Shown here piece by piece: positions 1-50,231 of a stretch of 50,231 nt of DNA; positions within the stretch are counted from its first letter, which is position 1; each line of letters starts with the position of its first letter. Source of the DNA: Desulfoscipio geothermicus (GTDB lineage: Bacteria > Bacillota > Desulfotomaculia > Desulfotomaculales > Desulfallaceae); assembly GCA_016841905.1 (NCBI GenBank), contig JAENYF010000024.1, positions 1 through 50,231 of the forward strand, read 5' to 3'. The notes under the pieces were generated by a model. That model was not told the origin of the DNA, ran no database searches, and saw nothing but the letters and a program-made list of their open reading frames with translations. The translations under genes and the position numbers were made by a program.

Positions 1-1650
1 CGCACCGGTGTATTTGTGTGCCATTGCGGCATCAATATCGGCAGCGTGGTCAATGTACCATCAGTTGCGGAATACGCCAGAACACTGCCGACCGTGGTTT
101 TTGCCACCGATAACCTGTACACCTGCTCCCAGGATACATCAGCTCAAATTAAAGATGTCATCCTTGAACATAACCTGAACAGAGTAATTGTGGCCTCCTG
201 CAGTCCCCGGACCCACGAGCCTATGTTCCAGGAGACCTTGAAAGAGGCGGGGCTCAACCCAAATTTATTTGAAATGACCAATATCCGCGACCAGTGTTCC
301 TGGGTGCACATGCATGAGCCCGAAAAAGCCACTGAAAAAGCCAAGGATTTAGTGAGAATGGCTGTCTACCGGGCTGCCCTGCTGGAACCGATTAGTTCGG
401 TCAGCTTGGAGATGAATCACGACGCCCTAGTGATTGGTGGCGGCGTGTCCGGCATGACCAGTGCGGTTAACTTATCCAAACAGGGATATAAAGTATTTCT
501 GGTGGAAAAGGCAGACGTACTGGGAGGCACGGCCAACCGTATTCGCTATGGTATGAACGGCGAAGATATACCGGCATTTATCAGCGATTTAATTAATCAA
601 GTGACCACCGATGAGAAAATCACCGTCTATACCGGTGTCGAAATAACCGACGTGCATGGTTTTGTGGGCAACTTCGAAACCAGCATCAGTAAAGGCGAAG
701 TGCTCAAGCACGGTGTAACGGTTATTGCCACCGGTGCCGATGAATACAAGCCTACTGAATACCTGTACGGGCAAAACGACAAGGTTATAACCCTGCTGGA
801 AATGGAAGCTTTACTGTCCGAGGATGACAGCAAGGTGCAAGACGCTAAGAATATCGTCTTTATTCAGTGTGTCGGCAGCCGTGAGCCCGAGCGCCCCTAC
901 TGCAGCAGAATTTGCTGCACCAAGTCCATTAAGCAGGCGTTGCTGGTTAAGGAAGCCAATCCCGAGGCCAATGTTTACGTGTTATACCGAGATATCAGAA
1001 CTTATGCTTTCTATGAGGAACTTTACACCGAAGCCCGCAGGAAGGGGGTTATCTTTATCCGCTACGAATTGGATAATAAACCGGTCGTAGAAGCGGCCGG
1101 CAACGGCTTAAAGGTCACGGTAACCGACCATGTGCTGGGCATACCCATGGAAATAGAGGCGGATTTAGTCGCACTGGCTTCCGCTGTTATGTCGTCCAGA
1201 GAAAACAACAGCAAGTTGAGCCAATTCTATAAAGTGCCACTGAACCAGGATGGTTTCTTCCTTGAAGCGCATATGAAGCTGCGCCCGGTTGATTTTGGTA
1301 CTGACGGCGTATTTATGTGCGGCTTGGCCCATGGCCCCAAAAACCTGGAGGAAAATATCAACCAGGCTAAGGCTGCTGTGGGGCGGGCCTGTACTGTGCT
1401 GGCTAAGAACACCATCACGGTGGAAGGCAAGAGCGCTTTTGTTAACAAAAACAAGTGTACAGGCTGCGGCGAATGCGAAACCGTTTGCCCGGCCAAGGCT
1501 GTACAGGTTGACCCTGCACAAGGAGTGGCCGTGGTTAACGAAGCCCTGTGTAAAGGATGCGGTGCCTGTGCATCCTCTTGCCGCTGCGGAGCCATCAACA
1601 TCAAAGGTTGCACCAACCAACAATTAGTCGCTATGTTAGACGCGCTATAG
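1..1650 (+). CDS. HdrA-like FAD/iron-sulfur subunit, 5' end outside window
   Basis: Open from base 1 and cut by the window edge; the GTG at 16 is an internal codon, because the paralogue at 9474-13580 aligns through this point (GVFVCxCG, then NIG). HdrA proteins carry FAD and [4Fe-4S] clusters and are the electron-splitting hub of heterodisulfide-reductase complexes. Seen in 549 residues: an N-terminal Cys-rich segment, a Rossmann FAD site GGGVSG near residue 146, a cluster-binding [17 protein letters not shown] near 290, and two C-terminal [4Fe-4S] ferredoxin motifs ([12 protein letters not shown] near 486, [11 protein letters not shown] near 517). It reads 13 bp ahead of an MvhD gene, so it heads the operon that includes the flx genes. 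It may be the second half of a double HdrA as in the paralogue; the missing 5' end prevents a decision. Confidence 0.93.
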
Positions 1651-1663
1651 ATGGGGGAGGGAA

Positions 1664-2113
1664 ATGGATATCATGGAATATGAACCTAAAATTATAGCAT
1701 TCTTATGTAACTGGTGTAGTTATGCCGGTGCAGACCTGGCCGGTATAGGTCGTATCCAGTACCCGCCCAATATCCGGGTGATACGTGTACCCTGTTCCGG
1801 AAGGATCAATCCTTTATTCATTATAAAAGCACTTCGGCATGGAGCAGATGCCGTGCTGACCTCCGGGTGACACCCTGGTGACTGCCACTATGTAAGTGGC
1901 AACGTGGTAGCCCGCAGGAAATTTGCTTTATTAAAAGAGTTGCTAGAGTATGTCGGTTATGATGAAGGCCGGGTTAACTTCACTTGGGTATCCGCCGCCG
2001 AAGGTGGCCGTTTTGCTGAGATTGTCAAAAAAGTCACGGAAAATACAAAAGAACTTGGTCCCAACAAGGGCCTAACTGATAGCAAAGCGGGGTGTTGCGG
2101 ATGTCAAAGCTAG
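1664..2113 (+). CDS. flxD: MvhD/FlxD hydrogenase delta-type [2Fe-2S] subunit, predicted selenoprotein (UGA = Sec at 1868-1870)
   Basis: MvhD-type proteins carry a [2Fe-2S] cluster and pass electrons from a partner (hydrogenase, formate dehydrogenase or Flx) to HdrA. The reading frame is interrupted once, by TGA at 1868-1870, and continues in the same frame to TAG at 2111-2113. The TGA lies before HPGDCHY, where the Cys paralogue at 5671-6123 has AGCNLGDCHF; TGA thus replaces a conserved Cys, about residue 69. A 7-bp hairpin with a GU-containing loop starts 12 nt after it. Sec forms of this family are known (VhuD/FruD of methanogens). Start: ATG 1664 sits only 2 nt from GGGGGAGGG (1653-1661), so ATG 1673 (MEYEPK) may be the true start. 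A plain nonsense mutation is the alternative, but the site and the intact downstream frame argue against it. Confidence 0.85.
1883..1901 (+). promoter_or_regulatory. Putative bacterial SECIS hairpin for the flxD UGA
   Basis: TGCCACT (1883-1889) pairs perfectly with AGTGGCA (1895-1901) around the 5-nt loop ATGTA. The loop has GU at 1892-1893, 22 nt after the last base of the UGA. Bacterial SECIS elements are short coding-region hairpins just 3' of the UGA with a GU in the apical loop, so distance and shape fit. Function is inferred; selA, selB and selC are not in the window. Confidence 0.65.
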
Positions 2114-3057
2114 CCGAGCAAATCAAAGGTGCCGCTAAAAAGCTGCTGGCTGAACAGAAGGTTAACTTGGTGGTCGGCTTTACCGAAGGCAGTCTCCCGC
2201 TTCGCGGCACGCCGTTTTTTGCCAGAACCCCCGAAGAAGCTGACCAACTGACCTGGAATCTGGACTGTGAAAATAACCTGGCCAATTACTTGCGTAAAAA
2301 ACCAGGAAAAGTAGCTGTAGTGGCCAAGGGCTGCGATGTGCGGTCTATTGTGGCCCTGATTAAGGAAAACCAGCTTAACCGGGACAATCTTTATATCATT
2401 GGGGTACCCTGCAGCGGTATGATTGACCGCAAAAAAGTAACCGATCTGCTGGGTAGCCAGGAGGTTTTGGCCATCGAAGAAAACGGGGATACCGTGGTCA
2501 TAAAAGGCAGTAACAGCAGTGTAACCGCCAAGATAGCCGACCTGTTGCACAATTCCTGTGGGGATTGCAGCTATGGTAACCCGGTAGTTTATGATGAGCT
2601 GATCGGTGAATTGCTGCCCAAGAAGGAAGCTGCTGATTTTAACGAAATTAAAGAATTTGAAGCTAAAACCACCGCAGAGCGCCGAGCGTTTATGAACAGT
2701 GAATTTAGCAAGTGCATCAGGTGCTATGCCTGCCGGAACGCTTGCCCCATGTGCTACTGCGAAGAGTGTTTTGTAGACTGCAACCAGCCGGAATGGATCG
2801 GTAAGAGTGCCTATAACGTTGAGGACAACATTCTCTTCCAGGTGGTCAGAGTGTTCCACTTAGCAGGGCGCTGTGTTGACTGTGGAGCTTGTGAGCGGGC
2901 CTGCCCAATGGGCATTAACTTGCGCCTGTTAACCCGTAAACCGGTTAAGGACGTTAAGGAGCTGTTTAACGCCGAGGCCGGGGTTAACCTGGAGGATAAG
3001 CCTGCCCTGGCCACATTTACCAACGACGATTCAGAAGCTTTCTTGTTGAAGGAATGA
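2101..3057 (+). CDS. flxC: FlxC-like iron-sulfur protein (FrhB/FdhB-like N-terminus plus ferredoxin clusters)
   Basis: Predicted electron-transfer subunit of the Flx module, between the FlxA/B NADH-oxidising pair and FlxD/HdrA. The N-terminal half resembles the beta-subunit family of F420 hydrogenase/dehydrogenase (VAKGCDVRS, then VPCSGM), with an extra Cys pair NSCGDC near residue 151. The C-terminal half is Cys-rich: CIRCYACRNACPMCYCEEC near 205 and CVDCGACERACP near 258, enough for at least two [4Fe-4S] clusters. ATG 2101 is chosen over TTG 2092; it overlaps the end of flxD by 13 bp, which implies translational coupling. 318 aa. The Flx naming follows gene order and domain type as described for FlxABCD-HdrABC; the exact electron donor cannot be read from sequence. 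Confidence 0.8.
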   Translation: MSKLAEQIKGAAKKLLAEQKVNLVVGFTEGSLPLRGTPFFARTPEEADQLTWNLDCENNLANYLRKKPGKVAVVAKGCDVRSIVALIKENQLNRDNLYIIGVPCSGMIDRKKVTDLLGSQEVLAIEENGDTVVIKGSNSSVTAKIADLLHNSCGDCSYGNPVVYDELIGELLPKKEAADFNEIKEFEAKTTAERRAFMNSEFSKCIRCYACRNACPMCYCEECFVDCNQPEWIGKSAYNVEDNILFQVVRVFHLAGRCVDCGACERACPMGINLRLLTRKPVKDVKELFNAEAGVNLEDKPALATFTNDDSEAFLLKE

Positions 3058-3067
3058 GGTGAAACTG

Positions 3068-4087
3068 ATGATAATTAGCAAAAAAGACATACCCGGCTTC
3101 CTGGATAAATTAATTAGCGAATATCAAGTTTTTGCCCCTGTGCAAGAAGGCTCTTTTACATTATTTAAACCAATTAGTTCCGGTACCGACGTTGATCTGA
3201 CAGCTGCTAACACCAAACTTCCGGCCAAAGAAATATTTTTCCCGCAGTCGGAAAAATTGTTCAGTTATAACGTTACCGAGGAAGGCGCCAAGGTAGAAGA
3301 GACCCTTGATGAGCAGAAAAAAGTCATTTTCGGCGTGCGCCCCTGCGATGCCAGAAGCCTTGTTTTGCTGGACAATGTATTTGATAATGATAAATTCCAG
3401 GATCCTTATTACTTAACCAAACGGGCCAACACCATCATGATCGGTATCGGCTGCAACACGCCCCTGAGTACCTGCTTTTGCACCTCGGTAAACGGCAGTC
3501 CCTTTGACACCAAGGGTCTGGATTTACTGCTAGTGGATACAGGTGACGCTTACGTAGTGGAAGTGATATCGGACAAAGGCAAGGCACTGGCTGAACAGGC
3601 TAGTTTGGCCGCTGCTGCGGATGCGGACAAGATTGCCGCCGCTAAGGTGAAGGAAGCCGCCACGGTTACTTGCCAGGTGAATATCGACGGGCTCAAAGAT
3701 AAGCTGGACGTCAACTTTTATTGGCCTATCTGGGATAAAATTCACGAAAAATGCCTGGGCTGTGGTGCCTGCACCTACCTGTGCCCCACCTGCCACTGCT
3801 TTGACATAGTGGACGACGCCAAGGACTGTAATGGTTGCCGGGTGCGCAACTGGGATTCCTGCGCTTTCCCGATTTTCACTTTGCACGGTTCCGGCCACAA
3901 CCCGCGGACCAGCAATAAAGAACGCTATCGCCAAAGAATTATGCATAAGTTCAAGTATTTCGTCGATAACTTCAACGAAATTGCCTGCGTTGGTTGCGGC
4001 AGGTGCATTAATAATTGCCCCGTTAATTTGGACATCCGGGTAGTACTTGAAGATGTTCGGGGCTCGGAAGCGAGGTTGGATAGCTAA
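3068..4087 (+). CDS. flxB: FlxB-like 4Fe-4S dicluster protein (sulfhydrogenase beta type)
   Basis: Predicted iron-sulfur relay between the NAD(P)H-oxidising FlxA and FlxC/D. 339 aa. Early segment FGVRPCDARSL and a mid-protein CNTPLSTCFC are typical of the sulfhydrogenase/anaerobic sulfite reductase A-like family. Two C-terminal cluster motifs are KCLGCGACTYLCPTCHC near residue 229 and CVGCGRCINNCPV near 307. The start is taken as ATG 3068 because GAGGTG (3056-3061) lies 6 nt upstream; GTG 3059 lies inside that ribosome site. Only 10 bp separate it from flxC and it overlaps flxA by one base (TAATG), so the four flx genes form one tightly coupled unit. Confidence 0.85.
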   Translation: MIISKKDIPGFLDKLISEYQVFAPVQEGSFTLFKPISSGTDVDLTAANTKLPAKEIFFPQSEKLFSYNVTEEGAKVEETLDEQKKVIFGVRPCDARSLVLLDNVFDNDKFQDPYYLTKRANTIMIGIGCNTPLSTCFCTSVNGSPFDTKGLDLLLVDTGDAYVVEVISDKGKALAEQASLAAAADADKIAAAKVKEAATVTCQVNIDGLKDKLDVNFYWPIWDKIHEKCLGCGACTYLCPTCHCFDIVDDAKDCNGCRVRNWDSCAFPIFTLHGSGHNPRTSNKERYRQRIMHKFKYFVDNFNEIACVGCGRCINNCPVNLDIRVVLEDVRGSEARLDS

Positions 4088-4926
4088 TGAAAAATCCATA
4101 TCTACCGCTGCCTATGAAACTGGTGAAAAACTTTACCGAAACTGAAGATAAGCTCATCCACACCTTTACCCTACAGTTTTTAAGTGAGGAAGACGAAAAG
4201 AGCTTTCCTTACATGCCGGGGCAGTTTGCCGAGCTGTGTGTCTTTGGTAAAGGAGAAGCGCCCTTCGGCATGGCTTCTTCTCCAACTGAGCCTGGTTTTT
4301 TGAAGTTTTCCATTGCCAAAGTAGGTGTTGTATCCACTGCTTTGCACCTGATGGAAGAGGGAAACATGGTTGGGGTGCGCGGGCCGCTGGGCAACTACTA
4401 CCCGGTAGATGAACTAAAGGGTAAAAATGTGGTCATTATTGGTGGTGGTTTCGCATTTACTACTTTGCGCTCACTGGCTACCTATATGCTGCAGCCCGAG
4501 CATCGCGGTGATTATGGTGACATCACCGTGATTTACGGGGCCAGAAATCCCGGTTTGCTGCTGTATAAAGAAGAGCTGGCCGCCTGGGATCAAAATCCCA
4601 ATATTAACTTAGTCACCACCATTGACAGCGCGGTGGACGGCTGGAACGGCCGGGTAGGATTTATCCCCTCCGTTACCGAGGAGGTAGCCCCCAGCTCCGA
4701 AAATACCTACGCTATTGTCTGCGGACCGCCGGTGATGATTAAATTTACCATACCTGTGCTGGAAAAGCTCGGTTTCCCGGCCAATAGGATTATTATGTCC
4801 CTGGAAAACCGCATGAAATGCGGCATTGGCATGTGCGGCAGATGTAATGTAGGCGGCAAATACGTTTGTAAGGACGGCCCGGTATTTACCAGAGCTCAGC
4901 TCAATGAGCTGCCCGGTGAATATTAA
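4087..4926 (+). CDS. flxA: FlxA-like FAD/NAD(P)-binding oxidoreductase with [2Fe-2S] site
   Basis: 279 aa member of the ferredoxin-NADP reductase-like group that includes sulfhydrogenase gamma and the PyrK electron-transfer subunit. It is predicted to oxidise NAD(P)H and feed the Flx-Hdr complex in the cytoplasm. Visible: flavin-domain PGQF near residue 44 and FGMASSPTEPG near 60, the nucleotide-binding loop IIGGGFAFTTLRSL near 117, YGARNPGLLLYKEEL near 153, VCGPPVM near 212, and a C-terminal [2Fe-2S] motif with Cys in MKCGIGMCGRCNVG followed by YVCKDGPVF. The Gly-loop reads FAFTTLRSL where relatives usually have an APLRSL-type sequence, a mild deviation. ATG 4087 overlaps the flxB stop by one base. 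NADH versus NADPH preference cannot be told. Confidence 0.87.
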   Translation: MKNPYLPLPMKLVKNFTETEDKLIHTFTLQFLSEEDEKSFPYMPGQFAELCVFGKGEAPFGMASSPTEPGFLKFSIAKVGVVSTALHLMEEGNMVGVRGPLGNYYPVDELKGKNVVIIGGGFAFTTLRSLATYMLQPEHRGDYGDITVIYGARNPGLLLYKEELAAWDQNPNINLVTTIDSAVDGWNGRVGFIPSVTEEVAPSSENTYAIVCGPPVMIKFTIPVLEKLGFPANRIIMSLENRMKCGIGMCGRCNVGGKYVCKDGPVFTRAQLNELPGEY

Positions 4927-4956
4927 ACAACGAATCAAGTTCATTAATATAACTAG

Positions 4957-4989
4957 AGCGTCTCTTTAACTATAATTTAAGGAGACGCT
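4957..4989 (+). promoter_or_regulatory. Inverted repeat between flxA and the hdrC-type gene
   Basis: AGCGTCTC (4957-4964) and GAGACGCT (4982-4989) form a perfect 8-bp stem around a 17-nt AT-rich loop. There is no T-run after it, so it is not a standard intrinsic terminator. It could be an operator, a processing site or a weak terminator between blocks A and B. Confidence 0.4.
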
Positions 4990-5044
4990 TCAGCAGATAA
5001 CAACTTGAATTTTCTCATGTAAGATTAAGAGGGGAGGGTCAAAA

Positions 5045-5656
5045 TTGGAAGCTGTGAAAGCTGTCGATTTCAACCCCAAATTTAGGGACAAAGTTGCCGA
5101 ACTGCTGGAGAGCTACGACTTCAGTAACTGCCTGAACTGCGGCATGTGCACAGCGGGTTGCCCGTATACCGACCTTGTAGAAAGCTTTGATCCACGTAAA
5201 TTTATCCGCAAAGTACTGCTGGGCATGGAAAAGGCAGCATATGCCGACCCGTACATGTGGCTCTGCAACATGTGCGAGCAATGTACTGTCGAATGCCCCA
5301 TGAACGTAGACATAGCCGCCCTGGTCAAGACGATCCGCAGCATGTGGGACAAGGGCAAGATCGCTGGCCGCCTGCAGGAGTTGGACAAAGAGCGTACTGC
5401 GTCCGACAGCCTGCCTTCAACAGGTCTGGTGGCCTTTGTAGATGTCAACAAGTGTGCGGCCTGCCTTACCTGCGTACGGTTATGCCCCGTGGAAGCGCCT
5501 CAGATACATAATGGCGCAGCGGTAATCGATCCTGTACTGTGCAAGGGCTGTGGCATTTGTGCGGGTGAATGTCCCAATAAAGCCATTACAGTCCTTGGAT
5601 ATTATGAGCTTATGCTTAAAAATATGGATAGCTTAATTGCTGGATGGTCTATTTAA
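5045..5656 (+). CDS. HdrC-like protein fused to an HdrA-type C-terminal ferredoxin domain
   Basis: 203 aa. Residues 1 to about 115 are HdrC-like: CLNCGMCTAGCP and CNMCEQCTVECP bind two [4Fe-4S] clusters, and the region closely matches the N-terminus of the protein at 8075-9310. Residues from about 130 on are a second dicluster ferredoxin (CAACLTCVRLCP, CKGCGICAGECP) that closely matches the C-terminal end of the giant HdrA at 9474-13580. No HdrB or flavin domain is present. TTG start with GGGGAGGG (5031-5038) 6 nt upstream. It is followed 14 bp later by mvhD, then metV and metF, so it probably carries electrons between an HdrA and the methylene-THF reductase. The hybrid may have arisen by deletion between an hdrC and the 3' end of an hdrA; that is inference. 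Confidence 0.85.
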   Translation: MEAVKAVDFNPKFRDKVAELLESYDFSNCLNCGMCTAGCPYTDLVESFDPRKFIRKVLLGMEKAAYADPYMWLCNMCEQCTVECPMNVDIAALVKTIRSMWDKGKIAGRLQELDKERTASDSLPSTGLVAFVDVNKCAACLTCVRLCPVEAPQIHNGAAVIDPVLCKGCGICAGECPNKAITVLGYYELMLKNMDSLIAGWSI

Positions 5657-5670
5657 GGAGGTGCATTAAG

Positions 5671-6123
5671 GTGCCAGAATTTGAGCCAAAAATTGTAGCC
5701 TTTTGCTGCCGATACTGCGCTTATACAGCTGCAGACCTGGCCGGTTCGATGCGGTTGCAGTATTCACCTAATATTAGAGTCGTGGAAATGCCCTGCTCCG
5801 GTACCATTGAACACGGATTGATTTTGAATGCCTTTGAAAAGGGTGTCGACGGAGTATATATTGCCGGCTGCAATCTCGGTGATTGTCACTTTTTAAAGGG
5901 TAACGTACGCGCGATCAAGCGTGTTGCGGCAGTTAAAAAGATACTGGATGAGATTGGTTTAGGTGGCCAACGCCTGGAATTTTTCCACATTCCTGCTTCG
6001 GAAGGTACGAAATTTGCTAAGGTAGCCAATGAGATGACGGAGCGGATCCGCCAACTCGGACCTAGCCCCTTGAATAAAAACGCGGCCGGTAACGCACAGA
6101 AAGAAGGTGGCCAAACAGTATGA
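5671..6123 (+). CDS. mvhD: MvhD-type [2Fe-2S] electron-transfer subunit, Cys form
   Basis: 150 aa, hydrogenase iron-sulfur (delta) subunit family. Key cysteines are CCRYC near residue 11, MPCSG near 45 and AGCNLGDCHF near 70, a normal all-Cys version of the site where the neighbour flxD has UGA. Within this operon it most likely connects MetVF to the HdrC-ferredoxin protein and to HdrA, as proposed for the Moorella MetVF-HdrABC-MvhD cluster. GTG 5671 is chosen because AAGGAGGTG (5655-5663) lies 7 nt upstream; the ATG at 5644 is inside the preceding gene. Its stop overlaps the metV start (ATGA), showing translational coupling. Confidence 0.9.
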   Translation: MPEFEPKIVAFCCRYCAYTAADLAGSMRLQYSPNIRVVEMPCSGTIEHGLILNAFEKGVDGVYIAGCNLGDCHFLKGNVRAIKRVAAVKKILDEIGLGGQRLEFFHIPASEGTKFAKVANEMTERIRQLGPSPLNKNAAGNAQKEGGQTV

Positions 6124-6794
6124 TAGTAGCACAACAAAAACCCATTAGTGAAATTGCACAAATGATCAGTGACTGTAAAAAAGTGTTGTTCCTGGGCTGT
6201 GCAGGTTGCGTAACGGTTTGCCTGTCCGGTGGCGAGAAGGAAACTGATGTGCTGGCTTCGGCTATACGCATTAAGCGCACTCTGGAAAACAATCCTCTGG
6301 AGGCCACTACTTTTACCTGCACCAGGCAGTGCGACCCAGAGTACATTGCAGGTATTGATAACCTTGTCAAGGATGTCGACGCCATTGTATCACTGGCCTG
6401 CGGCGTAGGTGTGCAGTATCTGGCCGAGCGCTTTATGGATAAGTGGGTGGTACCTGCTATGGATACCAAATTCGCTGGCGGATCTGTGGTGCACGGTCTG
6501 TGGGAAGAAAAGTGCGGGTTGTGCGGCGAATGCATTTTGCACCGTACCGGCGGCATCTGCCCCATCATCCGCTGCTCCAAGAGTATTTTAAACGGTCCCT
6601 GCGGCGGGTCCCAATATGGCAAGTGTGAAATAAACAAGGACATCGACTGCGCCTGGCAGCTGATTTACGACCGTATGAAGGCACTGGGCAAACTTGATAA
6701 ACTGATGGAAATCCAGCCGCTCAAGGATTGGTCCAAATCACGGGACGGCGGGCCACGTAAGTCTATCAGGGAGGATGTGATGATCGATGAGTAA
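6120..6794 (+). CDS. metV: MetV, zinc/iron-sulfur partner of methylene-THF reductase
   Basis: 224 aa member of the methylenetetrahydrofolate reductase C-terminal-domain family. In acetogens MetV forms the small subunit with MetF and brings cluster and zinc sites for electron delivery to the flavin of MetF. Cysteine groups seen: FLGCAGCVTVC near residue 24, CTRQCDPEY near 67, and CGLCGECILHRTGGICPI with CSKS and GPCGG between about 137 and 165. It overlaps the mvhD stop by 4 bp and metF by 8 bp, so mvhD-metV-metF are translated as a coupled group. Confidence 0.92.
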   Translation: MIVAQQKPISEIAQMISDCKKVLFLGCAGCVTVCLSGGEKETDVLASAIRIKRTLENNPLEATTFTCTRQCDPEYIAGIDNLVKDVDAIVSLACGVGVQYLAERFMDKWVVPAMDTKFAGGSVVHGLWEEKCGLCGECILHRTGGICPIIRCSKSILNGPCGGSQYGKCEINKDIDCAWQLIYDRMKALGKLDKLMEIQPLKDWSKSRDGGPRKSIREDVMIDE

Positions 6795-7713
6795 CCTAAG
6801 TAAACTTCAGCAAGTACTTGATAGCGATCAATTCGCGGTAACTGCAGAAATCGGGCCGCCCAAACATTCTTCTTCTGAGGGTATTCGCCATCACGCTGAA
6901 ATGATGCGAGATTACGTGGACGCCACCAATATTACCGATAACCAGACAGCAATTGTGCGGATGTCCAGCATAGCCGCCGGCGCACATGTCCTAAATAGCG
7001 GCATCGAGCCGATCATCCAGATGACCTGCCGGGATCGCAACCGGATAGCCATACAGTCAGATTTATTGGGGGCCTACAGTCTGGGCATGTGCAATGTACT
7101 TTGCCTATCCGGCGACCACCAGAAGTTCGGCAACCATCCCACGGCCAAAAACGTGTATGATGTCGATTCCATGCAATTAATTGAAAACCTTCGCCGTATG
7201 CGGGATGAGAAGGTGTTTTTCTGTGGTGAGGCGATTAAGGAAGCTGAACCCCAGTTCTTCATCGGAGCGGTGGCGAACCCCTTTGCCGATCCCTTTGAGT
7301 TCCGGGTGGACCGCCTGGAGAAGAAAGTGAATGCCGGTGCCCAGTTTATCCAAACCCAGTGTATCTTTGATATGGAACGCTTCGAGCGGTTCATGGAAAT
7401 GGTACGAGAGCGAGGTCTAGATCAGCGGGTGCACATCCTAGCCGGGGTAACCCCGATGAAAAGTTGGAAAGCTGCTAGTTATATGCAAAACAACGTCAGC
7501 GGTATGATCGTGCCCAACGAGCTGGTGGAACGGCTAAAAAACGCTGAAGATCCCAAACGTGAAGGCTTGGATATTTGCATTGAGCAAATTAAGTATATCA
7601 AAGAAAAAGTTAAGGGCGTACACGGGGTTCACATCATGGCTATCGCCTGGGAAGAAGTGGTCCCCGAAATCGTGGAAAAAACAGGCCTATACCCCCGGCC
7701 CAAGGTGGGTTAA
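6787..7713 (+). CDS. metF: Methylenetetrahydrofolate reductase
   Basis: 308 aa TIM-barrel flavoprotein that reduces 5,10-methylene-THF to 5-methyl-THF in the methyl branch of the Wood-Ljungdahl pathway, or the reverse during acetate oxidation. Seen: the early acidic TAEIGPP motif with a candidate catalytic Glu, NITDNQTAIVRMSS, CLSGDH near residue 109, and a late barrel strand ILAGVTPMKS. Length is that of the short MetF form that depends on MetV. ATG 6787 lies inside metV (8-bp overlap). The operon ends with a strong terminator at 7754-7779. With MvhD and an Hdr-type ferredoxin upstream, the electron donor is likely an Hdr complex rather than NADH alone; this is inference from gene order. Confidence 0.94.
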   Translation: MSNLSKLQQVLDSDQFAVTAEIGPPKHSSSEGIRHHAEMMRDYVDATNITDNQTAIVRMSSIAAGAHVLNSGIEPIIQMTCRDRNRIAIQSDLLGAYSLGMCNVLCLSGDHQKFGNHPTAKNVYDVDSMQLIENLRRMRDEKVFFCGEAIKEAEPQFFIGAVANPFADPFEFRVDRLEKKVNAGAQFIQTQCIFDMERFERFMEMVRERGLDQRVHILAGVTPMKSWKAASYMQNNVSGMIVPNELVERLKNAEDPKREGLDICIEQIKYIKEKVKGVHGVHIMAIAWEEVVPEIVEKTGLYPRPKVG

Positions 7714-7753
7714 GGCCTCTTATAACACTATTAACTGTATGGTTCAATAACGC

Positions 7754-7779
7754 AAGACCCTCTTCAAGAGGGTCTTTTT
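7754..7779 (+). terminator. Intrinsic terminator of the metF operon
   Basis: AAGACCCTC (7754-7762) pairs with GAGGGTCTT (7768-7776) across TTCAA, followed directly by a run of T. Confidence 0.93.
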
Positions 7780-8074
7780 AATTTTAATAAAGGCATTTTG
7801 ACTTCTTTGTCGTAAATTGTAAGCAGGACATTTGCTCTTGAAGAAAAATATATTGATATAAAACCCAAATCAATACGATAAGCTACCCTTGTTAATCAAT
7901 TGTTCGTGTAGACAGCTCTGCCCTGCAGCCAGACTGATTAATTTTACCACGTTAAAAAGTTATCATGTTTCTGGAGAACTGCATAAAATGGGCAATGGTA
8001 CGCGGCAAATCCACTATCTAACAGCAAACACCAACATCATATAGTTATCCCGAGACCAAGAGGTGAGAACTAAA
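7780..8074. other. Intergenic leader between metF and the hdrCB-like gene
   Basis: No ORF with a ribosome site. The stretch is AT-rich, with a weak promoter-like TATAAA near 7856. TTAATCA and TGATTAA (about 7893 and 7936) form an outer inverted repeat around a G/C-rich core, so a leader structure is possible. I assign no function. Confidence 0.4.
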
Positions 8075-9310
8075 ATGGAAGATATACTTGCGGAGCAACT
8101 TAACCCCCAATTCAGGAAGGAAGTTGCCGAACTGCTGAAGAGTTACGACTTTGCTAACTGCCTGGCCTGCGGCATGTGCTCGGTGGGCTGCCCATACGCC
8201 GATTTAGTAGGAAATCATAATCCCCGTAATTTTTTACGTAAACTACTGTTGGGCATGCAAGAGGAAGTATATGCCGACCCGTACATCTGGTACTGCAATA
8301 TGTGTGATCAGTGCACTATTGAGTGTCCCATGAATGTAAATGTATCAACTCTGGTCAGAGCACTTCGTGGTACCTGGGACAAAGACAAAATCCCTGGCTA
8401 CCTGCAGACCATTGTCAAAGAGCACATCGCGTCCGGCAACCAAATGAATGTCAACCAGGAGGATTACGAAGATACCCTGGAATGGATTGAAGAGGAACTG
8501 CAGGTGGAGCTGGGGGACGCTAATTATAAAATCCCCCTCAACAAAAAAGGCGCCAAATATTTCTATGGCTTTAACGCCCGGGATATTAAGTATTACCCTA
8601 ATGAACTGCAGACCACATTAAAACTGTTTTATGTCGCGGGCATTGACTTCACCATCAGCACCAAACGCTGGGACGCCACCAATGCCGCTCTGTTCACCGG
8701 CCAAACCGACGACTTTTTAGCTATTTCCATGCCCCTGTGGCAAGAAGTGGCCGACCTGGACTGTGAAGAGTTAATTGTAACTGAGTGCGGGCACGCCTTC
8801 CGTTCCATGAAATGGGGCCTGCGCACCTACTGGCCAGGTAAACCTTTCCCGATACGCCATATTATCGAACTGCTCAACGAGCTAGTCAAGGAAGGTAAAA
8901 TTAAGCTTGATCCCGATGCCATCACCGAAGTAATTACTTATCATGACCCGTGCAACACAGCTCGCAAAGAAGGCGTCTACGCAGCGCCCCGCGAGTTGCT
9001 CAACAGCTTTATCAAGAACTACGTGGACATGAACCCTAACGGCAGAATGAATTATTGCTGCGGTGCCGGCGGCGGTGGTATGGCCATGCCAGAATATAAC
9101 GAGGTGCGCAAAGCCAAAGGCCAACGAAAAGTAGAGCAGGTAGTGGCCACCGGTGCAGAAATTGTCATTGTGCCCTGCCACAACTGTATGGACCAATTTA
9201 ATGATTTAAATAAATGGTACCCTGAAAAAGCCAGGTCTCAGAATATGCACATCTGCGATTTAATCGAAAGAGCCCTGATCATACCGGAAAAGCTTTGGAA
9301 ATCAGCCTGA
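8075..9310 (+). CDS. HdrC-HdrB-like fusion protein (CCG domain)
   Basis: 411 aa. Residues 1-115 are HdrC-like with CLACGMCSVGCP and CNMCDQCTIECP. The remainder is HdrB-like: a C-terminal CCG signature is complete (DPCNTAR near 292, NYCCGAGGGG near 328, VPCHNC near 368), while the first half keeps only a weak counterpart (TECGH near 236). HdrB/HdrD proteins use such motifs for non-cubane [4Fe-4S] clusters that cleave disulfides, so this is the probable disulfide or thiol-acceptor site for the HdrA encoded next. ATG 8075 has AGAGGTGA 8 nt upstream; GTG 8063 lies within that ribosome site. The real substrate is unknown; these organisms are not expected to make CoM-CoB disulfide. Confidence 0.85.
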   Translation: MEDILAEQLNPQFRKEVAELLKSYDFANCLACGMCSVGCPYADLVGNHNPRNFLRKLLLGMQEEVYADPYIWYCNMCDQCTIECPMNVNVSTLVRALRGTWDKDKIPGYLQTIVKEHIASGNQMNVNQEDYEDTLEWIEEELQVELGDANYKIPLNKKGAKYFYGFNARDIKYYPNELQTTLKLFYVAGIDFTISTKRWDATNAALFTGQTDDFLAISMPLWQEVADLDCEELIVTECGHAFRSMKWGLRTYWPGKPFPIRHIIELLNELVKEGKIKLDPDAITEVITYHDPCNTARKEGVYAAPRELLNSFIKNYVDMNPNGRMNYCCGAGGGGMAMPEYNEVRKAKGQRKVEQVVATGAEIVIVPCHNCMDQFNDLNKWYPEKARSQNMHICDLIERALIIPEKLWKSA

Positions 9311-9473
9311 GTCCTGCATCAATAGACATGCTGGCACCCCTACTCCGCTGAAACATATCTTATGTGCTCAAGTTTGTTTTTTTTAATAATCAATTTTTTT
9401 ACCGGCCAGCATATTTATTTATATCTAAACTAAAAAGTTAGGCCAAAGGAAATTTAATAAAGAGTGTTCAGTA

Positions 9474-12400
9474 ATGATTACGTATTCGTATGGCAGCAAA
9501 ACGCTCTGCAAGGAGAGGACGGGTCATTCCTTGGGCAAAGATAAGGTTGGCGCGGTAATGGTGGTAGGAGCCGGTATCGCTGGCATTCAGGCATCTCTGG
9601 ACCTGGCTGAGTCCGGTTACTACGTTTACCTGGTGGAGCAGTCACCGGCCATCGGAGGCATTATGCCGGCGCTGGATAAAACCTTCCCTACTAATGATTG
9701 TTCCATGTGCATTCTATCCCCTAAAATAGTTGAATGCGGCAGGCACTTGAATATTGAAAAGCACATGTTAACCAGTATTGTAGAAATCCAGGGTGAACCG
9801 GGGAATTTTAAGGTAACCCTGCATAAAAAAGCCCGTTTTGTGGACTTGAATAAATGTACCGGCTGTGGCGATTGTGCTACGGCCTGCCCGGTGGAGATAC
9901 CCAATAACTTTAATGCCGGCCTGGAAAATCGCCAGGCTATTTATAAAACCTATCCCCAGGCTATGCCGGCAGCTTACGCCATTGAGAAGGCCGGTATCCC
10001 ACCCTGCCGGGCCGCCTGCCCAGCAGGAGTTAACGTTCAAGGTTATGTGCAGTTAATTAAAAAAGGTGACTTTCTGGGCGCCTGGTCTCTAATTTACCAG
10101 GATAACCCATTCCCGGCAGTATGCGGTCTGGTCTGTGCCCATCCCTGCGAAAATCGGTGTCACAGGGGCAGGCTGGATACTCCGGTGGGCATCAAAAACT
10201 TAAAGCTGGTAGCTGCGGAACAAGTATATGCCGGTAATCTCGATGAGCTTCCTTTACCCGCCAAGGCTGCCAAACGGGGACAGGATGTGGCGATTATCGG
10301 TAGTGGCCCGGCGGGCTTGACCGCTGCTCACCATCTGGTGAAACGGGGTTACCGGGCAGTGGTCTTTGAAGCTGAGCGGCGCCCCGGCGGCATGATGCGC
10401 AAAGGCATACCTGAATACCGACTGCCCAGGTACTACCTAGATATCGAAATACAGCTGCTGGAAAAAATGGGCGTGGAAATCAGGTGTAAACAGCGCTGGG
10501 GTACAGACTTTTCGGTAACCGGACTAAAAAAAGAATTCGATGCTGTTTTTATAGCCATCAGAACTCCAAAATCCTCACAACTAGGTACGCCCGGCAAGGA
10601 ATTAGCCAAAGTTATGCACCACTACATTTACCTGTCCACCGAAGATCAGGCTTTATTAAATGACGCCGGGCGGCTGCAGATAGACCGTGATACCCTGGAA
10701 ACCAGCCTGGAGGGTGTGTTTGCCGGCGGGGACAATGTTACCGGCCCTCGAGATGTGATTTCAGGCATCGGGGCAGGTAAGCGGGCAGCGGAATCAATAG
10801 ACCGCTATTTAAACGGCATCGAACCAAGAAAAGACCGGATCTTTAAAGTGCCCGGGGATAAAATCGCCCCACCCAGAAAACCTGTTGTAGCCGGAATAAC
10901 CCACAGCACAACGGCATCGCTGCCTTTTAGCCCGGTGGAGCCGAGCGAGCAGGGGTTTGCCCTGGAAACATCCAGGCTAACACCTGAGCAAGCCATCGCC
11001 GAGGCGGGGCGCTGCTTGAACTGCGGTATTTGCTCTGAATGCGGTATATGTGAAAAAACCTGCCTGAGCCAGGCCATTAACCTCCACGCGCCGGATGAAT
11101 TTTTTGAACTTCAGGTGGGTGCAATTATTTTATGCGCCGGTGTCCAAACTTACGATCCCAGCCATTTACTTTACCTAGGCTACAGCAATTATCCCAATGT
11201 AGTGACCAGCGCCGAGTTTGAACGCATTTTAAGTGCCTCAGGGCCTTATCAGGGTCACCTGCTGCGCCCTTTTGACCACCGGGTACCCCATAAAATTGCC
11301 TGGATCCAGTGTGTCGGTTCCAGAAATATCCGGGAAAGCCACGGTTATTGTTCCTCGGTCTGCTGCATGTCTGCCATCAAAGAAGCAGTGATCGCCAAAG
11401 AGCACAGTGAACAACCGCTCGCTGCCACGGTTTTTATGATGGACATGCGCTGCTACGGTAAGGATTTTGAAAAATATTACCAGCAAGCTAAGCAGGAGTA
11501 CGGAGTAAAGTTTGTACGCTCTCGAATCTACCAGATCGAACAGGTTAACCAGCCCGATAAAAATCTGCGCATCCGTTACCAGGATGAAAACGACAAATTC
11601 TTGAGCGAAGAGTTTGATTTGGTAGTGCTTTCCGTGGGGCTAGAGCCTGCTACAGAGGCAAAGGGGTTGGCGGAAAAAGCAGCAGTTGCGGTCAACCAGT
11701 ACGGCTTTGTCCAACTGGCTCCCCTCACCGGGGTAAACACCTCCCAGCTTGGGATTTTTACCGCCGGGGCATTCAGTGCGCCCAAAGACATTTCCGAAAC
11801 TGTCCAGCAGGCCAGCGCAGCGGCCAGTGCGGCCGGCAGCCTGCTCAGCGAGGTTTGCGGCACGCTAATTAACAAACGAACATTCCCGGTTGAGCGGGAT
11901 GTGTCGGGCGAAACACCAAGAATCGGTGTATTTGTCTGCCGCTGCGGCACCAATATTGGCGGCGTGGTCAGGGTGCCCGAAGTAGTTGCAGCGGCTCAAA
12001 GATTACCTTACGTAGTGCACGCTGAGGATCAACTGTATGCTTGTTCTCCAGATACCCATGCCAAGATCCGGGCAGCAATTCAGGAGCACAACCTGAACCG
12101 GGCGGTGGTCGCCTCCTGTAGTCCCCGAACTCATCAGCTGCTGTTCCAGGAAACAATGCAGGAGGCCGGCTTAAACAAGTTCTTGTTTGCCATGGCCAAT
12201 ATCCGGGACCAGTGTTCCTGGGTGCATATGCATGAGCCCGAACTGGCCACGGCAAAGGCTATCGATTTAACCAAACTCGCAGTGTATAAGGCTGCGATGC
12301 TAAAACCGCTCCAGCAGGAGTCTATTGTTATTACCAAGTCGGCACTGGTCATCGGCGGCGGTGTGACAGGAATGGTCAGCGCTCTTGCCCTGGCAGAAAT

Positions 12401-13580
12401 GGGCTATCCTGTTAGCCTAGTGGAAAAATCCAGCGCCCTGGGCGGCATGGGTAAACGCATTAAGCTGGGTTTTGCCGGCGAAGATATCGAAGCGTTTGTT
12501 AATGATTTAATTAAACAAGTGGAGCAGCACCCGCTGATTAAGGTTTATAAGTCAGCTGCCCCAGCTGAAGCGGCCGGTTATGCTGGTAACTTTACCACTA
12601 CTTTAACCAGTGGCACGACAATTAAGCACGGTGTAACCATTGTAGCGATTGGCGGGCAGGAGTACCGGCCCAATGAATACCTCTACGGGCAAAGTGACCT
12701 GGTGATGACCCTGCTAGAAATGGAAGAGGTCATGAACCGAGACGGCTTAAAGGACACGCATAACGTTGTGCTAATTAACTGCGTAGGTTCACGGAATAGC
12801 GAAAGGCCTTACTGCAGCCGTATTTGCTGCAGCAAATCAATCAACTTAGCCATCAGGTGCAAAGAAAATAACCCTGCCGCCAATGTATTTGTCCTGTACC
12901 GCGATGTCCGCACCTATGGCTTTTTGGAAAATTATTACCAGGAGGCTCGGGTCAAGGGAGTTATCTTTGTCCGGTATGACGAAGAGCACAAACCACAGGT
13001 GGAGAAGAGTAGCCAGGGTATTATCGTCACGATCCGTGATCATATCCTGGGCAGGAATATTATCATTAACGCAGACGCGGTGGGGCTGGCCGCGGCCATC
13101 CTGCCGTCAGAAGATAACGCTGTGCTTAGCCGGCTTCTTAAATTACCCCTCAATACCGACGGTTTCTTCCTGGAAGCTCATATGAAGCTCCGCCCGTTGG
13201 ATTTTGCTTCCGAAGGAATTTTTATGGCCGGTATTGCCCACGGGCCTAAGAATTTGGAGGAGAATATTGTCCAGGCCAAAGCAGCAGCGGGTCGGGCGGC
13301 CACCATCTTAAGCAAAGAGAGCCTAGCTTCGCTGGGTCTGGTAGCCACAGTGGATCCCAGCAAATGCGCAGCCTGCCTTACCTGTGTGCGCTTATGTCCT
13401 TTCCACGTACCCAGGATAAGTTTTAGCGTAGCCGAAATTGAACCTGTTTTGTGTCAGGGTTGCGGCATTTGCGCCGGCGAGTGCCCCAACAAGGCCATTA
13501 CGCTGCAGGGCTGTAGTGAACGGATGCTTAATCATATGCTGATTGGTTTATGTGAGCCCGGTAACGCTTTGCACTTATAA
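9474..13580 (+). CDS. Double HdrA with inserted, truncated GltD-like module (1368 aa)
   Basis: Order of parts: HdrA FAD domain (GAGIAG near residue 30, CSMCILSPKIVECGRH near 80); ferredoxin motif CTGCGDCATACP near 128; GltD/NfnB-like segment from about 176 (PPCRAACPAG, a Cys set near 220-235, FAD loop IIGSGPAGLTAAHH near 274, then VFAGGDNVTGP near 416); ferredoxin CLNCGICSECGICEKTC near 514; rest of HdrA-1 (CVGSRNIRESHGYCSSVCC near 613); a complete second HdrA from about 817 (IGVFVCRCGTNIGG, GGGVTG near 957, CSRICC near 1114); and a C-terminal dicluster ferredoxin (CAACLTCVRLCP, CQGCGICAGECP). It is the likely flavin electron-splitting hub of the locus. The GltD part lacks the stretch that normally holds the NAD(P)H Rossmann fold (break near 385-398), yet the frame is open throughout. 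Cytoplasmic. Start ATG 9474; its ribosome site is weak. Confidence 0.9.
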   Translation: MITYSYGSKTLCKERTGHSLGKDKVGAVMVVGAGIAGIQASLDLAESGYYVYLVEQSPAIGGIMPALDKTFPTNDCSMCILSPKIVECGRHLNIEKHMLTSIVEIQGEPGNFKVTLHKKARFVDLNKCTGCGDCATACPVEIPNNFNAGLENRQAIYKTYPQAMPAAYAIEKAGIPPCRAACPAGVNVQGYVQLIKKGDFLGAWSLIYQDNPFPAVCGLVCAHPCENRCHRGRLDTPVGIKNLKLVAAEQVYAGNLDELPLPAKAAKRGQDVAIIGSGPAGLTAAHHLVKRGYRAVVFEAERRPGGMMRKGIPEYRLPRYYLDIEIQLLEKMGVEIRCKQRWGTDFSVTGLKKEFDAVFIAIRTPKSSQLGTPGKELAKVMHHYIYLSTEDQALLNDAGRLQIDRDTLETSLEGVFAGGDNVTGPRDVISGIGAGKRAAESIDRYLNGIEPRKDRIFKVPGDKIAPPRKPVVAGITHSTTASLPFSPVEPSEQGFALETSRLTPEQAIAEAGRCLNCGICSECGICEKTCLSQAINLHAPDEFFELQVGAIILCAGVQTYDPSHLLYLGYSNYPNVVTSAEFERILSASGPYQGHLLRPFDHRVPHKIAWIQCVGSRNIRESHGYCSSVCCMSAIKEAVIAKEHSEQPLAATVFMMDMRCYGKDFEKYYQQAKQEYGVKFVRSRIYQIEQVNQPDKNLRIRYQDENDKFLSEEFDLVVLSVGLEPATEAKGLAEKAAVAVNQYGFVQLAPLTGVNTSQLGIFTAGAFSAPKDISETVQQASAAASAAGSLLSEVCGTLINKRTFPVERDVSGETPRIGVFVCRCGTNIGGVVRVPEVVAAAQRLPYVVHAEDQLYACSPDTHAKIRAAIQEHNLNRAVVASCSPRTHQLLFQETMQEAGLNKFLFAMANIRDQCSWVHMHEPELATAKAIDLTKLAVYKAAMLKPLQQESIVITKSALVIGGGVTGMVSALALAEMGYPVSLVEKSSALGGMGKRIKLGFAGEDIEAFVNDLIKQVEQHPLIKVYKSAAPAEAAGYAGNFTTTLTSGTTIKHGVTIVAIGGQEYRPNEYLYGQSDLVMTLLEMEEVMNRDGLKDTHNVVLINCVGSRNSERPYCSRICCSKSINLAIRCKENNPAANVFVLYRDVRTYGFLENYYQEARVKGVIFVRYDEEHKPQVEKSSQGIIVTIRDHILGRNIIINADAVGLAAAILPSEDNAVLSRLLKLPLNTDGFFLEAHMKLRPLDFASEGIFMAGIAHGPKNLEENIVQAKAAAGRAATILSKESLASLGLVATVDPSKCAACLTCVRLCPFHVPRISFSVAEIEPVLCQGCGICAGECPNKAITLQGCSERMLNHMLIGLCEPGNALHL

Positions 13581-13590
13581 TTATTTACAT

Positions 13591-13617
13591 AGAGACCCTG
13601 CCCAGAGGGTCTCTTGT
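13591..13617 (+). terminator. Terminator after the giant hdrA
   Basis: GAGACCCT (13592-13599) pairs with AGGGTCTC (13606-13613) around a 6-nt loop; followed by TTGTT. The stem resembles the metF terminator in sequence. Confidence 0.85.
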
Positions 13618-13677
13618 TAATCAACCAAACAATGCTCGAAAAATATATACCGCTAGACAATTTAAAACACCGCCAGA

Positions 13678-13748
13678 CTGTAGAGCTTGTTTAACGGCAA
13701 CAGCCTACAGAGAATTAGCAAGACAGCTGTCTCTGGCTGGTCTTTTTT
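13678..13748 (+). promoter_or_regulatory. Two successive hairpins, the second terminator-like, upstream of dnaD
   Basis: First hairpin: CTGTAG (13678-13683) with CTACAG (13705-13710), extended inside by GCTTGTT and AACAGC. Second: AGACAGC (13721-13727) with GCTGGTCT (13736-13743, one bulge), then six T. They lie in a 342-bp gap about 175 bp ahead of the dnaD start. They could be a small RNA with its own terminator or an attenuator. The rest of the gap (13581-13922) holds only the hdrA terminator and the dnaD ribosome site. Confidence 0.45.
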
Positions 13749-13922
13749 GTCAGAGATAAAATAAAGGGATTTAGCCGTCTTTGCCGTAAAGTATTAGAGG
13801 GCAATTTAACCGTGCTAGGAAATTTCAGACAAGGCGCTGACGGTAAGCCCAGCTAAAAGAGTGGACAAACCCATCAATCTGCCATAAAATATGTCTAGGT
13901 CAAAAGAAGGAGAGATTACCTG

Positions 13923-14714
13923 ATGGTCCCAAGAGGCACAGTAAGTACGGTAAAAAATTACAAACGGGGCAATATAACTGCAGCTTTTGGTGTGGACCTG
14001 TTTATCCATGGCTCAACCTCCATTCCTAATTTATTATTAAAATTGTATAAAGACATGGGCATATCCGATACGGAAATGATGCTGCTTATTCAATTATTTA
14101 GATTATTTACTGAAGAAAACAATTATCTACCGTCAGCAGATTTGCTTTATGAACACTTATCCGGAGATATTGCGCAAATTAACCGTGACCTGGAAAATTT
14201 AATCAGTAATGGCATGTTAAAAATTACCGACTTCTACGATGCGGAAAGAGACATTGTCATACAAGGCTATGATTTTGAACCGATATTTGAAAAGCTGTCG
14301 GAAATATGGGCCTGTGCCAGGGTACAACAACATGAGGCCATTAAAAAAATTACCGAAAAAAAATTAAAAAAGCCCGTTAGCTTATTTAAGAGTTTTGAAA
14401 AAGAATTTGGCCGCCCCCTCTCGCCAATGGAAATTGAACAAATTGCCCTGTGGTCACAAAAAATGCCCGCCGTTATGGTCCTTGAGGCACTGCGCCGGGC
14501 TGTTATGCTGGGCAAGCATAATTTTAAGTATATTGACAGCATTTTGCTGGAATGGGAAAAGAACAATTTGCTCACCCCGGAACAGGTTCAAAATTTTGAC
14601 CGGCAGTTTAAAATGAAGCACAACGATAACAAAAAAACACCGGCTAATGGCAGACGCAAGACCAATCAAAAGGATGATAAAAAAAATATGCTCGAGTCAC
14701 TATATATGAGTTAA
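13923..14714 (+). CDS. DnaD-domain replication initiation protein
   Basis: 263 aa. DnaD helps load the replicative helicase during replication initiation and restart in Gram-positive bacteria. The N-terminus (residues about 20-100) is a winged-helix region with YKDMGISDTEMMLL. The C-terminal DnaD/DnaB-II domain shows the family signature around FEKEFGRPLSPMEIEQI near 157, followed by a helix ending YIDSILLEWEKNN near 206. A basic Lys-rich tail ends the protein. ATG 13923 has AAGGAGAG upstream. The next gene, 15 bp away, is a DnaC/DnaI-like loader, which supports the role. Confidence 0.9.
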   Translation: MVPRGTVSTVKNYKRGNITAAFGVDLFIHGSTSIPNLLLKLYKDMGISDTEMMLLIQLFRLFTEENNYLPSADLLYEHLSGDIAQINRDLENLISNGMLKITDFYDAERDIVIQGYDFEPIFEKLSEIWACARVQQHEAIKKITEKKLKKPVSLFKSFEKEFGRPLSPMEIEQIALWSQKMPAVMVLEALRRAVMLGKHNFKYIDSILLEWEKNNLLTPEQVQNFDRQFKMKHNDNKKTPANGRRKTNQKDDKKNMLESLYMS

Positions 14715-14729
14715 AGGGGTTGGTAGCAT

Positions 14730-15461
14730 TTGGCTTATTTATGTAATAAATGCGCCGACCGGGGACTGATCATTCATGATGGTGTTGCTGAGCCCTGTAG
14801 CTGTGTTAAACAGCGAAGCATCAACAAAAAAATAAGAGCTGCACAGATTCCACCCAGGTTAGTTAATTATACCTTTAACCGTTTTAAACTTGATTTTTAT
14901 TCCCAGTCGCAAATAGATCCGGTGAAGAATACATCCTTTTATGATTCCGCTTCGGTCACCCTAAAAGCAGCCAAGGATTTTACCCGCCGGTATTTAGGGG
15001 ATCCATATACTAATGGCATACTATTAACAGGCCCGGTGGGCAGCGGTAAAACTTTTTTAGCATGCTGTATAGCTAATGCCCTTTTGGCGGAGGGTAAAAC
15101 TGTTCTTTTTATCGTAGTGCCCGACTTGCTGGAACAAATTAAAGCTACCTACGACGCCAAAAATGAAAATAATGTTACGGAATCAGAGCTGTTGGATACG
15201 GCCAGGGAAGTGCCTTTGCTCATCCTGGATGACCTGGGAGCCCATAATTACACAGACTGGACTCGTAATATAATATTTACTATTATTAATCACCGGCTCA
15301 ATTATCTTTTACCCACCGTGATCACCACCAATAACAGCCTGGGAGATTTAGAGCAATTCCTGGGCGACAGAACAACCTCTCGTATTATTCAGATGTGCCA
15401 CCCTTACCGCCTGCTGGTAGACGCTGATATCCGCATGCAAATGATCAGCCAGGGCAGGTAA
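14730..15461 (+). CDS. DnaC/DnaI-like AAA+ helicase loader
   Basis: 243 aa. It starts with a zinc-ribbon-like CNKCADRG and CSC, as in DnaI/DnaC-type loaders and primosomal proteins. It then has the AAA+ core: Walker A TGPVGSGKT near residue 105, Walker B LLILDDLGAH near 163, sensor-1-like PTVITTNN near 195, and an arginine-rich DRTTSRI near 214. It probably loads DnaB helicase together with the DnaD protein encoded just upstream. TTG 14730 is used, with AAAGGGG 10 nt upstream. IstB-type transposition ATPases have the same fold, but there is no transposase nearby and DnaD is adjacent. Confidence 0.9.
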   Translation: MAYLCNKCADRGLIIHDGVAEPCSCVKQRSINKKIRAAQIPPRLVNYTFNRFKLDFYSQSQIDPVKNTSFYDSASVTLKAAKDFTRRYLGDPYTNGILLTGPVGSGKTFLACCIANALLAEGKTVLFIVVPDLLEQIKATYDAKNENNVTESELLDTAREVPLLILDDLGAHNYTDWTRNIIFTIINHRLNYLLPTVITTNNSLGDLEQFLGDRTTSRIIQMCHPYRLLVDADIRMQMISQGR

Positions 15462-15484
15462 CCTAAACATTTTCTCTTAAATAC

Positions 15485-15513
15485 AAGGACAAGCTTACAA
15501 GCTTGTCCTTATC
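15485..15513 (+). terminator. Strong hairpin terminator after dnaD-dnaC
   Basis: AAGGACAAGCTT (15485-15496) is the perfect reverse complement of AAGCTTGTCCTT (15499-15510). The downstream T-tract is short (ATCTT). Confidence 0.8.
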
Positions 15514-15586
15514 TTATGGTTATAATTACCAGTATAATATATATATATATTGTACAAAATACTTTTTGGTCAGAAAGGAGGAAAAA

Positions 15587-16264
15587 ATGAACACTCATTT
15601 TTCCAAGCTCACCAGTATTTTGTTATTCGCGCTGTGCCTGCTCCTAAGCAATGGTCAGGATGCCCGAGCTGGTGTGGAAAAAGAAGTGGCCGGAGGATCA
15701 AACGGCATAACGGTAAAATATACGGTGCAGCCGGGTGACACTCTATCCAAGATCGCTAAGTCCTTTGATATTGATGTAAACCAATTAATACATGCTAACA
15801 ACCTGGAAACATCGGTATTAAGACCTTGCCAGGTATTAACCATCCCACCACTGGAGAAGGCCAGCTCGGCCAGTGTTAGCCGGGGAGATGTGTCCAGGGA
15901 AGACCTTATGATTTTAGCCAGGGCTATTTATGCTGAAGCTAGAGGAGAAAGCTTTGAAGGTCAGGTAGCCATTGGGGCGGTGATCTTAAACCGCACCCGC
16001 GACCCACACTTCCCCGATAGTATCAGTGAAGTGGTATTCCAGCGCAGCCACAAAGGATACCAGTTCTCTCCTGTTGGTGATGGCACCATCAATTTAAGTC
16101 CTGACGAAACGGCTATTAAAGCTGCCACCAAAGCACTTGAAGGTCATGATCCCACCAACGGGGCGTTGTTTTTCTATAACCCCCGAATTGCCTCTGACCA
16201 GTGGATTAGAACCTTGCCAGTGATAACCACCATCGGCAGACATGTGTTTGCCACTAAAACGTAA
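15587..16264 (+). CDS. LysM-containing SleB/CwlJ-type cell wall (spore cortex) hydrolase
   Basis: 225 aa, exported. A signal peptide is visible (basic MNTHFSK, hydrophobic core LLFALCLLL, then DARAG). One LysM peptidoglycan-binding domain lies near residues 45-87 (YTVQPGDTLSKIAKSFDI). A Hydrolase_2 (SleB) catalytic domain begins near 104 (ARAIYAEARGESFEGQ, with the conserved Glu). SleB-type enzymes are lytic transglycosylases acting on spore cortex during germination; relatives act on vegetative wall. ATG 15587 is preceded by AAAGGAGG; upstream in-frame codons from 15503 are not part of the gene. Its own promoter lies in the AT-rich stretch near 15530-15555. Confidence 0.9.
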   Translation: MNTHFSKLTSILLFALCLLLSNGQDARAGVEKEVAGGSNGITVKYTVQPGDTLSKIAKSFDIDVNQLIHANNLETSVLRPCQVLTIPPLEKASSASVSRGDVSREDLMILARAIYAEARGESFEGQVAIGAVILNRTRDPHFPDSISEVVFQRSHKGYQFSPVGDGTINLSPDETAIKAATKALEGHDPTNGALFFYNPRIASDQWIRTLPVITTIGRHVFATKT

Positions 16265-16322
16265 ACAAATCTTTTAAATGAATAATGCGTTTGGCCAGCC
16301 AAGCAATATTATGAACCAATAA

Positions 16323-16375
16323 GAAAAAGGCATCCCCCAAATAGCATCATTGGATCCGGGAGTGCCTTTTTTCTT
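16323..16375. terminator. Bidirectional terminator between convergent genes
   Basis: AAAAAGGCA near 16325 pairs with TGCCTTTTTT near 16363, with an inner TCCC/GGGA extension. It has A-runs and T-runs on both sides and serves the SleB-type gene (+) and the P-loop/Asp23 gene (-). Confidence 0.85.
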
Positions 16376-16380
16376 ACCGA

Positions 16381-17208
16381 TTAGCTGATCTCTTCTGATT
16401 GAATATCCATGATCGTTACATTAATAAAATTCACTGTTAAACCAGTCATATTTTCCAGCTGCAATTTAACCACCTGCTGTATTTCTTTGCTAATGTGATC
16501 TAGTTTATAATTTATACTTACCACCACGTATAGCTCGATAGTAACGTCTTGGTCATCCCTGATGATATGAGTATGCTTTACCGCAACCACGCCGGGAACA
16601 GTCAAAGCCGCATAGTTCACTATAGACACCAGAGCTCCTTGAGAAATGCTGAACTTACCATATAAAGTAAAGGTAGGCCTCACTACTGACTGTTCTGACC
16701 AGCTGCGCCGGTCCTTTTGTCCATGACGGCGCATAAAAACCTGCAAAGGGTGAATTATACTTTCGGGAAAACCTTTTTTTACTTCAATAATCGGTGCCGG
16801 AATGACATGCTTGCTGTGCTGGGTACGCATAATGCGTGCTTTTCTAATCTCCTTGGCCGAGGCGATTTGAGCAATATTAATATATTCTTTGATCCCGGGC
16901 AACCCTAAACCTGCTGCTATTTTATTCGTCATGCCCTTGGAGGTGCCAAGAATTAATATTTTTTGTGGAGCTTGCTCGGCAATAGCTTCACCGGCAGTTT
17001 CTCTATGTTCTGGGTCTGTAAAAAGAGCTGTTTTTATAGCCCCGATTCGGGTGGGTTGTTTCTTGGCGGACATACCGGCAATAATTTTATTACCTTTAAT
17101 AATTAGTCCGTCATCGATAATGATCTCACAACCAAAACGGGCGGCTAGCATTACTGCCCGGTAGCTTTTACCCGTACCGCTAGGCCCCACCAGTGCGTAA
17201 ACTTCCAA
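16381..17208 (-). CDS. P-loop ATPase fused to an Asp23/Gls24 domain
   Basis: 275 aa. The N-terminal half has a clear Walker A loop (VGPSGTGKS at about 7-15), then DDGLIIKGNKIIAG near 32, which resembles ATPase motifs acting on a bound ligand, and ILILGTSKG near 84. The C-terminal part, from about residue 175, is an Asp23/Gls24 (DUF322) domain, with GALVSIVNYAALTVPGV and VTIELYVVVSINYKL. Asp23 proteins are small, abundant envelope-associated factors; joining one to an ATPase suggests an energy-dependent or regulated form. The gene is alone on the minus strand between convergent and divergent neighbours. The function is unknown; a sporulation or envelope role would fit the organism. Confidence 0.8.
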   Translation of the reverse strand: MEVYALVGPSGTGKSYRAVMLAARFGCEIIIDDGLIIKGNKIIAGMSAKKQPTRIGAIKTALFTDPEHRETAGEAIAEQAPQKILILGTSKGMTNKIAAGLGLPGIKEYINIAQIASAKEIRKARIMRTQHSKHVIPAPIIEVKKGFPESIIHPLQVFMRRHGQKDRRSWSEQSVVRPTFTLYGKFSISQGALVSIVNYAALTVPGVVAVKHTHIIRDDQDVTIELYVVVSINYKLDHISKEIQQVVKLQLENMTGLTVNFINVTIMDIQSEEIS

Positions 17209-17361
17209 CCAAATCCCTCATTCCTCAGTGTTTTATTGCTAACCAGCACCAAAAAATATATACTTTGATCTAAGAGTTGTCTAGTTTGTTTATTATTATA
17301 TATTATCAATATACATATATTACATACCTATGCAATTTTATTTCAGAGGATGGAGTTAGGC

Positions 17362-17793
17362 ATGGCTGCACTTTTTTTAGAAATATTACAAGAAGAATTT
17401 AACTTCACCGAGCAAGATACCCAATTAATGAGCAAAACCTTACGCCAGCAAAACCGTACCGACCGCAGATATTATTTCCAGAACATCAAAGTTCGAGAAA
17501 GAAAATTCATTCATTGCTTAAAGCAACGTTACCAAGCCCTTGAGTCTGATGGACATAAGCAATGGCTAGACGCATTGCTACAGAGTATGTTGGACCGGGG
17601 CGGTGAACCGGATCTCAGCGACGCCTTGGTTATGAAAATAATCGGACCATTGACGGTGTATAACCAGTTACGTTTAAAATCCGACAGCGAAGGTGTCAAA
17701 TTAAAGCTGCTGGTCAATTTTGGCGGGATGGGTACCGTAATTATGCTTGTTGGCGTTATAACCGCACTGGTTCTGTATTTGCTGGCACGTTAA
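17362..17793 (+). CDS. Hypothetical protein with C-terminal membrane segment
   Basis: 143 aa, family not recognised. It is rich in charged and Gln residues up to about 115 and ends with one hydrophobic helix (MGTVIMLVGVITALVLYLL), so it is probably a tail-anchored or single-pass membrane protein facing the cytoplasm. ATG 17362 is preferred, with GGAG (17352-17355) 6 nt upstream; ATG 17350 abuts its purine tract. It is divergent from the P-loop/Asp23 gene, with a very AT-rich 150-bp promoter region between them. Confidence 0.7.
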   Translation: MAALFLEILQEEFNFTEQDTQLMSKTLRQQNRTDRRYYFQNIKVRERKFIHCLKQRYQALESDGHKQWLDALLQSMLDRGGEPDLSDALVMKIIGPLTVYNQLRLKSDSEGVKLKLLVNFGGMGTVIMLVGVITALVLYLLAR

Positions 17794-17828
17794 AATCAAT
17801 TAACTTCAGGGAGCTATTGATTTTATGT

Positions 17829-18060
17829 CATGAAATCACCGCGATAGTGAAGCAATTAAAGCTTTTCTGGCCACCGACCCATTACCATGGGTGATGCGGC
17901 GATACTAATATCCGCTTTTCTCAAGCTGCCGCTGGCTGTGGCCATATGGCAGGGAACGATGAATTCCCGGCCAGAGCTAATATTTTATTGGACAGATTTG
18001 TCCCATCAGCTGACCATAACCGCCCTGTAGGTACTAGGCTGTACACTGGCCCAGAAATTG
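17829..18060 (+). pseudogene. Remnant of a DUF3786-like protein
   Basis: No intact ORF. Read with two frame changes the DNA gives HYHGDAAILISAFLKLPLA, then VAIWQG, then NDEFPARANILLDRFVP. This resembles the C-terminal DUF3786 core (GDAA, Pro-rich strand, W-x-G-D-x-EFPA-x-ANILFD). The breaks lie near 17890 and 17960. The 5' part is gone. It may be decay, or less likely sequencing error. Confidence 0.45.
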
Positions 18061-18076
18061 CTCAGTCCAGAGTAGT

Positions 18077-18104
18077 AAAAAAGCCGGCTTTTTGCCCGGC
18101 TTTT
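18077..18104 (-). terminator. Terminator of the CBM25-like gene
   Basis: On the minus strand AAAAGCCGG pairs with CCGGCTTTTTT, with a GCAAAAAG loop. It overlaps the stop codon of the gene at 18103-18423. Confidence 0.85.
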
Positions 18105-18423
18105 AAGTAATCCGATATATCCAGTTGGAACCGTTGTTATTATCCCAGTTTTGGGCATTATCCCGGAAGCAAAAATTAAACTGCTTGTCTTTAACATCAA
18201 CATTATGCTCCCAGCCTTCGCTGGTCTTTTCCATCTGATAATCTTTGGCATCGCTCCATTCCTCTGCTCCGCCAGCACTGGCATGCATCCAAATTTGATT
18301 AGCACCGCCCTGCTTTAACATGCCGGTGTACCTGATCCGTATTTCTTTGCCGTCCTGTCTCAACGGTTTAACTTGCACACCCTGGATTGGCGGGGAAAAG
18401 GTAAACGGACTTAATGTACTCAT
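18103..18423 (-). CDS. Carbohydrate-binding (CBM25-like) single-domain protein
   Basis: 106 aa. The whole protein is one beta-rich domain with the pattern of CBM25/26 starch-binding modules: IRYTGMLKQGGANQIWMHA, then MEKTSEGWEHNVDV and FNFCFRDNAQNWDNNNG at the end. There is no catalytic domain and no signal peptide, so it is cytoplasmic, perhaps bound to internal glycogen or to spore contents. GGAGGTGGCCT directly precedes the ATG. It is a single gene with its own terminator. Small stand-alone proteins of this kind occur in Firmicutes; the ligand is not established here. Confidence 0.8.
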   Translation of the reverse strand: MSTLSPFTFSPPIQGVQVKPLRQDGKEIRIRYTGMLKQGGANQIWMHASAGGAEEWSDAKDYQMEKTSEGWEHNVDVKDKQFNFCFRDNAQNWDNNNGSNWIYRIT

Positions 18424-18695
18424 AGGCCACCTCCTTTTTTCTGTTCACGATTAGTTTAAACAAAAATAATCTATTTATTAATTTTGCGGGCACAAAAGTG
18501 GCGACTTAGTTGTTCAAGAGCAATCACCACTACGTACCAGCCCGACCACGTACTGCCGGCTAGGCGACCAGCCCATTAAACAAGCGATGCGACGAGCTGG
18601 CTTTAGCTGTCAGGCGGTGATGTGAACCGGTCAAGACGGTGCATGCTGCCAACCAACGACTGCTTTTTTTGCTTATTAAAACCAAAAGACGGCAT
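18424..18695. other. Intergenic stretch without recognisable features
   Basis: Between the CBM25-like gene and the decayed transporter. No ORF with a start, and no clear hairpin with a T-run. A promoter for the CBM gene should lie near 18440-18490, which is AT-rich. Confidence 0.4.
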
Positions 18696-19605
18696 TTACC
18701 TGTCTTTTACGATTAGAGCTTTATTCCGCTTTTGCGGAACGGTTACAAGCAACACTCCTAATAAAATGAGTACTCCGCCAATAAAGAAATTCAAATCCAG
18801 GTGTTCATCAAGCCATAACCAGCCCAAGAAGGAGCCCACTACTGGTTGGAAAAAGAAGAATAGCGAATCAGCACCCATCAGTTCCATACCCTTGTTCCAC
18901 AGAAAATAAGCAAAGGCCGTAGCTACAATACCAATATACAAAACTCCCAATAAACTAAGTAGTAGTTATTCAAGATGATCTGGCTTGTTTGCAGTTCCCA
19001 GATCATGAACGGGGTTGTAAAAATAACGGCAAATAAGATGGCATAGGTAGTAATAGTTAATGTGGAAAACTTGTAAGACGCTAGTTTAACATACACAGAC
19101 AATAAATCCCAGGTTATTGCAGCAACAACAAGAAAGACATTTCCCCAAAAGTTATGGCCCAGGTTGGAACTCCAGCCGACAATAATTGCAACACCAAAAG
19201 TAGCTATGATTAGCGAAAAAAATTTACGAACAGTAAGTGTTTCTTGTAAGACAAAGCGAGCAAATATAACCGTAAAGGCCGGGGTTGCCGAAGTGATAAG
19301 AGCACCCGTATGGGCATCTGAAAGTTTTGTGCCGATAAATTGACAAGAAATCGATAAAAAATATCCGACGAACCCAATCCAGCCAAAAGCGACCAGTCGC
19401 CCCTGACGAATTTGGTAGGTGTGTCTGTTTTACGCTGCACTATTTTTAAAATTATATATAAAAAAACAAACGCAATACTATATCTTAGCCAAACAAGGGT
19501 CAAGGGAGGGATAAAGTCGAGTACATATTTACTTACTACATACAAAGCGCCCCAGATAATAGCTGCTGAGGATAAACATATTGCCCCTAAAACGGTGTTG
19601 CACAT
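18696..19605 (-). pseudogene. EamA/DMT-family transporter, broken by two frameshifts
   Basis: The minus strand encodes a full-length 10-TM drug/metabolite transporter only if two frame changes are allowed. Part 1 (from ATG 19605) has IWGALYVVSKYVLDFIPP and VWLRYSIAF. Part 2 runs in another frame from about 19388 with GALITSATPAFTVIFARF and RKFFSLIIATFGVAI. Part 3 resumes near 18955 with IGIVATAFAYFLWNKGMELM to the stop at 18696. No residues seem to be lost at either break, which suggests recent decay or sequencing error. EamA proteins export metabolites or amino acids; the substrate is unknown. Confidence 0.8.
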
Positions 19606-19823
19606 TTTATATTTTCCTCCGTCATTTTAATGAATTAAATCGACAATCTTCTAAAACGGGGCAATTCAAAAGCTTAGCTGGTCATCACCATCCCATGAAT
19701 GAACTGTAATACGTAGCCTTCTCGGGCAAAATATTTATTATAACATAAAAGTTTAGAGTTGGGATTAAGCTAAGTGTGTGATTACGCGACGCTAGATTCA
19801 TCGATATAATCTCGTTTTAGGTA

Positions 19824-19860
19824 TAAAAAAACAAACCCCTTTGTTAAATCAGGTTTGTTT
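19824..19860 (-). terminator. Terminator of tRNA-Pro
   Basis: On the minus strand AAACAAACC (19860-19852) pairs with GGTTTGTTT, followed by a T-run. It starts 3 nt after the tRNA CCA end. Confidence 0.85.
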
Positions 19861-19863
19861 TTG

Positions 19864-19940
19864 TGGTCGGGGCGACAGGATTTGAACCTGCGACCTTACG
19901 GTCCCGAACCGTACGCGCTACCAAACTGCGCTACGCCCCG
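19864..19940 (-). tRNA. tRNA-Pro (anticodon CGG)
   Basis: 77 nt on the minus strand. The acceptor stem begins CGGGGCG and ends CGCCCCG-A-CCA (CCA encoded). The D-arm is GCGCAGTTTGGTAGCGC. The anticodon stem is TACGG/CCGTA with loop TTCGGGA, giving CGG at positions 34-36. The T-arm contains GGTTCAAATCC. Confidence 0.97.
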
Positions 19941-20046
19941 GTAATGATCATTTTTCAAACAAACATTATGATAACAAAACTCAACCCTATTGTCAATGAC
20001 AAATTAGCTCTTAGTTTAACATCTTGGCTAGTTGATCATTTTTATT

Positions 20047-20074
20047 TTCACTGTTTAGCTATTAATGCTATAAT
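20047..20074 (+). promoter_or_regulatory. Candidate sigma-A promoter of adk
   Basis: -35 TTCACT (20047-20052), 16-nt spacer, -10 TATAAT (20069-20074), about 60 nt before the adk start. The -10 is a perfect consensus. Confidence 0.6.
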
Positions 20075-20133
20075 GTGCATAAGTTGATTATTTTTTGCAT
20101 TAATTCTTGTCACATTTGTAGGAGGGAGTTATT

Positions 20134-20778
20134 TTGAATCTTTTAATCATGGGTCCTCCCGGAGCCGGCAAGGGCACTCAAGCCGAAGTTCTGGTCAAAG
20201 AATTAAACATTACCCATATCTCTACCGGTGACATGTTCCGGGTAGCTATACAAGAAGGCACTGAAATGGGTATGAAGGCTAAGGAATATATGGATAAGGG
20301 TGCTCTGGTTCCTGACGAAGTAGTTATTGGCTTGGTCAAGGACCGCCTGGCCAAACCGGATTGCGCCAGTGGTTTCTTGCTGGACGGTTTTCCCCGCACC
20401 CTTAAGCAGGCCAAAGCTTTAGACGCCACCCTGCAGGAAATGGGTATTAGGCTGGATGACGTAATTAACATAGAGGTGCCCCGGAAAAAATTGATAGCCC
20501 GCGTTACCGGCCGCCGGGTCTGCCGCAGCTGTGGAGCCAGTTACCATGTGCTCTTTAACCGACCCGAAGTAGAAGGTAAATGCAACAGCTGCGGCGGTGA
20601 GCTGTACCAGCGCAGTGACGACAACGAAGAAGCGGCAGGCTATCGACTGGATGTTTACGAAGCTCAAACCCAACCGCTGGTTGATTATTACGCTACCCAG
20701 GGCTTGCTCAGGAATATTAATGGCGATCAGGATATTAATAAAGTACTCAAGAATATATTAGCCAGCTTAATAAAATAA
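20134..20778 (+). CDS. adk: Adenylate kinase (zinc-LID type)
   Basis: 214 aa. It catalyses ATP + AMP = 2 ADP in the cytoplasm. P-loop GPPGAGKGT at 7-15, the AMP-binding TGDMFR near 31, [10 protein letters not shown] near 81, and a zinc-binding LID with four Cys (C130, C133, C150, C153; CRSC and CNSC). The length is typical of long bacterial Adk. TTG start with GGAGGGAG upstream. In most Firmicutes adk sits between secY and map in the ribosomal protein operon; here it stands alone with its own promoter, so it may be a relocated or second copy. Confidence 0.96.
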
Positions 20779-21058
20779 TTATCACAGCCCCTGTATTATG
20801 ATTGCTCCATTAAAACTTCATTAATTACTTGCACTTAACAGGGGAGCAGTTCATTAATCGGGGGCTGTTTGAAACTATAGTGCTAAATGTGATACCATAC
20901 ATCCCTTGTTGTTTAACCCAAACAATACCTCTCACATTAGAGCTTCCGCAATTCCGGCATCCCCTTATGTACCTAAATAAGTCTCCACTTCTACTCAAGG
21001 CAATTTCCGTTAGGCTAGACTAATTTAGTCAAAAGATTCTTATTTTTTCATGCATGCA
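20779..21058. other. Gap after adk
   Basis: No convincing gene. CCCCTGT near 20789 and ACAGGGG near 20838 form a distant inverted repeat. The right half (about 20940-21020) looks like decayed coding DNA of unknown origin that lies ahead of the livF remnant. Confidence 0.35.
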
Positions 21059-21566
21059 GGAATATTGACGCCGCATAAAGTTGTGGAAGCAGGTATATCA
21101 CTGACCAGAGGGGAGAAGGGTTTTTTCTCGCATGACTGTACTCGAAAACTTGGTCATGGGTGCATATCTCAAAAAAAGCAGAGTCGAAATAAAGGAATCA
21201 ATTGAAAGAGTTTTTGACCGCTTTACCCGGCTTAAGGAGCGCAGAAATCAGCTGGCGGGCACACTAAGCGGCGGAGAGCAGCAGATGCTGGCCATTGGCC
21301 GGGCGCTGATATCCAAACCCAAACTGCTTCTAATGGACGAACCTTCGATGGGCCTTGCCCCCATGCTGGTACAGGAGATATTTTCCATCGCCAAGGAGAT
21401 TAACCAATCGGGCACCACAATTTTATTGGTTGAGCAAAATGCATACATGGCCTTATCCATAGCTCAACACGCTTATGTTTTAGAGACCGGTGCCATTGTG
21501 CTCCAGGGTACAGCCGAAGAAATGGCCAACAACCCCGAAGTAAAGAAAGCCTACCTGGACGAGTGA
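21059..21566 (+). pseudogene. Truncated LivF-type ABC transporter ATPase
   Basis: The open part (from ATG 21132, 144 aa) matches the C-terminal two thirds of LivF, the branched-chain amino acid ABC ATPase: MTVLENLVMGAYL, signature LSGGEQQMLAIGRAL, Walker B LLLMDEPSMGLAP, and the H-loop region. The Walker A half is missing. Upstream, another frame still encodes PHKVVEAGIS (from about 21062), the LivF segment just before, so the gene broke by frameshift and 5' deletion. No livG, livH, livM or livK is nearby. Without Walker A it cannot act as an ATPase, though a short protein could be made. Confidence 0.8.
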
Positions 21567-21705
21567 GACTGGCAATACTTTAACGTAAATCAGACAACCA
21601 TTACAACCCTATATAATTATTACAATAGTAAGCTAGCTATTTCTTTGATAATTAGGTAAAGTTAAGATAATAATATTCAAAAAAACGATATTGGGGGTTA
21701 GAAAA

Positions 21706-22632
21706 GTGAGCCTATACGATGTAACCATCATCGGAGGCGGTCCGGCCGGATTGGCCGCAGGAATCTACTCTGCCAGGGCGGCCTTAAATACACTGCTGCT
21801 GGAAAAGGGTATGCCCGGGGGCCTAGCTGCCAGTACTGAATTTATCGAAAATTACCCGGGGTTTGCCGAGGGCGCAGGCGGCCCAGAATTAATGATGCAG
21901 ATGGATGCCCAAGCACGCAGGTTTGGCACCGAGGTACAATCAGCCACCGCTGAAAGGATCGAAGCAGGTGAAGGCTATTTTACTATACATACCGATGAAG
22001 GAGTTATTACCACTAAAACTATTATCCTTGCCACCGGTGCTCAGTCGAAAAAGCTTAATATTCCGGGTGAAGAAGAATTCCACGGCCGCGGTGTTTCCTA
22101 TTGCGCCACCTGTGACGGTGCCTTTTTTAGAGACAAGGAAGTTGCCGTAATTGGCGGCGGCAACTCAGCGATAGAGGAGGCACTATATTTAACTAAATTC
22201 GCCAGTAAGGTGCATATCCTTCACCGCCGAGGCGAGCTAAGGGCTACAAAAATATTACAGCAGCGGGCACTGGAGCATGAGAAAATAGTTATGCACTGGC
22301 ACAGCGTAGTGGAAAGTATTTCTGGGCAGGCCACCGTTAATGAGATAACTGTCAAGGATGTCCGCAGTGGAGAAACCAAGCCACTGGCTGTGCAGGGTAT
22401 TTTTGTTTACGTTGGCACCCAACCGGTATCCGCTCTTGTAACCGGGTTGATTAAACTTGACGAGCGTGGCTATATCATAACTGATGAAAACATGCATACC
22501 TCTCAACCAGGCATTTTTGCCGCCGGCGACATCAGGCAAAAACTCCTCCGCCAGGTAGTCACCGCTGTAGCGGATGGTGCCATAGCCGCTGTAGCCGCAG
22601 AGAAATATATCGACGCTCTACAAAAAAAATAG
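21706..22632 (+). CDS. trxB: Thioredoxin reductase
   Basis: 308 aa flavoprotein that reduces thioredoxin with NAD(P)H. N-terminal FAD loop VTIIGGGPAGLAAGIYSAR (near 6), redox-active CATC disulfide near 133-136 (YCATCDGAFF), NAD(P) loop VIGGGNSAIEEALYL near 150, and C-terminal FAD motif GIFAAGDIR near 276. The loop after the nucleotide site reads HILHRRGELRA, so NADPH use is plausible but not certain. GTG 21706 has GGGGG 8 nt upstream; the earlier TTG at 21691 overlaps that site. It is followed by a terminator. No trxA is adjacent. Confidence 0.95.
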   Translation: MSLYDVTIIGGGPAGLAAGIYSARAALNTLLLEKGMPGGLAASTEFIENYPGFAEGAGGPELMMQMDAQARRFGTEVQSATAERIEAGEGYFTIHTDEGVITTKTIILATGAQSKKLNIPGEEEFHGRGVSYCATCDGAFFRDKEVAVIGGGNSAIEEALYLTKFASKVHILHRRGELRATKILQQRALEHEKIVMHWHSVVESISGQATVNEITVKDVRSGETKPLAVQGIFVYVGTQPVSALVTGLIKLDERGYIITDENMHTSQPGIFAAGDIRQKLLRQVVTAVADGAIAAVAAEKYIDALQKK

Positions 22633-22656
22633 CTGCAGGCATCTCTACAGCAGCCA

Positions 22657-22688
22657 GCCCTCCCGGAAAATAACGGGGGGGGTTTTTT
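22657..22688 (+). terminator. trxB terminator
   Basis: CCCTCCCG (22658-22665) pairs with CGGGGGGG across GAAAATAA, followed by six T. Confidence 0.88.
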
Positions 22689-22871
22689 ATTGGACAATAG
22701 ACTTCGGTAAACAGGAATTCGACTCTTAACGGAGAAACTTGTATTATAGGTCTGTCTCTACACCAAAGTTATTGATCGGATATGCCGATGTACGCAACAT
22801 TAAGTCGTGCACCGGGCAAGGTTCATCAGTTGCCATAAATTGGCTCCAATTTACCAAGCAAGGAGAAAACA

Positions 22872-23150
22872 ATGAAGAGCAATCAATTACAAACTATCAA
22901 CGAGAACGAAATGAACGCTCAAGCTGTTTTGACACATTTACAGCAGCTAATTAGAGAATTTCAAAAATCCTCCATCTGCGCTGTCCAGGACAACAGCTAC
23001 GCCGCTTATCTACACGGGCAGATTTACGGGCTTGCCCTGGCCTTGCGTTTGCTTTACCCGGGACCTGGAAACTGGGGGGAAAGAGCAGCCCTGCTTGTTA
23101 GGTCGGTACTTACTGAACATCAATGTGATTGCCCGGAAGAAAACCACTAA
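22872..23150 (+). CDS. Small hypothetical protein
   Basis: 92 aa, family not recognised. Predominantly helical, with LTHLQQLIREFQ and HGQIYGLALALRLLYPGPG, and two Cys near the end (CDCPEE). AAGGAG is 9 nt before ATG 22872. No signal peptide. It is followed by a convergent gene with no space between the stops, so expression may be linked to its neighbour only by position. Confidence 0.65.
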   Translation: MKSNQLQTINENEMNAQAVLTHLQQLIREFQKSSICAVQDNSYAAYLHGQIYGLALALRLLYPGPGNWGERAALLVRSVLTEHQCDCPEENH

Positions 23151-24026
23151 TTAACGTTTAGGGCACGGGGTCATTATCTCATCTGGGATGTAAATACCCT
23201 TGTTTAGTAACGCCTGGTTGTCTGCAACCAAACTGCCCCTCCGTACATAAGCTAGCTCATGCTTAGTCAAGATGGTGCCGGTGGTGTAGACAAGCACGGT
23301 TGCAGCAGTATCGCGCGCCAGCTGCTTGATATCCGGATAATTTGACCAATACTGCAGTAGTGCTTCTGCTTCACCGATTATATCTCCAACATAAAGATAT
23401 ACTGTTCGCCGGCACTGGATAACGTCCCTACCAGATTTGGCTAATCCCTGAGCATTGAGCAGCCGCTCCAGGGAACTGTGTAACCTCGCAACATTACCTG
23501 GCTCCCCCTGGGCTAGTGTCTTTATCTCAACACAGACAACCATAGTTAACTTGTCCTGACCATGGGATATAAACAAACCGGCCGCACACGGCGGGAGCCA
23601 GTCCCTCACCAGTGGCCGGGTAAAATCAACCACCTGCCCGGCTTGTGCATAACCTGCGGCGATCCCCAGCTCATGCACAGTTTTTAAGGAGCATTGAGCA
23701 TCCTTTAATTCGGCCAGCTTGGCCGGCCAACCGACGCAATCCTTAACCACCTCAAGCTCGCTAGCTATGGCTGCGGCAGTTAAGGCATAACGCCCGGGCA
23801 AACCTCCCCCCGCAATCTCGATACTAATCGCTTCCTCCCTGCCTTTATACCATAGCTTGGCTATATACGCTATTCCCAATGCTGAAAAATCTATGCTCCG
23901 CCCAAAACCTCCCTGGCCAAACTGGCCATCCTTGATTACCTTCAGGTTTTCTTCCAGCCAATCTTTCCCCAGTATTAATTCCAGATTATCAAGGGCCTCG
24001 GCTATATTTACTATTTTCTGCGGCAC
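23151..24026 (-). CDS. Hypothetical protein, unknown family
   Basis: About 291 aa, no recognised domain. The start is taken as GTG 24026 (MPQKIVNIAEAL), with GGGAGATGATA just upstream; the frame stays open to 24191, but that would run into dinG on the other strand. Parts: an N-terminal helical region ending GKDWLEENL, a segment with AIAGGGLPGRYALTAAAIA-like small residues near 80-95, and a C-terminal alpha/beta part with VYLYVGDIIGEAEALLQYW. It is predicted cytoplasmic. Divergent from dinG, with about 85 bp between starts. Confidence 0.6.
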   Translation of the reverse strand: MPQKIVNIAEALDNLELILGKDWLEENLKVIKDGQFGQGGFGRSIDFSALGIAYIAKLWYKGREEAISIEIAGGGLPGRYALTAAAIASELEVVKDCVGWPAKLAELKDAQCSLKTVHELGIAAGYAQAGQVVDFTRPLVRDWLPPCAAGLFISHGQDKLTMVVCVEIKTLAQGEPGNVARLHSSLERLLNAQGLAKSGRDVIQCRRTVYLYVGDIIGEAEALLQYWSNYPDIKQLARDTAATVLVYTTGTILTKHELAYVRRGSLVADNQALLNKGIYIPDEIMTPCPKR

Positions 24027-24111
24027 GCTATCATCTCCCACGGTTAATGTAGCCTGTTCGAGCAGGATAAAGCAGTTACAGCAAGAATACATGTAATGAG
24101 AGCATGTATTT

Positions 24112-26934
24112 ATGGGATGTGAAAGTTCTTTGAATTTAACTCTAAGTTTTATCGCCTGTGACCTGGAAACCACCGGTCTTGACCCGGCCAATGATCAAAT
24201 AATGGAAATAGCCTTCGTCAAGGTACTGGACGGCCAAATAAAGGAAACTTTCAGTACCCTGGTCAATCCCGGGTGCAAAATTCCACTAAAAATAAAACGC
24301 CTGACTGGGATAACTGATGAACAACTTGCAGATAGCCCAACGCTGGAGCAGGTAACCCCCGAGTTGCACCGTTTTATGGAGCAATGTCCGCTGGTGGGAC
24401 ATAATATTGATTTCGATCATGCCTTTTTGGCAGCCAAATTAGGGGATTTACCATTTACCCGATGTTTGGACACCCTGGAGATGGCACGTTTAGTTATGCC
24501 CAGTGCCCCCAGTCACAGCTTGTCCAATCTAGTGCAAGCCCTGAAGCTGGGAAAAAAACCTCCACACCGGGCATTGGATGATGCCCTGGCAGCTACCGCA
24601 CTGTTCTTTGCCTTGCTGGACAAGGCTGCCTCCTTCGAGCTTGAGCTTCTCCTGCAGCTTTTGCCCTTTTTAAAGCAGGGCGGTTCTCAGCTCACGTCAG
24701 TTTTTTCAGACCTGCTAAAGGGAAAAATAAAAACCATACCCAACGACAAGATCAGCAAAGGGAAAGGCATACCCATTAAGGAACCAATTTATACCGAACC
24801 CGACACCAGCGTCATCATCCAGGACAACCTTGACCAACCGCAAAATCAGCTGGATTACCTCCTTGGCCCGCAAAGTCCCCTGGAGCGGCTACTGCCCAAC
24901 TACCAGTTTCGCAGGGAACAGATCAGAATGGCAGAGGCCGTAGCCCAAACCTTGGAAGAACAGAAAATTTTATTAGTGGAAGCAGGAACCGGCACCGGCA
25001 AGTCCATGGCCTATATGCTGCCTGCACTGCTCTGGGCTATCGGACACAATGAACGGGTGGTCATCGCCACCAACACCATCAATTTACAGGAACAAATCTG
25101 GTTAAAGGATCTGCCGCTGCTAAAAAGTTTGCTCGGACTGCCTTTTCAGGCGGCGCTACTTAAAGGACGGGCTAATTATCTTTGTTTGCGCCGGCTAATC
25201 AATTTGCTTACCCACGCCCCATCCTTAACGTCCAGTGAGGCCATGCTCGTAGCCCGCATTCTCGTCTGGCTGCAAAACACGGATTGTGGTGATAAAACAG
25301 AATTAAACCTGTATGGGCCTGATGATGAAGCCTGGCTGCAGTTATGCTCGGAAAGTGAGACCTGCCTGGGCAATGCCTGCCGCTGGTGCAGCCGGTATTG
25401 TTTTGTCACCAAAGCCAGGCGCACGGCGGAAAATGCTCACCTGGTTATTATAAACCATTCACTGCTCTTCGCCGATATGGTAACGGAAATTAATATCCTG
25501 CCACACCACGGCGCTCTGGTAATTGACGAAGCCCATAATATCGAGGAAACTGCCGCTAAATACATGGGCAAAAAAGTATCCCGGGCTCAAATCATGCAGT
25601 GGCTGTCCATAGCAGGCAAGAATTTAAGAAAGTTAAACGAACTGGCCCCGCCCCAGGATGGTCAGCGCTGGCTTGAGGCTATCAAACAAGCCGAAGCAGC
25701 AAGACACGAGCTGCTGGAGAATATCAATACTTTTTTTTACCTGTTTGTGCAAAGTATCAACAAATATTATCCTAACCGGGGATTTTATCAAAATAATGTG
25801 CGTTTACACCGGGAAACCGGCCTGTTAGAGGAAATCGAAGGTGAATACCAGAACATGCTTTACCACCTGCGGCATTTCCTAGCTAATCTCAAAGCCCTGG
25901 TCGACTGGTTGGAAATATGGACGGTTGCCAATAACGCCTGGGAAGATAAACTGATGGACCTTTCGATCAGCATTAATTCCGGCAGCGTCTACCTGAGTGA
26001 TCTGGATTTCATCATTAAAACACCGGCCGAGAATTATGTCTGCTGGGTCGAAGCACCTAACTCAATGGCATTGGGCAAAGAAGGCTATCAGTGCATATTG
26101 CACGCCACACCGATAGATATCAGCATCATTCTTCATGAACGGTTGTTTAATCAACCTAAAACCATTGTGCTTACCTCGGCAACCCTTACGGTGAATAAGA
26201 AGTTCGACCACTTTATGCAGCAATGCGGGCTCAATCTTATACCTGACAGTGCACTTGTGCGGATGATTGCGGAGTCACCGTTTAATTATGAACAGCAATG
26301 TTTGCTTTGTGTGGCCAAGGATTTCCCCAACTATAATGAAAGCAGTGCAGTTGATTACGTGGCAACATTAATTAATACTATTTACCAGCTATCCGTCGCT
26401 ACGGCGGGCAGGACACTGGTATTATTTACCTCCCACAAGCTTCTGCGGGATACGTACTATAAAATCAAACCGCTTCTTGACGAAGCGGATATTTGCGTGC
26501 TGGGGCAGAGTATCGATGGCGGGCGGACCAAACTGGTCAATGAGTTCCATCAAAACAAGCGCAGCGTTTTGTTTGGCGCATTTAGTTTCTGGGAGGGCAT
26601 AGATCTTCCGGGGGATGCCTTAGTGAATGTAATTATTGTTAAATTGCCCTTTGCACCGCCCAATGATCCCATACTGGAGGCACGCAGCGAAAAAATGGCC
26701 ACACTTGGGCTGAACAGCTTTTATAGCTTAAGCCTGCCCAACGCCGTCATCCGCTTTAAACAAGGATTCGGCAGGTTAATTAGAAGTGAGCAGGACAGAG
26801 GGACAGTGGTTATACTCGATAAGCGCATCATCGAAAAAAGATACGGTAAAATATTCTTAAACTCTCTTCCTGTAAAATCGCATCTACGGGGCACCATTCA
26901 TGAAATCAGGCAAAAATTAACTGCCTGGATATAA
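24112..26934 (+). CDS. dinG: DinG-family DEDDh exonuclease / ATP-dependent helicase
   Basis: 940 aa. The N-terminal 3'-5' exonuclease domain of DnaQ type has DLETTGLDP near 17, GHNIDFDHAFL near 97 and HRALDDALA near 159 (DEDDh pattern). It is followed by an XPD/DinG SF2 helicase: Walker A EAGTGTGKS near 289, Cys residues for a [4Fe-4S] cluster (CLRR near 358 and CLGNACRWCSRYC near 418), VIDEAHN near 471, and the C-terminal motif VI GFGRLIRSEQDRG. Firmicute DinG proteins often have this exonuclease fusion. It acts in DNA repair or replication by unwinding and trimming DNA or R-loops. ATG 24112. Confidence 0.93.
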   Translation: MGCESSLNLTLSFIACDLETTGLDPANDQIMEIAFVKVLDGQIKETFSTLVNPGCKIPLKIKRLTGITDEQLADSPTLEQVTPELHRFMEQCPLVGHNIDFDHAFLAAKLGDLPFTRCLDTLEMARLVMPSAPSHSLSNLVQALKLGKKPPHRALDDALAATALFFALLDKAASFELELLLQLLPFLKQGGSQLTSVFSDLLKGKIKTIPNDKISKGKGIPIKEPIYTEPDTSVIIQDNLDQPQNQLDYLLGPQSPLERLLPNYQFRREQIRMAEAVAQTLEEQKILLVEAGTGTGKSMAYMLPALLWAIGHNERVVIATNTINLQEQIWLKDLPLLKSLLGLPFQAALLKGRANYLCLRRLINLLTHAPSLTSSEAMLVARILVWLQNTDCGDKTELNLYGPDDEAWLQLCSESETCLGNACRWCSRYCFVTKARRTAENAHLVIINHSLLFADMVTEINILPHHGALVIDEAHNIEETAAKYMGKKVSRAQIMQWLSIAGKNLRKLNELAPPQDGQRWLEAIKQAEAARHELLENINTFFYLFVQSINKYYPNRGFYQNNVRLHRETGLLEEIEGEYQNMLYHLRHFLANLKALVDWLEIWTVANNAWEDKLMDLSISINSGSVYLSDLDFIIKTPAENYVCWVEAPNSMALGKEGYQCILHATPIDISIILHERLFNQPKTIVLTSATLTVNKKFDHFMQQCGLNLIPDSALVRMIAESPFNYEQQCLLCVAKDFPNYNESSAVDYVATLINTIYQLSVATAGRTLVLFTSHKLLRDTYYKIKPLLDEADICVLGQSIDGGRTKLVNEFHQNKRSVLFGAFSFWEGIDLPGDALVNVIIVKLPFAPPNDPILEARSEKMATLGLNSFYSLSLPNAVIRFKQGFGRLIRSEQDRGTVVILDKRIIEKRYGKIFLNSLPVKSHLRGTIHEIRQKLTAWI

Positions 26935-27021
26935 AAAAGTCCCAACTTTATTGGCACATATAAGACACCTTATCCATATTATTATTATAAATAACAAAAA
27001 CCGGCGAAGGAGATGATAGTT

Positions 27022-27087
27022 TTGCGAGTTTATTACGTAAAGCTCCCAAATTTTTTACGTAGTTGGTTAATGAAAATCATCAAGTAA
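27022..27087 (+). CDS. spoVM: SpoVM-like 21-residue sporulation peptide
   Basis: A 22-codon reading frame beginning MRVYYVKLPNFL and ending MKIIK. Bacillus SpoVM is a 26-residue amphipathic peptide that begins MKFYTIKLPKFL. The match in the KLP-x-FL core and the amphipathic tail support identity. SpoVM marks the positively curved forespore membrane and helps assemble the spore coat and cortex. TTG 27022 has GAAGGAG 9 nt upstream; ATG 27013 is in frame but touches the ribosome site. It is a single gene between dinG and a spore-former membrane protein. Its small size means most gene finders miss it. Confidence 0.8.
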   Translation: MRVYYVKLPNFLRSWLMKIIK

Positions 27088-27148
27088 CAAGAAAATCGCG
27101 CCCATTCGGTTCCCTCTGCGAGCGGTTTTCAGTACTTTAATCCTTAGT

Positions 27149-27170
27149 GCTTGCCATAAATATGGCAAGC
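27149..27170 (+). terminator. Hairpin downstream of spoVM
   Basis: GCTTGCCAT (27149-27157) pairs perfectly with ATGGCAAGC (27162-27170), loop AAAT; the following T-run is weak (ATAATTT). A second, larger fold may exist at about 27092-27131 (GAAAA...TTTTC). Confidence 0.5.
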
Positions 27171-27193
27171 ATAATTTCCTAAAGTATCAAATA

Positions 27194-27220
27194 GGAGCAG
27201 GCTTGTCAGCCTGCCCCTTT
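27194..27220 (-). terminator. Hairpin between convergent spoVM and the TIGR04086 gene
   Basis: GGAGCAGGC (27194-27202) and GCCTGCCCC (27209-27217) form a stem with loop TTGTCA, with TTT on the + side. It probably ends transcription of the minus-strand gene whose stop is at 27250. Confidence 0.6.
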
Positions 27221-27249
27221 AACTTTATATATTTACCTGTATTTTGACA

Positions 27250-27660
27250 TCACCTGGAAAGACCAACGCCAAGTACACCTCCAACAGCACCAGCCAGGCA
27301 GGATATAACCGCTTTTTGCAGCGAAACTCCGGCAGTCAAAGAAGTGTGCAAAAGAAAATGTCCTATCAACCAGCTTAACAGCATAAATAGTAAAGCTACG
27401 CCAATACCATGCACCAAACCCTTACATCCTGCCCAGCGAGCAGCCAAAACACTGCCGGCAAATATACTAATATAATAGAGAATACTTGATGTCAAAGGCA
27501 GTGTTGTTTCACCTATTGAGGTGACATAGTAGATAATTCCCAGTAGGGCGCTGCCTAGCACTGTGATAATCAGCGCCGCCAGCAAACCTTTAAAAATAGC
27601 GTTTAAACTAAGCGGCGAAGAAGTTGTTTTTTCATTTTTGAAATTTGCCAATATATTCAC
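27250..27660 (-). CDS. TIGR04086-family membrane protein
   Basis: 136 aa with four predicted TM helices (LLAALIITVLGSALLGIIYY, SILYYISIFAGSVLAA, GVALLFMLLSWLIGHFLL, AVISCLAGAVGGVLGV). The motif RWAGCKGLVHGIGVA between helices 2 and 3 is typical of this family, which is restricted to spore-forming Firmicutes. The molecular function is not known. ATG 27660 has GGGAGGTGTG upstream. Confidence 0.85.
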   Translation of the reverse strand: MNILANFKNEKTTSSPLSLNAIFKGLLAALIITVLGSALLGIIYYVTSIGETTLPLTSSILYYISIFAGSVLAARWAGCKGLVHGIGVALLFMLLSWLIGHFLLHTSLTAGVSLQKAVISCLAGAVGGVLGVGLSR

Positions 27661-27717
27661 ACCTCCCTGTTTATTGTAAATTTTATGTTATAAATAACTG
27701 AATATGCTTAAAAGATG

Positions 27718-27744
27718 AAAAGCCGGCTTATTTGCCGGCTTTTT
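27718..27744 (-). terminator. Terminator of the 49-aa gene
   Basis: GCCGGC arms at 27722-27727 and 27734-27739 with flanking A and T runs. It overlaps the stop codon of the minus-strand gene. Confidence 0.85.
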
Positions 27745-27877
27745 CATCATGTTCTGTATGGTCAGTAAAATCATGCTCCCACTGTCCATCCAGGTTAACC
27801 AGCGTAGCTGAACCGGTCGGTTCAGCTACAAAAGTATCACCTGTTTCTTTGGAGCTTTTATTTTTTCTTTTCTCCAA
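27728..27877 (-). CDS. Small acidic hypothetical protein
   Basis: 49 aa if it starts at TTG 27877, which has a near-perfect ribosome site TAAGGAGGTG (27893-27884) at 6-nt spacing. The longer frame from ATG 27934 lacks one. The protein is hydrophilic, with a basic N-terminus (EKRKNKSSKE) and an acidic His/Asp-rich end (DFTDHTEHDEKAGK). It has no known domain. A spore or small regulatory role is possible; nothing in the sequence proves it. Confidence 0.6.
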   Translation of the reverse strand: MEKRKNKSSKETGDTFVAEPTGSATLVNLDGQWEHDFTDHTEHDEKAGK

Positions 27878-28035
27878 TTTAGCCACCTCCTTAGTTACCG
27901 TATCATTATTATGCATAGTAAAACTAAACTTCATACCAGCAGGTAAATAATATTACAATATTTTTACATTTATCTGGGAGGATTTGGTTGATAGGCAGCG
28001 AACTTTACCAGTAATTTACAAAGGGGGATGTTCTG

Positions 28036-29115
28036 ATGGAATGTATTAGTAATAAGCTGAGGAGTATCCAGGTAGATATCCAACTACTATACAGTCTGGC
28101 TATAATCATGGAAAAACTAGGTGCCCTAACCAAGGCTTTAAGCATGGTGCAACGGGCGCTCACCATTGCCAGTGCCACGAATAAACAAAAACTATATGTA
28201 CAGGCCAGCCGCCTGTATTTGAAGAAAGGACAGATGGACCAAGCGGTCCTGTTCTGGAAAAAGGCTGCCGGTCAGGAGAATCTAGGTATTTTCTTGTATT
28301 GGTTAAATAGGTGCCAAAAAAAACCGAACCGGGGACACCAGCTGCATACGTTCCAGTGGCTTCAACAACCAAAGGAACAAAATTACGGTTACCTGCATAC
28401 TGCCATGGCACAGAATTGCGGTTTGGATCTATTGGAAAAAGGCCGCCTGCCGGATGCGTTAACAGCTTTTTTACAAGACTTAAGGAAGAACGGAGGAAAT
28501 GCTGGTTTATATTTCAATATCGGACATACCCTCAGCAAGTTAAACAGACACTTAGAAGCACTTGTCTATTACGAGAAAGCACAAAACAGCGCTCTAAACA
28601 CCGTCGAGATGTTCAATAATAAAGGTTATAGTTTGTTTATGCTCAACCGATTTGAAGAAGCCCTAGCTTGCTATGAAATAGCCCGCTGGTTAGCTCCCCG
28701 CGACTATGCTATCTTAAATAACCTGGCGGCTTGTTATGTAAAGACAAACCAGCCCGATAAAGCAGTCAATTATTTGCATAAAGCTGCTCAAAGCTACCCC
28801 GGCGATGCCGCCCTGGAAAACAATCTCGCTATGTGCCTGGAAGCCATAGGTCAAAAAGCTGAGGCTGTAAAGCACTACAATTTGGCGCTACAATGGGCTA
28901 ATCAAGAGGAGCATAAAAAAATGATGATCTTAAATAAAATAAAATGTTTAATCACCCTGCACAGATACGAGGAGGCCTTGGTACTTTGTGACGAACAGCA
29001 GGAGGCCAAGCTGGATGTAGAATTGTGGAGCATTAGGGGTGAACTGCTCAGTAAGTTGGGCAAAATCACCGAAGCCACCGATAACTATCGCAACTCTTTT
29101 GGTTTAACCACTTAA
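28036..29115 (+). CDS. Tetratricopeptide repeat protein
   Basis: 359 aa built of TPR helices. Repeats are seen at AGLYFNIGHTLSKLNRHLEALVYYEKA-type segments near 155, 190 (NNKGYSLFMLNRFEEALACYE), 225 (LNNLAACYVKTNQPDKAVNYL) and 260 (NNLAMCLEAIGQKAEAVKHY), and less regular ones before. No signal peptide or catalytic domain, so it is a cytoplasmic scaffold. ATG 28036 with GGGGG upstream. It is a lone gene with its own terminator and no partner nearby. Confidence 0.88.
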   Translation: MECISNKLRSIQVDIQLLYSLAIIMEKLGALTKALSMVQRALTIASATNKQKLYVQASRLYLKKGQMDQAVLFWKKAAGQENLGIFLYWLNRCQKKPNRGHQLHTFQWLQQPKEQNYGYLHTAMAQNCGLDLLEKGRLPDALTAFLQDLRKNGGNAGLYFNIGHTLSKLNRHLEALVYYEKAQNSALNTVEMFNNKGYSLFMLNRFEEALACYEIARWLAPRDYAILNNLAACYVKTNQPDKAVNYLHKAAQSYPGDAALENNLAMCLEAIGQKAEAVKHYNLALQWANQEEHKKMMILNKIKCLITLHRYEEALVLCDEQQEAKLDVELWSIRGELLSKLGKITEATDNYRNSFGLTT

Positions 29116-29155
29116 GTTACTGTGCCGGCAACTATGGACAAAATACTCTTATAAG

Positions 29156-29184
29156 AAGACACGGCTTATTGCCATGTCTTTTTT
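29156..29184 (+). terminator. Terminator of the TPR gene
   Basis: AAGACACGGC (29156-29165) pairs with GCCATGTCTT (29171-29180), one mismatch, then a T-run. Confidence 0.85.
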
Positions 29185-29338
29185 ATATCAAGTTGAAGGA
29201 CGAAATCGAATAATGGCGAATAATTAAAGATGTTTGTTAATGAGTAATAATAAGACTCTAAAGACACCATATCATTGAAGATGCTGAAACTACTTTGCCA
29301 TGTCAATAAATAACTCAAGAGATCGCCCTACCCTACCG

Positions 29339-29367
29339 AAAACCTCTGTTATTCCCAACAAGGTTTT
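29339..29367 (+). promoter_or_regulatory. Hairpin in the folE leader
   Basis: AAAACCT (29339-29345) with AGGTTTT (29361-29367) and an inner TGTT/AACA pair. It lies about 45 bp before folE. No known folate, preQ1 or other riboswitch consensus is recognised. The rest of 29185-29338 shows nothing. Confidence 0.35.
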
Positions 29368-29409
29368 ATGAAACACGCTTGATAATCGGGAAAGAAAGGG
29401 GAAATTATA

Positions 29410-29973
29410 ATGGTAGATATGGAAAAAATAGAACTAGCTGTACAAATGATCCTAGAAGCCATCGGCGAAGATCCGGATAGGGAAGGTTTAAAAGGAACAC
29501 CGAGCAGGGTAGCCCGTATGTATAATGAAATTTTTTCGGGACTCCGTGAAGATCCGGAAATGCACCTGGATAAAGTGTTTTCCGAAGAGCATGAAGAAAT
29601 GGTGCTGGTCAAAGATATACCCATTTATTCCATGTGTGAACATCATTTATTGCCGTTTTATGGTAAAGCCCATGTAGCCTATATTCCCCGCAAGGGTAAT
29701 ATTACTGGGCTTTCCAAATTAGTAAGAGTGGTCGAAGGTTATGCTAAACGCCCGCAGCTGCAGGAAAGATTAACCTCCCAAATAGCCAATACCATTATGA
29801 AAAGATTAAATCCCCACGGGGTATTAGTGGTCATTGAAGCGGAACACATGTGCATGACTTTACGCGGTGTACACAAGCCCGGTTCCAAAACTCTAACCTC
29901 GGCGGTACGAGGTATATTCCAGCGCAGCGAAGCCACCCGGGCAGAAGCTTTTTCATTAATCATGAAAGAATAG
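29410..29973 (+). CDS. folE: GTP cyclohydrolase I
   Basis: 187 aa. It converts GTP to 7,8-dihydroneopterin triphosphate, the first step of tetrahydrofolate synthesis (also feeds queuosine). Zinc ligands are seen in [10 protein letters not shown] near 76-85 and in HMCMTLRG near 146. Other family motifs are [19 protein letters not shown] near 19 and ITGLSKLVR near 98. The length is normal for the type IA enzyme. It is followed after 10 bp by a YpmA-like gene and then surE. The folate product fits the MetVF pathway in region 1. Confidence 0.96.
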
Positions 29974-29983
29974 GGGGAGCGTT

Positions 29984-30166
29984 ATGGAGCATGCCGATGA
30001 AGCAGGTAAACTGGAATTAATTGCTTTTAAATCATTCTCTATGTATGAAGATATGTATAAAGTAGTAGACTTCTTAAATAAAAACCTGAAAGATAAAAGA
30101 ATTATGTTCGGACTGAGCAAAAATAATGAGGAAAATAACCTGACTATTACTATTTATGAGTTTTGA
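29984..30166 (+). CDS. YpmA-like (DUF4264) small protein
   Basis: 60 aa. The core YKVVDFLNKNLKDKRIMFGL and the ending TITIYEF match the YpmA/DUF4264 family of spore-formers. The function is unknown. ATG 29984 with GGGGGAG upstream, 10 bp after folE and about 18 bp before surE, so the three are probably co-transcribed. Confidence 0.75.
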   Translation: MEHADEAGKLELIAFKSFSMYEDMYKVVDFLNKNLKDKRIMFGLSKNNEENNLTITIYEF

Positions 30167-30184
30167 ACCTTACGGAGGATGACG

Positions 30185-31021
30185 ATGCGCATATTGATTA
30201 GTAACGACGACGGTATTAACGCTCCCGGCTTGAGAACGCTTAGGGAGTCACTGACAAGTCTGGGTGAAGTACTGGTGGTAGCGCCGGACCGGGAAAGGAG
30301 CGGCGCGGGACATGGTATAACGACCTACAAGCCGCTGCGGACTAAAAAAGTTACTTTTTCCGACGGCACTTTTGGCTGGGCAGTAAACGGTACCCCGGCT
30401 GACTGTGTTAAACTGGCCATTGAAGCCTTAATGCCCGAAAAACCCGATATTGTCGTTTCCGGCATCAATTTGGGTGCTAATTTGGGCACCGATGTGCTTT
30501 ATTCCGGCACTGTTTCAGCAGCTATTGAAGGGTTAATTAATGATCTACCATCTGTAGCCATATCACTGGCAAGTTTCGACAGCACTAACTTTAGCGAGGC
30601 AGCTGGCTTTGCCTCGTATATTGTACCTTACTTAATTGAGCTCAGTAAGGACATCAAACATATTTTAGTTAATATCAACGTACCACCGGGAAAACCCCGG
30701 GGAATAAGAGTAACACGGCTGGGTATGCGGCGTTATATAAACGTTTTTGATAAAAGGACCGACCCCCGGGGCAATGTCTACTACTGGATGGCCGGTAAAC
30801 CACTGGATACATCACACGAGCTGAAAACCAGGCAAGCAGCAATCCAGTCCGTTGTAGATAATAACTCTCATCTGGACGTCGATATAGATGTCGAAGCGGT
30901 GAAAAATGATTATATTTCTATCACTCCGCTGCATTTTGACTTAACTGATTTTTACGCCATCGAACAAATCAGCAAAATGATCCAGCATAAGTTCCCGTCT
31001 CAAGGCACTAACGCTGATTAA
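30185..31021 (+). CDS. surE: 5'/3'-nucleotidase SurE
   Basis: 278 aa. SurE dephosphorylates nucleoside monophosphates in the cytoplasm and needs a divalent metal. Metal and active-site motifs: ILISNDDGINAPGL at 3-16, APDRERSGAGHGIT near 37, VNGTPADCVK near 71, and VSGINLGANLGTDVLYSGTVS near 94 (split here: GINLGANLG and YSGTVSAA). ATG 30185 has GGAGG 6 nt upstream; ATG 30179 follows that site directly. Its 3' end overlaps convergent spoVB by 14 bp. Confidence 0.95.
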   Translation: MRILISNDDGINAPGLRTLRESLTSLGEVLVVAPDRERSGAGHGITTYKPLRTKKVTFSDGTFGWAVNGTPADCVKLAIEALMPEKPDIVVSGINLGANLGTDVLYSGTVSAAIEGLINDLPSVAISLASFDSTNFSEAAGFASYIVPYLIELSKDIKHILVNINVPPGKPRGIRVTRLGMRRYINVFDKRTDPRGNVYYWMAGKPLDTSHELKTRQAAIQSVVDNNSHLDVDIDVEAVKNDYISITPLHFDLTDFYAIEQISKMIQHKFPSQGTNAD

Positions 31022-32573
31022 ATTTAAACAGGGCACGGAACTTTTCTTTATCCTGGTCATTTATACCTCCCATCAGCAGCATCAGCGTTAGATAAATGAC
31101 CCCGCCGGCCACCAACGCAATAACCAGTACTAAAGCGACGTTTAGACCATACCCGTACAACATATTTTTTAAATAAATAATTACCAAAGACATGCCGAGG
31201 GACGCCATCAAAGGTTTTACTAAATTTTCCACACCGGAAAGGTAAAGCAAATCCATACTGTTAAGATACAGCATATTTAAAATAGGCATAATAATGTAAC
31301 CAATAGCCACCGCCGCCGCAGCCCCGGCTATGCCCAACTGCGGCATAGCTGTAAGATAATAAATTAAAACAATAGTCACCAGTGAAGCAACCACCAGGTT
31401 TTTAAAGGGCACGTCAGCTTTGCCTACACCCTGCAAAACACCGGTGGTAGTTTGCTGTAGATACAAAAATGGCCCGGACAGCGCTAAAACCTTTAATATA
31501 TCACCGGCCTGGGAATAGCCAAACAGCACACCACAAAGCTCGTCCGCCAGCAAAAGAAAAATAAAGGCGGCGGGCACCCCCACCTGTAAGGTTAATCTAA
31601 CTGCATCTGCAATGCGTGCTCTGGCCAAAGTCAAGTTATGACCGGCTATGGCATCTGACATGGCTGGTACTAAAGATGTAGCCAGTGCCATGGTGAGCAC
31701 ACCAGGCACAAAGAGCAGCGCATCGGCAATGCCTATAAATAGGCCGTAAGCATTGGTTGCATCTGATACAGAAAGCCCGGCAGTATTTAACCGCAGTGGT
31801 ATTAAAACAGCCTGCACAGACATCAGAGCGGTAGCCACAATCCTGGTTAGGGTTACCGGTATGGCCAGTGTAAAAATTTGTTTAACATCACTGCCCAGGC
31901 TGATTTTACGCCACAACCCCGCTACATAATGCAAGGCCTGAGGTTTATTTCTTGCATAGATGCGCAGCATATAAATAAAGCCGGTTAATTCTCCTAGGAT
32001 TACACCTACCGATAAGCCTACGGCAGCGTATTCTATGCCCAGGGGAAGCATAAAATAAGCAATCACCAACCCAGACACCACACGCACTATTTGTTCAACT
32101 ATCTGAGTAATAGCTGTGGGAGACATTTGCTGCAAACCTTGAAAAAATCCACGAAAAGCCGAGCACAGAGTAACGATGATAATGCCCGGCACCAGACTTA
32201 TGAGGCAATAATATACCCTTGGATTGGGGAAAAATGATTCTGTCAGGATGTGCGCACTAATTACCAAAACCACCGTAAAAAATACACTGGTAAACTGCAA
32301 GATGAATAAAGATAGCTTAAAAATTCGATAAGCGCCGGGCATATTATTACTGGCTACCTCCTCGGCGACTAGTTTAGCTATCGCCATTGGTATACCTGCA
32401 CTAGCCAGCACCAGCATCATAATATAAACAGGTAAAACCATATTAAAAAGCCCTACACCTTCGGGACCGATTAAACGTATCATGGTGATTTGATAACCAA
32501 AACCCAAAATGCGGTTAACCAGGCCGGCGATCAGTAAAATAAAGGCTCCCTGTAAAAAAGTATACCCAGCCAT
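31008..32573 (-). CDS. spoVB: SpoVB-like MATE/MurJ-fold membrane transporter
   Basis: 521 aa with about 14 TM helices. The N-terminal GLVNRILGFGYQITMIRLIG and the following PVYIMMLVLASAGIPMAI are typical of SpoVB and related polysaccharide/lipid-II flippases (MVF family). SpoVB is needed for spore cortex formation, presumably moving a peptidoglycan precursor. The last ~20 residues are cytoplasmic and charged. ATG 32573 with GGAAAGGACGG upstream. Other members of this family export polysaccharides, so the sporulation role is likely but not certain. Confidence 0.88.
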   Translation of the reverse strand: MAGYTFLQGAFILLIAGLVNRILGFGYQITMIRLIGPEGVGLFNMVLPVYIMMLVLASAGIPMAIAKLVAEEVASNNMPGAYRIFKLSLFILQFTSVFFTVVLVISAHILTESFFPNPRVYYCLISLVPGIIIVTLCSAFRGFFQGLQQMSPTAITQIVEQIVRVVSGLVIAYFMLPLGIEYAAVGLSVGVILGELTGFIYMLRIYARNKPQALHYVAGLWRKISLGSDVKQIFTLAIPVTLTRIVATALMSVQAVLIPLRLNTAGLSVSDATNAYGLFIGIADALLFVPGVLTMALATSLVPAMSDAIAGHNLTLARARIADAVRLTLQVGVPAAFIFLLLADELCGVLFGYSQAGDILKVLALSGPFLYLQQTTTGVLQGVGKADVPFKNLVVASLVTIVLIYYLTAMPQLGIAGAAAAVAIGYIIMPILNMLYLNSMDLLYLSGVENLVKPLMASLGMSLVIIYLKNMLYGYGLNVALVLVIALVAGGVIYLTLMLLMGGINDQDKEKFRALFKFNQR

Positions 32574-32745
32574 ATATTACCGTCCTTTCCAGAGCTTGTT
32601 TATATTTATGTCTGCAAGCCTAAGACTATGAAAAACAGGTGGAAGATAACAAAAAATTTTATCTGGACAGTATTGAAAACAAGGAATTCAAGCTTAGCTT
32701 GTAGAAGTAGTGAAAGCTAGTGAGAAAACCCGTTTCTTGGCGGCC

Positions 32746-32770
32746 AATAGAGCCCTATCGGGCTATTTTT
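32746..32770 (+). terminator. Terminator-like hairpin in the EF-G leader
   Basis: AGCCC (32751-32755) and GGGCT (32760-32764) with loop TATC, flanked by AATAG and ATTTTT. It lies about 95 bp before the EF-G start and could attenuate transcription. Confidence 0.5.
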
Positions 32771-32863
32771 ATGTTTATAGCCAATTTTGGCCAGTTTTGG
32801 ATGCCAATAAGTATAGAAAAAGGGTTTGAGGGAAACCATTATTTACAAAAGGAGGCACGAGTT

Positions 32864-34885
32864 TTGAAGAATTATACTACCGAACAACTCCGCAATATCG
32901 CCATAGTAGGACATGGTGGGGCGGGCAAAACATCTCTGGTGGAAGCAATGCTTTTTAACACTGGAGTAATAAATCGTCTAGGCCGGGTAGAAGATGGAAC
33001 TACCGTATCCGACTACCATCCTGAAGAGGCCCAGCGACAATCTACTGTGCATACCAGTCTGGTGCCTGTAGAAGTAAACAATACTAAATTAAACTTTCTT
33101 GATACCCCAGGTTTTTCCGATTTTATTGGCGAAGTAAAAGGTGCCTTAAGGGTAGCTGATACTGCTTTGTTTGTTTTTTCAGCCGTGGACGGTGTACAGG
33201 TGCTCCATGAAATCATATGGAAATCTGTACAAAAGGCGGAATTGCCCCGGGTAGCCTTCATCAATAAAATGGACCGCGAAAACGCCAGCTTTATCAAGTT
33301 AATGGACGACTTAAACGCCAAGTTTAAAGCCAATTTTGTGCCGGTGAACTTCCCCATTGGTGAAGGTTTGGATTACAAAGGCATTGTAGACGTGCTCGAG
33401 CAAAAAGCCTACGAATTTGGTGACGACGGCAAACCCAAGGAAATTGCCATTCCCGCTGAACTGCAGGAGCAATTGCAGGAGTACCGCGATAAATTGATCG
33501 AAGCCGCAGCCGAGAGTGACGATGACCTGACCATGAAATATCTGGAAGGCGAAGAGTTAACTACAGAGGAAATTAAAGCCGGGCTACATAGTGTTGTTGC
33601 TGAGGCCAAAGCAGTGCCGGTGCTATGCGGGTCAGCCACTAAGAATATGGCCATTCCCAATTTATGTGACTTTTTAGCCCAATACCTTCCGGCACCCAAA
33701 CGCGAGGATGGGCCGATGTCTGCACTGGTATTCAAAACACTGGCCGACCCTTATGTGGGGCGTATGAACTTTATCCGGGTATTCCGCGGTGAGCTAAAGG
33801 CAGATTCTCAGGTGTATAATGCCACGAAGGAAAGCAACGAAAAAATTGGCCAGGTGCTGTTCGTACGGGGTAAACATTCAGAGCAAACTCCCCAGGTAGC
33901 CTGCGGCGATCTGGCTGTGGTGGTCAAGCTAAACGACACCAGCTCCGGCAATACTCTGTGCGACAAGGAGCATAAAGAGGTTCTGGAAGGGATTGACTTC
34001 CCGGTACCTAACTACATCCTGGCAATTGCCCCCAAGAGTAAAAACGACGAAGATAAAATGGGTGACGCAGTGCACAAGTTGCTAGAAGAAGATCCTTCTC
34101 TCCGGGTGGAAAAGAATAAAGAAACCAAGCAAACCCTGCTCACCGGTATGGGTGAAGCCCATGTAAATATCATGATTAGCAATTTGAAGCGCCGTTACGG
34201 TGTTGACGTGGTTACCGAGGAACCCAAGGTTCCTTACCGGGAAACCATCCGCACTAAAGTAGAAGTGGAAGGTAAACATAAGAAACAGTCTGGTGGCCGT
34301 GGACAGTACGGACACGTGTGGATAAGATTTGAGCCACTGCCCGAGGGTGACTTTGAATTTAACGAAGAAGTCTTTGGCGGTGCAGTACCGCGCAACTACT
34401 TCCCAGCCGTAGAAAAAGGTTTACGGGAGGCGATGGTGGAAGGTGCTCTGGCAGGTTACCAAACAGTTGGTATGAAAGCTACCTTATATGATGGCTCCTA
34501 CCACAACGTGGACTCTTCTGAAATGGCCTTTAAGATTGCGGCTTCACTGGCTTTTAAAAAGGCGGTCCCAATGGCCAAGCCAGCCATACTGGAACCGATT
34601 ATGCTTGTAGAAGTAACCGTACCGGACGAGTTCATGGGGGATATTATCGGCGACTTTAATACCAAGCGTGGCCGGGTGCTGGGCACCGATCAGGTCGAAG
34701 ATGGCACTGTGGTAAAAGCTCAGGTTCCGATGTCAGAAATGTTTAAGTATGCCAATGACTTGAAATCCATGACCCAGGGCCGCGGGCAATTTAAAATGGA
34801 ATTTAACAGTTATGAAGAGGTTCCCGCCAAACTTGCCGAGGAGATCATCCAAAAGGCCAAAGCCGAAGCTGAGGCGGAAAAATAA
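32864..34885 (+). CDS. Elongation factor G-like GTPase (EF-G paralogue)
   Basis: 673 aa. G1 loop GHGGAGKTSL near 17 differs from the usual AHIDAGKTT of translational EF-G and marks the EF-G-2/FusA2 type. G3 DTPGFSDF near 80 and G4 NKMD near 135. Domains II to V follow, with QSGGRGQYGHVWI near 472 (domain IV) and RGRVLGTD near 603 (domain V). The paralogue may help translocation or ribosome rescue, or be stress-linked; canonical EF-G is not in the window. TTG 32864 is preceded by AAAAGGAGG with 8-nt spacing. The frame opens earlier at 32720, but that part covers the leader hairpin. Confidence 0.9.
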   Translation: MKNYTTEQLRNIAIVGHGGAGKTSLVEAMLFNTGVINRLGRVEDGTTVSDYHPEEAQRQSTVHTSLVPVEVNNTKLNFLDTPGFSDFIGEVKGALRVADTALFVFSAVDGVQVLHEIIWKSVQKAELPRVAFINKMDRENASFIKLMDDLNAKFKANFVPVNFPIGEGLDYKGIVDVLEQKAYEFGDDGKPKEIAIPAELQEQLQEYRDKLIEAAAESDDDLTMKYLEGEELTTEEIKAGLHSVVAEAKAVPVLCGSATKNMAIPNLCDFLAQYLPAPKREDGPMSALVFKTLADPYVGRMNFIRVFRGELKADSQVYNATKESNEKIGQVLFVRGKHSEQTPQVACGDLAVVVKLNDTSSGNTLCDKEHKEVLEGIDFPVPNYILAIAPKSKNDEDKMGDAVHKLLEEDPSLRVEKNKETKQTLLTGMGEAHVNIMISNLKRRYGVDVVTEEPKVPYRETIRTKVEVEGKHKKQSGGRGQYGHVWIRFEPLPEGDFEFNEEVFGGAVPRNYFPAVEKGLREAMVEGALAGYQTVGMKATLYDGSYHNVDSSEMAFKIAASLAFKKAVPMAKPAILEPIMLVEVTVPDEFMGDIIGDFNTKRGRVLGTDQVEDGTVVKAQVPMSEMFKYANDLKSMTQGRGQFKMEFNSYEEVPAKLAEEIIQKAKAEAEAEK

Positions 34886-34898
34886 GACATCTGTTTTG

Positions 34899-34929
34899 AA
34901 AAAGGCCTGTTGATGATAACGGCCTTTTT
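34899..34929 (+). terminator. EF-G gene terminator
   Basis: AAAAAGGCC (34899-34907) and GGCCTTTTT (34921-34929), 13-nt loop. Confidence 0.92.
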
Positions 34930-35178
34930 CTTCGCTTTAACTGCCAGTTCACGCAACAAAGCCTGCCTGGGAGCAAATGAAACCTGCTTGTCCTGCACTG
35001 ACTGATATAGAAATAAATTTTTTATGCTAATAATTAGTACTTATATTCACCATTTTTATGTATTCAGTATTATAAATATTGCCACAACATTGTTAGTATG
35101 TTAAAATTAATCAAATATTGGGCGGTATCATTATTGAACTGCACCACTGGTTCGGATTGATTGGGCAGGTGATTAATC
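34930..35178. other. AT-rich gap ahead of the panB leader
   Basis: No ORF with a ribosome site. It should contain the panB promoter; TATTATAAATAT-like AT tracts near 35065-35080 are candidates. Confidence 0.4.
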
Positions 35179-35279
35179 ATGTTAGATTAAGCTAACATAC
35201 CTCCGCTTGGAGCCGGTAGGACCGAGACGGGTTTACACAAGGGATATTTAAACCCTTCGGACTTGTCCGGAGGGTTTTT
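35179..35279 (+). promoter_or_regulatory. Structured panB leader with competing antiterminator and terminator
   Basis: Hairpins in order: ATGTTAG (35179-35185) with CTAACAT (35192-35198); CTCC/GGAG (35201-35212); CGGT/ACCG (35214-35224). Then GGGTTTA (35229-35235) can pair with TAAACCC (35249-35255). The same AACCC also forms the 5' arm of a strong terminator, AACCCTTCGGAC (35251-35262) with GTCCGGAGGGTT (35265-35276) and a T-run. Two exclusive folds imply a riboswitch-like switch or attenuator. A 'pan' RNA motif upstream of panB is known in Firmicutes; I cannot confirm identity from memory of the consensus. No T-box core is seen. Confidence 0.65.
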
Positions 35280-35404
35280 GTTATCCAGCATCATCTTCCC
35301 CAGACAAAAAATAAACTTATTTCTTAGCTTTAGTTAGGATTTTATTAATAGTAATGTATATTAGCAGGAACAATAATGCAAAGGCAATAAAAGGAGTGAA
35401 TATA

Positions 35405-36268
35405 GTGGAAAAACAAAAAGGCAATATCTTAAAATTCAAAGAGATGAAGCAGCAAGGTAAAAAGATCACTATGGTCACGACCTATGATTTCGGCATGATG
35501 TCCCAGGTGGATAAGACCGACGTTGATATGATCTTAGTAGGCGATTCAGCGGCTAATACCATGATGGGCTATGAAGGAACCGTGCATATTGACCTGGATA
35601 CCATGTTAGTTTTTTGCAAGGCAGTTGCAAACGCGGCTAAACATACTTTCATGGTGGCTGACATGCCCTTTATGACCTATGAAATCGGACCGGAGCAGGC
35701 AATGCTCAACGCCGGCCGGATGATTAGGGAAGGGCACGCCGATGCACTTAAGCTGGAAGGCGGCGAGCGCATTGAGCATACAGTGACTGCCTTAGTAAAA
35801 GCCGGTATACCGGTGATGGGCCATATCGGTTTAACCCCCCAGAGCGCTGCCCAGCTGGGTGGATTTAAAGTGCAGGGCAAAAGCTTGGAAAGCGCCAGGC
35901 AAATAGTTAAAGATGCGCTGGCTCTGGAAAGAGCAGGTGTCTTTGCCATTACCCTGGAAGCCATACCCAGCCCGGTGGCTAAAATCATCACGGATACCGT
36001 CAAAGTGCCCACCATCGGTATTGGCGCTGGAATTGATTGCGATGGACAAGTACTGGTGATTCATGACCTGTTAGGCCTGTTTGACAGATACACCCCCAAG
36101 TTTGTTAAACGCTATGCTAACTTAGGCGAAGATATGCAAAAAGCGATCAATACCTACTGCAGTGAAGTGCGCGATGGTATATTCCCGGATGAGGAGCATT
36201 CCTTTAGCATGTCCAAAGAGTTAGCGGAACAACTGGCTGTAGAATTGCATAAAGATGGTATATTATAA
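35405..36268 (+). CDS. panB: 3-methyl-2-oxobutanoate hydroxymethyltransferase
   Basis: 287 aa. It adds a hydroxymethyl group from 5,10-methylene-THF to alpha-ketoisovalerate to make ketopantoate, the first step of pantothenate/CoA synthesis. Motifs: MVTTYDFGMM near 24, the metal-binding VGDSAANTMMGY near 46, DMPFMTYEIGPEQ near 85, GHIGLTPQSA near 140 and IGIGAGIDCDGQVLV near 207. GTG 35405 has AAAAGGAGTG upstream; the frame open from 35354 lacks a site. panC and panD are absent, so it stands alone under the leader at 35179-35279. It shares methylene-THF with MetF. Confidence 0.95.
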   Translation: MEKQKGNILKFKEMKQQGKKITMVTTYDFGMMSQVDKTDVDMILVGDSAANTMMGYEGTVHIDLDTMLVFCKAVANAAKHTFMVADMPFMTYEIGPEQAMLNAGRMIREGHADALKLEGGERIEHTVTALVKAGIPVMGHIGLTPQSAAQLGGFKVQGKSLESARQIVKDALALERAGVFAITLEAIPSPVAKIITDTVKVPTIGIGAGIDCDGQVLVIHDLLGLFDRYTPKFVKRYANLGEDMQKAINTYCSEVRDGIFPDEEHSFSMSKELAEQLAVELHKDGIL

Positions 36269-36381
36269 TTAGACAAACAGCACAGCCTTAAGCTTACGGT
36301 AAGCTTGGCCAAATTTAACTGGAAAAGCAATAAGTTAGGGAACACGGGTCCCAGCAGATGCTGGAATAGACAACAAACCAG

Positions 36382-36422
36382 GTAGGTATTTTTTGTCTCC
36401 CTCTGGGGCAGGAAATACCTAC
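36382..36422. promoter_or_regulatory. Strong hairpin downstream of panB
   Basis: GTAGGTATTT (36382-36391) is the exact complement of AAATACCTAC (36413-36422). A smaller CCAGC/GCTGG hairpin precedes it near 36350. It could be the panB transcript end or a structured RNA; there is no clear T-run after it. The remaining gap (36269-36522) shows nothing else. Confidence 0.4.
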
Positions 36423-36497
36423 TCGTGGTTATGCACCTTTTATATGCTGCTGTGATACAATTTGAGGATAAAGCATGTCAATACAAGAATAAATTCA

Positions 36498-36531
36498 TAA
36501 TAAACCCGGGCAATGGTCCGGCTTATTTTTT
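36498..36531 (-). terminator. Terminator-like hairpin
   Basis: On the minus strand AATAAGCCGG and CCCGGGTTTATT form an imperfect stem with an A/T flank on both sides. It would end the small minus-strand ORF at 36523-36663. Confidence 0.5.
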
Positions 36532-36663
36532 ATCTTGCTGGTTTAATCTGGCCACTTTCAAAATTTGTTCAACCGCCCGGTATAAATCACGGCCAAGTAT
36601 GTGAACGCTCCCAATAGAGAGCAGCAAAAGGTCTATTACTATGATAAGGTGCAGGACAGGCAC
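36523..36663 (-). CDS. Possible small membrane protein
   Basis: 46 codons from GTG 36663 (weak GAGAAG upstream) to TAA 36523. It has a hydrophobic stretch (LHLIIVIDLLLLSIGSVHIL) followed by an amphipathic charged tail ending LNQQDKK. A terminator-like fold overlaps its end (36498-36531). It could be a real short protein or the tail of a decayed gene. Confidence 0.3.
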   Translation of the reverse strand: MPVLHLIIVIDLLLLSIGSVHILGRDLYRAVEQILKVARLNQQDKK

Positions 36664-36857
36664 TTCTCGTTACACTTGCTAAAACAGTAACAATAATGGC
36701 ATCAATAACCGGTGCCAGGATGGAGGAAACAATGGGTACTACCTGGGATATTAATTATGAAAAGATCATTAAAATAAGACAAGTTCGTTAGTACTTGTTG
36801 GAACGGTCTATCCTTCAAAAATCATCTGTCTAAAATCTGTCTACACGCCGCAAATAT

Positions 36858-36890
36858 AAAAAAATCCCAAAGGCCGAAAACCTTGGGATT
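36858..36890 (-). terminator. Original tRNA-Trp terminator, left outside the element
   Basis: On the minus strand AATCCCAA (36890-36883) pairs with TTGGGATT (36870-36863), followed by TTTTT. It abuts attL, where the tRNA 3' end would have stood before insertion. Confidence 0.85.
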
Positions 36891-36892
36891 AC

Positions 36893-36937
36893 TGGCAGGG
36901 GAGACAGGACTTGAACCCGCAGCCCACGGTTTTGGAG
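36893..36937 (-). repeat. attL: tRNA-Trp 3' fragment
   Basis: 45 bp identical to 50177-50221. The match runs from the encoded CCA end to the first base of the anticodon loop; the next base differs (T 36938, A 50222). This half is a fragment, not a complete tRNA. Confidence 0.95.
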
Positions 36938-37043
36938 TCCGATTTAGTGCATTAGGTATAGTTAGCGTAATTCGGTTAAGGCTTGTCCCCGTTGGCATTC
37001 CGACTTTCAGTATTGGTTGTTGTTGGTTGCCATGATATCCTTT

Positions 37044-37225
37044 TGGTGTGAATTTTAAAATCACTCACACCAGATTCACACCAATATTAGCACCAAGAAA
37101 AATGGGTTTTGGAACATGAATAAATCACCACCAAACCAATGCCCACACGGCTTGCTTTAGTGTGGTAAAGCATATTCACACCACCGGGTTCACACCATTA
37201 TTTTATGCTGTGGTTTTGGTGTGAA
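37044..37225. repeat. Left arm-type sites (TTCACACCA cluster)
   Basis: Exact 9-mers at 37075-37083, 37175-37183 and 37189-37197 (direct) and at 37044-37052 and 37217-37225 (inverted), plus one near-copy at 37064-37072 set 11 bp from its neighbour. The inverted ones sit in the longer repeat TTTTGGTGTGAATTTTAAA. The same 9-mer occurs twice at the right end. They are probably integrase or excisionase binding sites. The rest of 36938-37488 has no gene. Confidence 0.75.
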
Positions 37226-37488
37226 TTTTAAACATTGTTACGCTGCATGCTTTCCGCAAGTAAAATGATTACGCTAATACGACATTATCAATTAAACGGC
37301 GTTCATATTTCCATTTTAAGCATAGGGTAAAATCTTTCTAAGGTTTTTTATACCTGTTTAAGACTAGGCTACGCTTAAACGGCAATTTTGGGCGTCTAAA
37401 TAGCAATGCAGGTAGTTTGCTTGTTAATAGGGGGCAATTAACCGGGTAAAAAAAAGAACGGCGCAGTGGCCGTTGTTTTTTCATTAAC

Positions 37489-38739
37489 TTATTGATTAAC
37501 ATGCTGATTAGTTTGCTGATTAGCGTTAGTGGTGAATAATGCGTCTAGCTTATCAGCGGCCTCCACGTCGGCTTTCTTTATGAAGTGGCTATAAATATCC
37601 ATTGTCGTAGAAATGGTTGAGTGCCCTAGCCGTTCGCTGATAACCTTGGCGTGCAGCCCCTGCCCCACCAATATGGTGGCGCTTGTATGCCGCAATCCAT
37701 GAAACGGCAGCGGTGGTAAATTGTGTCTTTTGAGAAACTTAGGGAACCAGCTACCAAACGTATAGGGGTACATTGGCTTACCTTCCCATGTGGTGAATAA
37801 TCGCTGCGAACCCTGCCATAAATCCCCGGCCTTAAGCCGTTCCCGTGATTGTGCCGCTTTATGCTGCTTAAGCAGGGCCATAACCGACGCCGGCACCGAT
37901 ACTATCCGCTTAGAAGTTTCATTTTTGGGTTCCTTAGGGAAGGTTCCACGGCCAGTTACATATTGACTACTGCGCGCAATCTCAATCGTATTTTCCTCAA
38001 AATCGACGTCTTGCCATTCAAAACCCATTAATTCACCCTCACGAACACCGGTAGCAAGGGCCAATGTAATAGCCGTTCTATGCTTAAGTGGTTCATTCTC
38101 CAAAGCTTTAAGCATTGCCATTGCCTGTCCTTCACTGTAACAGGCGGCCTCCTTTTTCGGCACCCTGGGCGGCTTTACCCGGCTTGCAGGATTCGAGGGT
38201 ATTACCTGCCATTGAACAGCGTCTTGCAATATCGTACCAATCACCCGGTGGTGGTGGCGAATATTCCTTGGCGATAATCCACCGCTTTTACCGTCTAGTC
38301 GCACCCCGTCCTCTTGCAGGTTGGCGTAAAATTCCATTAAGTGGGTAGGTTTGATTTTCTCAACCTTTAGGTGGCCTATTGCCTGTAAAATCCGGGTTAA
38401 CTTCTCCTTGTAACCTGCTACTGTTTTAGGCGCAAGATTAACTTCCGCATAATCCCTTAACCAGCGTTCTGTAAACTCCGCAAAGGTTAGCTTTGAAGGT
38501 TCAACATACAGCCCTTTATCAACTTCCTCGCTGAACAATGCAAGTTTCGTTTCAGCCTCACCACGGGCTTTGCAACGGGAAATCTTTTTGCAATCCTTGC
38601 AGGTTTTTTCTTCACAACCATATTCAGTGCTGATAGTTTTGATTTTTCTTATCTGTTTTCCTTCCGAATCAAGGCCACAGGCTACGGTTAACCGCCAAGA
38701 GTTAACGCCTCTTTTTTGAATCGTACCTTTTCCCGCCAT
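37489..38739 (-). CDS. int: Tyrosine recombinase/integrase
   Basis: 416 aa. It catalyses site-specific recombination between attP and the tRNA-Trp gene. The N-terminus (1-65) is a small arm-binding domain with a Cys-rich insert CEEKTCKDCKKISRC, possibly zinc-binding. The SAM-like core-binding domain lies near 85-170 (FTERWLRDYAEVNLAPKT). The catalytic domain has Arg in ATGVREGEL near 231, HGLRHT near 348, and HSTISTTMDIYSHF with the Tyr near 383. This is a Tn916/phage-type integrase. ATG 38739 is used, with AGGAAGGTAATGAA upstream; the longer frame to 38835 overlaps the gene before. It is adjacent to attL and co-transcribed with the gene at 38744. Confidence 0.95.
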   Translation of the reverse strand: MAGKGTIQKRGVNSWRLTVACGLDSEGKQIRKIKTISTEYGCEEKTCKDCKKISRCKARGEAETKLALFSEEVDKGLYVEPSKLTFAEFTERWLRDYAEVNLAPKTVAGYKEKLTRILQAIGHLKVEKIKPTHLMEFYANLQEDGVRLDGKSGGLSPRNIRHHHRVIGTILQDAVQWQVIPSNPASRVKPPRVPKKEAACYSEGQAMAMLKALENEPLKHRTAITLALATGVREGELMGFEWQDVDFEENTIEIARSSQYVTGRGTFPKEPKNETSKRIVSVPASVMALLKQHKAAQSRERLKAGDLWQGSQRLFTTWEGKPMYPYTFGSWFPKFLKRHNLPPLPFHGLRHTSATILVGQGLHAKVISERLGHSTISTTMDIYSHFIKKADVEAADKLDALFTTNANQQTNQHVNQ

Positions 38740-38743
38740 TTCA

Positions 38744-39592
38744 TTACCTTCCTTTCTTGGTTTCCTTTTTCTTTTTCCTAAGTTCAGCCCCGCTATTTTT
38801 CCACCATAAGTTTTTACGGTGGCTTGGTTCAGCATATTTACTGCCCGGCGCTGCAGGTTTCCCGCAACCGCAAGCGCAAAGTGCCACGCTGCCCCACGCC
38901 TTATTAAGCAAATAATCCGCTATAGCACCGAACAAATTCGGTAATAATATATCGGGTTCATATCCGGGTTGCCAATCAACTATTGTCTCGAATTTAGCCT
39001 TTTCAAAATAAAGTGAATCCCATTTTATTTGGCCGGTTTCTTTAATAATCTCTGCGTGTAAGCAATAATCTTTTACCCATGCCGGCGTATCATATAGCAA
39101 CGACGGGATAAGGGTATTACCTTCCGGCACCAACAATACTTCCCTTGGTGGTTTTGCGAGTTGTTTGTATTTTTCCTTCAAATATTCAAAACCTTCCAAT
39201 AACAGCTTGACTCTACTCTCCAATTCATTATTCCGTTCCCGTTTCATACCAACGTTTAGGTTACTCTGTATAGCCAGCAACGTATTGGCAGCAGCGTACA
39301 CCACTTCAAGCGGAACAGCCTGCATATCTCCATGATAAACCTTACAATATTTTGGTATATAAGCACTTACCAAGTTACCAAACTTTGAATAAAACTCCAC
39401 AGCGGCGGCCTCATTGTTTAATTTCACTATATGGCGAAGGGATTCTTCAATCTTCCTTTCAGTAAACAGCCTTTTCCTGCCCGGTTTCCATTGCAACCAC
39501 CTTGTTTTGTTCCCCTCTTTAACACCCTGTGGTGTTGGAATGGGTGCAGAACATACCTTTACGTCAACTGCCCCGTGAACATGCCATCCCAA
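38744..39592 (-). CDS. Hypothetical element protein with Cys-rich C-terminus
   Basis: About 282 aa from TTG 39592 (AAGGGGGT at 8-nt spacing). The ATG at 39619 would place the start inside an operator repeat. The body is helical and hydrophilic. Near the end is CACGCGKPAAPGSKY with a following HRKNLWW and a Lys-rich tail (KKKKETKKGR), suggestive of a small zinc-binding and nucleic-acid-binding tail. No family is recognised. It ends 4 bp before the integrase start, so the two are expressed together, and may affect integration or maintenance. Confidence 0.7.
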   Translation of the reverse strand: MGWHVHGAVDVKVCSAPIPTPQGVKEGNKTRWLQWKPGRKRLFTERKIEESLRHIVKLNNEAAAVEFYSKFGNLVSAYIPKYCKVYHGDMQAVPLEVVYAAANTLLAIQSNLNVGMKRERNNELESRVKLLLEGFEYLKEKYKQLAKPPREVLLVPEGNTLIPSLLYDTPAWVKDYCLHAEIIKETGQIKWDSLYFEKAKFETIVDWQPGYEPDILLPNLFGAIADYLLNKAWGSVALCACGCGKPAAPGSKYAEPSHRKNLWWKNSGAELRKKKKETKKGR

Positions 39593-39609
39593 AACTTTAC
39601 ACCCCCTTA

Positions 39610-39662
39610 TGCTAGACATTGCTAGACAATCACTTCACCAATTAAGTACATTGTAATATACT
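39610..39662 (+). promoter_or_regulatory. Operator/promoter copy 1
   Basis: Operator 39610-39627: two direct TGCTAGAC half-sites at 10-bp period. Promoter-like -35 TTCACC (39634-39639), 17-nt spacer, -10 TATACT (39657-39662), reading right. It lies just upstream of the leftward gene start at 39592, so it could also block that promoter. Confidence 0.65.
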
Positions 39663-39743
39663 TTAATTAAGAAGGCAATAGCAAATTCAATAAACGCAAA
39701 GCTCAGCAATACCTTACGTTAATCAAAATACAGCCACTGAATA

Positions 39744-39796
39744 TGCTAGACATTGCTAGACGCAAACTTCACAATTTTAATACTTTGTAATATGCT
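39744..39796 (+). promoter_or_regulatory. Operator/promoter copy 2, ahead of the regulator gene
   Basis: The 18-bp operator of copy 1 recurs exactly at 39744-39761, followed by -35 TTCACA (39768-39773), a 17-nt spacer and -10 TATGCT (39791-39796). Similarity extends through the promoter, so this is a duplication of about 55 bp. It likely lets the 64-aa repressor control both directions. Confidence 0.7.
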
Positions 39797-39819
39797 TATA
39801 TCAATAGGAGGGAATACAT

Positions 39820-40014
39820 ATGGAAAATCAGCTGAAAGCAGAAAGAAAGCGGCAGGGTTTAACCCAGCTAGAGTTGGCCAAACAGACAGATATCCACCCG
39901 ATAGAGATTAGCAAAATTGAACGTGGGGCAGTACGGGCATATCCAGGTTGGCGTAAGCGTATTTCAGCGGCACTTGGAGTATCGGAAGAAATATTGTTTC
40001 CGGGAGTTGATTAA
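39820..40014 (+). CDS. Cro/C1-type HTH regulator
   Basis: 64 aa, a single XRE helix-turn-helix (RQGLTQLELAKQTDIHPIE then ISKIERG). AGGAGGG upstream of ATG 39820. It is probably the master switch of the element and autoregulates through the operator at 39744-39761. It is short for a full CI repressor; it may act more like Cro or SinR-type proteins. Confidence 0.9.
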   Translation: MENQLKAERKRQGLTQLELAKQTDIHPIEISKIERGAVRAYPGWRKRISAALGVSEEILFPGVD

Positions 40015-40015
40015 T

Positions 40016-40336
40016 ATGGAGAACAACTTACAACCACAACAGGCAATACAAGAAGCACTCCGGGCAATATTAATGGCAGGCAACTTACAGGCAACACAGG
40101 AACCACCTAAAGCCACGATGCCAGCTAAAGAGGCCGCAACTTATTTAAATATCAGTTATTGGAAACTATTGGAATTGGCAAAAGCAAAGAAAGTACCACA
40201 CATTAGGGCAGGCAGCCGGGTATTGTTCCGGCGGGAAAGTTTAAATGATTGGTTGGCTGAACAGGAGGTAGCCAGCGTTGCCCAGGCGGTACAACCAGAA
40301 CCAATAGTTGTTAAGGGAATACGGCGTTTAAAGTGA
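40016..40336 (+). CDS. Excisionase-like HTH protein
   Basis: 106 aa. Near residues 37-85 lies a MerR/excisionase-type HTH_17 domain: MPAKEAATYLNISYWKLLEL, then VPHIRAGSRVLFRRESLNDW. The short linkers on either side lack motifs. ATG 40016 follows the regulator stop by one base, with CGGGAG upstream. This type of protein directs excision together with integrase, or acts as an AlpA-like activator in satellites; sequence cannot separate the two. Confidence 0.85.
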   Translation: MENNLQPQQAIQEALRAILMAGNLQATQEPPKATMPAKEAATYLNISYWKLLELAKAKKVPHIRAGSRVLFRRESLNDWLAEQEVASVAQAVQPEPIVVKGIRRLK

Positions 40337-40404
40337 AGTTAACGAGGTTGTGACTGAAAGGGGGTGAGGTAGCAAGGGGATATATGGGCCAGTGGAAAGC
40401 AAAA

Positions 40405-40425
40405 ACCCCGGCGGCAATCCGGGGT
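40405..40425 (+). promoter_or_regulatory. GC-rich hairpin
   Basis: ACCCCGG (40405-40411) pairs with CCGGGGT (40419-40425). No T-run. It lies between the excisionase and the 47-aa gene, so it may modulate read-through. Confidence 0.45.
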
Positions 40426-40448
40426 AGTTAAGAAGGGAGTTGATGATT

Positions 40449-40592
40449 ATGACATTGTTAGCCAAACTGCGTGAAATGTTGGCTAATGCGCACAGAACCG
40501 GCGAACTTACCGAATTTCTGCAGGTACTGTGCTACACATTAATGGGCTACATGCTGTTGATTATGACTATTGATTTAATTGTGAACCGATAA
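40449..40592 (+). CDS. Small membrane protein (47 aa)
   Basis: A short frame from ATG 40449 to TAA 40592, with GGGAG at 40435-40439. The first half is polar and helical (KLREMLANAHRTGELTEF). The second is a hydrophobic helix (YTLMGYMLLIMTIDLIV). It is a typical small phage-type membrane protein. Function unknown. A strong GCCGGGCA/TGCCCGGC hairpin (40600-40629) follows it. Confidence 0.6.
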   Translation: MTLLAKLREMLANAHRTGELTEFLQVLCYTLMGYMLLIMTIDLIVNR

Positions 40593-40599
40593 GCACCAT

Positions 40600-40629
40600 G
40601 CCGGGCAGCGGCGGCAACCATTGCCCGGC
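40600..40629 (+). promoter_or_regulatory. Strong hairpin after the 47-aa gene
   Basis: GCCGGGCA (40600-40607) and TGCCCGGC (40622-40629), 14-nt loop, followed by ACTAAAAA; there is no T-run on the + strand. It may slow or partly stop transcription before the primase gene. Confidence 0.5.
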
Positions 40630-40714
40630 ACTAAAAACGCACTAGAAAGAATCTACATTATTTATTATACACCATTGAGAGTTTCACTGACAACTTTTAT
40701 AAGGAGGAACCCTA

Positions 40715-43252
40715 TTGAAAACAACACAGGTATTTAATACCGCAGACACATATAATGCAAGGCTTGCCACAGCAGAGAATTTTCTGCTTGAACTTTTCGG
40801 AGAAGATACCCCCGGTTATCTAATGATAATTTCTATTGATAAATCAAAAACAAGAAACAACGTAAAAGCATATCCCTTTGCCACCGCTAACGGCGGGGTA
40901 GCAGAGGCCGCAAAAATAGCCTTGCTATTGGCTAATAACCCGAACTTAAACATATACTTTGGCCTTGGCTTACAAAAAGATAATCCAGGCGATTATCGGC
41001 GCGGTAGTAAAGAAACCGTAATTGCTATACCGGGTGTGTGGTTTGAGGCAGACGCCAAAACGGGTGAACATTCTAAAGGGGCGTTACCAGCTACAAAGGC
41101 CGAGGCGCTATCTTTTATAAAGAATACCTTTCCATTAGAACCCACATACATAGTAAATAGTGGCGGTGGCCTACATTGTTATTGGCTATTCAAAGAACCG
41201 CTTATTATTGAGAACCGGGAAGAATGGAAAAACGCTGATAGCTTATCGAGGCGTTTTCAATCAAAACTACTTAAAGCAGGTAGTGCTAAGGGTTGGAACC
41301 TTGACTTCACCGGTGACTTGGCCAGAGTGTTACGGGTACCGGGAACGTTCAACGTTAAGAGGGAACCGGTTGAGGTAACTATCTTAGAGAACCACCCAGA
41401 TGCACGTTATACCACCGCTGATATTGAACAGTACTTACCGGATGAAGTTGTGCAGGAATATGTTGCTGATAATAGCGACAATACCAAAACAAGCGAATAT
41501 CCACCCTCTGACGCTGAACAGATTGCTAGTAAGTGTATGTGGTTTGCGCATTGCCGGGATGATGCGGAAACCTTATCAGAACCGGAATGGAAAGCCTTTA
41601 TTGATATTGCTGCATTATGCACTAATGGCCGAGAGTTAATACATGCATGGAGTAAAAGCTATCCTACATACACCAAAAGTGAAACCGATAAAAAAGTCGA
41701 CTACGCGATTAAATCAAATAAACCTCGAACATGCCGGTATATTAAAAACCACTTCGGCAGCAGCCATTGCGGATTTTGTGGTGAACATAAAAAATCACCA
41801 ATAACGTTAGGTATGCCTAGTAAAAAAGAACGCTATGAAGGCATGAACCTACCAGAATACTTTTACTTTGACGAAAAAGCTGATTGTTTGCGCGTAAGCC
41901 GCCCTTTATTAGCTAAGCACATTCGTGATAATTTAGATTATTTTTTCGTGAAAGATAGTGCCCACGGCGGCCTGCTTAAATATATCTACCAGGGGGGTTA
42001 TTATCAGCTTTATTCTGACGATATGTTGAAAGGTGCAATCAAAGCATATATCACTGACTTTGACGAAACCGCTTTACGAATGGCTGATGTTAATGAGGTA
42101 TTCCAGCAACTTACCACCGACTTAGTATTCAAAAGCAACGACGAACTTAACGCCAATGAGAACGTTATTAATTTTAAAAATGGAGTGTTAAGGCTATCAG
42201 ATATGACACTCTTACCACATAGCCCAGAGTTATTATCCACCATTCAAATACCATGCGAGTGGACAGGCCAGCCAAGCCCTACGCCGGTATTCGATGCCTA
42301 TATTTCCGAGTTAGTTAATTGGGATAAGGAAATCGAAAATCTGCTACTAGAATTTATTGGGGTATGTATATCCAACATTAAGGGACATCGAATGAAGAAA
42401 GCACTCTTTTTGGTTGGTAAAGGCGATACGGGTAAAAGCAGATTAAAAGAACTAACCGAAAAGCTATTAGGCCGAGGCAACTTCTTCCCTATAGATTTAA
42501 GAGAACTTGAAGAACGATTTGCGACAGGCAATATCTACAATAAAAGGCTAATTGGTAGTTCGGATATGTCCTTTATGACTATTAAGGAAATTAAAATATT
42601 TAAAAAATTAACCGGCGGCGATGAGGTTCCCGCTGAATTTAAAGGTATGCAGGGTTTTAACTTTACTTATAATGGATTGCTGTGGTTCTGCATGAATAAA
42701 TTGCCCAGATTTGGCGGCGACGACGGTGAGTGGGTACATGAAAGAATTATGCAAGTTAACTGCATAAACAAGATACCAAAAAGCCGACAGGATAAATTTC
42801 TAGTCGATAAGTTATATAGCGAACGCAACGGCATTGTTTATAAGGCCATTATGGCGTTAAGGCAGGTTATTTCTAATGGCTACAATTTTTTCGAACCGGA
42901 CAGCGTTATTATAGCCCGGCAGGAGTATATGGAAGAAAATAATACGGCTGTATCGTTTTGGAAAGAGTGCATGATTAAAAGGCCAACCAGCGGAATACCT
43001 GCCAATGACGGTAGTACTACCAGCCGTGTGTATGACGTGTATAAAGCATGGTGCAAGGATAACAACCACGGGTACTCTAAAACTACCAAAGAGTTCAGAG
43101 AAGATATTGCCCAACACTTAGGGTTTGGTTGGAACAAAATCACAACAAGGCACAAAAAGGGTATATTCTACCGCGACTACACATTAAGCAACGAGGTAAA
43201 GGTTCAATACCACGACGCTTACGGTGTGAATTACATGTATACAGCAGGGTAA
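40715..43252 (+). CDS. Primase-helicase (RepB-like primase / D5-type SF3 helicase)
   Basis: 845 aa. The N-terminal primase part has a catalytic-type acidic pair in VWFEADAKTGEH near 109 and NSGGGLHCYWLF near 148, with LARVLRVPGTFN near 209. A Cys cluster near 340-356 (CRYIKNHFGSSHCGFCGEH) may be a zinc site. The D5-N region precedes an SF3 helicase: Walker A LVGKGDTGKS near 565, LIGSSDMSF near 612 and MNKLPRF near 661. It should start and drive replication of the element. TTG 40715 with TAAGGAGG upstream. The iteron region directly follows, which supports replication from here. Confidence 0.9.
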   Translation: MKTTQVFNTADTYNARLATAENFLLELFGEDTPGYLMIISIDKSKTRNNVKAYPFATANGGVAEAAKIALLLANNPNLNIYFGLGLQKDNPGDYRRGSKETVIAIPGVWFEADAKTGEHSKGALPATKAEALSFIKNTFPLEPTYIVNSGGGLHCYWLFKEPLIIENREEWKNADSLSRRFQSKLLKAGSAKGWNLDFTGDLARVLRVPGTFNVKREPVEVTILENHPDARYTTADIEQYLPDEVVQEYVADNSDNTKTSEYPPSDAEQIASKCMWFAHCRDDAETLSEPEWKAFIDIAALCTNGRELIHAWSKSYPTYTKSETDKKVDYAIKSNKPRTCRYIKNHFGSSHCGFCGEHKKSPITLGMPSKKERYEGMNLPEYFYFDEKADCLRVSRPLLAKHIRDNLDYFFVKDSAHGGLLKYIYQGGYYQLYSDDMLKGAIKAYITDFDETALRMADVNEVFQQLTTDLVFKSNDELNANENVINFKNGVLRLSDMTLLPHSPELLSTIQIPCEWTGQPSPTPVFDAYISELVNWDKEIENLLLEFIGVCISNIKGHRMKKALFLVGKGDTGKSRLKELTEKLLGRGNFFPIDLRELEERFATGNIYNKRLIGSSDMSFMTIKEIKIFKKLTGGDEVPAEFKGMQGFNFTYNGLLWFCMNKLPRFGGDDGEWVHERIMQVNCINKIPKSRQDKFLVDKLYSERNGIVYKAIMALRQVISNGYNFFEPDSVIIARQEYMEENNTAVSFWKECMIKRPTSGIPANDGSTTSRVYDVYKAWCKDNNHGYSKTTKEFREDIAQHLGFGWNKITTRHKKGIFYRDYTLSNEVKVQYHDAYGVNYMYTAG

Positions 43253-43274
43253 ATGTAAAATTTTAGGGAAATCG

Positions 43275-43578
43275 GGTGTAGGTTGGTGTAGGTTGGTGTA
43301 GGTACTGGTGTAGGTACCTACATCAGCAAAACCCTTGTGGGAGTAAGGATGAAGGGGTGTTGTTGTAGTTAGTGTATGTTTTAAAATATCATGGCGAAAT
43401 TTAGAATGAATTTTCAATTTGACGCGAACGCGACAAATCAGAATTTGTATTACAGTTCTGTAGGAACTTGAAAATACCTACACCACCTACACCAAAACCC
43501 GTGAACCCTTGGGAGAGTATGGCTGTGGTGGTGTAGTTACTGAAAAATACCTACACCTTTAACTACACCACCTACACC
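43275..43578. repeat. Iteron cluster, candidate replication origin
   Basis: Four GGTGTAGGT copies (43275-43283, 43285-43293, 43295-43303, 43307-43315; first three at 10-bp period). Then four inverted ACCTACACC copies (43476-43484, 43485-43493, 43549-43557, 43570-43578) and two near-copies (43530-43538, 43561-43569). The middle also holds two related segments around ACCCTTGTGGGAGTA and ACCCTTGGGAGAGTA. It lies in a 365-bp gap between primase-helicase and SF2 helicase. The inverted halves are about 160 bp apart around AT-rich DNA. The likely role is initiator binding. Confidence 0.75.
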
Positions 43579-43617
43579 CAAATTGGGGAATTATGGATAA
43601 TTAGGAGGGTTGGCACT

Positions 43618-45309
43618 ATGATAACCTTACGCGAATATCAAACAGAGGCAATCGCTGCTAACCTTAAAAGGCGAACCGAAGGCATAACCCGACAATTAGT
43701 ATCTCTACCAACCGGCACAGGTAAAACGGTTATTTTTGCGGCATTAGCAAAGCAACTGGACACTCGCACATTGATTATAGCGCACCGGGAAGAACTGATT
43801 AATCAAGCGGTGGATAAATGCCATATGGTATGGCCGGAGGCGGAGATTGGCGTTGTTATGGCTGAAAACGACGAACCGGATAAACAATTGGTTGTCGGCA
43901 GTGTCCAAAGCTGTTGCAGAGACAACCGCCTGGACAGGCTACGCGAACAGGATTTTAAGCTGTTAATTATCGACGAGGCACACCATGCGCCTGCTGATAC
44001 ATATCGCAAGATTATTGAAGAACTCGGCTTTATGGCCGGCAACCCGGATAAGTTGTTGCTTGGCTTTACAGCAACCGCAGCACGTAGCGATAAGGTTGGA
44101 TTGGATAATGTGTTTCAAGAAATTGTATTTGAACGTTCTATTGCTACCATGATTAAGGCCGGATATTTGGCAGATTTACGCGGGATTAAGGTAAAAACTA
44201 AAACAGATTTAACGGGTGTAACGGTACGGCATGGCGACTTTGCCGAGGGTGAATTAGCGAATGTGGTAAATACACCGGCACGTAACCGGGTAGTGGTAAA
44301 GGCTTATCTTAAATACGCCGCGGATAAAAAGGCCGTGGCCTTTACTGCTAACGTACAGCATGCCATGGATTTAGCGAACGAGTTTACCGCCGCAGGAATA
44401 AGGGCCAGTGCAGTATGCGGTGCTATGTCTAAAGAAGAACGGCGGGATAAACTACAGGCCTTTACCACCGGTGAATTGCCGGTGTTAACCAACTGTAACC
44501 TTCTAACGGAAGGATTCGACGAACCTGCTATTGCGGCCATACTTATGACTAAGCCAACCAAATCCAATGTGGTTTATACGCAAGCTGTAGGGCGGGGAAC
44601 CCGCCTTTACCCTGGTAAAAGTGAATGTATGGTTTTGGATTTCTGCGATACCGGCGCAGGTATCTGCACATTAGGCGCATTGGCCGGGCTATCGCTGGAA
44701 GATATGCCAAGCGGCCAAAGTATTCGTGAGGCGGTGGCTGCTGCTGAAACTAGGGCGGCTGAACAAGCGCAAGCTAATGCTGCGATACATACCACTGCCA
44801 CCACATTTGATTTACTGGAACAATCCAGGTTTGTTTGGGTGCCAATACAAGGCGGGCACTTCAGATTAACGGCAGATAAAGGGCTATACATTTACCTAAA
44901 GAATACCGGCAGCGGCAAGTATTCGATTGGCTTAACTACGGACACAGAGTTGATTGAAATGCTATCCGATATGGAATTACCGCTCGGTTATGCGCAAGGT
45001 TTGTCTGAAGATTGGGCAAAAAGGAACGCTAACACCGTATTTGCCGATAAGAACGCAGGCTGGCGCGGTTATCTGCCTACTGAAAGCCAACTAGCTATGT
45101 TAGCCAGTTATGGCATTAAGCCAAAGCCCAACATAACCCGTGGTGAGGCAAGCGACTTGATAAGCGCACACAAAGCCAAACAGGCGGCAAAGCGTAATGA
45201 ACCGGCAACTGCAAAGCAAATATACGCCTTAAGAAAACGCGGGCATATAGTTGACGCAAGCCTTACCAAGGGCGAGGCGGCAAGGTTATTCAAACAGGCA
45301 GCTTATTAA
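43618..45309 (+). CDS. SF2 DEAD/DEAH-box helicase
   Basis: 563 aa. Q-like LREYQTEAI at 4; Walker A LPTGTGKTVIF near 50; Ia IIAHREELINQ; DEAH box IDEAHH near 120; SAT-like GFTATAARSD near 153; motifs IV-VI VAFTANVQHAMDLA, CNLLTEGFDEP, and QAVGRGTRLYPGK near 323. The C-terminal 200 residues are not a standard domain and end in a repeated TPEQ/AKQ-type basic region (AKQIYALRKRGH). Similar phage and plasmid helicases act in replication or repair. ATG 43618 with TTAGGAGGG upstream. Confidence 0.92.
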   Translation: MITLREYQTEAIAANLKRRTEGITRQLVSLPTGTGKTVIFAALAKQLDTRTLIIAHREELINQAVDKCHMVWPEAEIGVVMAENDEPDKQLVVGSVQSCCRDNRLDRLREQDFKLLIIDEAHHAPADTYRKIIEELGFMAGNPDKLLLGFTATAARSDKVGLDNVFQEIVFERSIATMIKAGYLADLRGIKVKTKTDLTGVTVRHGDFAEGELANVVNTPARNRVVVKAYLKYAADKKAVAFTANVQHAMDLANEFTAAGIRASAVCGAMSKEERRDKLQAFTTGELPVLTNCNLLTEGFDEPAIAAILMTKPTKSNVVYTQAVGRGTRLYPGKSECMVLDFCDTGAGICTLGALAGLSLEDMPSGQSIREAVAAAETRAAEQAQANAAIHTTATTFDLLEQSRFVWVPIQGGHFRLTADKGLYIYLKNTGSGKYSIGLTTDTELIEMLSDMELPLGYAQGLSEDWAKRNANTVFADKNAGWRGYLPTESQLAMLASYGIKPKPNITRGEASDLISAHKAKQAAKRNEPATAKQIYALRKRGHIVDASLTKGEAARLFKQAAY

Positions 45310-45391
45310 TTGGTATATCGTTATATTGTGATATATGATATAGGTAATAGTTAAATTTACGCTAGGTTGTTTATGAAGGAGGTGTTGAAAC

Positions 45392-45823
45392 ATGGGCCAT
45401 AGCATGATTGAGTTTACCGTTTATGGTGAGGCCGTCCCACAAGGCAGGCCACGGGCTGCAAAGGTAGGTAACCGGGTGCGGGTATATGATCCTAGTAAAT
45501 CCAGCAACTATAAGAATTACGTTCGTTTGGCGGCGGCTGAAAATGCACCCGACAAGCCTTTAGAAGGCCCGCTTATTCTATCTGTTAAGGTTTATAGGAG
45601 CATACCCAAAAGTTTCGGTAAAAAGAAAACCTTTGCTGCTATTGCAGGAGAACTACGGCCCGCTACTAAGCCGGACATCGACAACTACCTGAAGGCCATT
45701 GAGGATGCGCTCAATGATTTAATATGGCGGGATGATGGCCAAATAGTAGGCGTTAGTGCTGAGAAGTTTTATGCTGAACGTCCCCGGGTGGAAATAACGG
45801 TAACGAGAGTGAGTGACATCTAG
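45392..45823 (+). CDS. rusA: RusA-type Holliday junction resolvase
   Basis: 143 aa. RusA cuts four-way junctions, a common step in phage replication. N-terminal IEFTVYGEAVPQGRPRA, then catalytic Asp set in KPDIDNYLKAIEDALND (near 92) and WRDDGQIVG. ATG 45392 has GAAGGAGGTG; ATG 45404 is a second option. It is followed by the ArpU-like gene. Confidence 0.92.
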   Translation: MGHSMIEFTVYGEAVPQGRPRAAKVGNRVRVYDPSKSSNYKNYVRLAAAENAPDKPLEGPLILSVKVYRSIPKSFGKKKTFAAIAGELRPATKPDIDNYLKAIEDALNDLIWRDDGQIVGVSAEKFYAERPRVEITVTRVSDI

Positions 45824-45846
45824 CCTGAGTAAAGGGAGGGATGCCT

Positions 45847-46251
45847 TTGCAGATGCATATCCGAAAGTTTGTCCTGGCTGAACTGGAGAGGTACAGAGAT
45901 TATAAAAGCCAAATTGAGGAATACGAACTGGAACGGGCTGAAATATTAGAAAGCTATCCTGTGGCTACATGGCAAAAAGAGCGGGTTAGCGGTGGGAACA
46001 TTGGCGATTCAACGGCAAATGCGGCTGCAAGACTGGAACGCTTAGACGCTGGATATGCAAGGGCAAGGTTTTATGTAAAAGCCATTGAGCGTGTTTTAAA
46101 CAGCCTACCAGACGAGAACCGGGAGCTTATAGAAACGGTGTGTATTGGCGGCATACCGGCTGAGCACGCAGGGTTGCTTATGGATAGGGCCACTATATAC
46201 CGGCGCTTGAACGAGATACTTCCATTGTTTGCGCTGAGAATGGGATTGTAG
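45847..46251 (+). CDS. ArpU/RinA-like phage regulator
   Basis: About 134 aa, helical. N-terminus FVLAELERYRDYKSQIEEYE; ends with a sigma-like or HTH-like region: LIETVCIGGIPAEHAGLLM, then DRATIYRRLNEILP. This pattern is that of ArpU/RinA-type late-gene regulators of Gram-positive phages. TTG 45847 is preferred (GGGAGGG at 6 nt); ATG 45841 is too near it. In this position, after RusA and before unknown small genes, it may switch on the genes that follow. Confidence 0.65.
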   Translation: MQMHIRKFVLAELERYRDYKSQIEEYELERAEILESYPVATWQKERVSGGNIGDSTANAAARLERLDAGYARARFYVKAIERVLNSLPDENRELIETVCIGGIPAEHAGLLMDRATIYRRLNEILPLFALRMGL

Positions 46252-46275
46252 ATAACCATGAAAGGAGAGTTCTAT

Positions 46276-46590
46276 ATGCCGTACAAAGATCCGGAAAAAC
46301 AGAAGGCATATCGTCGTGAGTGGATGCGCATGAACCGGGCCGGGGAAAGTGGCACTCCCCGTGCAACCTTAAATCCTGCCCCGGTGAGGATTAAAACTGC
46401 TACCGACATCCTAGATTTGCTGGAGGTTACCATTAACGAAGTCCGTGATGCTGACAGCGACGTTTTAACAAAGGCCCGTTGTGTTGGCTATCTGGCTGGG
46501 ATTGCACTAAAGGCGGTGGAAACTGCTGACTTGGAGAAACGCCTTATTGCTGTGGAAAAACTATTAAAAGGGAGGCACAAAACCGCATGA
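46276..46590 (+). CDS. Hypothetical phage-type protein
   Basis: 104 aa. The N-terminus MPYKDPEKQKAYRREWMRM is a basic helix common in phage DNA-binding and small terminase-like proteins. The middle has a Thr/Pro linker, then two helices (ILDLLEVTINEVRDADSDV, LEKRLIAVEKLLKGRH). Whether it is a terminase small subunit cannot be said. ATG 46276 with AAGGAGAG at 6 nt; it overlaps the next gene by 4 bp. Confidence 0.7.
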   Translation: MPYKDPEKQKAYRREWMRMNRAGESGTPRATLNPAPVRIKTATDILDLLEVTINEVRDADSDVLTKARCVGYLAGIALKAVETADLEKRLIAVEKLLKGRHKTA

Positions 46591-47243
46591 GAAAAGCAAA
46601 TTTGACTGACCTGTACACTACCTTAACCCCTGACGAACGTTTTAAGCTACTACTAACCGCACTGGCCCGTGGCGACGAGGACGACGCGTGGGATATTGCA
46701 CACTCCTGCCCAAAGAAAAACTATAGCATGTCGGACGCTGCATACTCCGATAGATTAGATACATGCAGGGATATAGCACTGTTTTGCAGCCTGGAATGGT
46801 TGTTAAAGGAACGGGCCTATTCTGCTTCAAAGGCGATACTGACAATGAACAGATTCGCACATGATAGTTATTTAACCGGTTATTTAGCAGGGTGTGGTAA
46901 TGATGCAGATATGGACGCGGCAGTCGATAAGGCATACGAACATACCGTAGACGTTAGGCAGGAATATGTTGCTATGCATAATGATAGTCAACGGCAATTA
47001 AAGTCGCTACTGTCTGCCCTGGAGATATTTTGCCGTGATATTGATGTTCCTATTGAGCATATGTTTTACTGGTTCCCTCCCACTATTGGGTGGATTAATG
47101 ATACGAGGACAGCATTGCAGGACGTTCAGCCTGACGCTGAAGCTATGGATTACTATTTATCCACACTTCGGGGATATTGGACGGAGGCCACAGGTGAAGC
47201 AATAGATACCAATAAAAGGATTGGTGCAGGAAATGGCATATAA
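46587..47243 (+). CDS. Hypothetical protein
   Basis: 218 aa, no recognised family. Helical and acidic, with LTPDERFKLLLTALARGDED near 13 and several aromatic residues near the end (MFYWFPPTIGWIND). ATG 46587 overlaps the previous stop, and its own stop overlaps the next start (TAATG). It is therefore one of three translationally coupled genes. Confidence 0.7.
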   Translation: MRKANLTDLYTTLTPDERFKLLLTALARGDEDDAWDIAHSCPKKNYSMSDAAYSDRLDTCRDIALFCSLEWLLKERAYSASKAILTMNRFAHDSYLTGYLAGCGNDADMDAAVDKAYEHTVDVRQEYVAMHNDSQRQLKSLLSALEIFCRDIDVPIEHMFYWFPPTIGWINDTRTALQDVQPDAEAMDYYLSTLRGYWTEATGEAIDTNKRIGAGNGI

Positions 47244-47413
47244 TGACTACGCAACAGGTACCAGGGGGCAAGGCGTTCCTAGACGCCAAGCTGTATCAAC
47301 ACAATACCTTGGCAACTGACGGTCCAGTTGCTGGGAAGTCGCTACAGGAAACCTGGCAGGACAGATTAAAGCAACCCCCGTGGTGGCAACAGATATTAGA
47401 CGTTCATATTTAA
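47243..47413 (+). CDS. Small hypothetical protein (56 aa)
   Basis: ATG 47243 shares its A with the TAA of the gene before, and the frame runs to TAA 47413. Hydrophilic; the end is aromatic (KQPPWWQQILDVHI). It has no known family. The coupling makes it likely to be real. Confidence 0.55.
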   Translation: MTTQQVPGGKAFLDAKLYQHNTLATDGPVAGKSLQETWQDRLKQPPWWQQILDVHI

Positions 47414-47515
47414 AAGCGGCATTCGGTGGCTAACAATAATCGCGTATATTGGTAATTTCCCCTTACCTTTCCCACAACAACCATATATACTATTTAATAG
47501 AAGGGGGGTGAAATC

Positions 47516-47989
47516 ATGCGCAGGAAAGCGTTTATTATCGCGTTGGCTATGGTGTTTATGTTGGTCTTTTGTTCTCCCGGTTTTGCATACTTTATTGACG
47601 TAAACGATTCTCGCTATGATAGAAAAGTACCTCAAATGGATATGATACAAACAGCTACCGCATTAGCCAATTCAATTAGCCAATATCAGGCGGCTAATCC
47701 GGTAAAGACTACTTTACCAGTCGGCACAAAAAGCCTTAAATCACGCATTTATGATTTAAACACATTAATACTCATGCACAGCAACGGCGCCATATCCAAC
47801 GTGGACTTTAGAAACCAAATTACAGGAATTAAATTCTCTGCCAATAGCACATTAACTGCAAACGGCAATTACTTCCAAACCATTGCGAACCTGCTACAAG
47901 GCGGCTATATAACCGACGCGCAGGCATTAAACGAATTACAAAAACTTGAATTAATAATGCTGATTGAACAATTAAATTATAATCGTTAG
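47516..47989 (+). CDS. Secreted protein of unknown function
   Basis: 157 aa. Signal peptide: MRRKAF, hydrophobic core IIALAMVFMLVF, then CSPGFAY. The mature part is small, helical and rich in Asn/Gln, with TALANSISQYQAANPV and LTANGNYFQTIANLLQGGY. One Cys (C20) lies at the signal region but no typical lipobox. RBS AAGGGGGGTG. A strong terminator follows. As a secreted protein in an otherwise replicative element it looks like cargo for the host surface. Confidence 0.75.
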   Translation: MRRKAFIIALAMVFMLVFCSPGFAYFIDVNDSRYDRKVPQMDMIQTATALANSISQYQAANPVKTTLPVGTKSLKSRIYDLNTLILMHSNGAISNVDFRNQITGIKFSANSTLTANGNYFQTIANLLQGGYITDAQALNELQKLELIMLIEQLNYNR

Positions 47990-48003
47990 ATACAATTATA
48001 ATA

Positions 48004-48029
48004 ACCCCCCTTCACCGGGGGCTTTTTTT
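48004..48029 (+). terminator. Terminator of the secreted-protein operon
   Basis: CCCCC (48006-48010) and GGGGG (48017-48021) with loop TTCACC, followed by C and seven T. Confidence 0.92.
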
Positions 48030-48120
48030 ATTGCAGTGGAAATACTTCCTTAATGCCACCAGGGCAGAATAACTCAATATTTTGCAGGTACAAACACCCT
48101 AACTTAATTTTAGCCTATGC

Positions 48121-48142
48121 TTAAAACGCAAATATGGAGGCC
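48121..48142 (+). repeat. Dispersed repeat, copy A
   Basis: 22 bp identical to 49763-49784 (begins TTAAAACGCAAATATGG and ends AGGCC). Related copies occur at 48313-48332 and, more weakly, near 37373-37392. Confidence 0.85.
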
Positions 48143-48312
48143 ATTATTTTGCGTATTACCAACAAAATGTCGGGACGGCACCGTAATGCGCCATTCGTGG
48201 ATAGCTGAACAACTTCCACACTAGGCAACCTTCATTGTGTGGTAGTCTGCGGCAATATAGCGCGCAAATTAGGCAACCAACCAACCAACAGACATAAACC
48301 CCTACGCTATTC

Positions 48313-48332
48313 TTAAACGGCAAATATGGCGG
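48313..48332 (+). repeat. Dispersed repeat, copy B
   Basis: TTAAACGGCAAATATGGCGG, a variant of the 22-bp unit. It is preceded, as in copy C, by a GCAACCAA-rich segment and ATAAA. Confidence 0.7.
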
Positions 48333-48616
48333 TTGGTGGCAGCTTACTTATCAGCCTTTGTCAAATTTGACAAAACAGATTTAGGTTTACGGATTTGATT
48401 CTCCTTAGCCTCTTTTGCCAATGCACCCTTTAGTCTGCCGGTAAGTTTACCGGTTCATGTCAACGGCTTTGGCGGCTATATCAATAGATTTATCTTGTGG
48501 TTGGAAAGGTACAAAATTTTGCACGTTTCCACTTTGGTATTGATTTGCACCAGTTGGATTGCCCTTGCCGTCCCGCCATAGATTTCTCAATCCGTATAAC
48601 CAAAGCAGCCTTCTTT

Positions 48617-49180
48617 CTATAGGACACCTAAAGCTGCATATAAGATAAAAAACATTATTGCAACAATAGTTCTAAAGAAACCAATTTTTTTATGCGATAC
48701 TTTAGTACTCAATTTATTATCCCAATATGTTACACCTTTATCTTTTAAGTCATAATAAGAATAGATTTCAGTCAATATCATCACTAAAGGAAAACCAATA
48801 ATTAATCCACGAAACCATACCAAGAAACTTCTATTAAGGGCATCTGAAAATGTAAGCATTTTACCTTCTTGAGTAGTTAACTGGACACTTAATAACCATT
48901 TGCCTGGGGTTGTTCCCCACGTTGAAATCAAAATTGCCTCAACAAAAACATAAATAAAGAGTAACAGAATCATGCCAAATGGGTTGAGTAAAACATCATA
49001 TAATGTAGGGGATAATAAAGATAATACGAGGGCAGTTAATATTATATAAAGAAATATATCCATATAGCGTGCCCAAAATCTAACCCATGGGCGAATCTGT
49101 GGTACTAGTTCTTCATTGTAAACTTGAGTATCATACAAAGGTTTACCGTTGAAATTTACCGTTTTATCCTCAAATTTCAA
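48617..49180 (-). CDS. RDD-family membrane protein
   Basis: 187 aa with about four TM helices. The RDD signature is RFWARYMDIFLYIILTAL near 34 and then TPGKWLLSVQLTTQEG near 91. The DNA is much richer in AT than the surrounding genes, which suggests separate origin. RDD proteins are integral membrane proteins of mostly unknown role, some acting in ion transport. Start ATG 49180, with AGGTTATTC upstream. It is the only leftward gene in this part of the element, so it is probably a morphon-like or cargo gene. Confidence 0.85.
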   Translation of the reverse strand: MKFEDKTVNFNGKPLYDTQVYNEELVPQIRPWVRFWARYMDIFLYIILTALVLSLLSPTLYDVLLNPFGMILLLFIYVFVEAILISTWGTTPGKWLLSVQLTTQEGKMLTFSDALNRSFLVWFRGLIIGFPLVMILTEIYSYYDLKDKGVTYWDNKLSTKVSHKKIGFFRTIVAIMFFILYAALGVL

Positions 49181-49799
49181 TTAGAATAACCTCCCAAATC
49201 GATATTACTTTGCTGCCTTCCATTTTCTCCCCTTTCTTTGGTATAGTTACTTTATTATATATTATTACTTTGGAATAATTTGTCATAATGAGTCGGATTA
49301 AACAATTACTTTTGGCGGGTACCCCAATTATAATTACAAAGGTTAATTCTTTATTTCAAAAAAAAAGAACACGCCATTACAGCGAGTTTATTCTTTCACT
49401 ATAATGTCGGGGGAAGTGCGCCTTTCCGGGCCGGTATTTCATTTAACCAACCTAGCACCAGGGGAGAGAAGTAAAACAGTGCCATAAATCCACTTCGTTA
49501 ACCGGTTAGCAATACAGCAAGTCCGCACCCGAATATATCCGACTTCTTCATTTTTGACTGGTTAATTGACTGCTTTATTGAAATACCGATATTGATACAA
49601 GCAATAAACCACTTAACATACCGGCAATACACCACCAGAGGGGGATTGTCTACTTTCAACCGTTGCATATTCTGCAACACCTGCGCAGGCGCACAGAAAT
49701 AGGGCAAATCAAGCAACCAATCAACTAGTAGGTATAAATCTTGGCTAAATTTTAGACGTGCCTTAAAACGCAAATATGGAGGCCGGTTTTATGTAGAAA
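49181..49799. other. Non-coding stretch at the right end
   Basis: AT-rich promoter area for the RDD gene (49200-49290). A weak hairpin AACACGC/GCGAGTT with AAAGAA/TTCTTT flanks lies near 49360-49405. Repeat copy C is near 49763. The minus-strand frame at 49498-49773 runs through the repeat and is not convincing. Confidence 0.45.
49763..49784 (+). repeat. Dispersed repeat, copy C
   Basis: Exact copy of 48121-48142. It is preceded at 49704 by AAATCAAGCAACCAATCAAC, which resembles the area before copy B. It ends with GGAGGCC, which could also serve as a ribosome site for what follows. Confidence 0.85.
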
Positions 49800-50084
49800 T
49801 TGCTTTTATCCATTATTACCCTGGTTACGCACCCAATTACGCACACAGCGACGCAGGTATGCGGTTTAGCTTATCTATTTCTTTTGACAGTGGGGTTTAC
49901 TAAATGGAATAATAAAACATATAGGGCTAAGGAAACATTTCCACAAGGGAATGCAGCGAGGTTCACTAAGTGGTATAATAAAACCCTCCGGAAATATTTC
50001 CGCAAGGTTAAAAAGAATGTCCCACCCGTGCCTAAGTTATTGGTTTTATTGGTTGTAGTTTGGTGGATTAGGTTGCTGTTTTAA
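49800..50084 (+). CDS. Possible small membrane protein
   Basis: 94 codons from TTG 49800. N-terminal hydrophobic part (LLSIITLVTHP, VCGLAYLFLLTVGF), then an internal tandem (FTKWNNKTYRAKE and FTKWYNKTLRKYF), and a C-terminal hydrophobic run (LLVLLVVVWWIRLLF). The nearest GGAGG is 17 nt upstream, so the start is poor. The internal repeat and two hydrophobic ends make it possible but unproven. Confidence 0.4.
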   Translation: MLLSIITLVTHPITHTATQVCGLAYLFLLTVGFTKWNNKTYRAKETFPQGNAARFTKWYNKTLRKYFRKVKKNVPPVPKLLVLLVVVWWIRLLF

Positions 50085-50089
50085 AATGA

Positions 50090-50109
50090 TTCACACCAAA
50101 TTCACACCA
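50090..50109 (+). repeat. Right arm-type sites (TTCACACCA pair)
   Basis: TTCACACCA at 50090-50098 and 50101-50109, 11 bp apart, preceded by TTTTAAAAT as at the left end. They lie 68 bp inside attR. Confidence 0.75.
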
Positions 50110-50136
50110 TTACGCTGAACATTACGTTACAAATAG

Positions 50137-50171
50137 AAAAGCTAATACTCGCAACCCTTGCGAATACTAGC
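50137..50171 (-). terminator. Element-supplied terminator for tRNA-Trp
   Basis: On the minus strand a 14-bp stem (50171-50158 with 50154-50141, two wobble pairs) and GGG loop, then TTTT. It lies 5 bp beyond the tRNA 3' end and replaces the host terminator at 36858-36890. Confidence 0.85.
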
Positions 50172-50176
50172 TTTTT

Positions 50177-50231
50177 TGGCAGGGGAGACAGGACTTGAAC
50201 CCGCAGCCCACGGTTTTGGAGACCGTTGCTC
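50177..50231 (-). tRNA. tRNA-Trp (anticodon CCA), 5' part outside window; contains attR
   Basis: The minus strand reads, 5' to 3', part of the anticodon stem (ACGGT), loop CTCCAAA with anticodon CCA, ACCGT, variable loop, T-arm GGTTCAAGTCC, acceptor TCCCCTG and encoded CCA at 50179-50177. The 5' half continues past 50231. The 45 bp 50177-50221 is the attR copy; this side is the working tRNA. Confidence 0.92.

Follow-up and report, generated by a model that had tools for sequence, protein, structure and literature searches.

What is the 13.3-kb element that forms the final part (positions 36893-50225) of the window analyzed here, the 50,231-nt stretch of Desulfoscipio geothermicus DNA that constitutes one entire contig (JAENYF010000024.1)? 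The initial annotation described it as a small replicative element with phage-type genes, and likened it to phage-inducible islands and P4-like satellites, with a deletion derivative of a phage as the alternative. We favor, with moderate confidence, its interpretation as an integrated, PICI-like phage satellite, which we infer to be dependent on a helper phage.

The element is bounded by a 49-bp direct repeat with 98% identity between its copies. Its left copy (36893-36941) is the attachment core derived from the 3' end of a tRNA-Trp gene, and the right core (50177-50225) lies within positions 50177-50231, which correspond to the 3' 55 bp of an intact tRNA-Trp. ARAGORN, run on the window only, found no complete tRNA-Trp gene there; the full tRNA-Trp(CCA) gene makes up the final 76 bases of contig C26 of the same assembly, and the last 55 bases of C26 are identical to window positions 50177-50231. 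The initially proposed insertion into tRNA-Trp is thus substantiated by the repeat and by the intact gene at the end of C26, and to judge from the sequence, the 3' end of the gene is left intact by the insertion. The left core differs by one base from the right core and diverges from the tRNA beyond it. A repeat with ATTCACACCA-like units near the left attachment site (37053-37086) has an 88% identical partner near the right one (50079-50112), and more such units are present at 37182-37202 and 37205-37232; they are possible arm sites for the integrase.

The same-genus genome G004 possesses an element-free tRNA-Trp site (on its contig C5), to which the left flank of the element aligns in two blocks (36941-36834 and 36569-35116). 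The tRNA-Trp gene is free of the element in all six other genomes of the genus, with panB located within about 0.3 to 8.5 kb. In the assembly under study, an empty site (C26/C29 junction) would read from the CCA end of the tRNA into GTAATCCC. The end of C26 coincides with the attachment boundary and overlaps the window end by 55 bp, a pattern that may reflect a mixed population containing empty sites. The terminator at the right end of the element resembles that following tRNA-Trp in genomes G003 and G006; we considered further elements at these two sites and rejected them, as panB is located 4.2 and 0.3 kb away, respectively, and no queried element protein matched.

At the left end, a tyrosine integrase is encoded on the minus strand (37489-38835; PF00589, 7.1e-24; phrog_1, 1.7e-76); its translation probably starts at an internal MAGKG at about 38739, the start point of the G004 homologue. 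It is accompanied by orf291 (38744-39619, minus strand), which sits where the repressor gene of a PICI would be. Its product has a Cys-rich C-terminal stretch (noted by eye), no Pfam or PHROG match, no recognized repressor domain and no match in phages, with weak relatives in four other genomes among 113. On the plus strand follow a small Cro/CI-type HTH regulator of 64 aa (39820-40014; PF01381, 4.9e-10) and an AlpA/excisionase-like protein (40016-40336; HTH_17, 2.2e-9; phrog_66, excisionase/regulator, 5.1e-8), whose reading frame spans 39917-40336 with a better start nearer 40016 and whose match to Tn916-Xis (3.1e-4) falls under the cut-off of that family. The next gene (40715-43252, plus strand) encodes a primase-helicase of 845 aa (DUF5906, D5_N, Pox_D5; phrog_864, 7.9e-76). 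Its sole PDB match, like that of the corresponding G004 primase, is the DNA primase 7ola/7om0 (7.6e-14 for the window protein), which we take to be the SaPI5 primase-helicase.

The replication genes continue on the plus strand with an SF2 (ResIII/DEAD) helicase (43618-45309; PF04851, 1.2e-30; 70% identical to that of G004) and a RusA Holliday-junction resolvase (45392-45823; PF05866, 7.6e-38). They are followed by a phage-type transcriptional regulator (45841-46251, plus strand) that matches phrog_36 ("transcriptional regulator", 3e-12) and phrog_248 ("transcriptional activator", 7.1e-5) and to which, on our assumption, the name ArpU applies. Of the functions assigned initially, the tyrosine integrase, an HTH protein, the AlpA/Xis-like protein, the primase-helicase, the SF2 helicase and RusA were recovered by Pfam, and the ArpU-like assignment agrees with the two PHROG matches. 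Further along the plus strand lie g9 (46276-46590; 104 aa), the marker gene of the element family, the overlapping g10 (46587-47243), which has no match in Pfam or PHROGs, and g11 (47243-47413), a 56-aa ORF without a PHROG match. The reading frame of g9 opens at 46258, and 46276, already chosen in the initial annotation, is the better start. The cargo comprises g12 (47516-47989, plus strand), probably encoding a secreted protein in view of its signal-peptide-like start (by eye) and without a convincing family match, and an RDD-family membrane protein (48617-49180, minus strand; PF06271, 6.5e-11). All main reading frames are open, and both attachment sites are intact. Consistent with the initial reading, no virion, terminase, relaxase or FtsK families, and no TerS or capsid-size gene, were recognized by Pfam and PHROGs among the scanned proteins of the element, a set comprising all but a 50-aa ORF at 40440.

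The divergent control region (39608-39804) contains a 63-bp direct repeat (79% identity), both copies of which harbor TGCTAGACAT-like tandem units that we regard as candidate operators. Of the repressor assigned initially, the HTH gene stands, but it is oriented rightward along with the replication genes, and no Stl-type repressor was identified in the element. A probable replication origin (43275-43582) consists of GGTGTAGG iterons around AT-rich DNA: four forward copies at 43275-43314, the AT-rich DNA, and then mostly inverted copies at 43477-43578. The iterons noted initially proved to be real, since ten GTGTAG hexamers (either strand) occur in 43270-43590, compared to at most three per 320 bp in dinucleotide shuffles (n = 300); when any hexamer was allowed, the ten observed copies stood against at most six in shuffles (n = 60). 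In the window and in G004 alike, an AT-rich stretch with an iteron set on either side is located directly 3' of the primase gene. The iteron motifs (GTGCCA in the G004 relative) and the primases differ, while the layout of the origin is the same; no iteron cluster stood out in five other elements tested.

Read as a PICI-like satellite, the element would be held silent by the divergent region at 39608-39804 until a tailed phage, infecting or induced, opens the switch. Integrase and Xis would then excise a circle, which the primase-helicase would replicate after opening the iteron origin; the replication product would be processed by the SF2 helicase and RusA. Next, g9-g10 would be activated by the ArpU-type protein, and perhaps also late genes of the helper, into whose particles the DNA of the element would finally be packed.

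The initial annotation suggested a search of related genomes for the same gene order in tRNA-Trp. The nearest relatives detected are the syntenic elements G004:C9 and G340:C57, which occupy other tRNA genes. The former, from the same genus, is a 16.4-kb element in tRNA-Thr whose integrase (65% by tblastn), helicase (70%), g10 (70%) and g9 (54%) match those of the window, the integrases being 70% identical within the alignment itself. The latter carries two methyltransferases as cargo. The initial annotation had named structural genes in the corresponding interval of close relatives as the mark of a deletion derivative, and this was not observed: no virion genes were recognized in either element (PHROG best 25 of 56 families; all 22 Pfam families).

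Homologues of g9 are present in 6 of 398 genomes of the phylum and 7 of 113 of the class, the own genome being counted in both, and those of g10 in 3 of the 113 class genomes (own included) as well as beside g9 in G340. Altogether, 12 genomes contain g9 at 13 locations, of which six are flanked by tRNA repeats (6-16 kb). A further location is a 6.9-kb circle of Thermaerobacter sp. FW80, annotated as a plasmid and typed non-mobilizable, in which a lone small-terminase (TerS) homologue directly precedes g9 (recognized by PHROGs, not by Pfam). A search of its own genome for a source of this TerS matched the circle alone, and phages yielded two weak matches, one of them annotated as a putative terminase small subunit. 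Another member, in G367, whose g9 match is weak (E 3.1e-6), has a lone tape-measure gene after a phrog_248 regulator, with one distant second copy (26%). These TerS and tape-measure genes are those of other family members and were not recognized in the window element. Ordinary prophages and such elements exchange primase modules: the Thermaerobacter circle and the G004:C4 prophage have primases that share 51.5% identity over 433 aa.

For these searches, 11 element stretches with 127 ORFs were reduced to 73 by removing ORFs with an earlier scan or match and ORFs truncated at the end of a contig. Fifty of the 73 were scanned (PHROG best 25 of 56 families; all 22 Pfam families); omitted were g9 members already known, spurious frames that overlap others, an IS-like transposase, fragments of reverse transcriptases, some previously scanned ORFs and one frame near a contig end. 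Neither a full virion gene set nor conjugation genes were recognized in the g9 family within this scope. Among the primase kin, the scan covered 76 of the 127 ORFs with a length of 110 aa or more (PHROG best 25 of 83 families, Pfam best 25 of 79); most primases were left aside, as were more distant genes and those of chromosomal appearance.

A piracy function had been suspected initially among the genes at 46276-47413; neither Pfam nor PHROGs assigned the products of g9 and g10 (46276-47243) to a TerS or capsid-size family. A search of 50,697 phage records matched neither gene, PDB profile searches produced no convincing solved structure, and single-sequence structure predictions were of low confidence (mean pLDDT 62 for g9 and 46 for g10). 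When IMG/VR was scanned twice with g9, 18 and 29 loci resulted, almost all of which matched the short N-terminal motif only; the sole long match (L098, 28%) is located opposite an ORF of greater length and was set aside, and g10 had none. Members with different integrases, primases and insertion sites have g9 in common (they were, however, found via g9), and this makes it our leading candidate for a step conserved in the late stage. We tentatively suggest that the g9-bearing elements may be a separate satellite family over several Bacillota lineages, in which there is free exchange of integrases, tRNA sites and replicases and individual packaging or tail components are acquired (TerS in one, the tape-measure protein in another), g9 being kept as the hijacking factor common to all, perhaps as a partner of TerS or an adaptor to the packaging machine of the helper.

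Is there a helper in the host? Its assembly (93% complete) contains no PF04860 portal, so that no resident helper was seen, although this is a weak test. The host has only a weak match to phrog_2, which we take to represent TerL; such matches recur in all seven genomes of the genus in frames of 328-345 aa and are probably chromosomal ATPases rather than TerL. The control genome G005 has three PF04860 portals, yet no better phrog_2 match; phrog_2 thus does not cover all TerL types, and a host TerL of a family outside its reach is possible. Since prophages have been reported in sulfate reducers of the Desulfotomaculum group (PMC8146710, in part), helpers are plausible.

It is conceivable, though in our view rather unlikely, that the element is instead an integrating plasmid that excises itself, replicates from its iteron origin and spreads without phages, by natural transformation or by hitching on conjugation, its phage-like genes being the shared currency of small replicons. 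The content of the replication module is self-sufficient, no packaging gene was recognized, no helper prophage was seen in the host, and the related Thermaerobacter circle carries a plasmid annotation. However, two genes of the element, RusA and the phrog_36 regulator, are of phage type, the scans found neither a relaxase nor an FtsK-type transfer protein, and the Thermaerobacter circle itself encodes a TerS homologue.

We disfavor, as improbable, a prophage deletion derivative that kept its early region and, between g10 and its right boundary, lost the late genes. The G004:C4 prophage of the same genus does share the early layout (integrase and a leftward gene without known function, then AlpA-like protein and primase); beyond this it has genes resembling HNH, TerS and TerL, noted by eye and in the case of TerL matched by phrog_2 as well, and a PF04860 portal. 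Yet its similarity to the window is limited to the integrase (32.5%), AlpA (33.8%) and a weak primase match, and it has no match to g9 or g10. The lack of g9 and g10 matches in the phage records, the intact main genes and attachment sites, and the two relatives at other tRNA genes that likewise lack recognized virion genes also argue against this alternative; these relatives rule out a lone deletion event. Since the element has genes for integration and replication but no recognized virion genes, and relatives of the same plan occur in other bacteria, it probably parasitizes viruses and is not itself a virus that has broken down. That it is a defunct island, its genes seemingly intact and its mobility lost, is very improbable, since against the single deviating base of the left core and its departure from the tRNA stand the open main frames and the end of C26 at the attachment boundary, as a mixed population would give.

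If the PICI-like satellite interpretation is true, such satellites extend to anaerobic sulfate reducers and to Bacillota beyond the well-studied cocci, and g9 provides a marker gene for locating more of them. The window and G004 elements would form a natural pair in which primase and iteron type have changed together, with much else kept. The initial annotation knew of no such satellites in this group; the matches listed from the open-licence PMC literature contain no description of a satellite family for it, which does not prove absence from print, and an article on prophages of sulfate reducers, available in part, names satellite viruses in general terms only (PMC8146710).

Among known systems, the likeness to satellites proposed initially holds for PICIs, whose Gram-positive plan fits better, and fails for P4, whose gene order makes it the wrong model. 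AICEs and pSAM2-type integrative plasmids combine int, xis, a replication protein and a tRNA site, all shared by the element, with an FtsK/TraB-type translocase. Unlike AICEs or ICEs/IMEs, the element has no recognized translocase of this type or relaxase among its scanned proteins, for which reason this class was rejected. P4-like satellites possess an integrase, an AlpA-type protein and a primase-helicase, as does the element, together with late and capsid-size genes. A P4-like satellite was rejected because the gene order of the element is different (PMC6092414 contrasts P4 with PICIs), and no P4 late or capsid-size gene was recognized. The element resembles capsid-forming PICIs (cfPICIs; named in PMC11389934) in integrating and replicating without a tail set; unlike in cfPICIs, portal, protease, capsid and TerL were not recognized in it (Pfam, PHROGs). 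It differs from PICIs in having orf291 in place of a recognized Stl-type repressor, in lacking a recognized TerS, capsid or interference gene, and in adding the SF2 helicase, RusA, the phrog_36 regulator and the g9-g10 pair. According to the available portion of PMC6092414, Gram-positive PICIs (SaPIs and kin) have leftward int and repressor genes, rightward xis and primase-rep genes, and, immediately 3' of rep, an origin in which AT-rich DNA lies between two iteron sets. Repressor excepted, this is the order of the window element, with int and orf291 leftward from a divergent control region, HTH, xis and primase-helicase rightward, and then the origin, whose layout the G004 element shares. The right-end accessory genes, the size of 13 kb without recognized virion genes, and the site-specific integration by its own integrase at attachment repeats in tRNA-Trp complete the likeness, and we read the element as a new variant among PICI-like satellites.

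The element at 36893-50225 of the window, which is an entire contig of 50,231 bp, is bounded by a 49-bp repeat (36893-36941 and 50177-50225, with one mismatch in a self-comparison of the window) that represents the 3' portion of tRNA-Trp(CCA). The full-length tRNA gene lies at the end of another contig of the host assembly, C26, whose final 55 bases are identical to the final 55 bases of the window. The C26 terminus falls precisely on the att boundary, and such an end with a k-mer overlap of 55 would be expected if integrated and empty sites formed a branch in the assembly graph; a search of the host assembly for the att core returned no further contigs. In G004, another genome of the host genus, the sequence found immediately left of 36893, GTAATCCC, stands directly 3' of the same tRNA. 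The G004 flank aligns with the window in two blocks, 36941-36834 (108 bp, 91.7%) and 36569-35116 (1,458 bp, 91.8%, containing panB), and the 264 bp between them are without a match in this alignment. Judged by this alignment, the G004 tRNA-Trp locus is the empty site of the element.

The tRNA-Trp gene is free of the window element in all six other genomes of the genus. In G001, G004, G005 and G006, panB lies no more than about 0.6 kb downstream of it; the distance is 4.2 kb in G003 and about 8.5 kb in G002, where the intervening stretch gave zero matches to the element proteins. This G002 stretch (contig C6; L138:3700-12170) holds other genes, by eye AgrB-like and sensor-like, and repeats part of the tRNA end (42 bp); it may be a further island in this tRNA gene. 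Imperfect repeats around GCTTAAAACGCAAATATGGAGGCC were also seen in non-coding DNA at both ends of the window element (37364-37391, 48103-48151, 48302-48329 and 49745-49793).

The leftward integrase gene (37489-38835) probably starts near 38739, as indicated by alignment with its G004 homologue, and is adjoined in the leftward group by orf291. Rightward genes follow in the order HTH, Xis/AlpA-like, primase-helicase, SF2 helicase and RusA, and then a phrog_36 regulator, which we take to be ArpU-type, g9 (46276-46590), g10 (46587-47243) and g11 (47243-47413). Cargo beyond g11 comprises a probable secreted protein (rightward) and an RDD membrane protein (leftward). The replication and control genes named in the initial annotation were all recovered; its repressor stands as an HTH gene, but a repressor of the Stl type known from phage-inducible chromosomal islands (PICIs) was not identified in the window element. 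It had also proposed that virion and transfer genes are lacking, and in agreement with this the matches listed in Pfam and PHROG scans of the window's element proteins include no family of virion proteins, terminases, relaxases or FtsK.

The spacer between primase and helicase contains GGTGTAGG iterons. Four forward copies (43275-43314) precede an AT-rich stretch (69% AT, 43380-43460), beyond which lie five inverted GGTGTAGG/GGTGTAGT copies and one forward GGTGTAGT at 43530. The previously claimed iterons are borne out by ten GTGTAG hexamers in 320 bp, against at most three in 300 dinucleotide shuffles; when any hexamer was allowed, 60 shuffles peaked at six. The equivalent spacer of the G004 relative carries the hexamer GTGCCA 12 times, in six forward copies followed by six inverted ones (peak of six in 40 shuffles with any hexamer allowed), and among five other elements the densest hexamer stayed within the shuffle maximum in four and exceeded it by one in the fifth. 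For the primases of both the window and G004, the only PDB match was 7ola/7om0, presumably the SaPI5 primase-helicase. The accessible part of one paper mentions SaPI5 PriRep1 without the entry code (PMC10516667).

Homologues of g9 (104 aa), the marker gene of this element family, occur in six of 398 phylum genomes and seven of 113 class genomes, the window's genome being in both counts; the total is 12 genomes and 13 places, when the repeated copy of a Thermaerobacter circle and two G028 fragments are each taken as one. Six of the nine places checked have att repeats (the window, G004, G340, G029:C11, G250 and G367), and their elements measure 6.2 to 16.4 kb. None were found at G029:C18, G028 and G064, where g9 lies near a contig end in all three. 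The G367 match to g9 is weak, covering just the C-terminal part at E 3.1e-6. In related genomes, where the initial annotation suggested looking for the gene order in tRNA-Trp, syntenic relatives lie at tRNA-Thr and tRNA-SeC. The tRNA-Thr element (G004:C9; 16.4 kb, 57-bp att repeat at 96.5%) matches the window in integrase (65%), Xis (61%), helicase (70%), g9 (54%) and g10 (70%) by tblastn, with only a distant match of the primases (28%); it additionally carries a Spo11-like toprim gene and, by eye, an IS-like transposase. The tRNA-SeC element (G340:C57; 15.9 kb, 73-bp repeat at 100%) matches in integrase (51%), HTH (51%), Xis (53%), g9 (60%) and g10 (35%), and further contains two methyltransferases and one gene with a weak MzaB match.

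Signs of phage piracy are, by sequence comparison, present in relatives of the window element only. The 8,456-bp plasmid record of Thermaerobacter sp. FW80 (NZ_CP037897.1; L086) repeats after 6,886 bp, where its first 1,500 bases recur, so that the true circle probably has 6,886 bp. It encodes an integrase, MerR-type and HTH proteins, a primase and, immediately preceding g9, a TerS homologue (phrog_6299, 1.2e-14; without a Pfam match); TerL is absent from its 12 annotated features, and with this TerS as query the Thermaerobacter genome gave no copy beyond that of the circle. In the G367 element, a regulator gene (phrog_248, 3.6e-4) is followed by a gene for a homologue of tail tape-measure proteins (581 aa; phrog_1272, 6.6e-43). 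This lone tape-measure gene (L089:11377-13122; G367:C1:699376-701118) lies inside an 11.4-kb att-bounded tRNA-Trp element. Neither g9 (two queries, E 0.01) nor g10 had any match in 50,697 phage records.

The primase of the Thermaerobacter circle and its counterpart in a G004 prophage share 51.5% identity over 433 aa, so replication modules pass between g9 elements and phages. At twelve loci, proteins related to the C-terminal half of the window primase were found (44-67%). At E 1e-3 these loci match the window element in nothing else, save for a weakly similar integrase in three of them; the primase module therefore moves on its own. At four of the loci, which are small elements in Clostridia MAGs, a lone HK97-type major capsid gene lies beside the primase relative (L010:6933-7832, L011:5274-6368, L013:8041-9030 and L018:10252-11226), and by eye no unassigned frame of portal or TerL size was seen beside these genes. 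Three of the four have a serine recombinase. They are possibly another kind of satellite. The 76 scanned proteins of the primase-kin loci gave a single portal and a single TerL match among the matches listed, both of which we assign, by gene order, to L012.

With regard to a helper phage, the PF04860 portal is present in two of the seven genus genomes, with three portals in G005, and gave zero matches in the host assembly. Phrog_2 (TerL) yielded one weak match in the host, which recurs in all seven genus genomes, and nothing better in G005 despite its three portals; absence of TerL from the host is therefore only weakly tested. A prophage region of G004 (contig C4; L139/L140, about 85-100 kb) has the same early layout as the window element (integrase, unknown leftward gene, AlpA-like, primase), followed by HNH-, TerS- and TerL-like genes, as judged by eye, and a portal.

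Taken together, the window element is best read, with somewhat better than even confidence, as an intact PICI-like satellite. Counting against this reading are the failure to recognise a packaging gene in the window element, the missing PF04860 portal in the host and the lack of an identified Stl-type repressor; the main rival, an integrating plasmid, is in our estimate unlikely. What is new about a PICI-like satellite here is that its hijacking genes are unrecognised and that the host group is, as far as literature searches reach, a new one; the plan is already known. With Gram-positive PICIs, as described in PMC6092414, the window element shares a probable origin located 3' of the replication (primase) gene, in which two iteron sets flank AT-rich DNA; it differs from them in that no Stl-type repressor was recognised.
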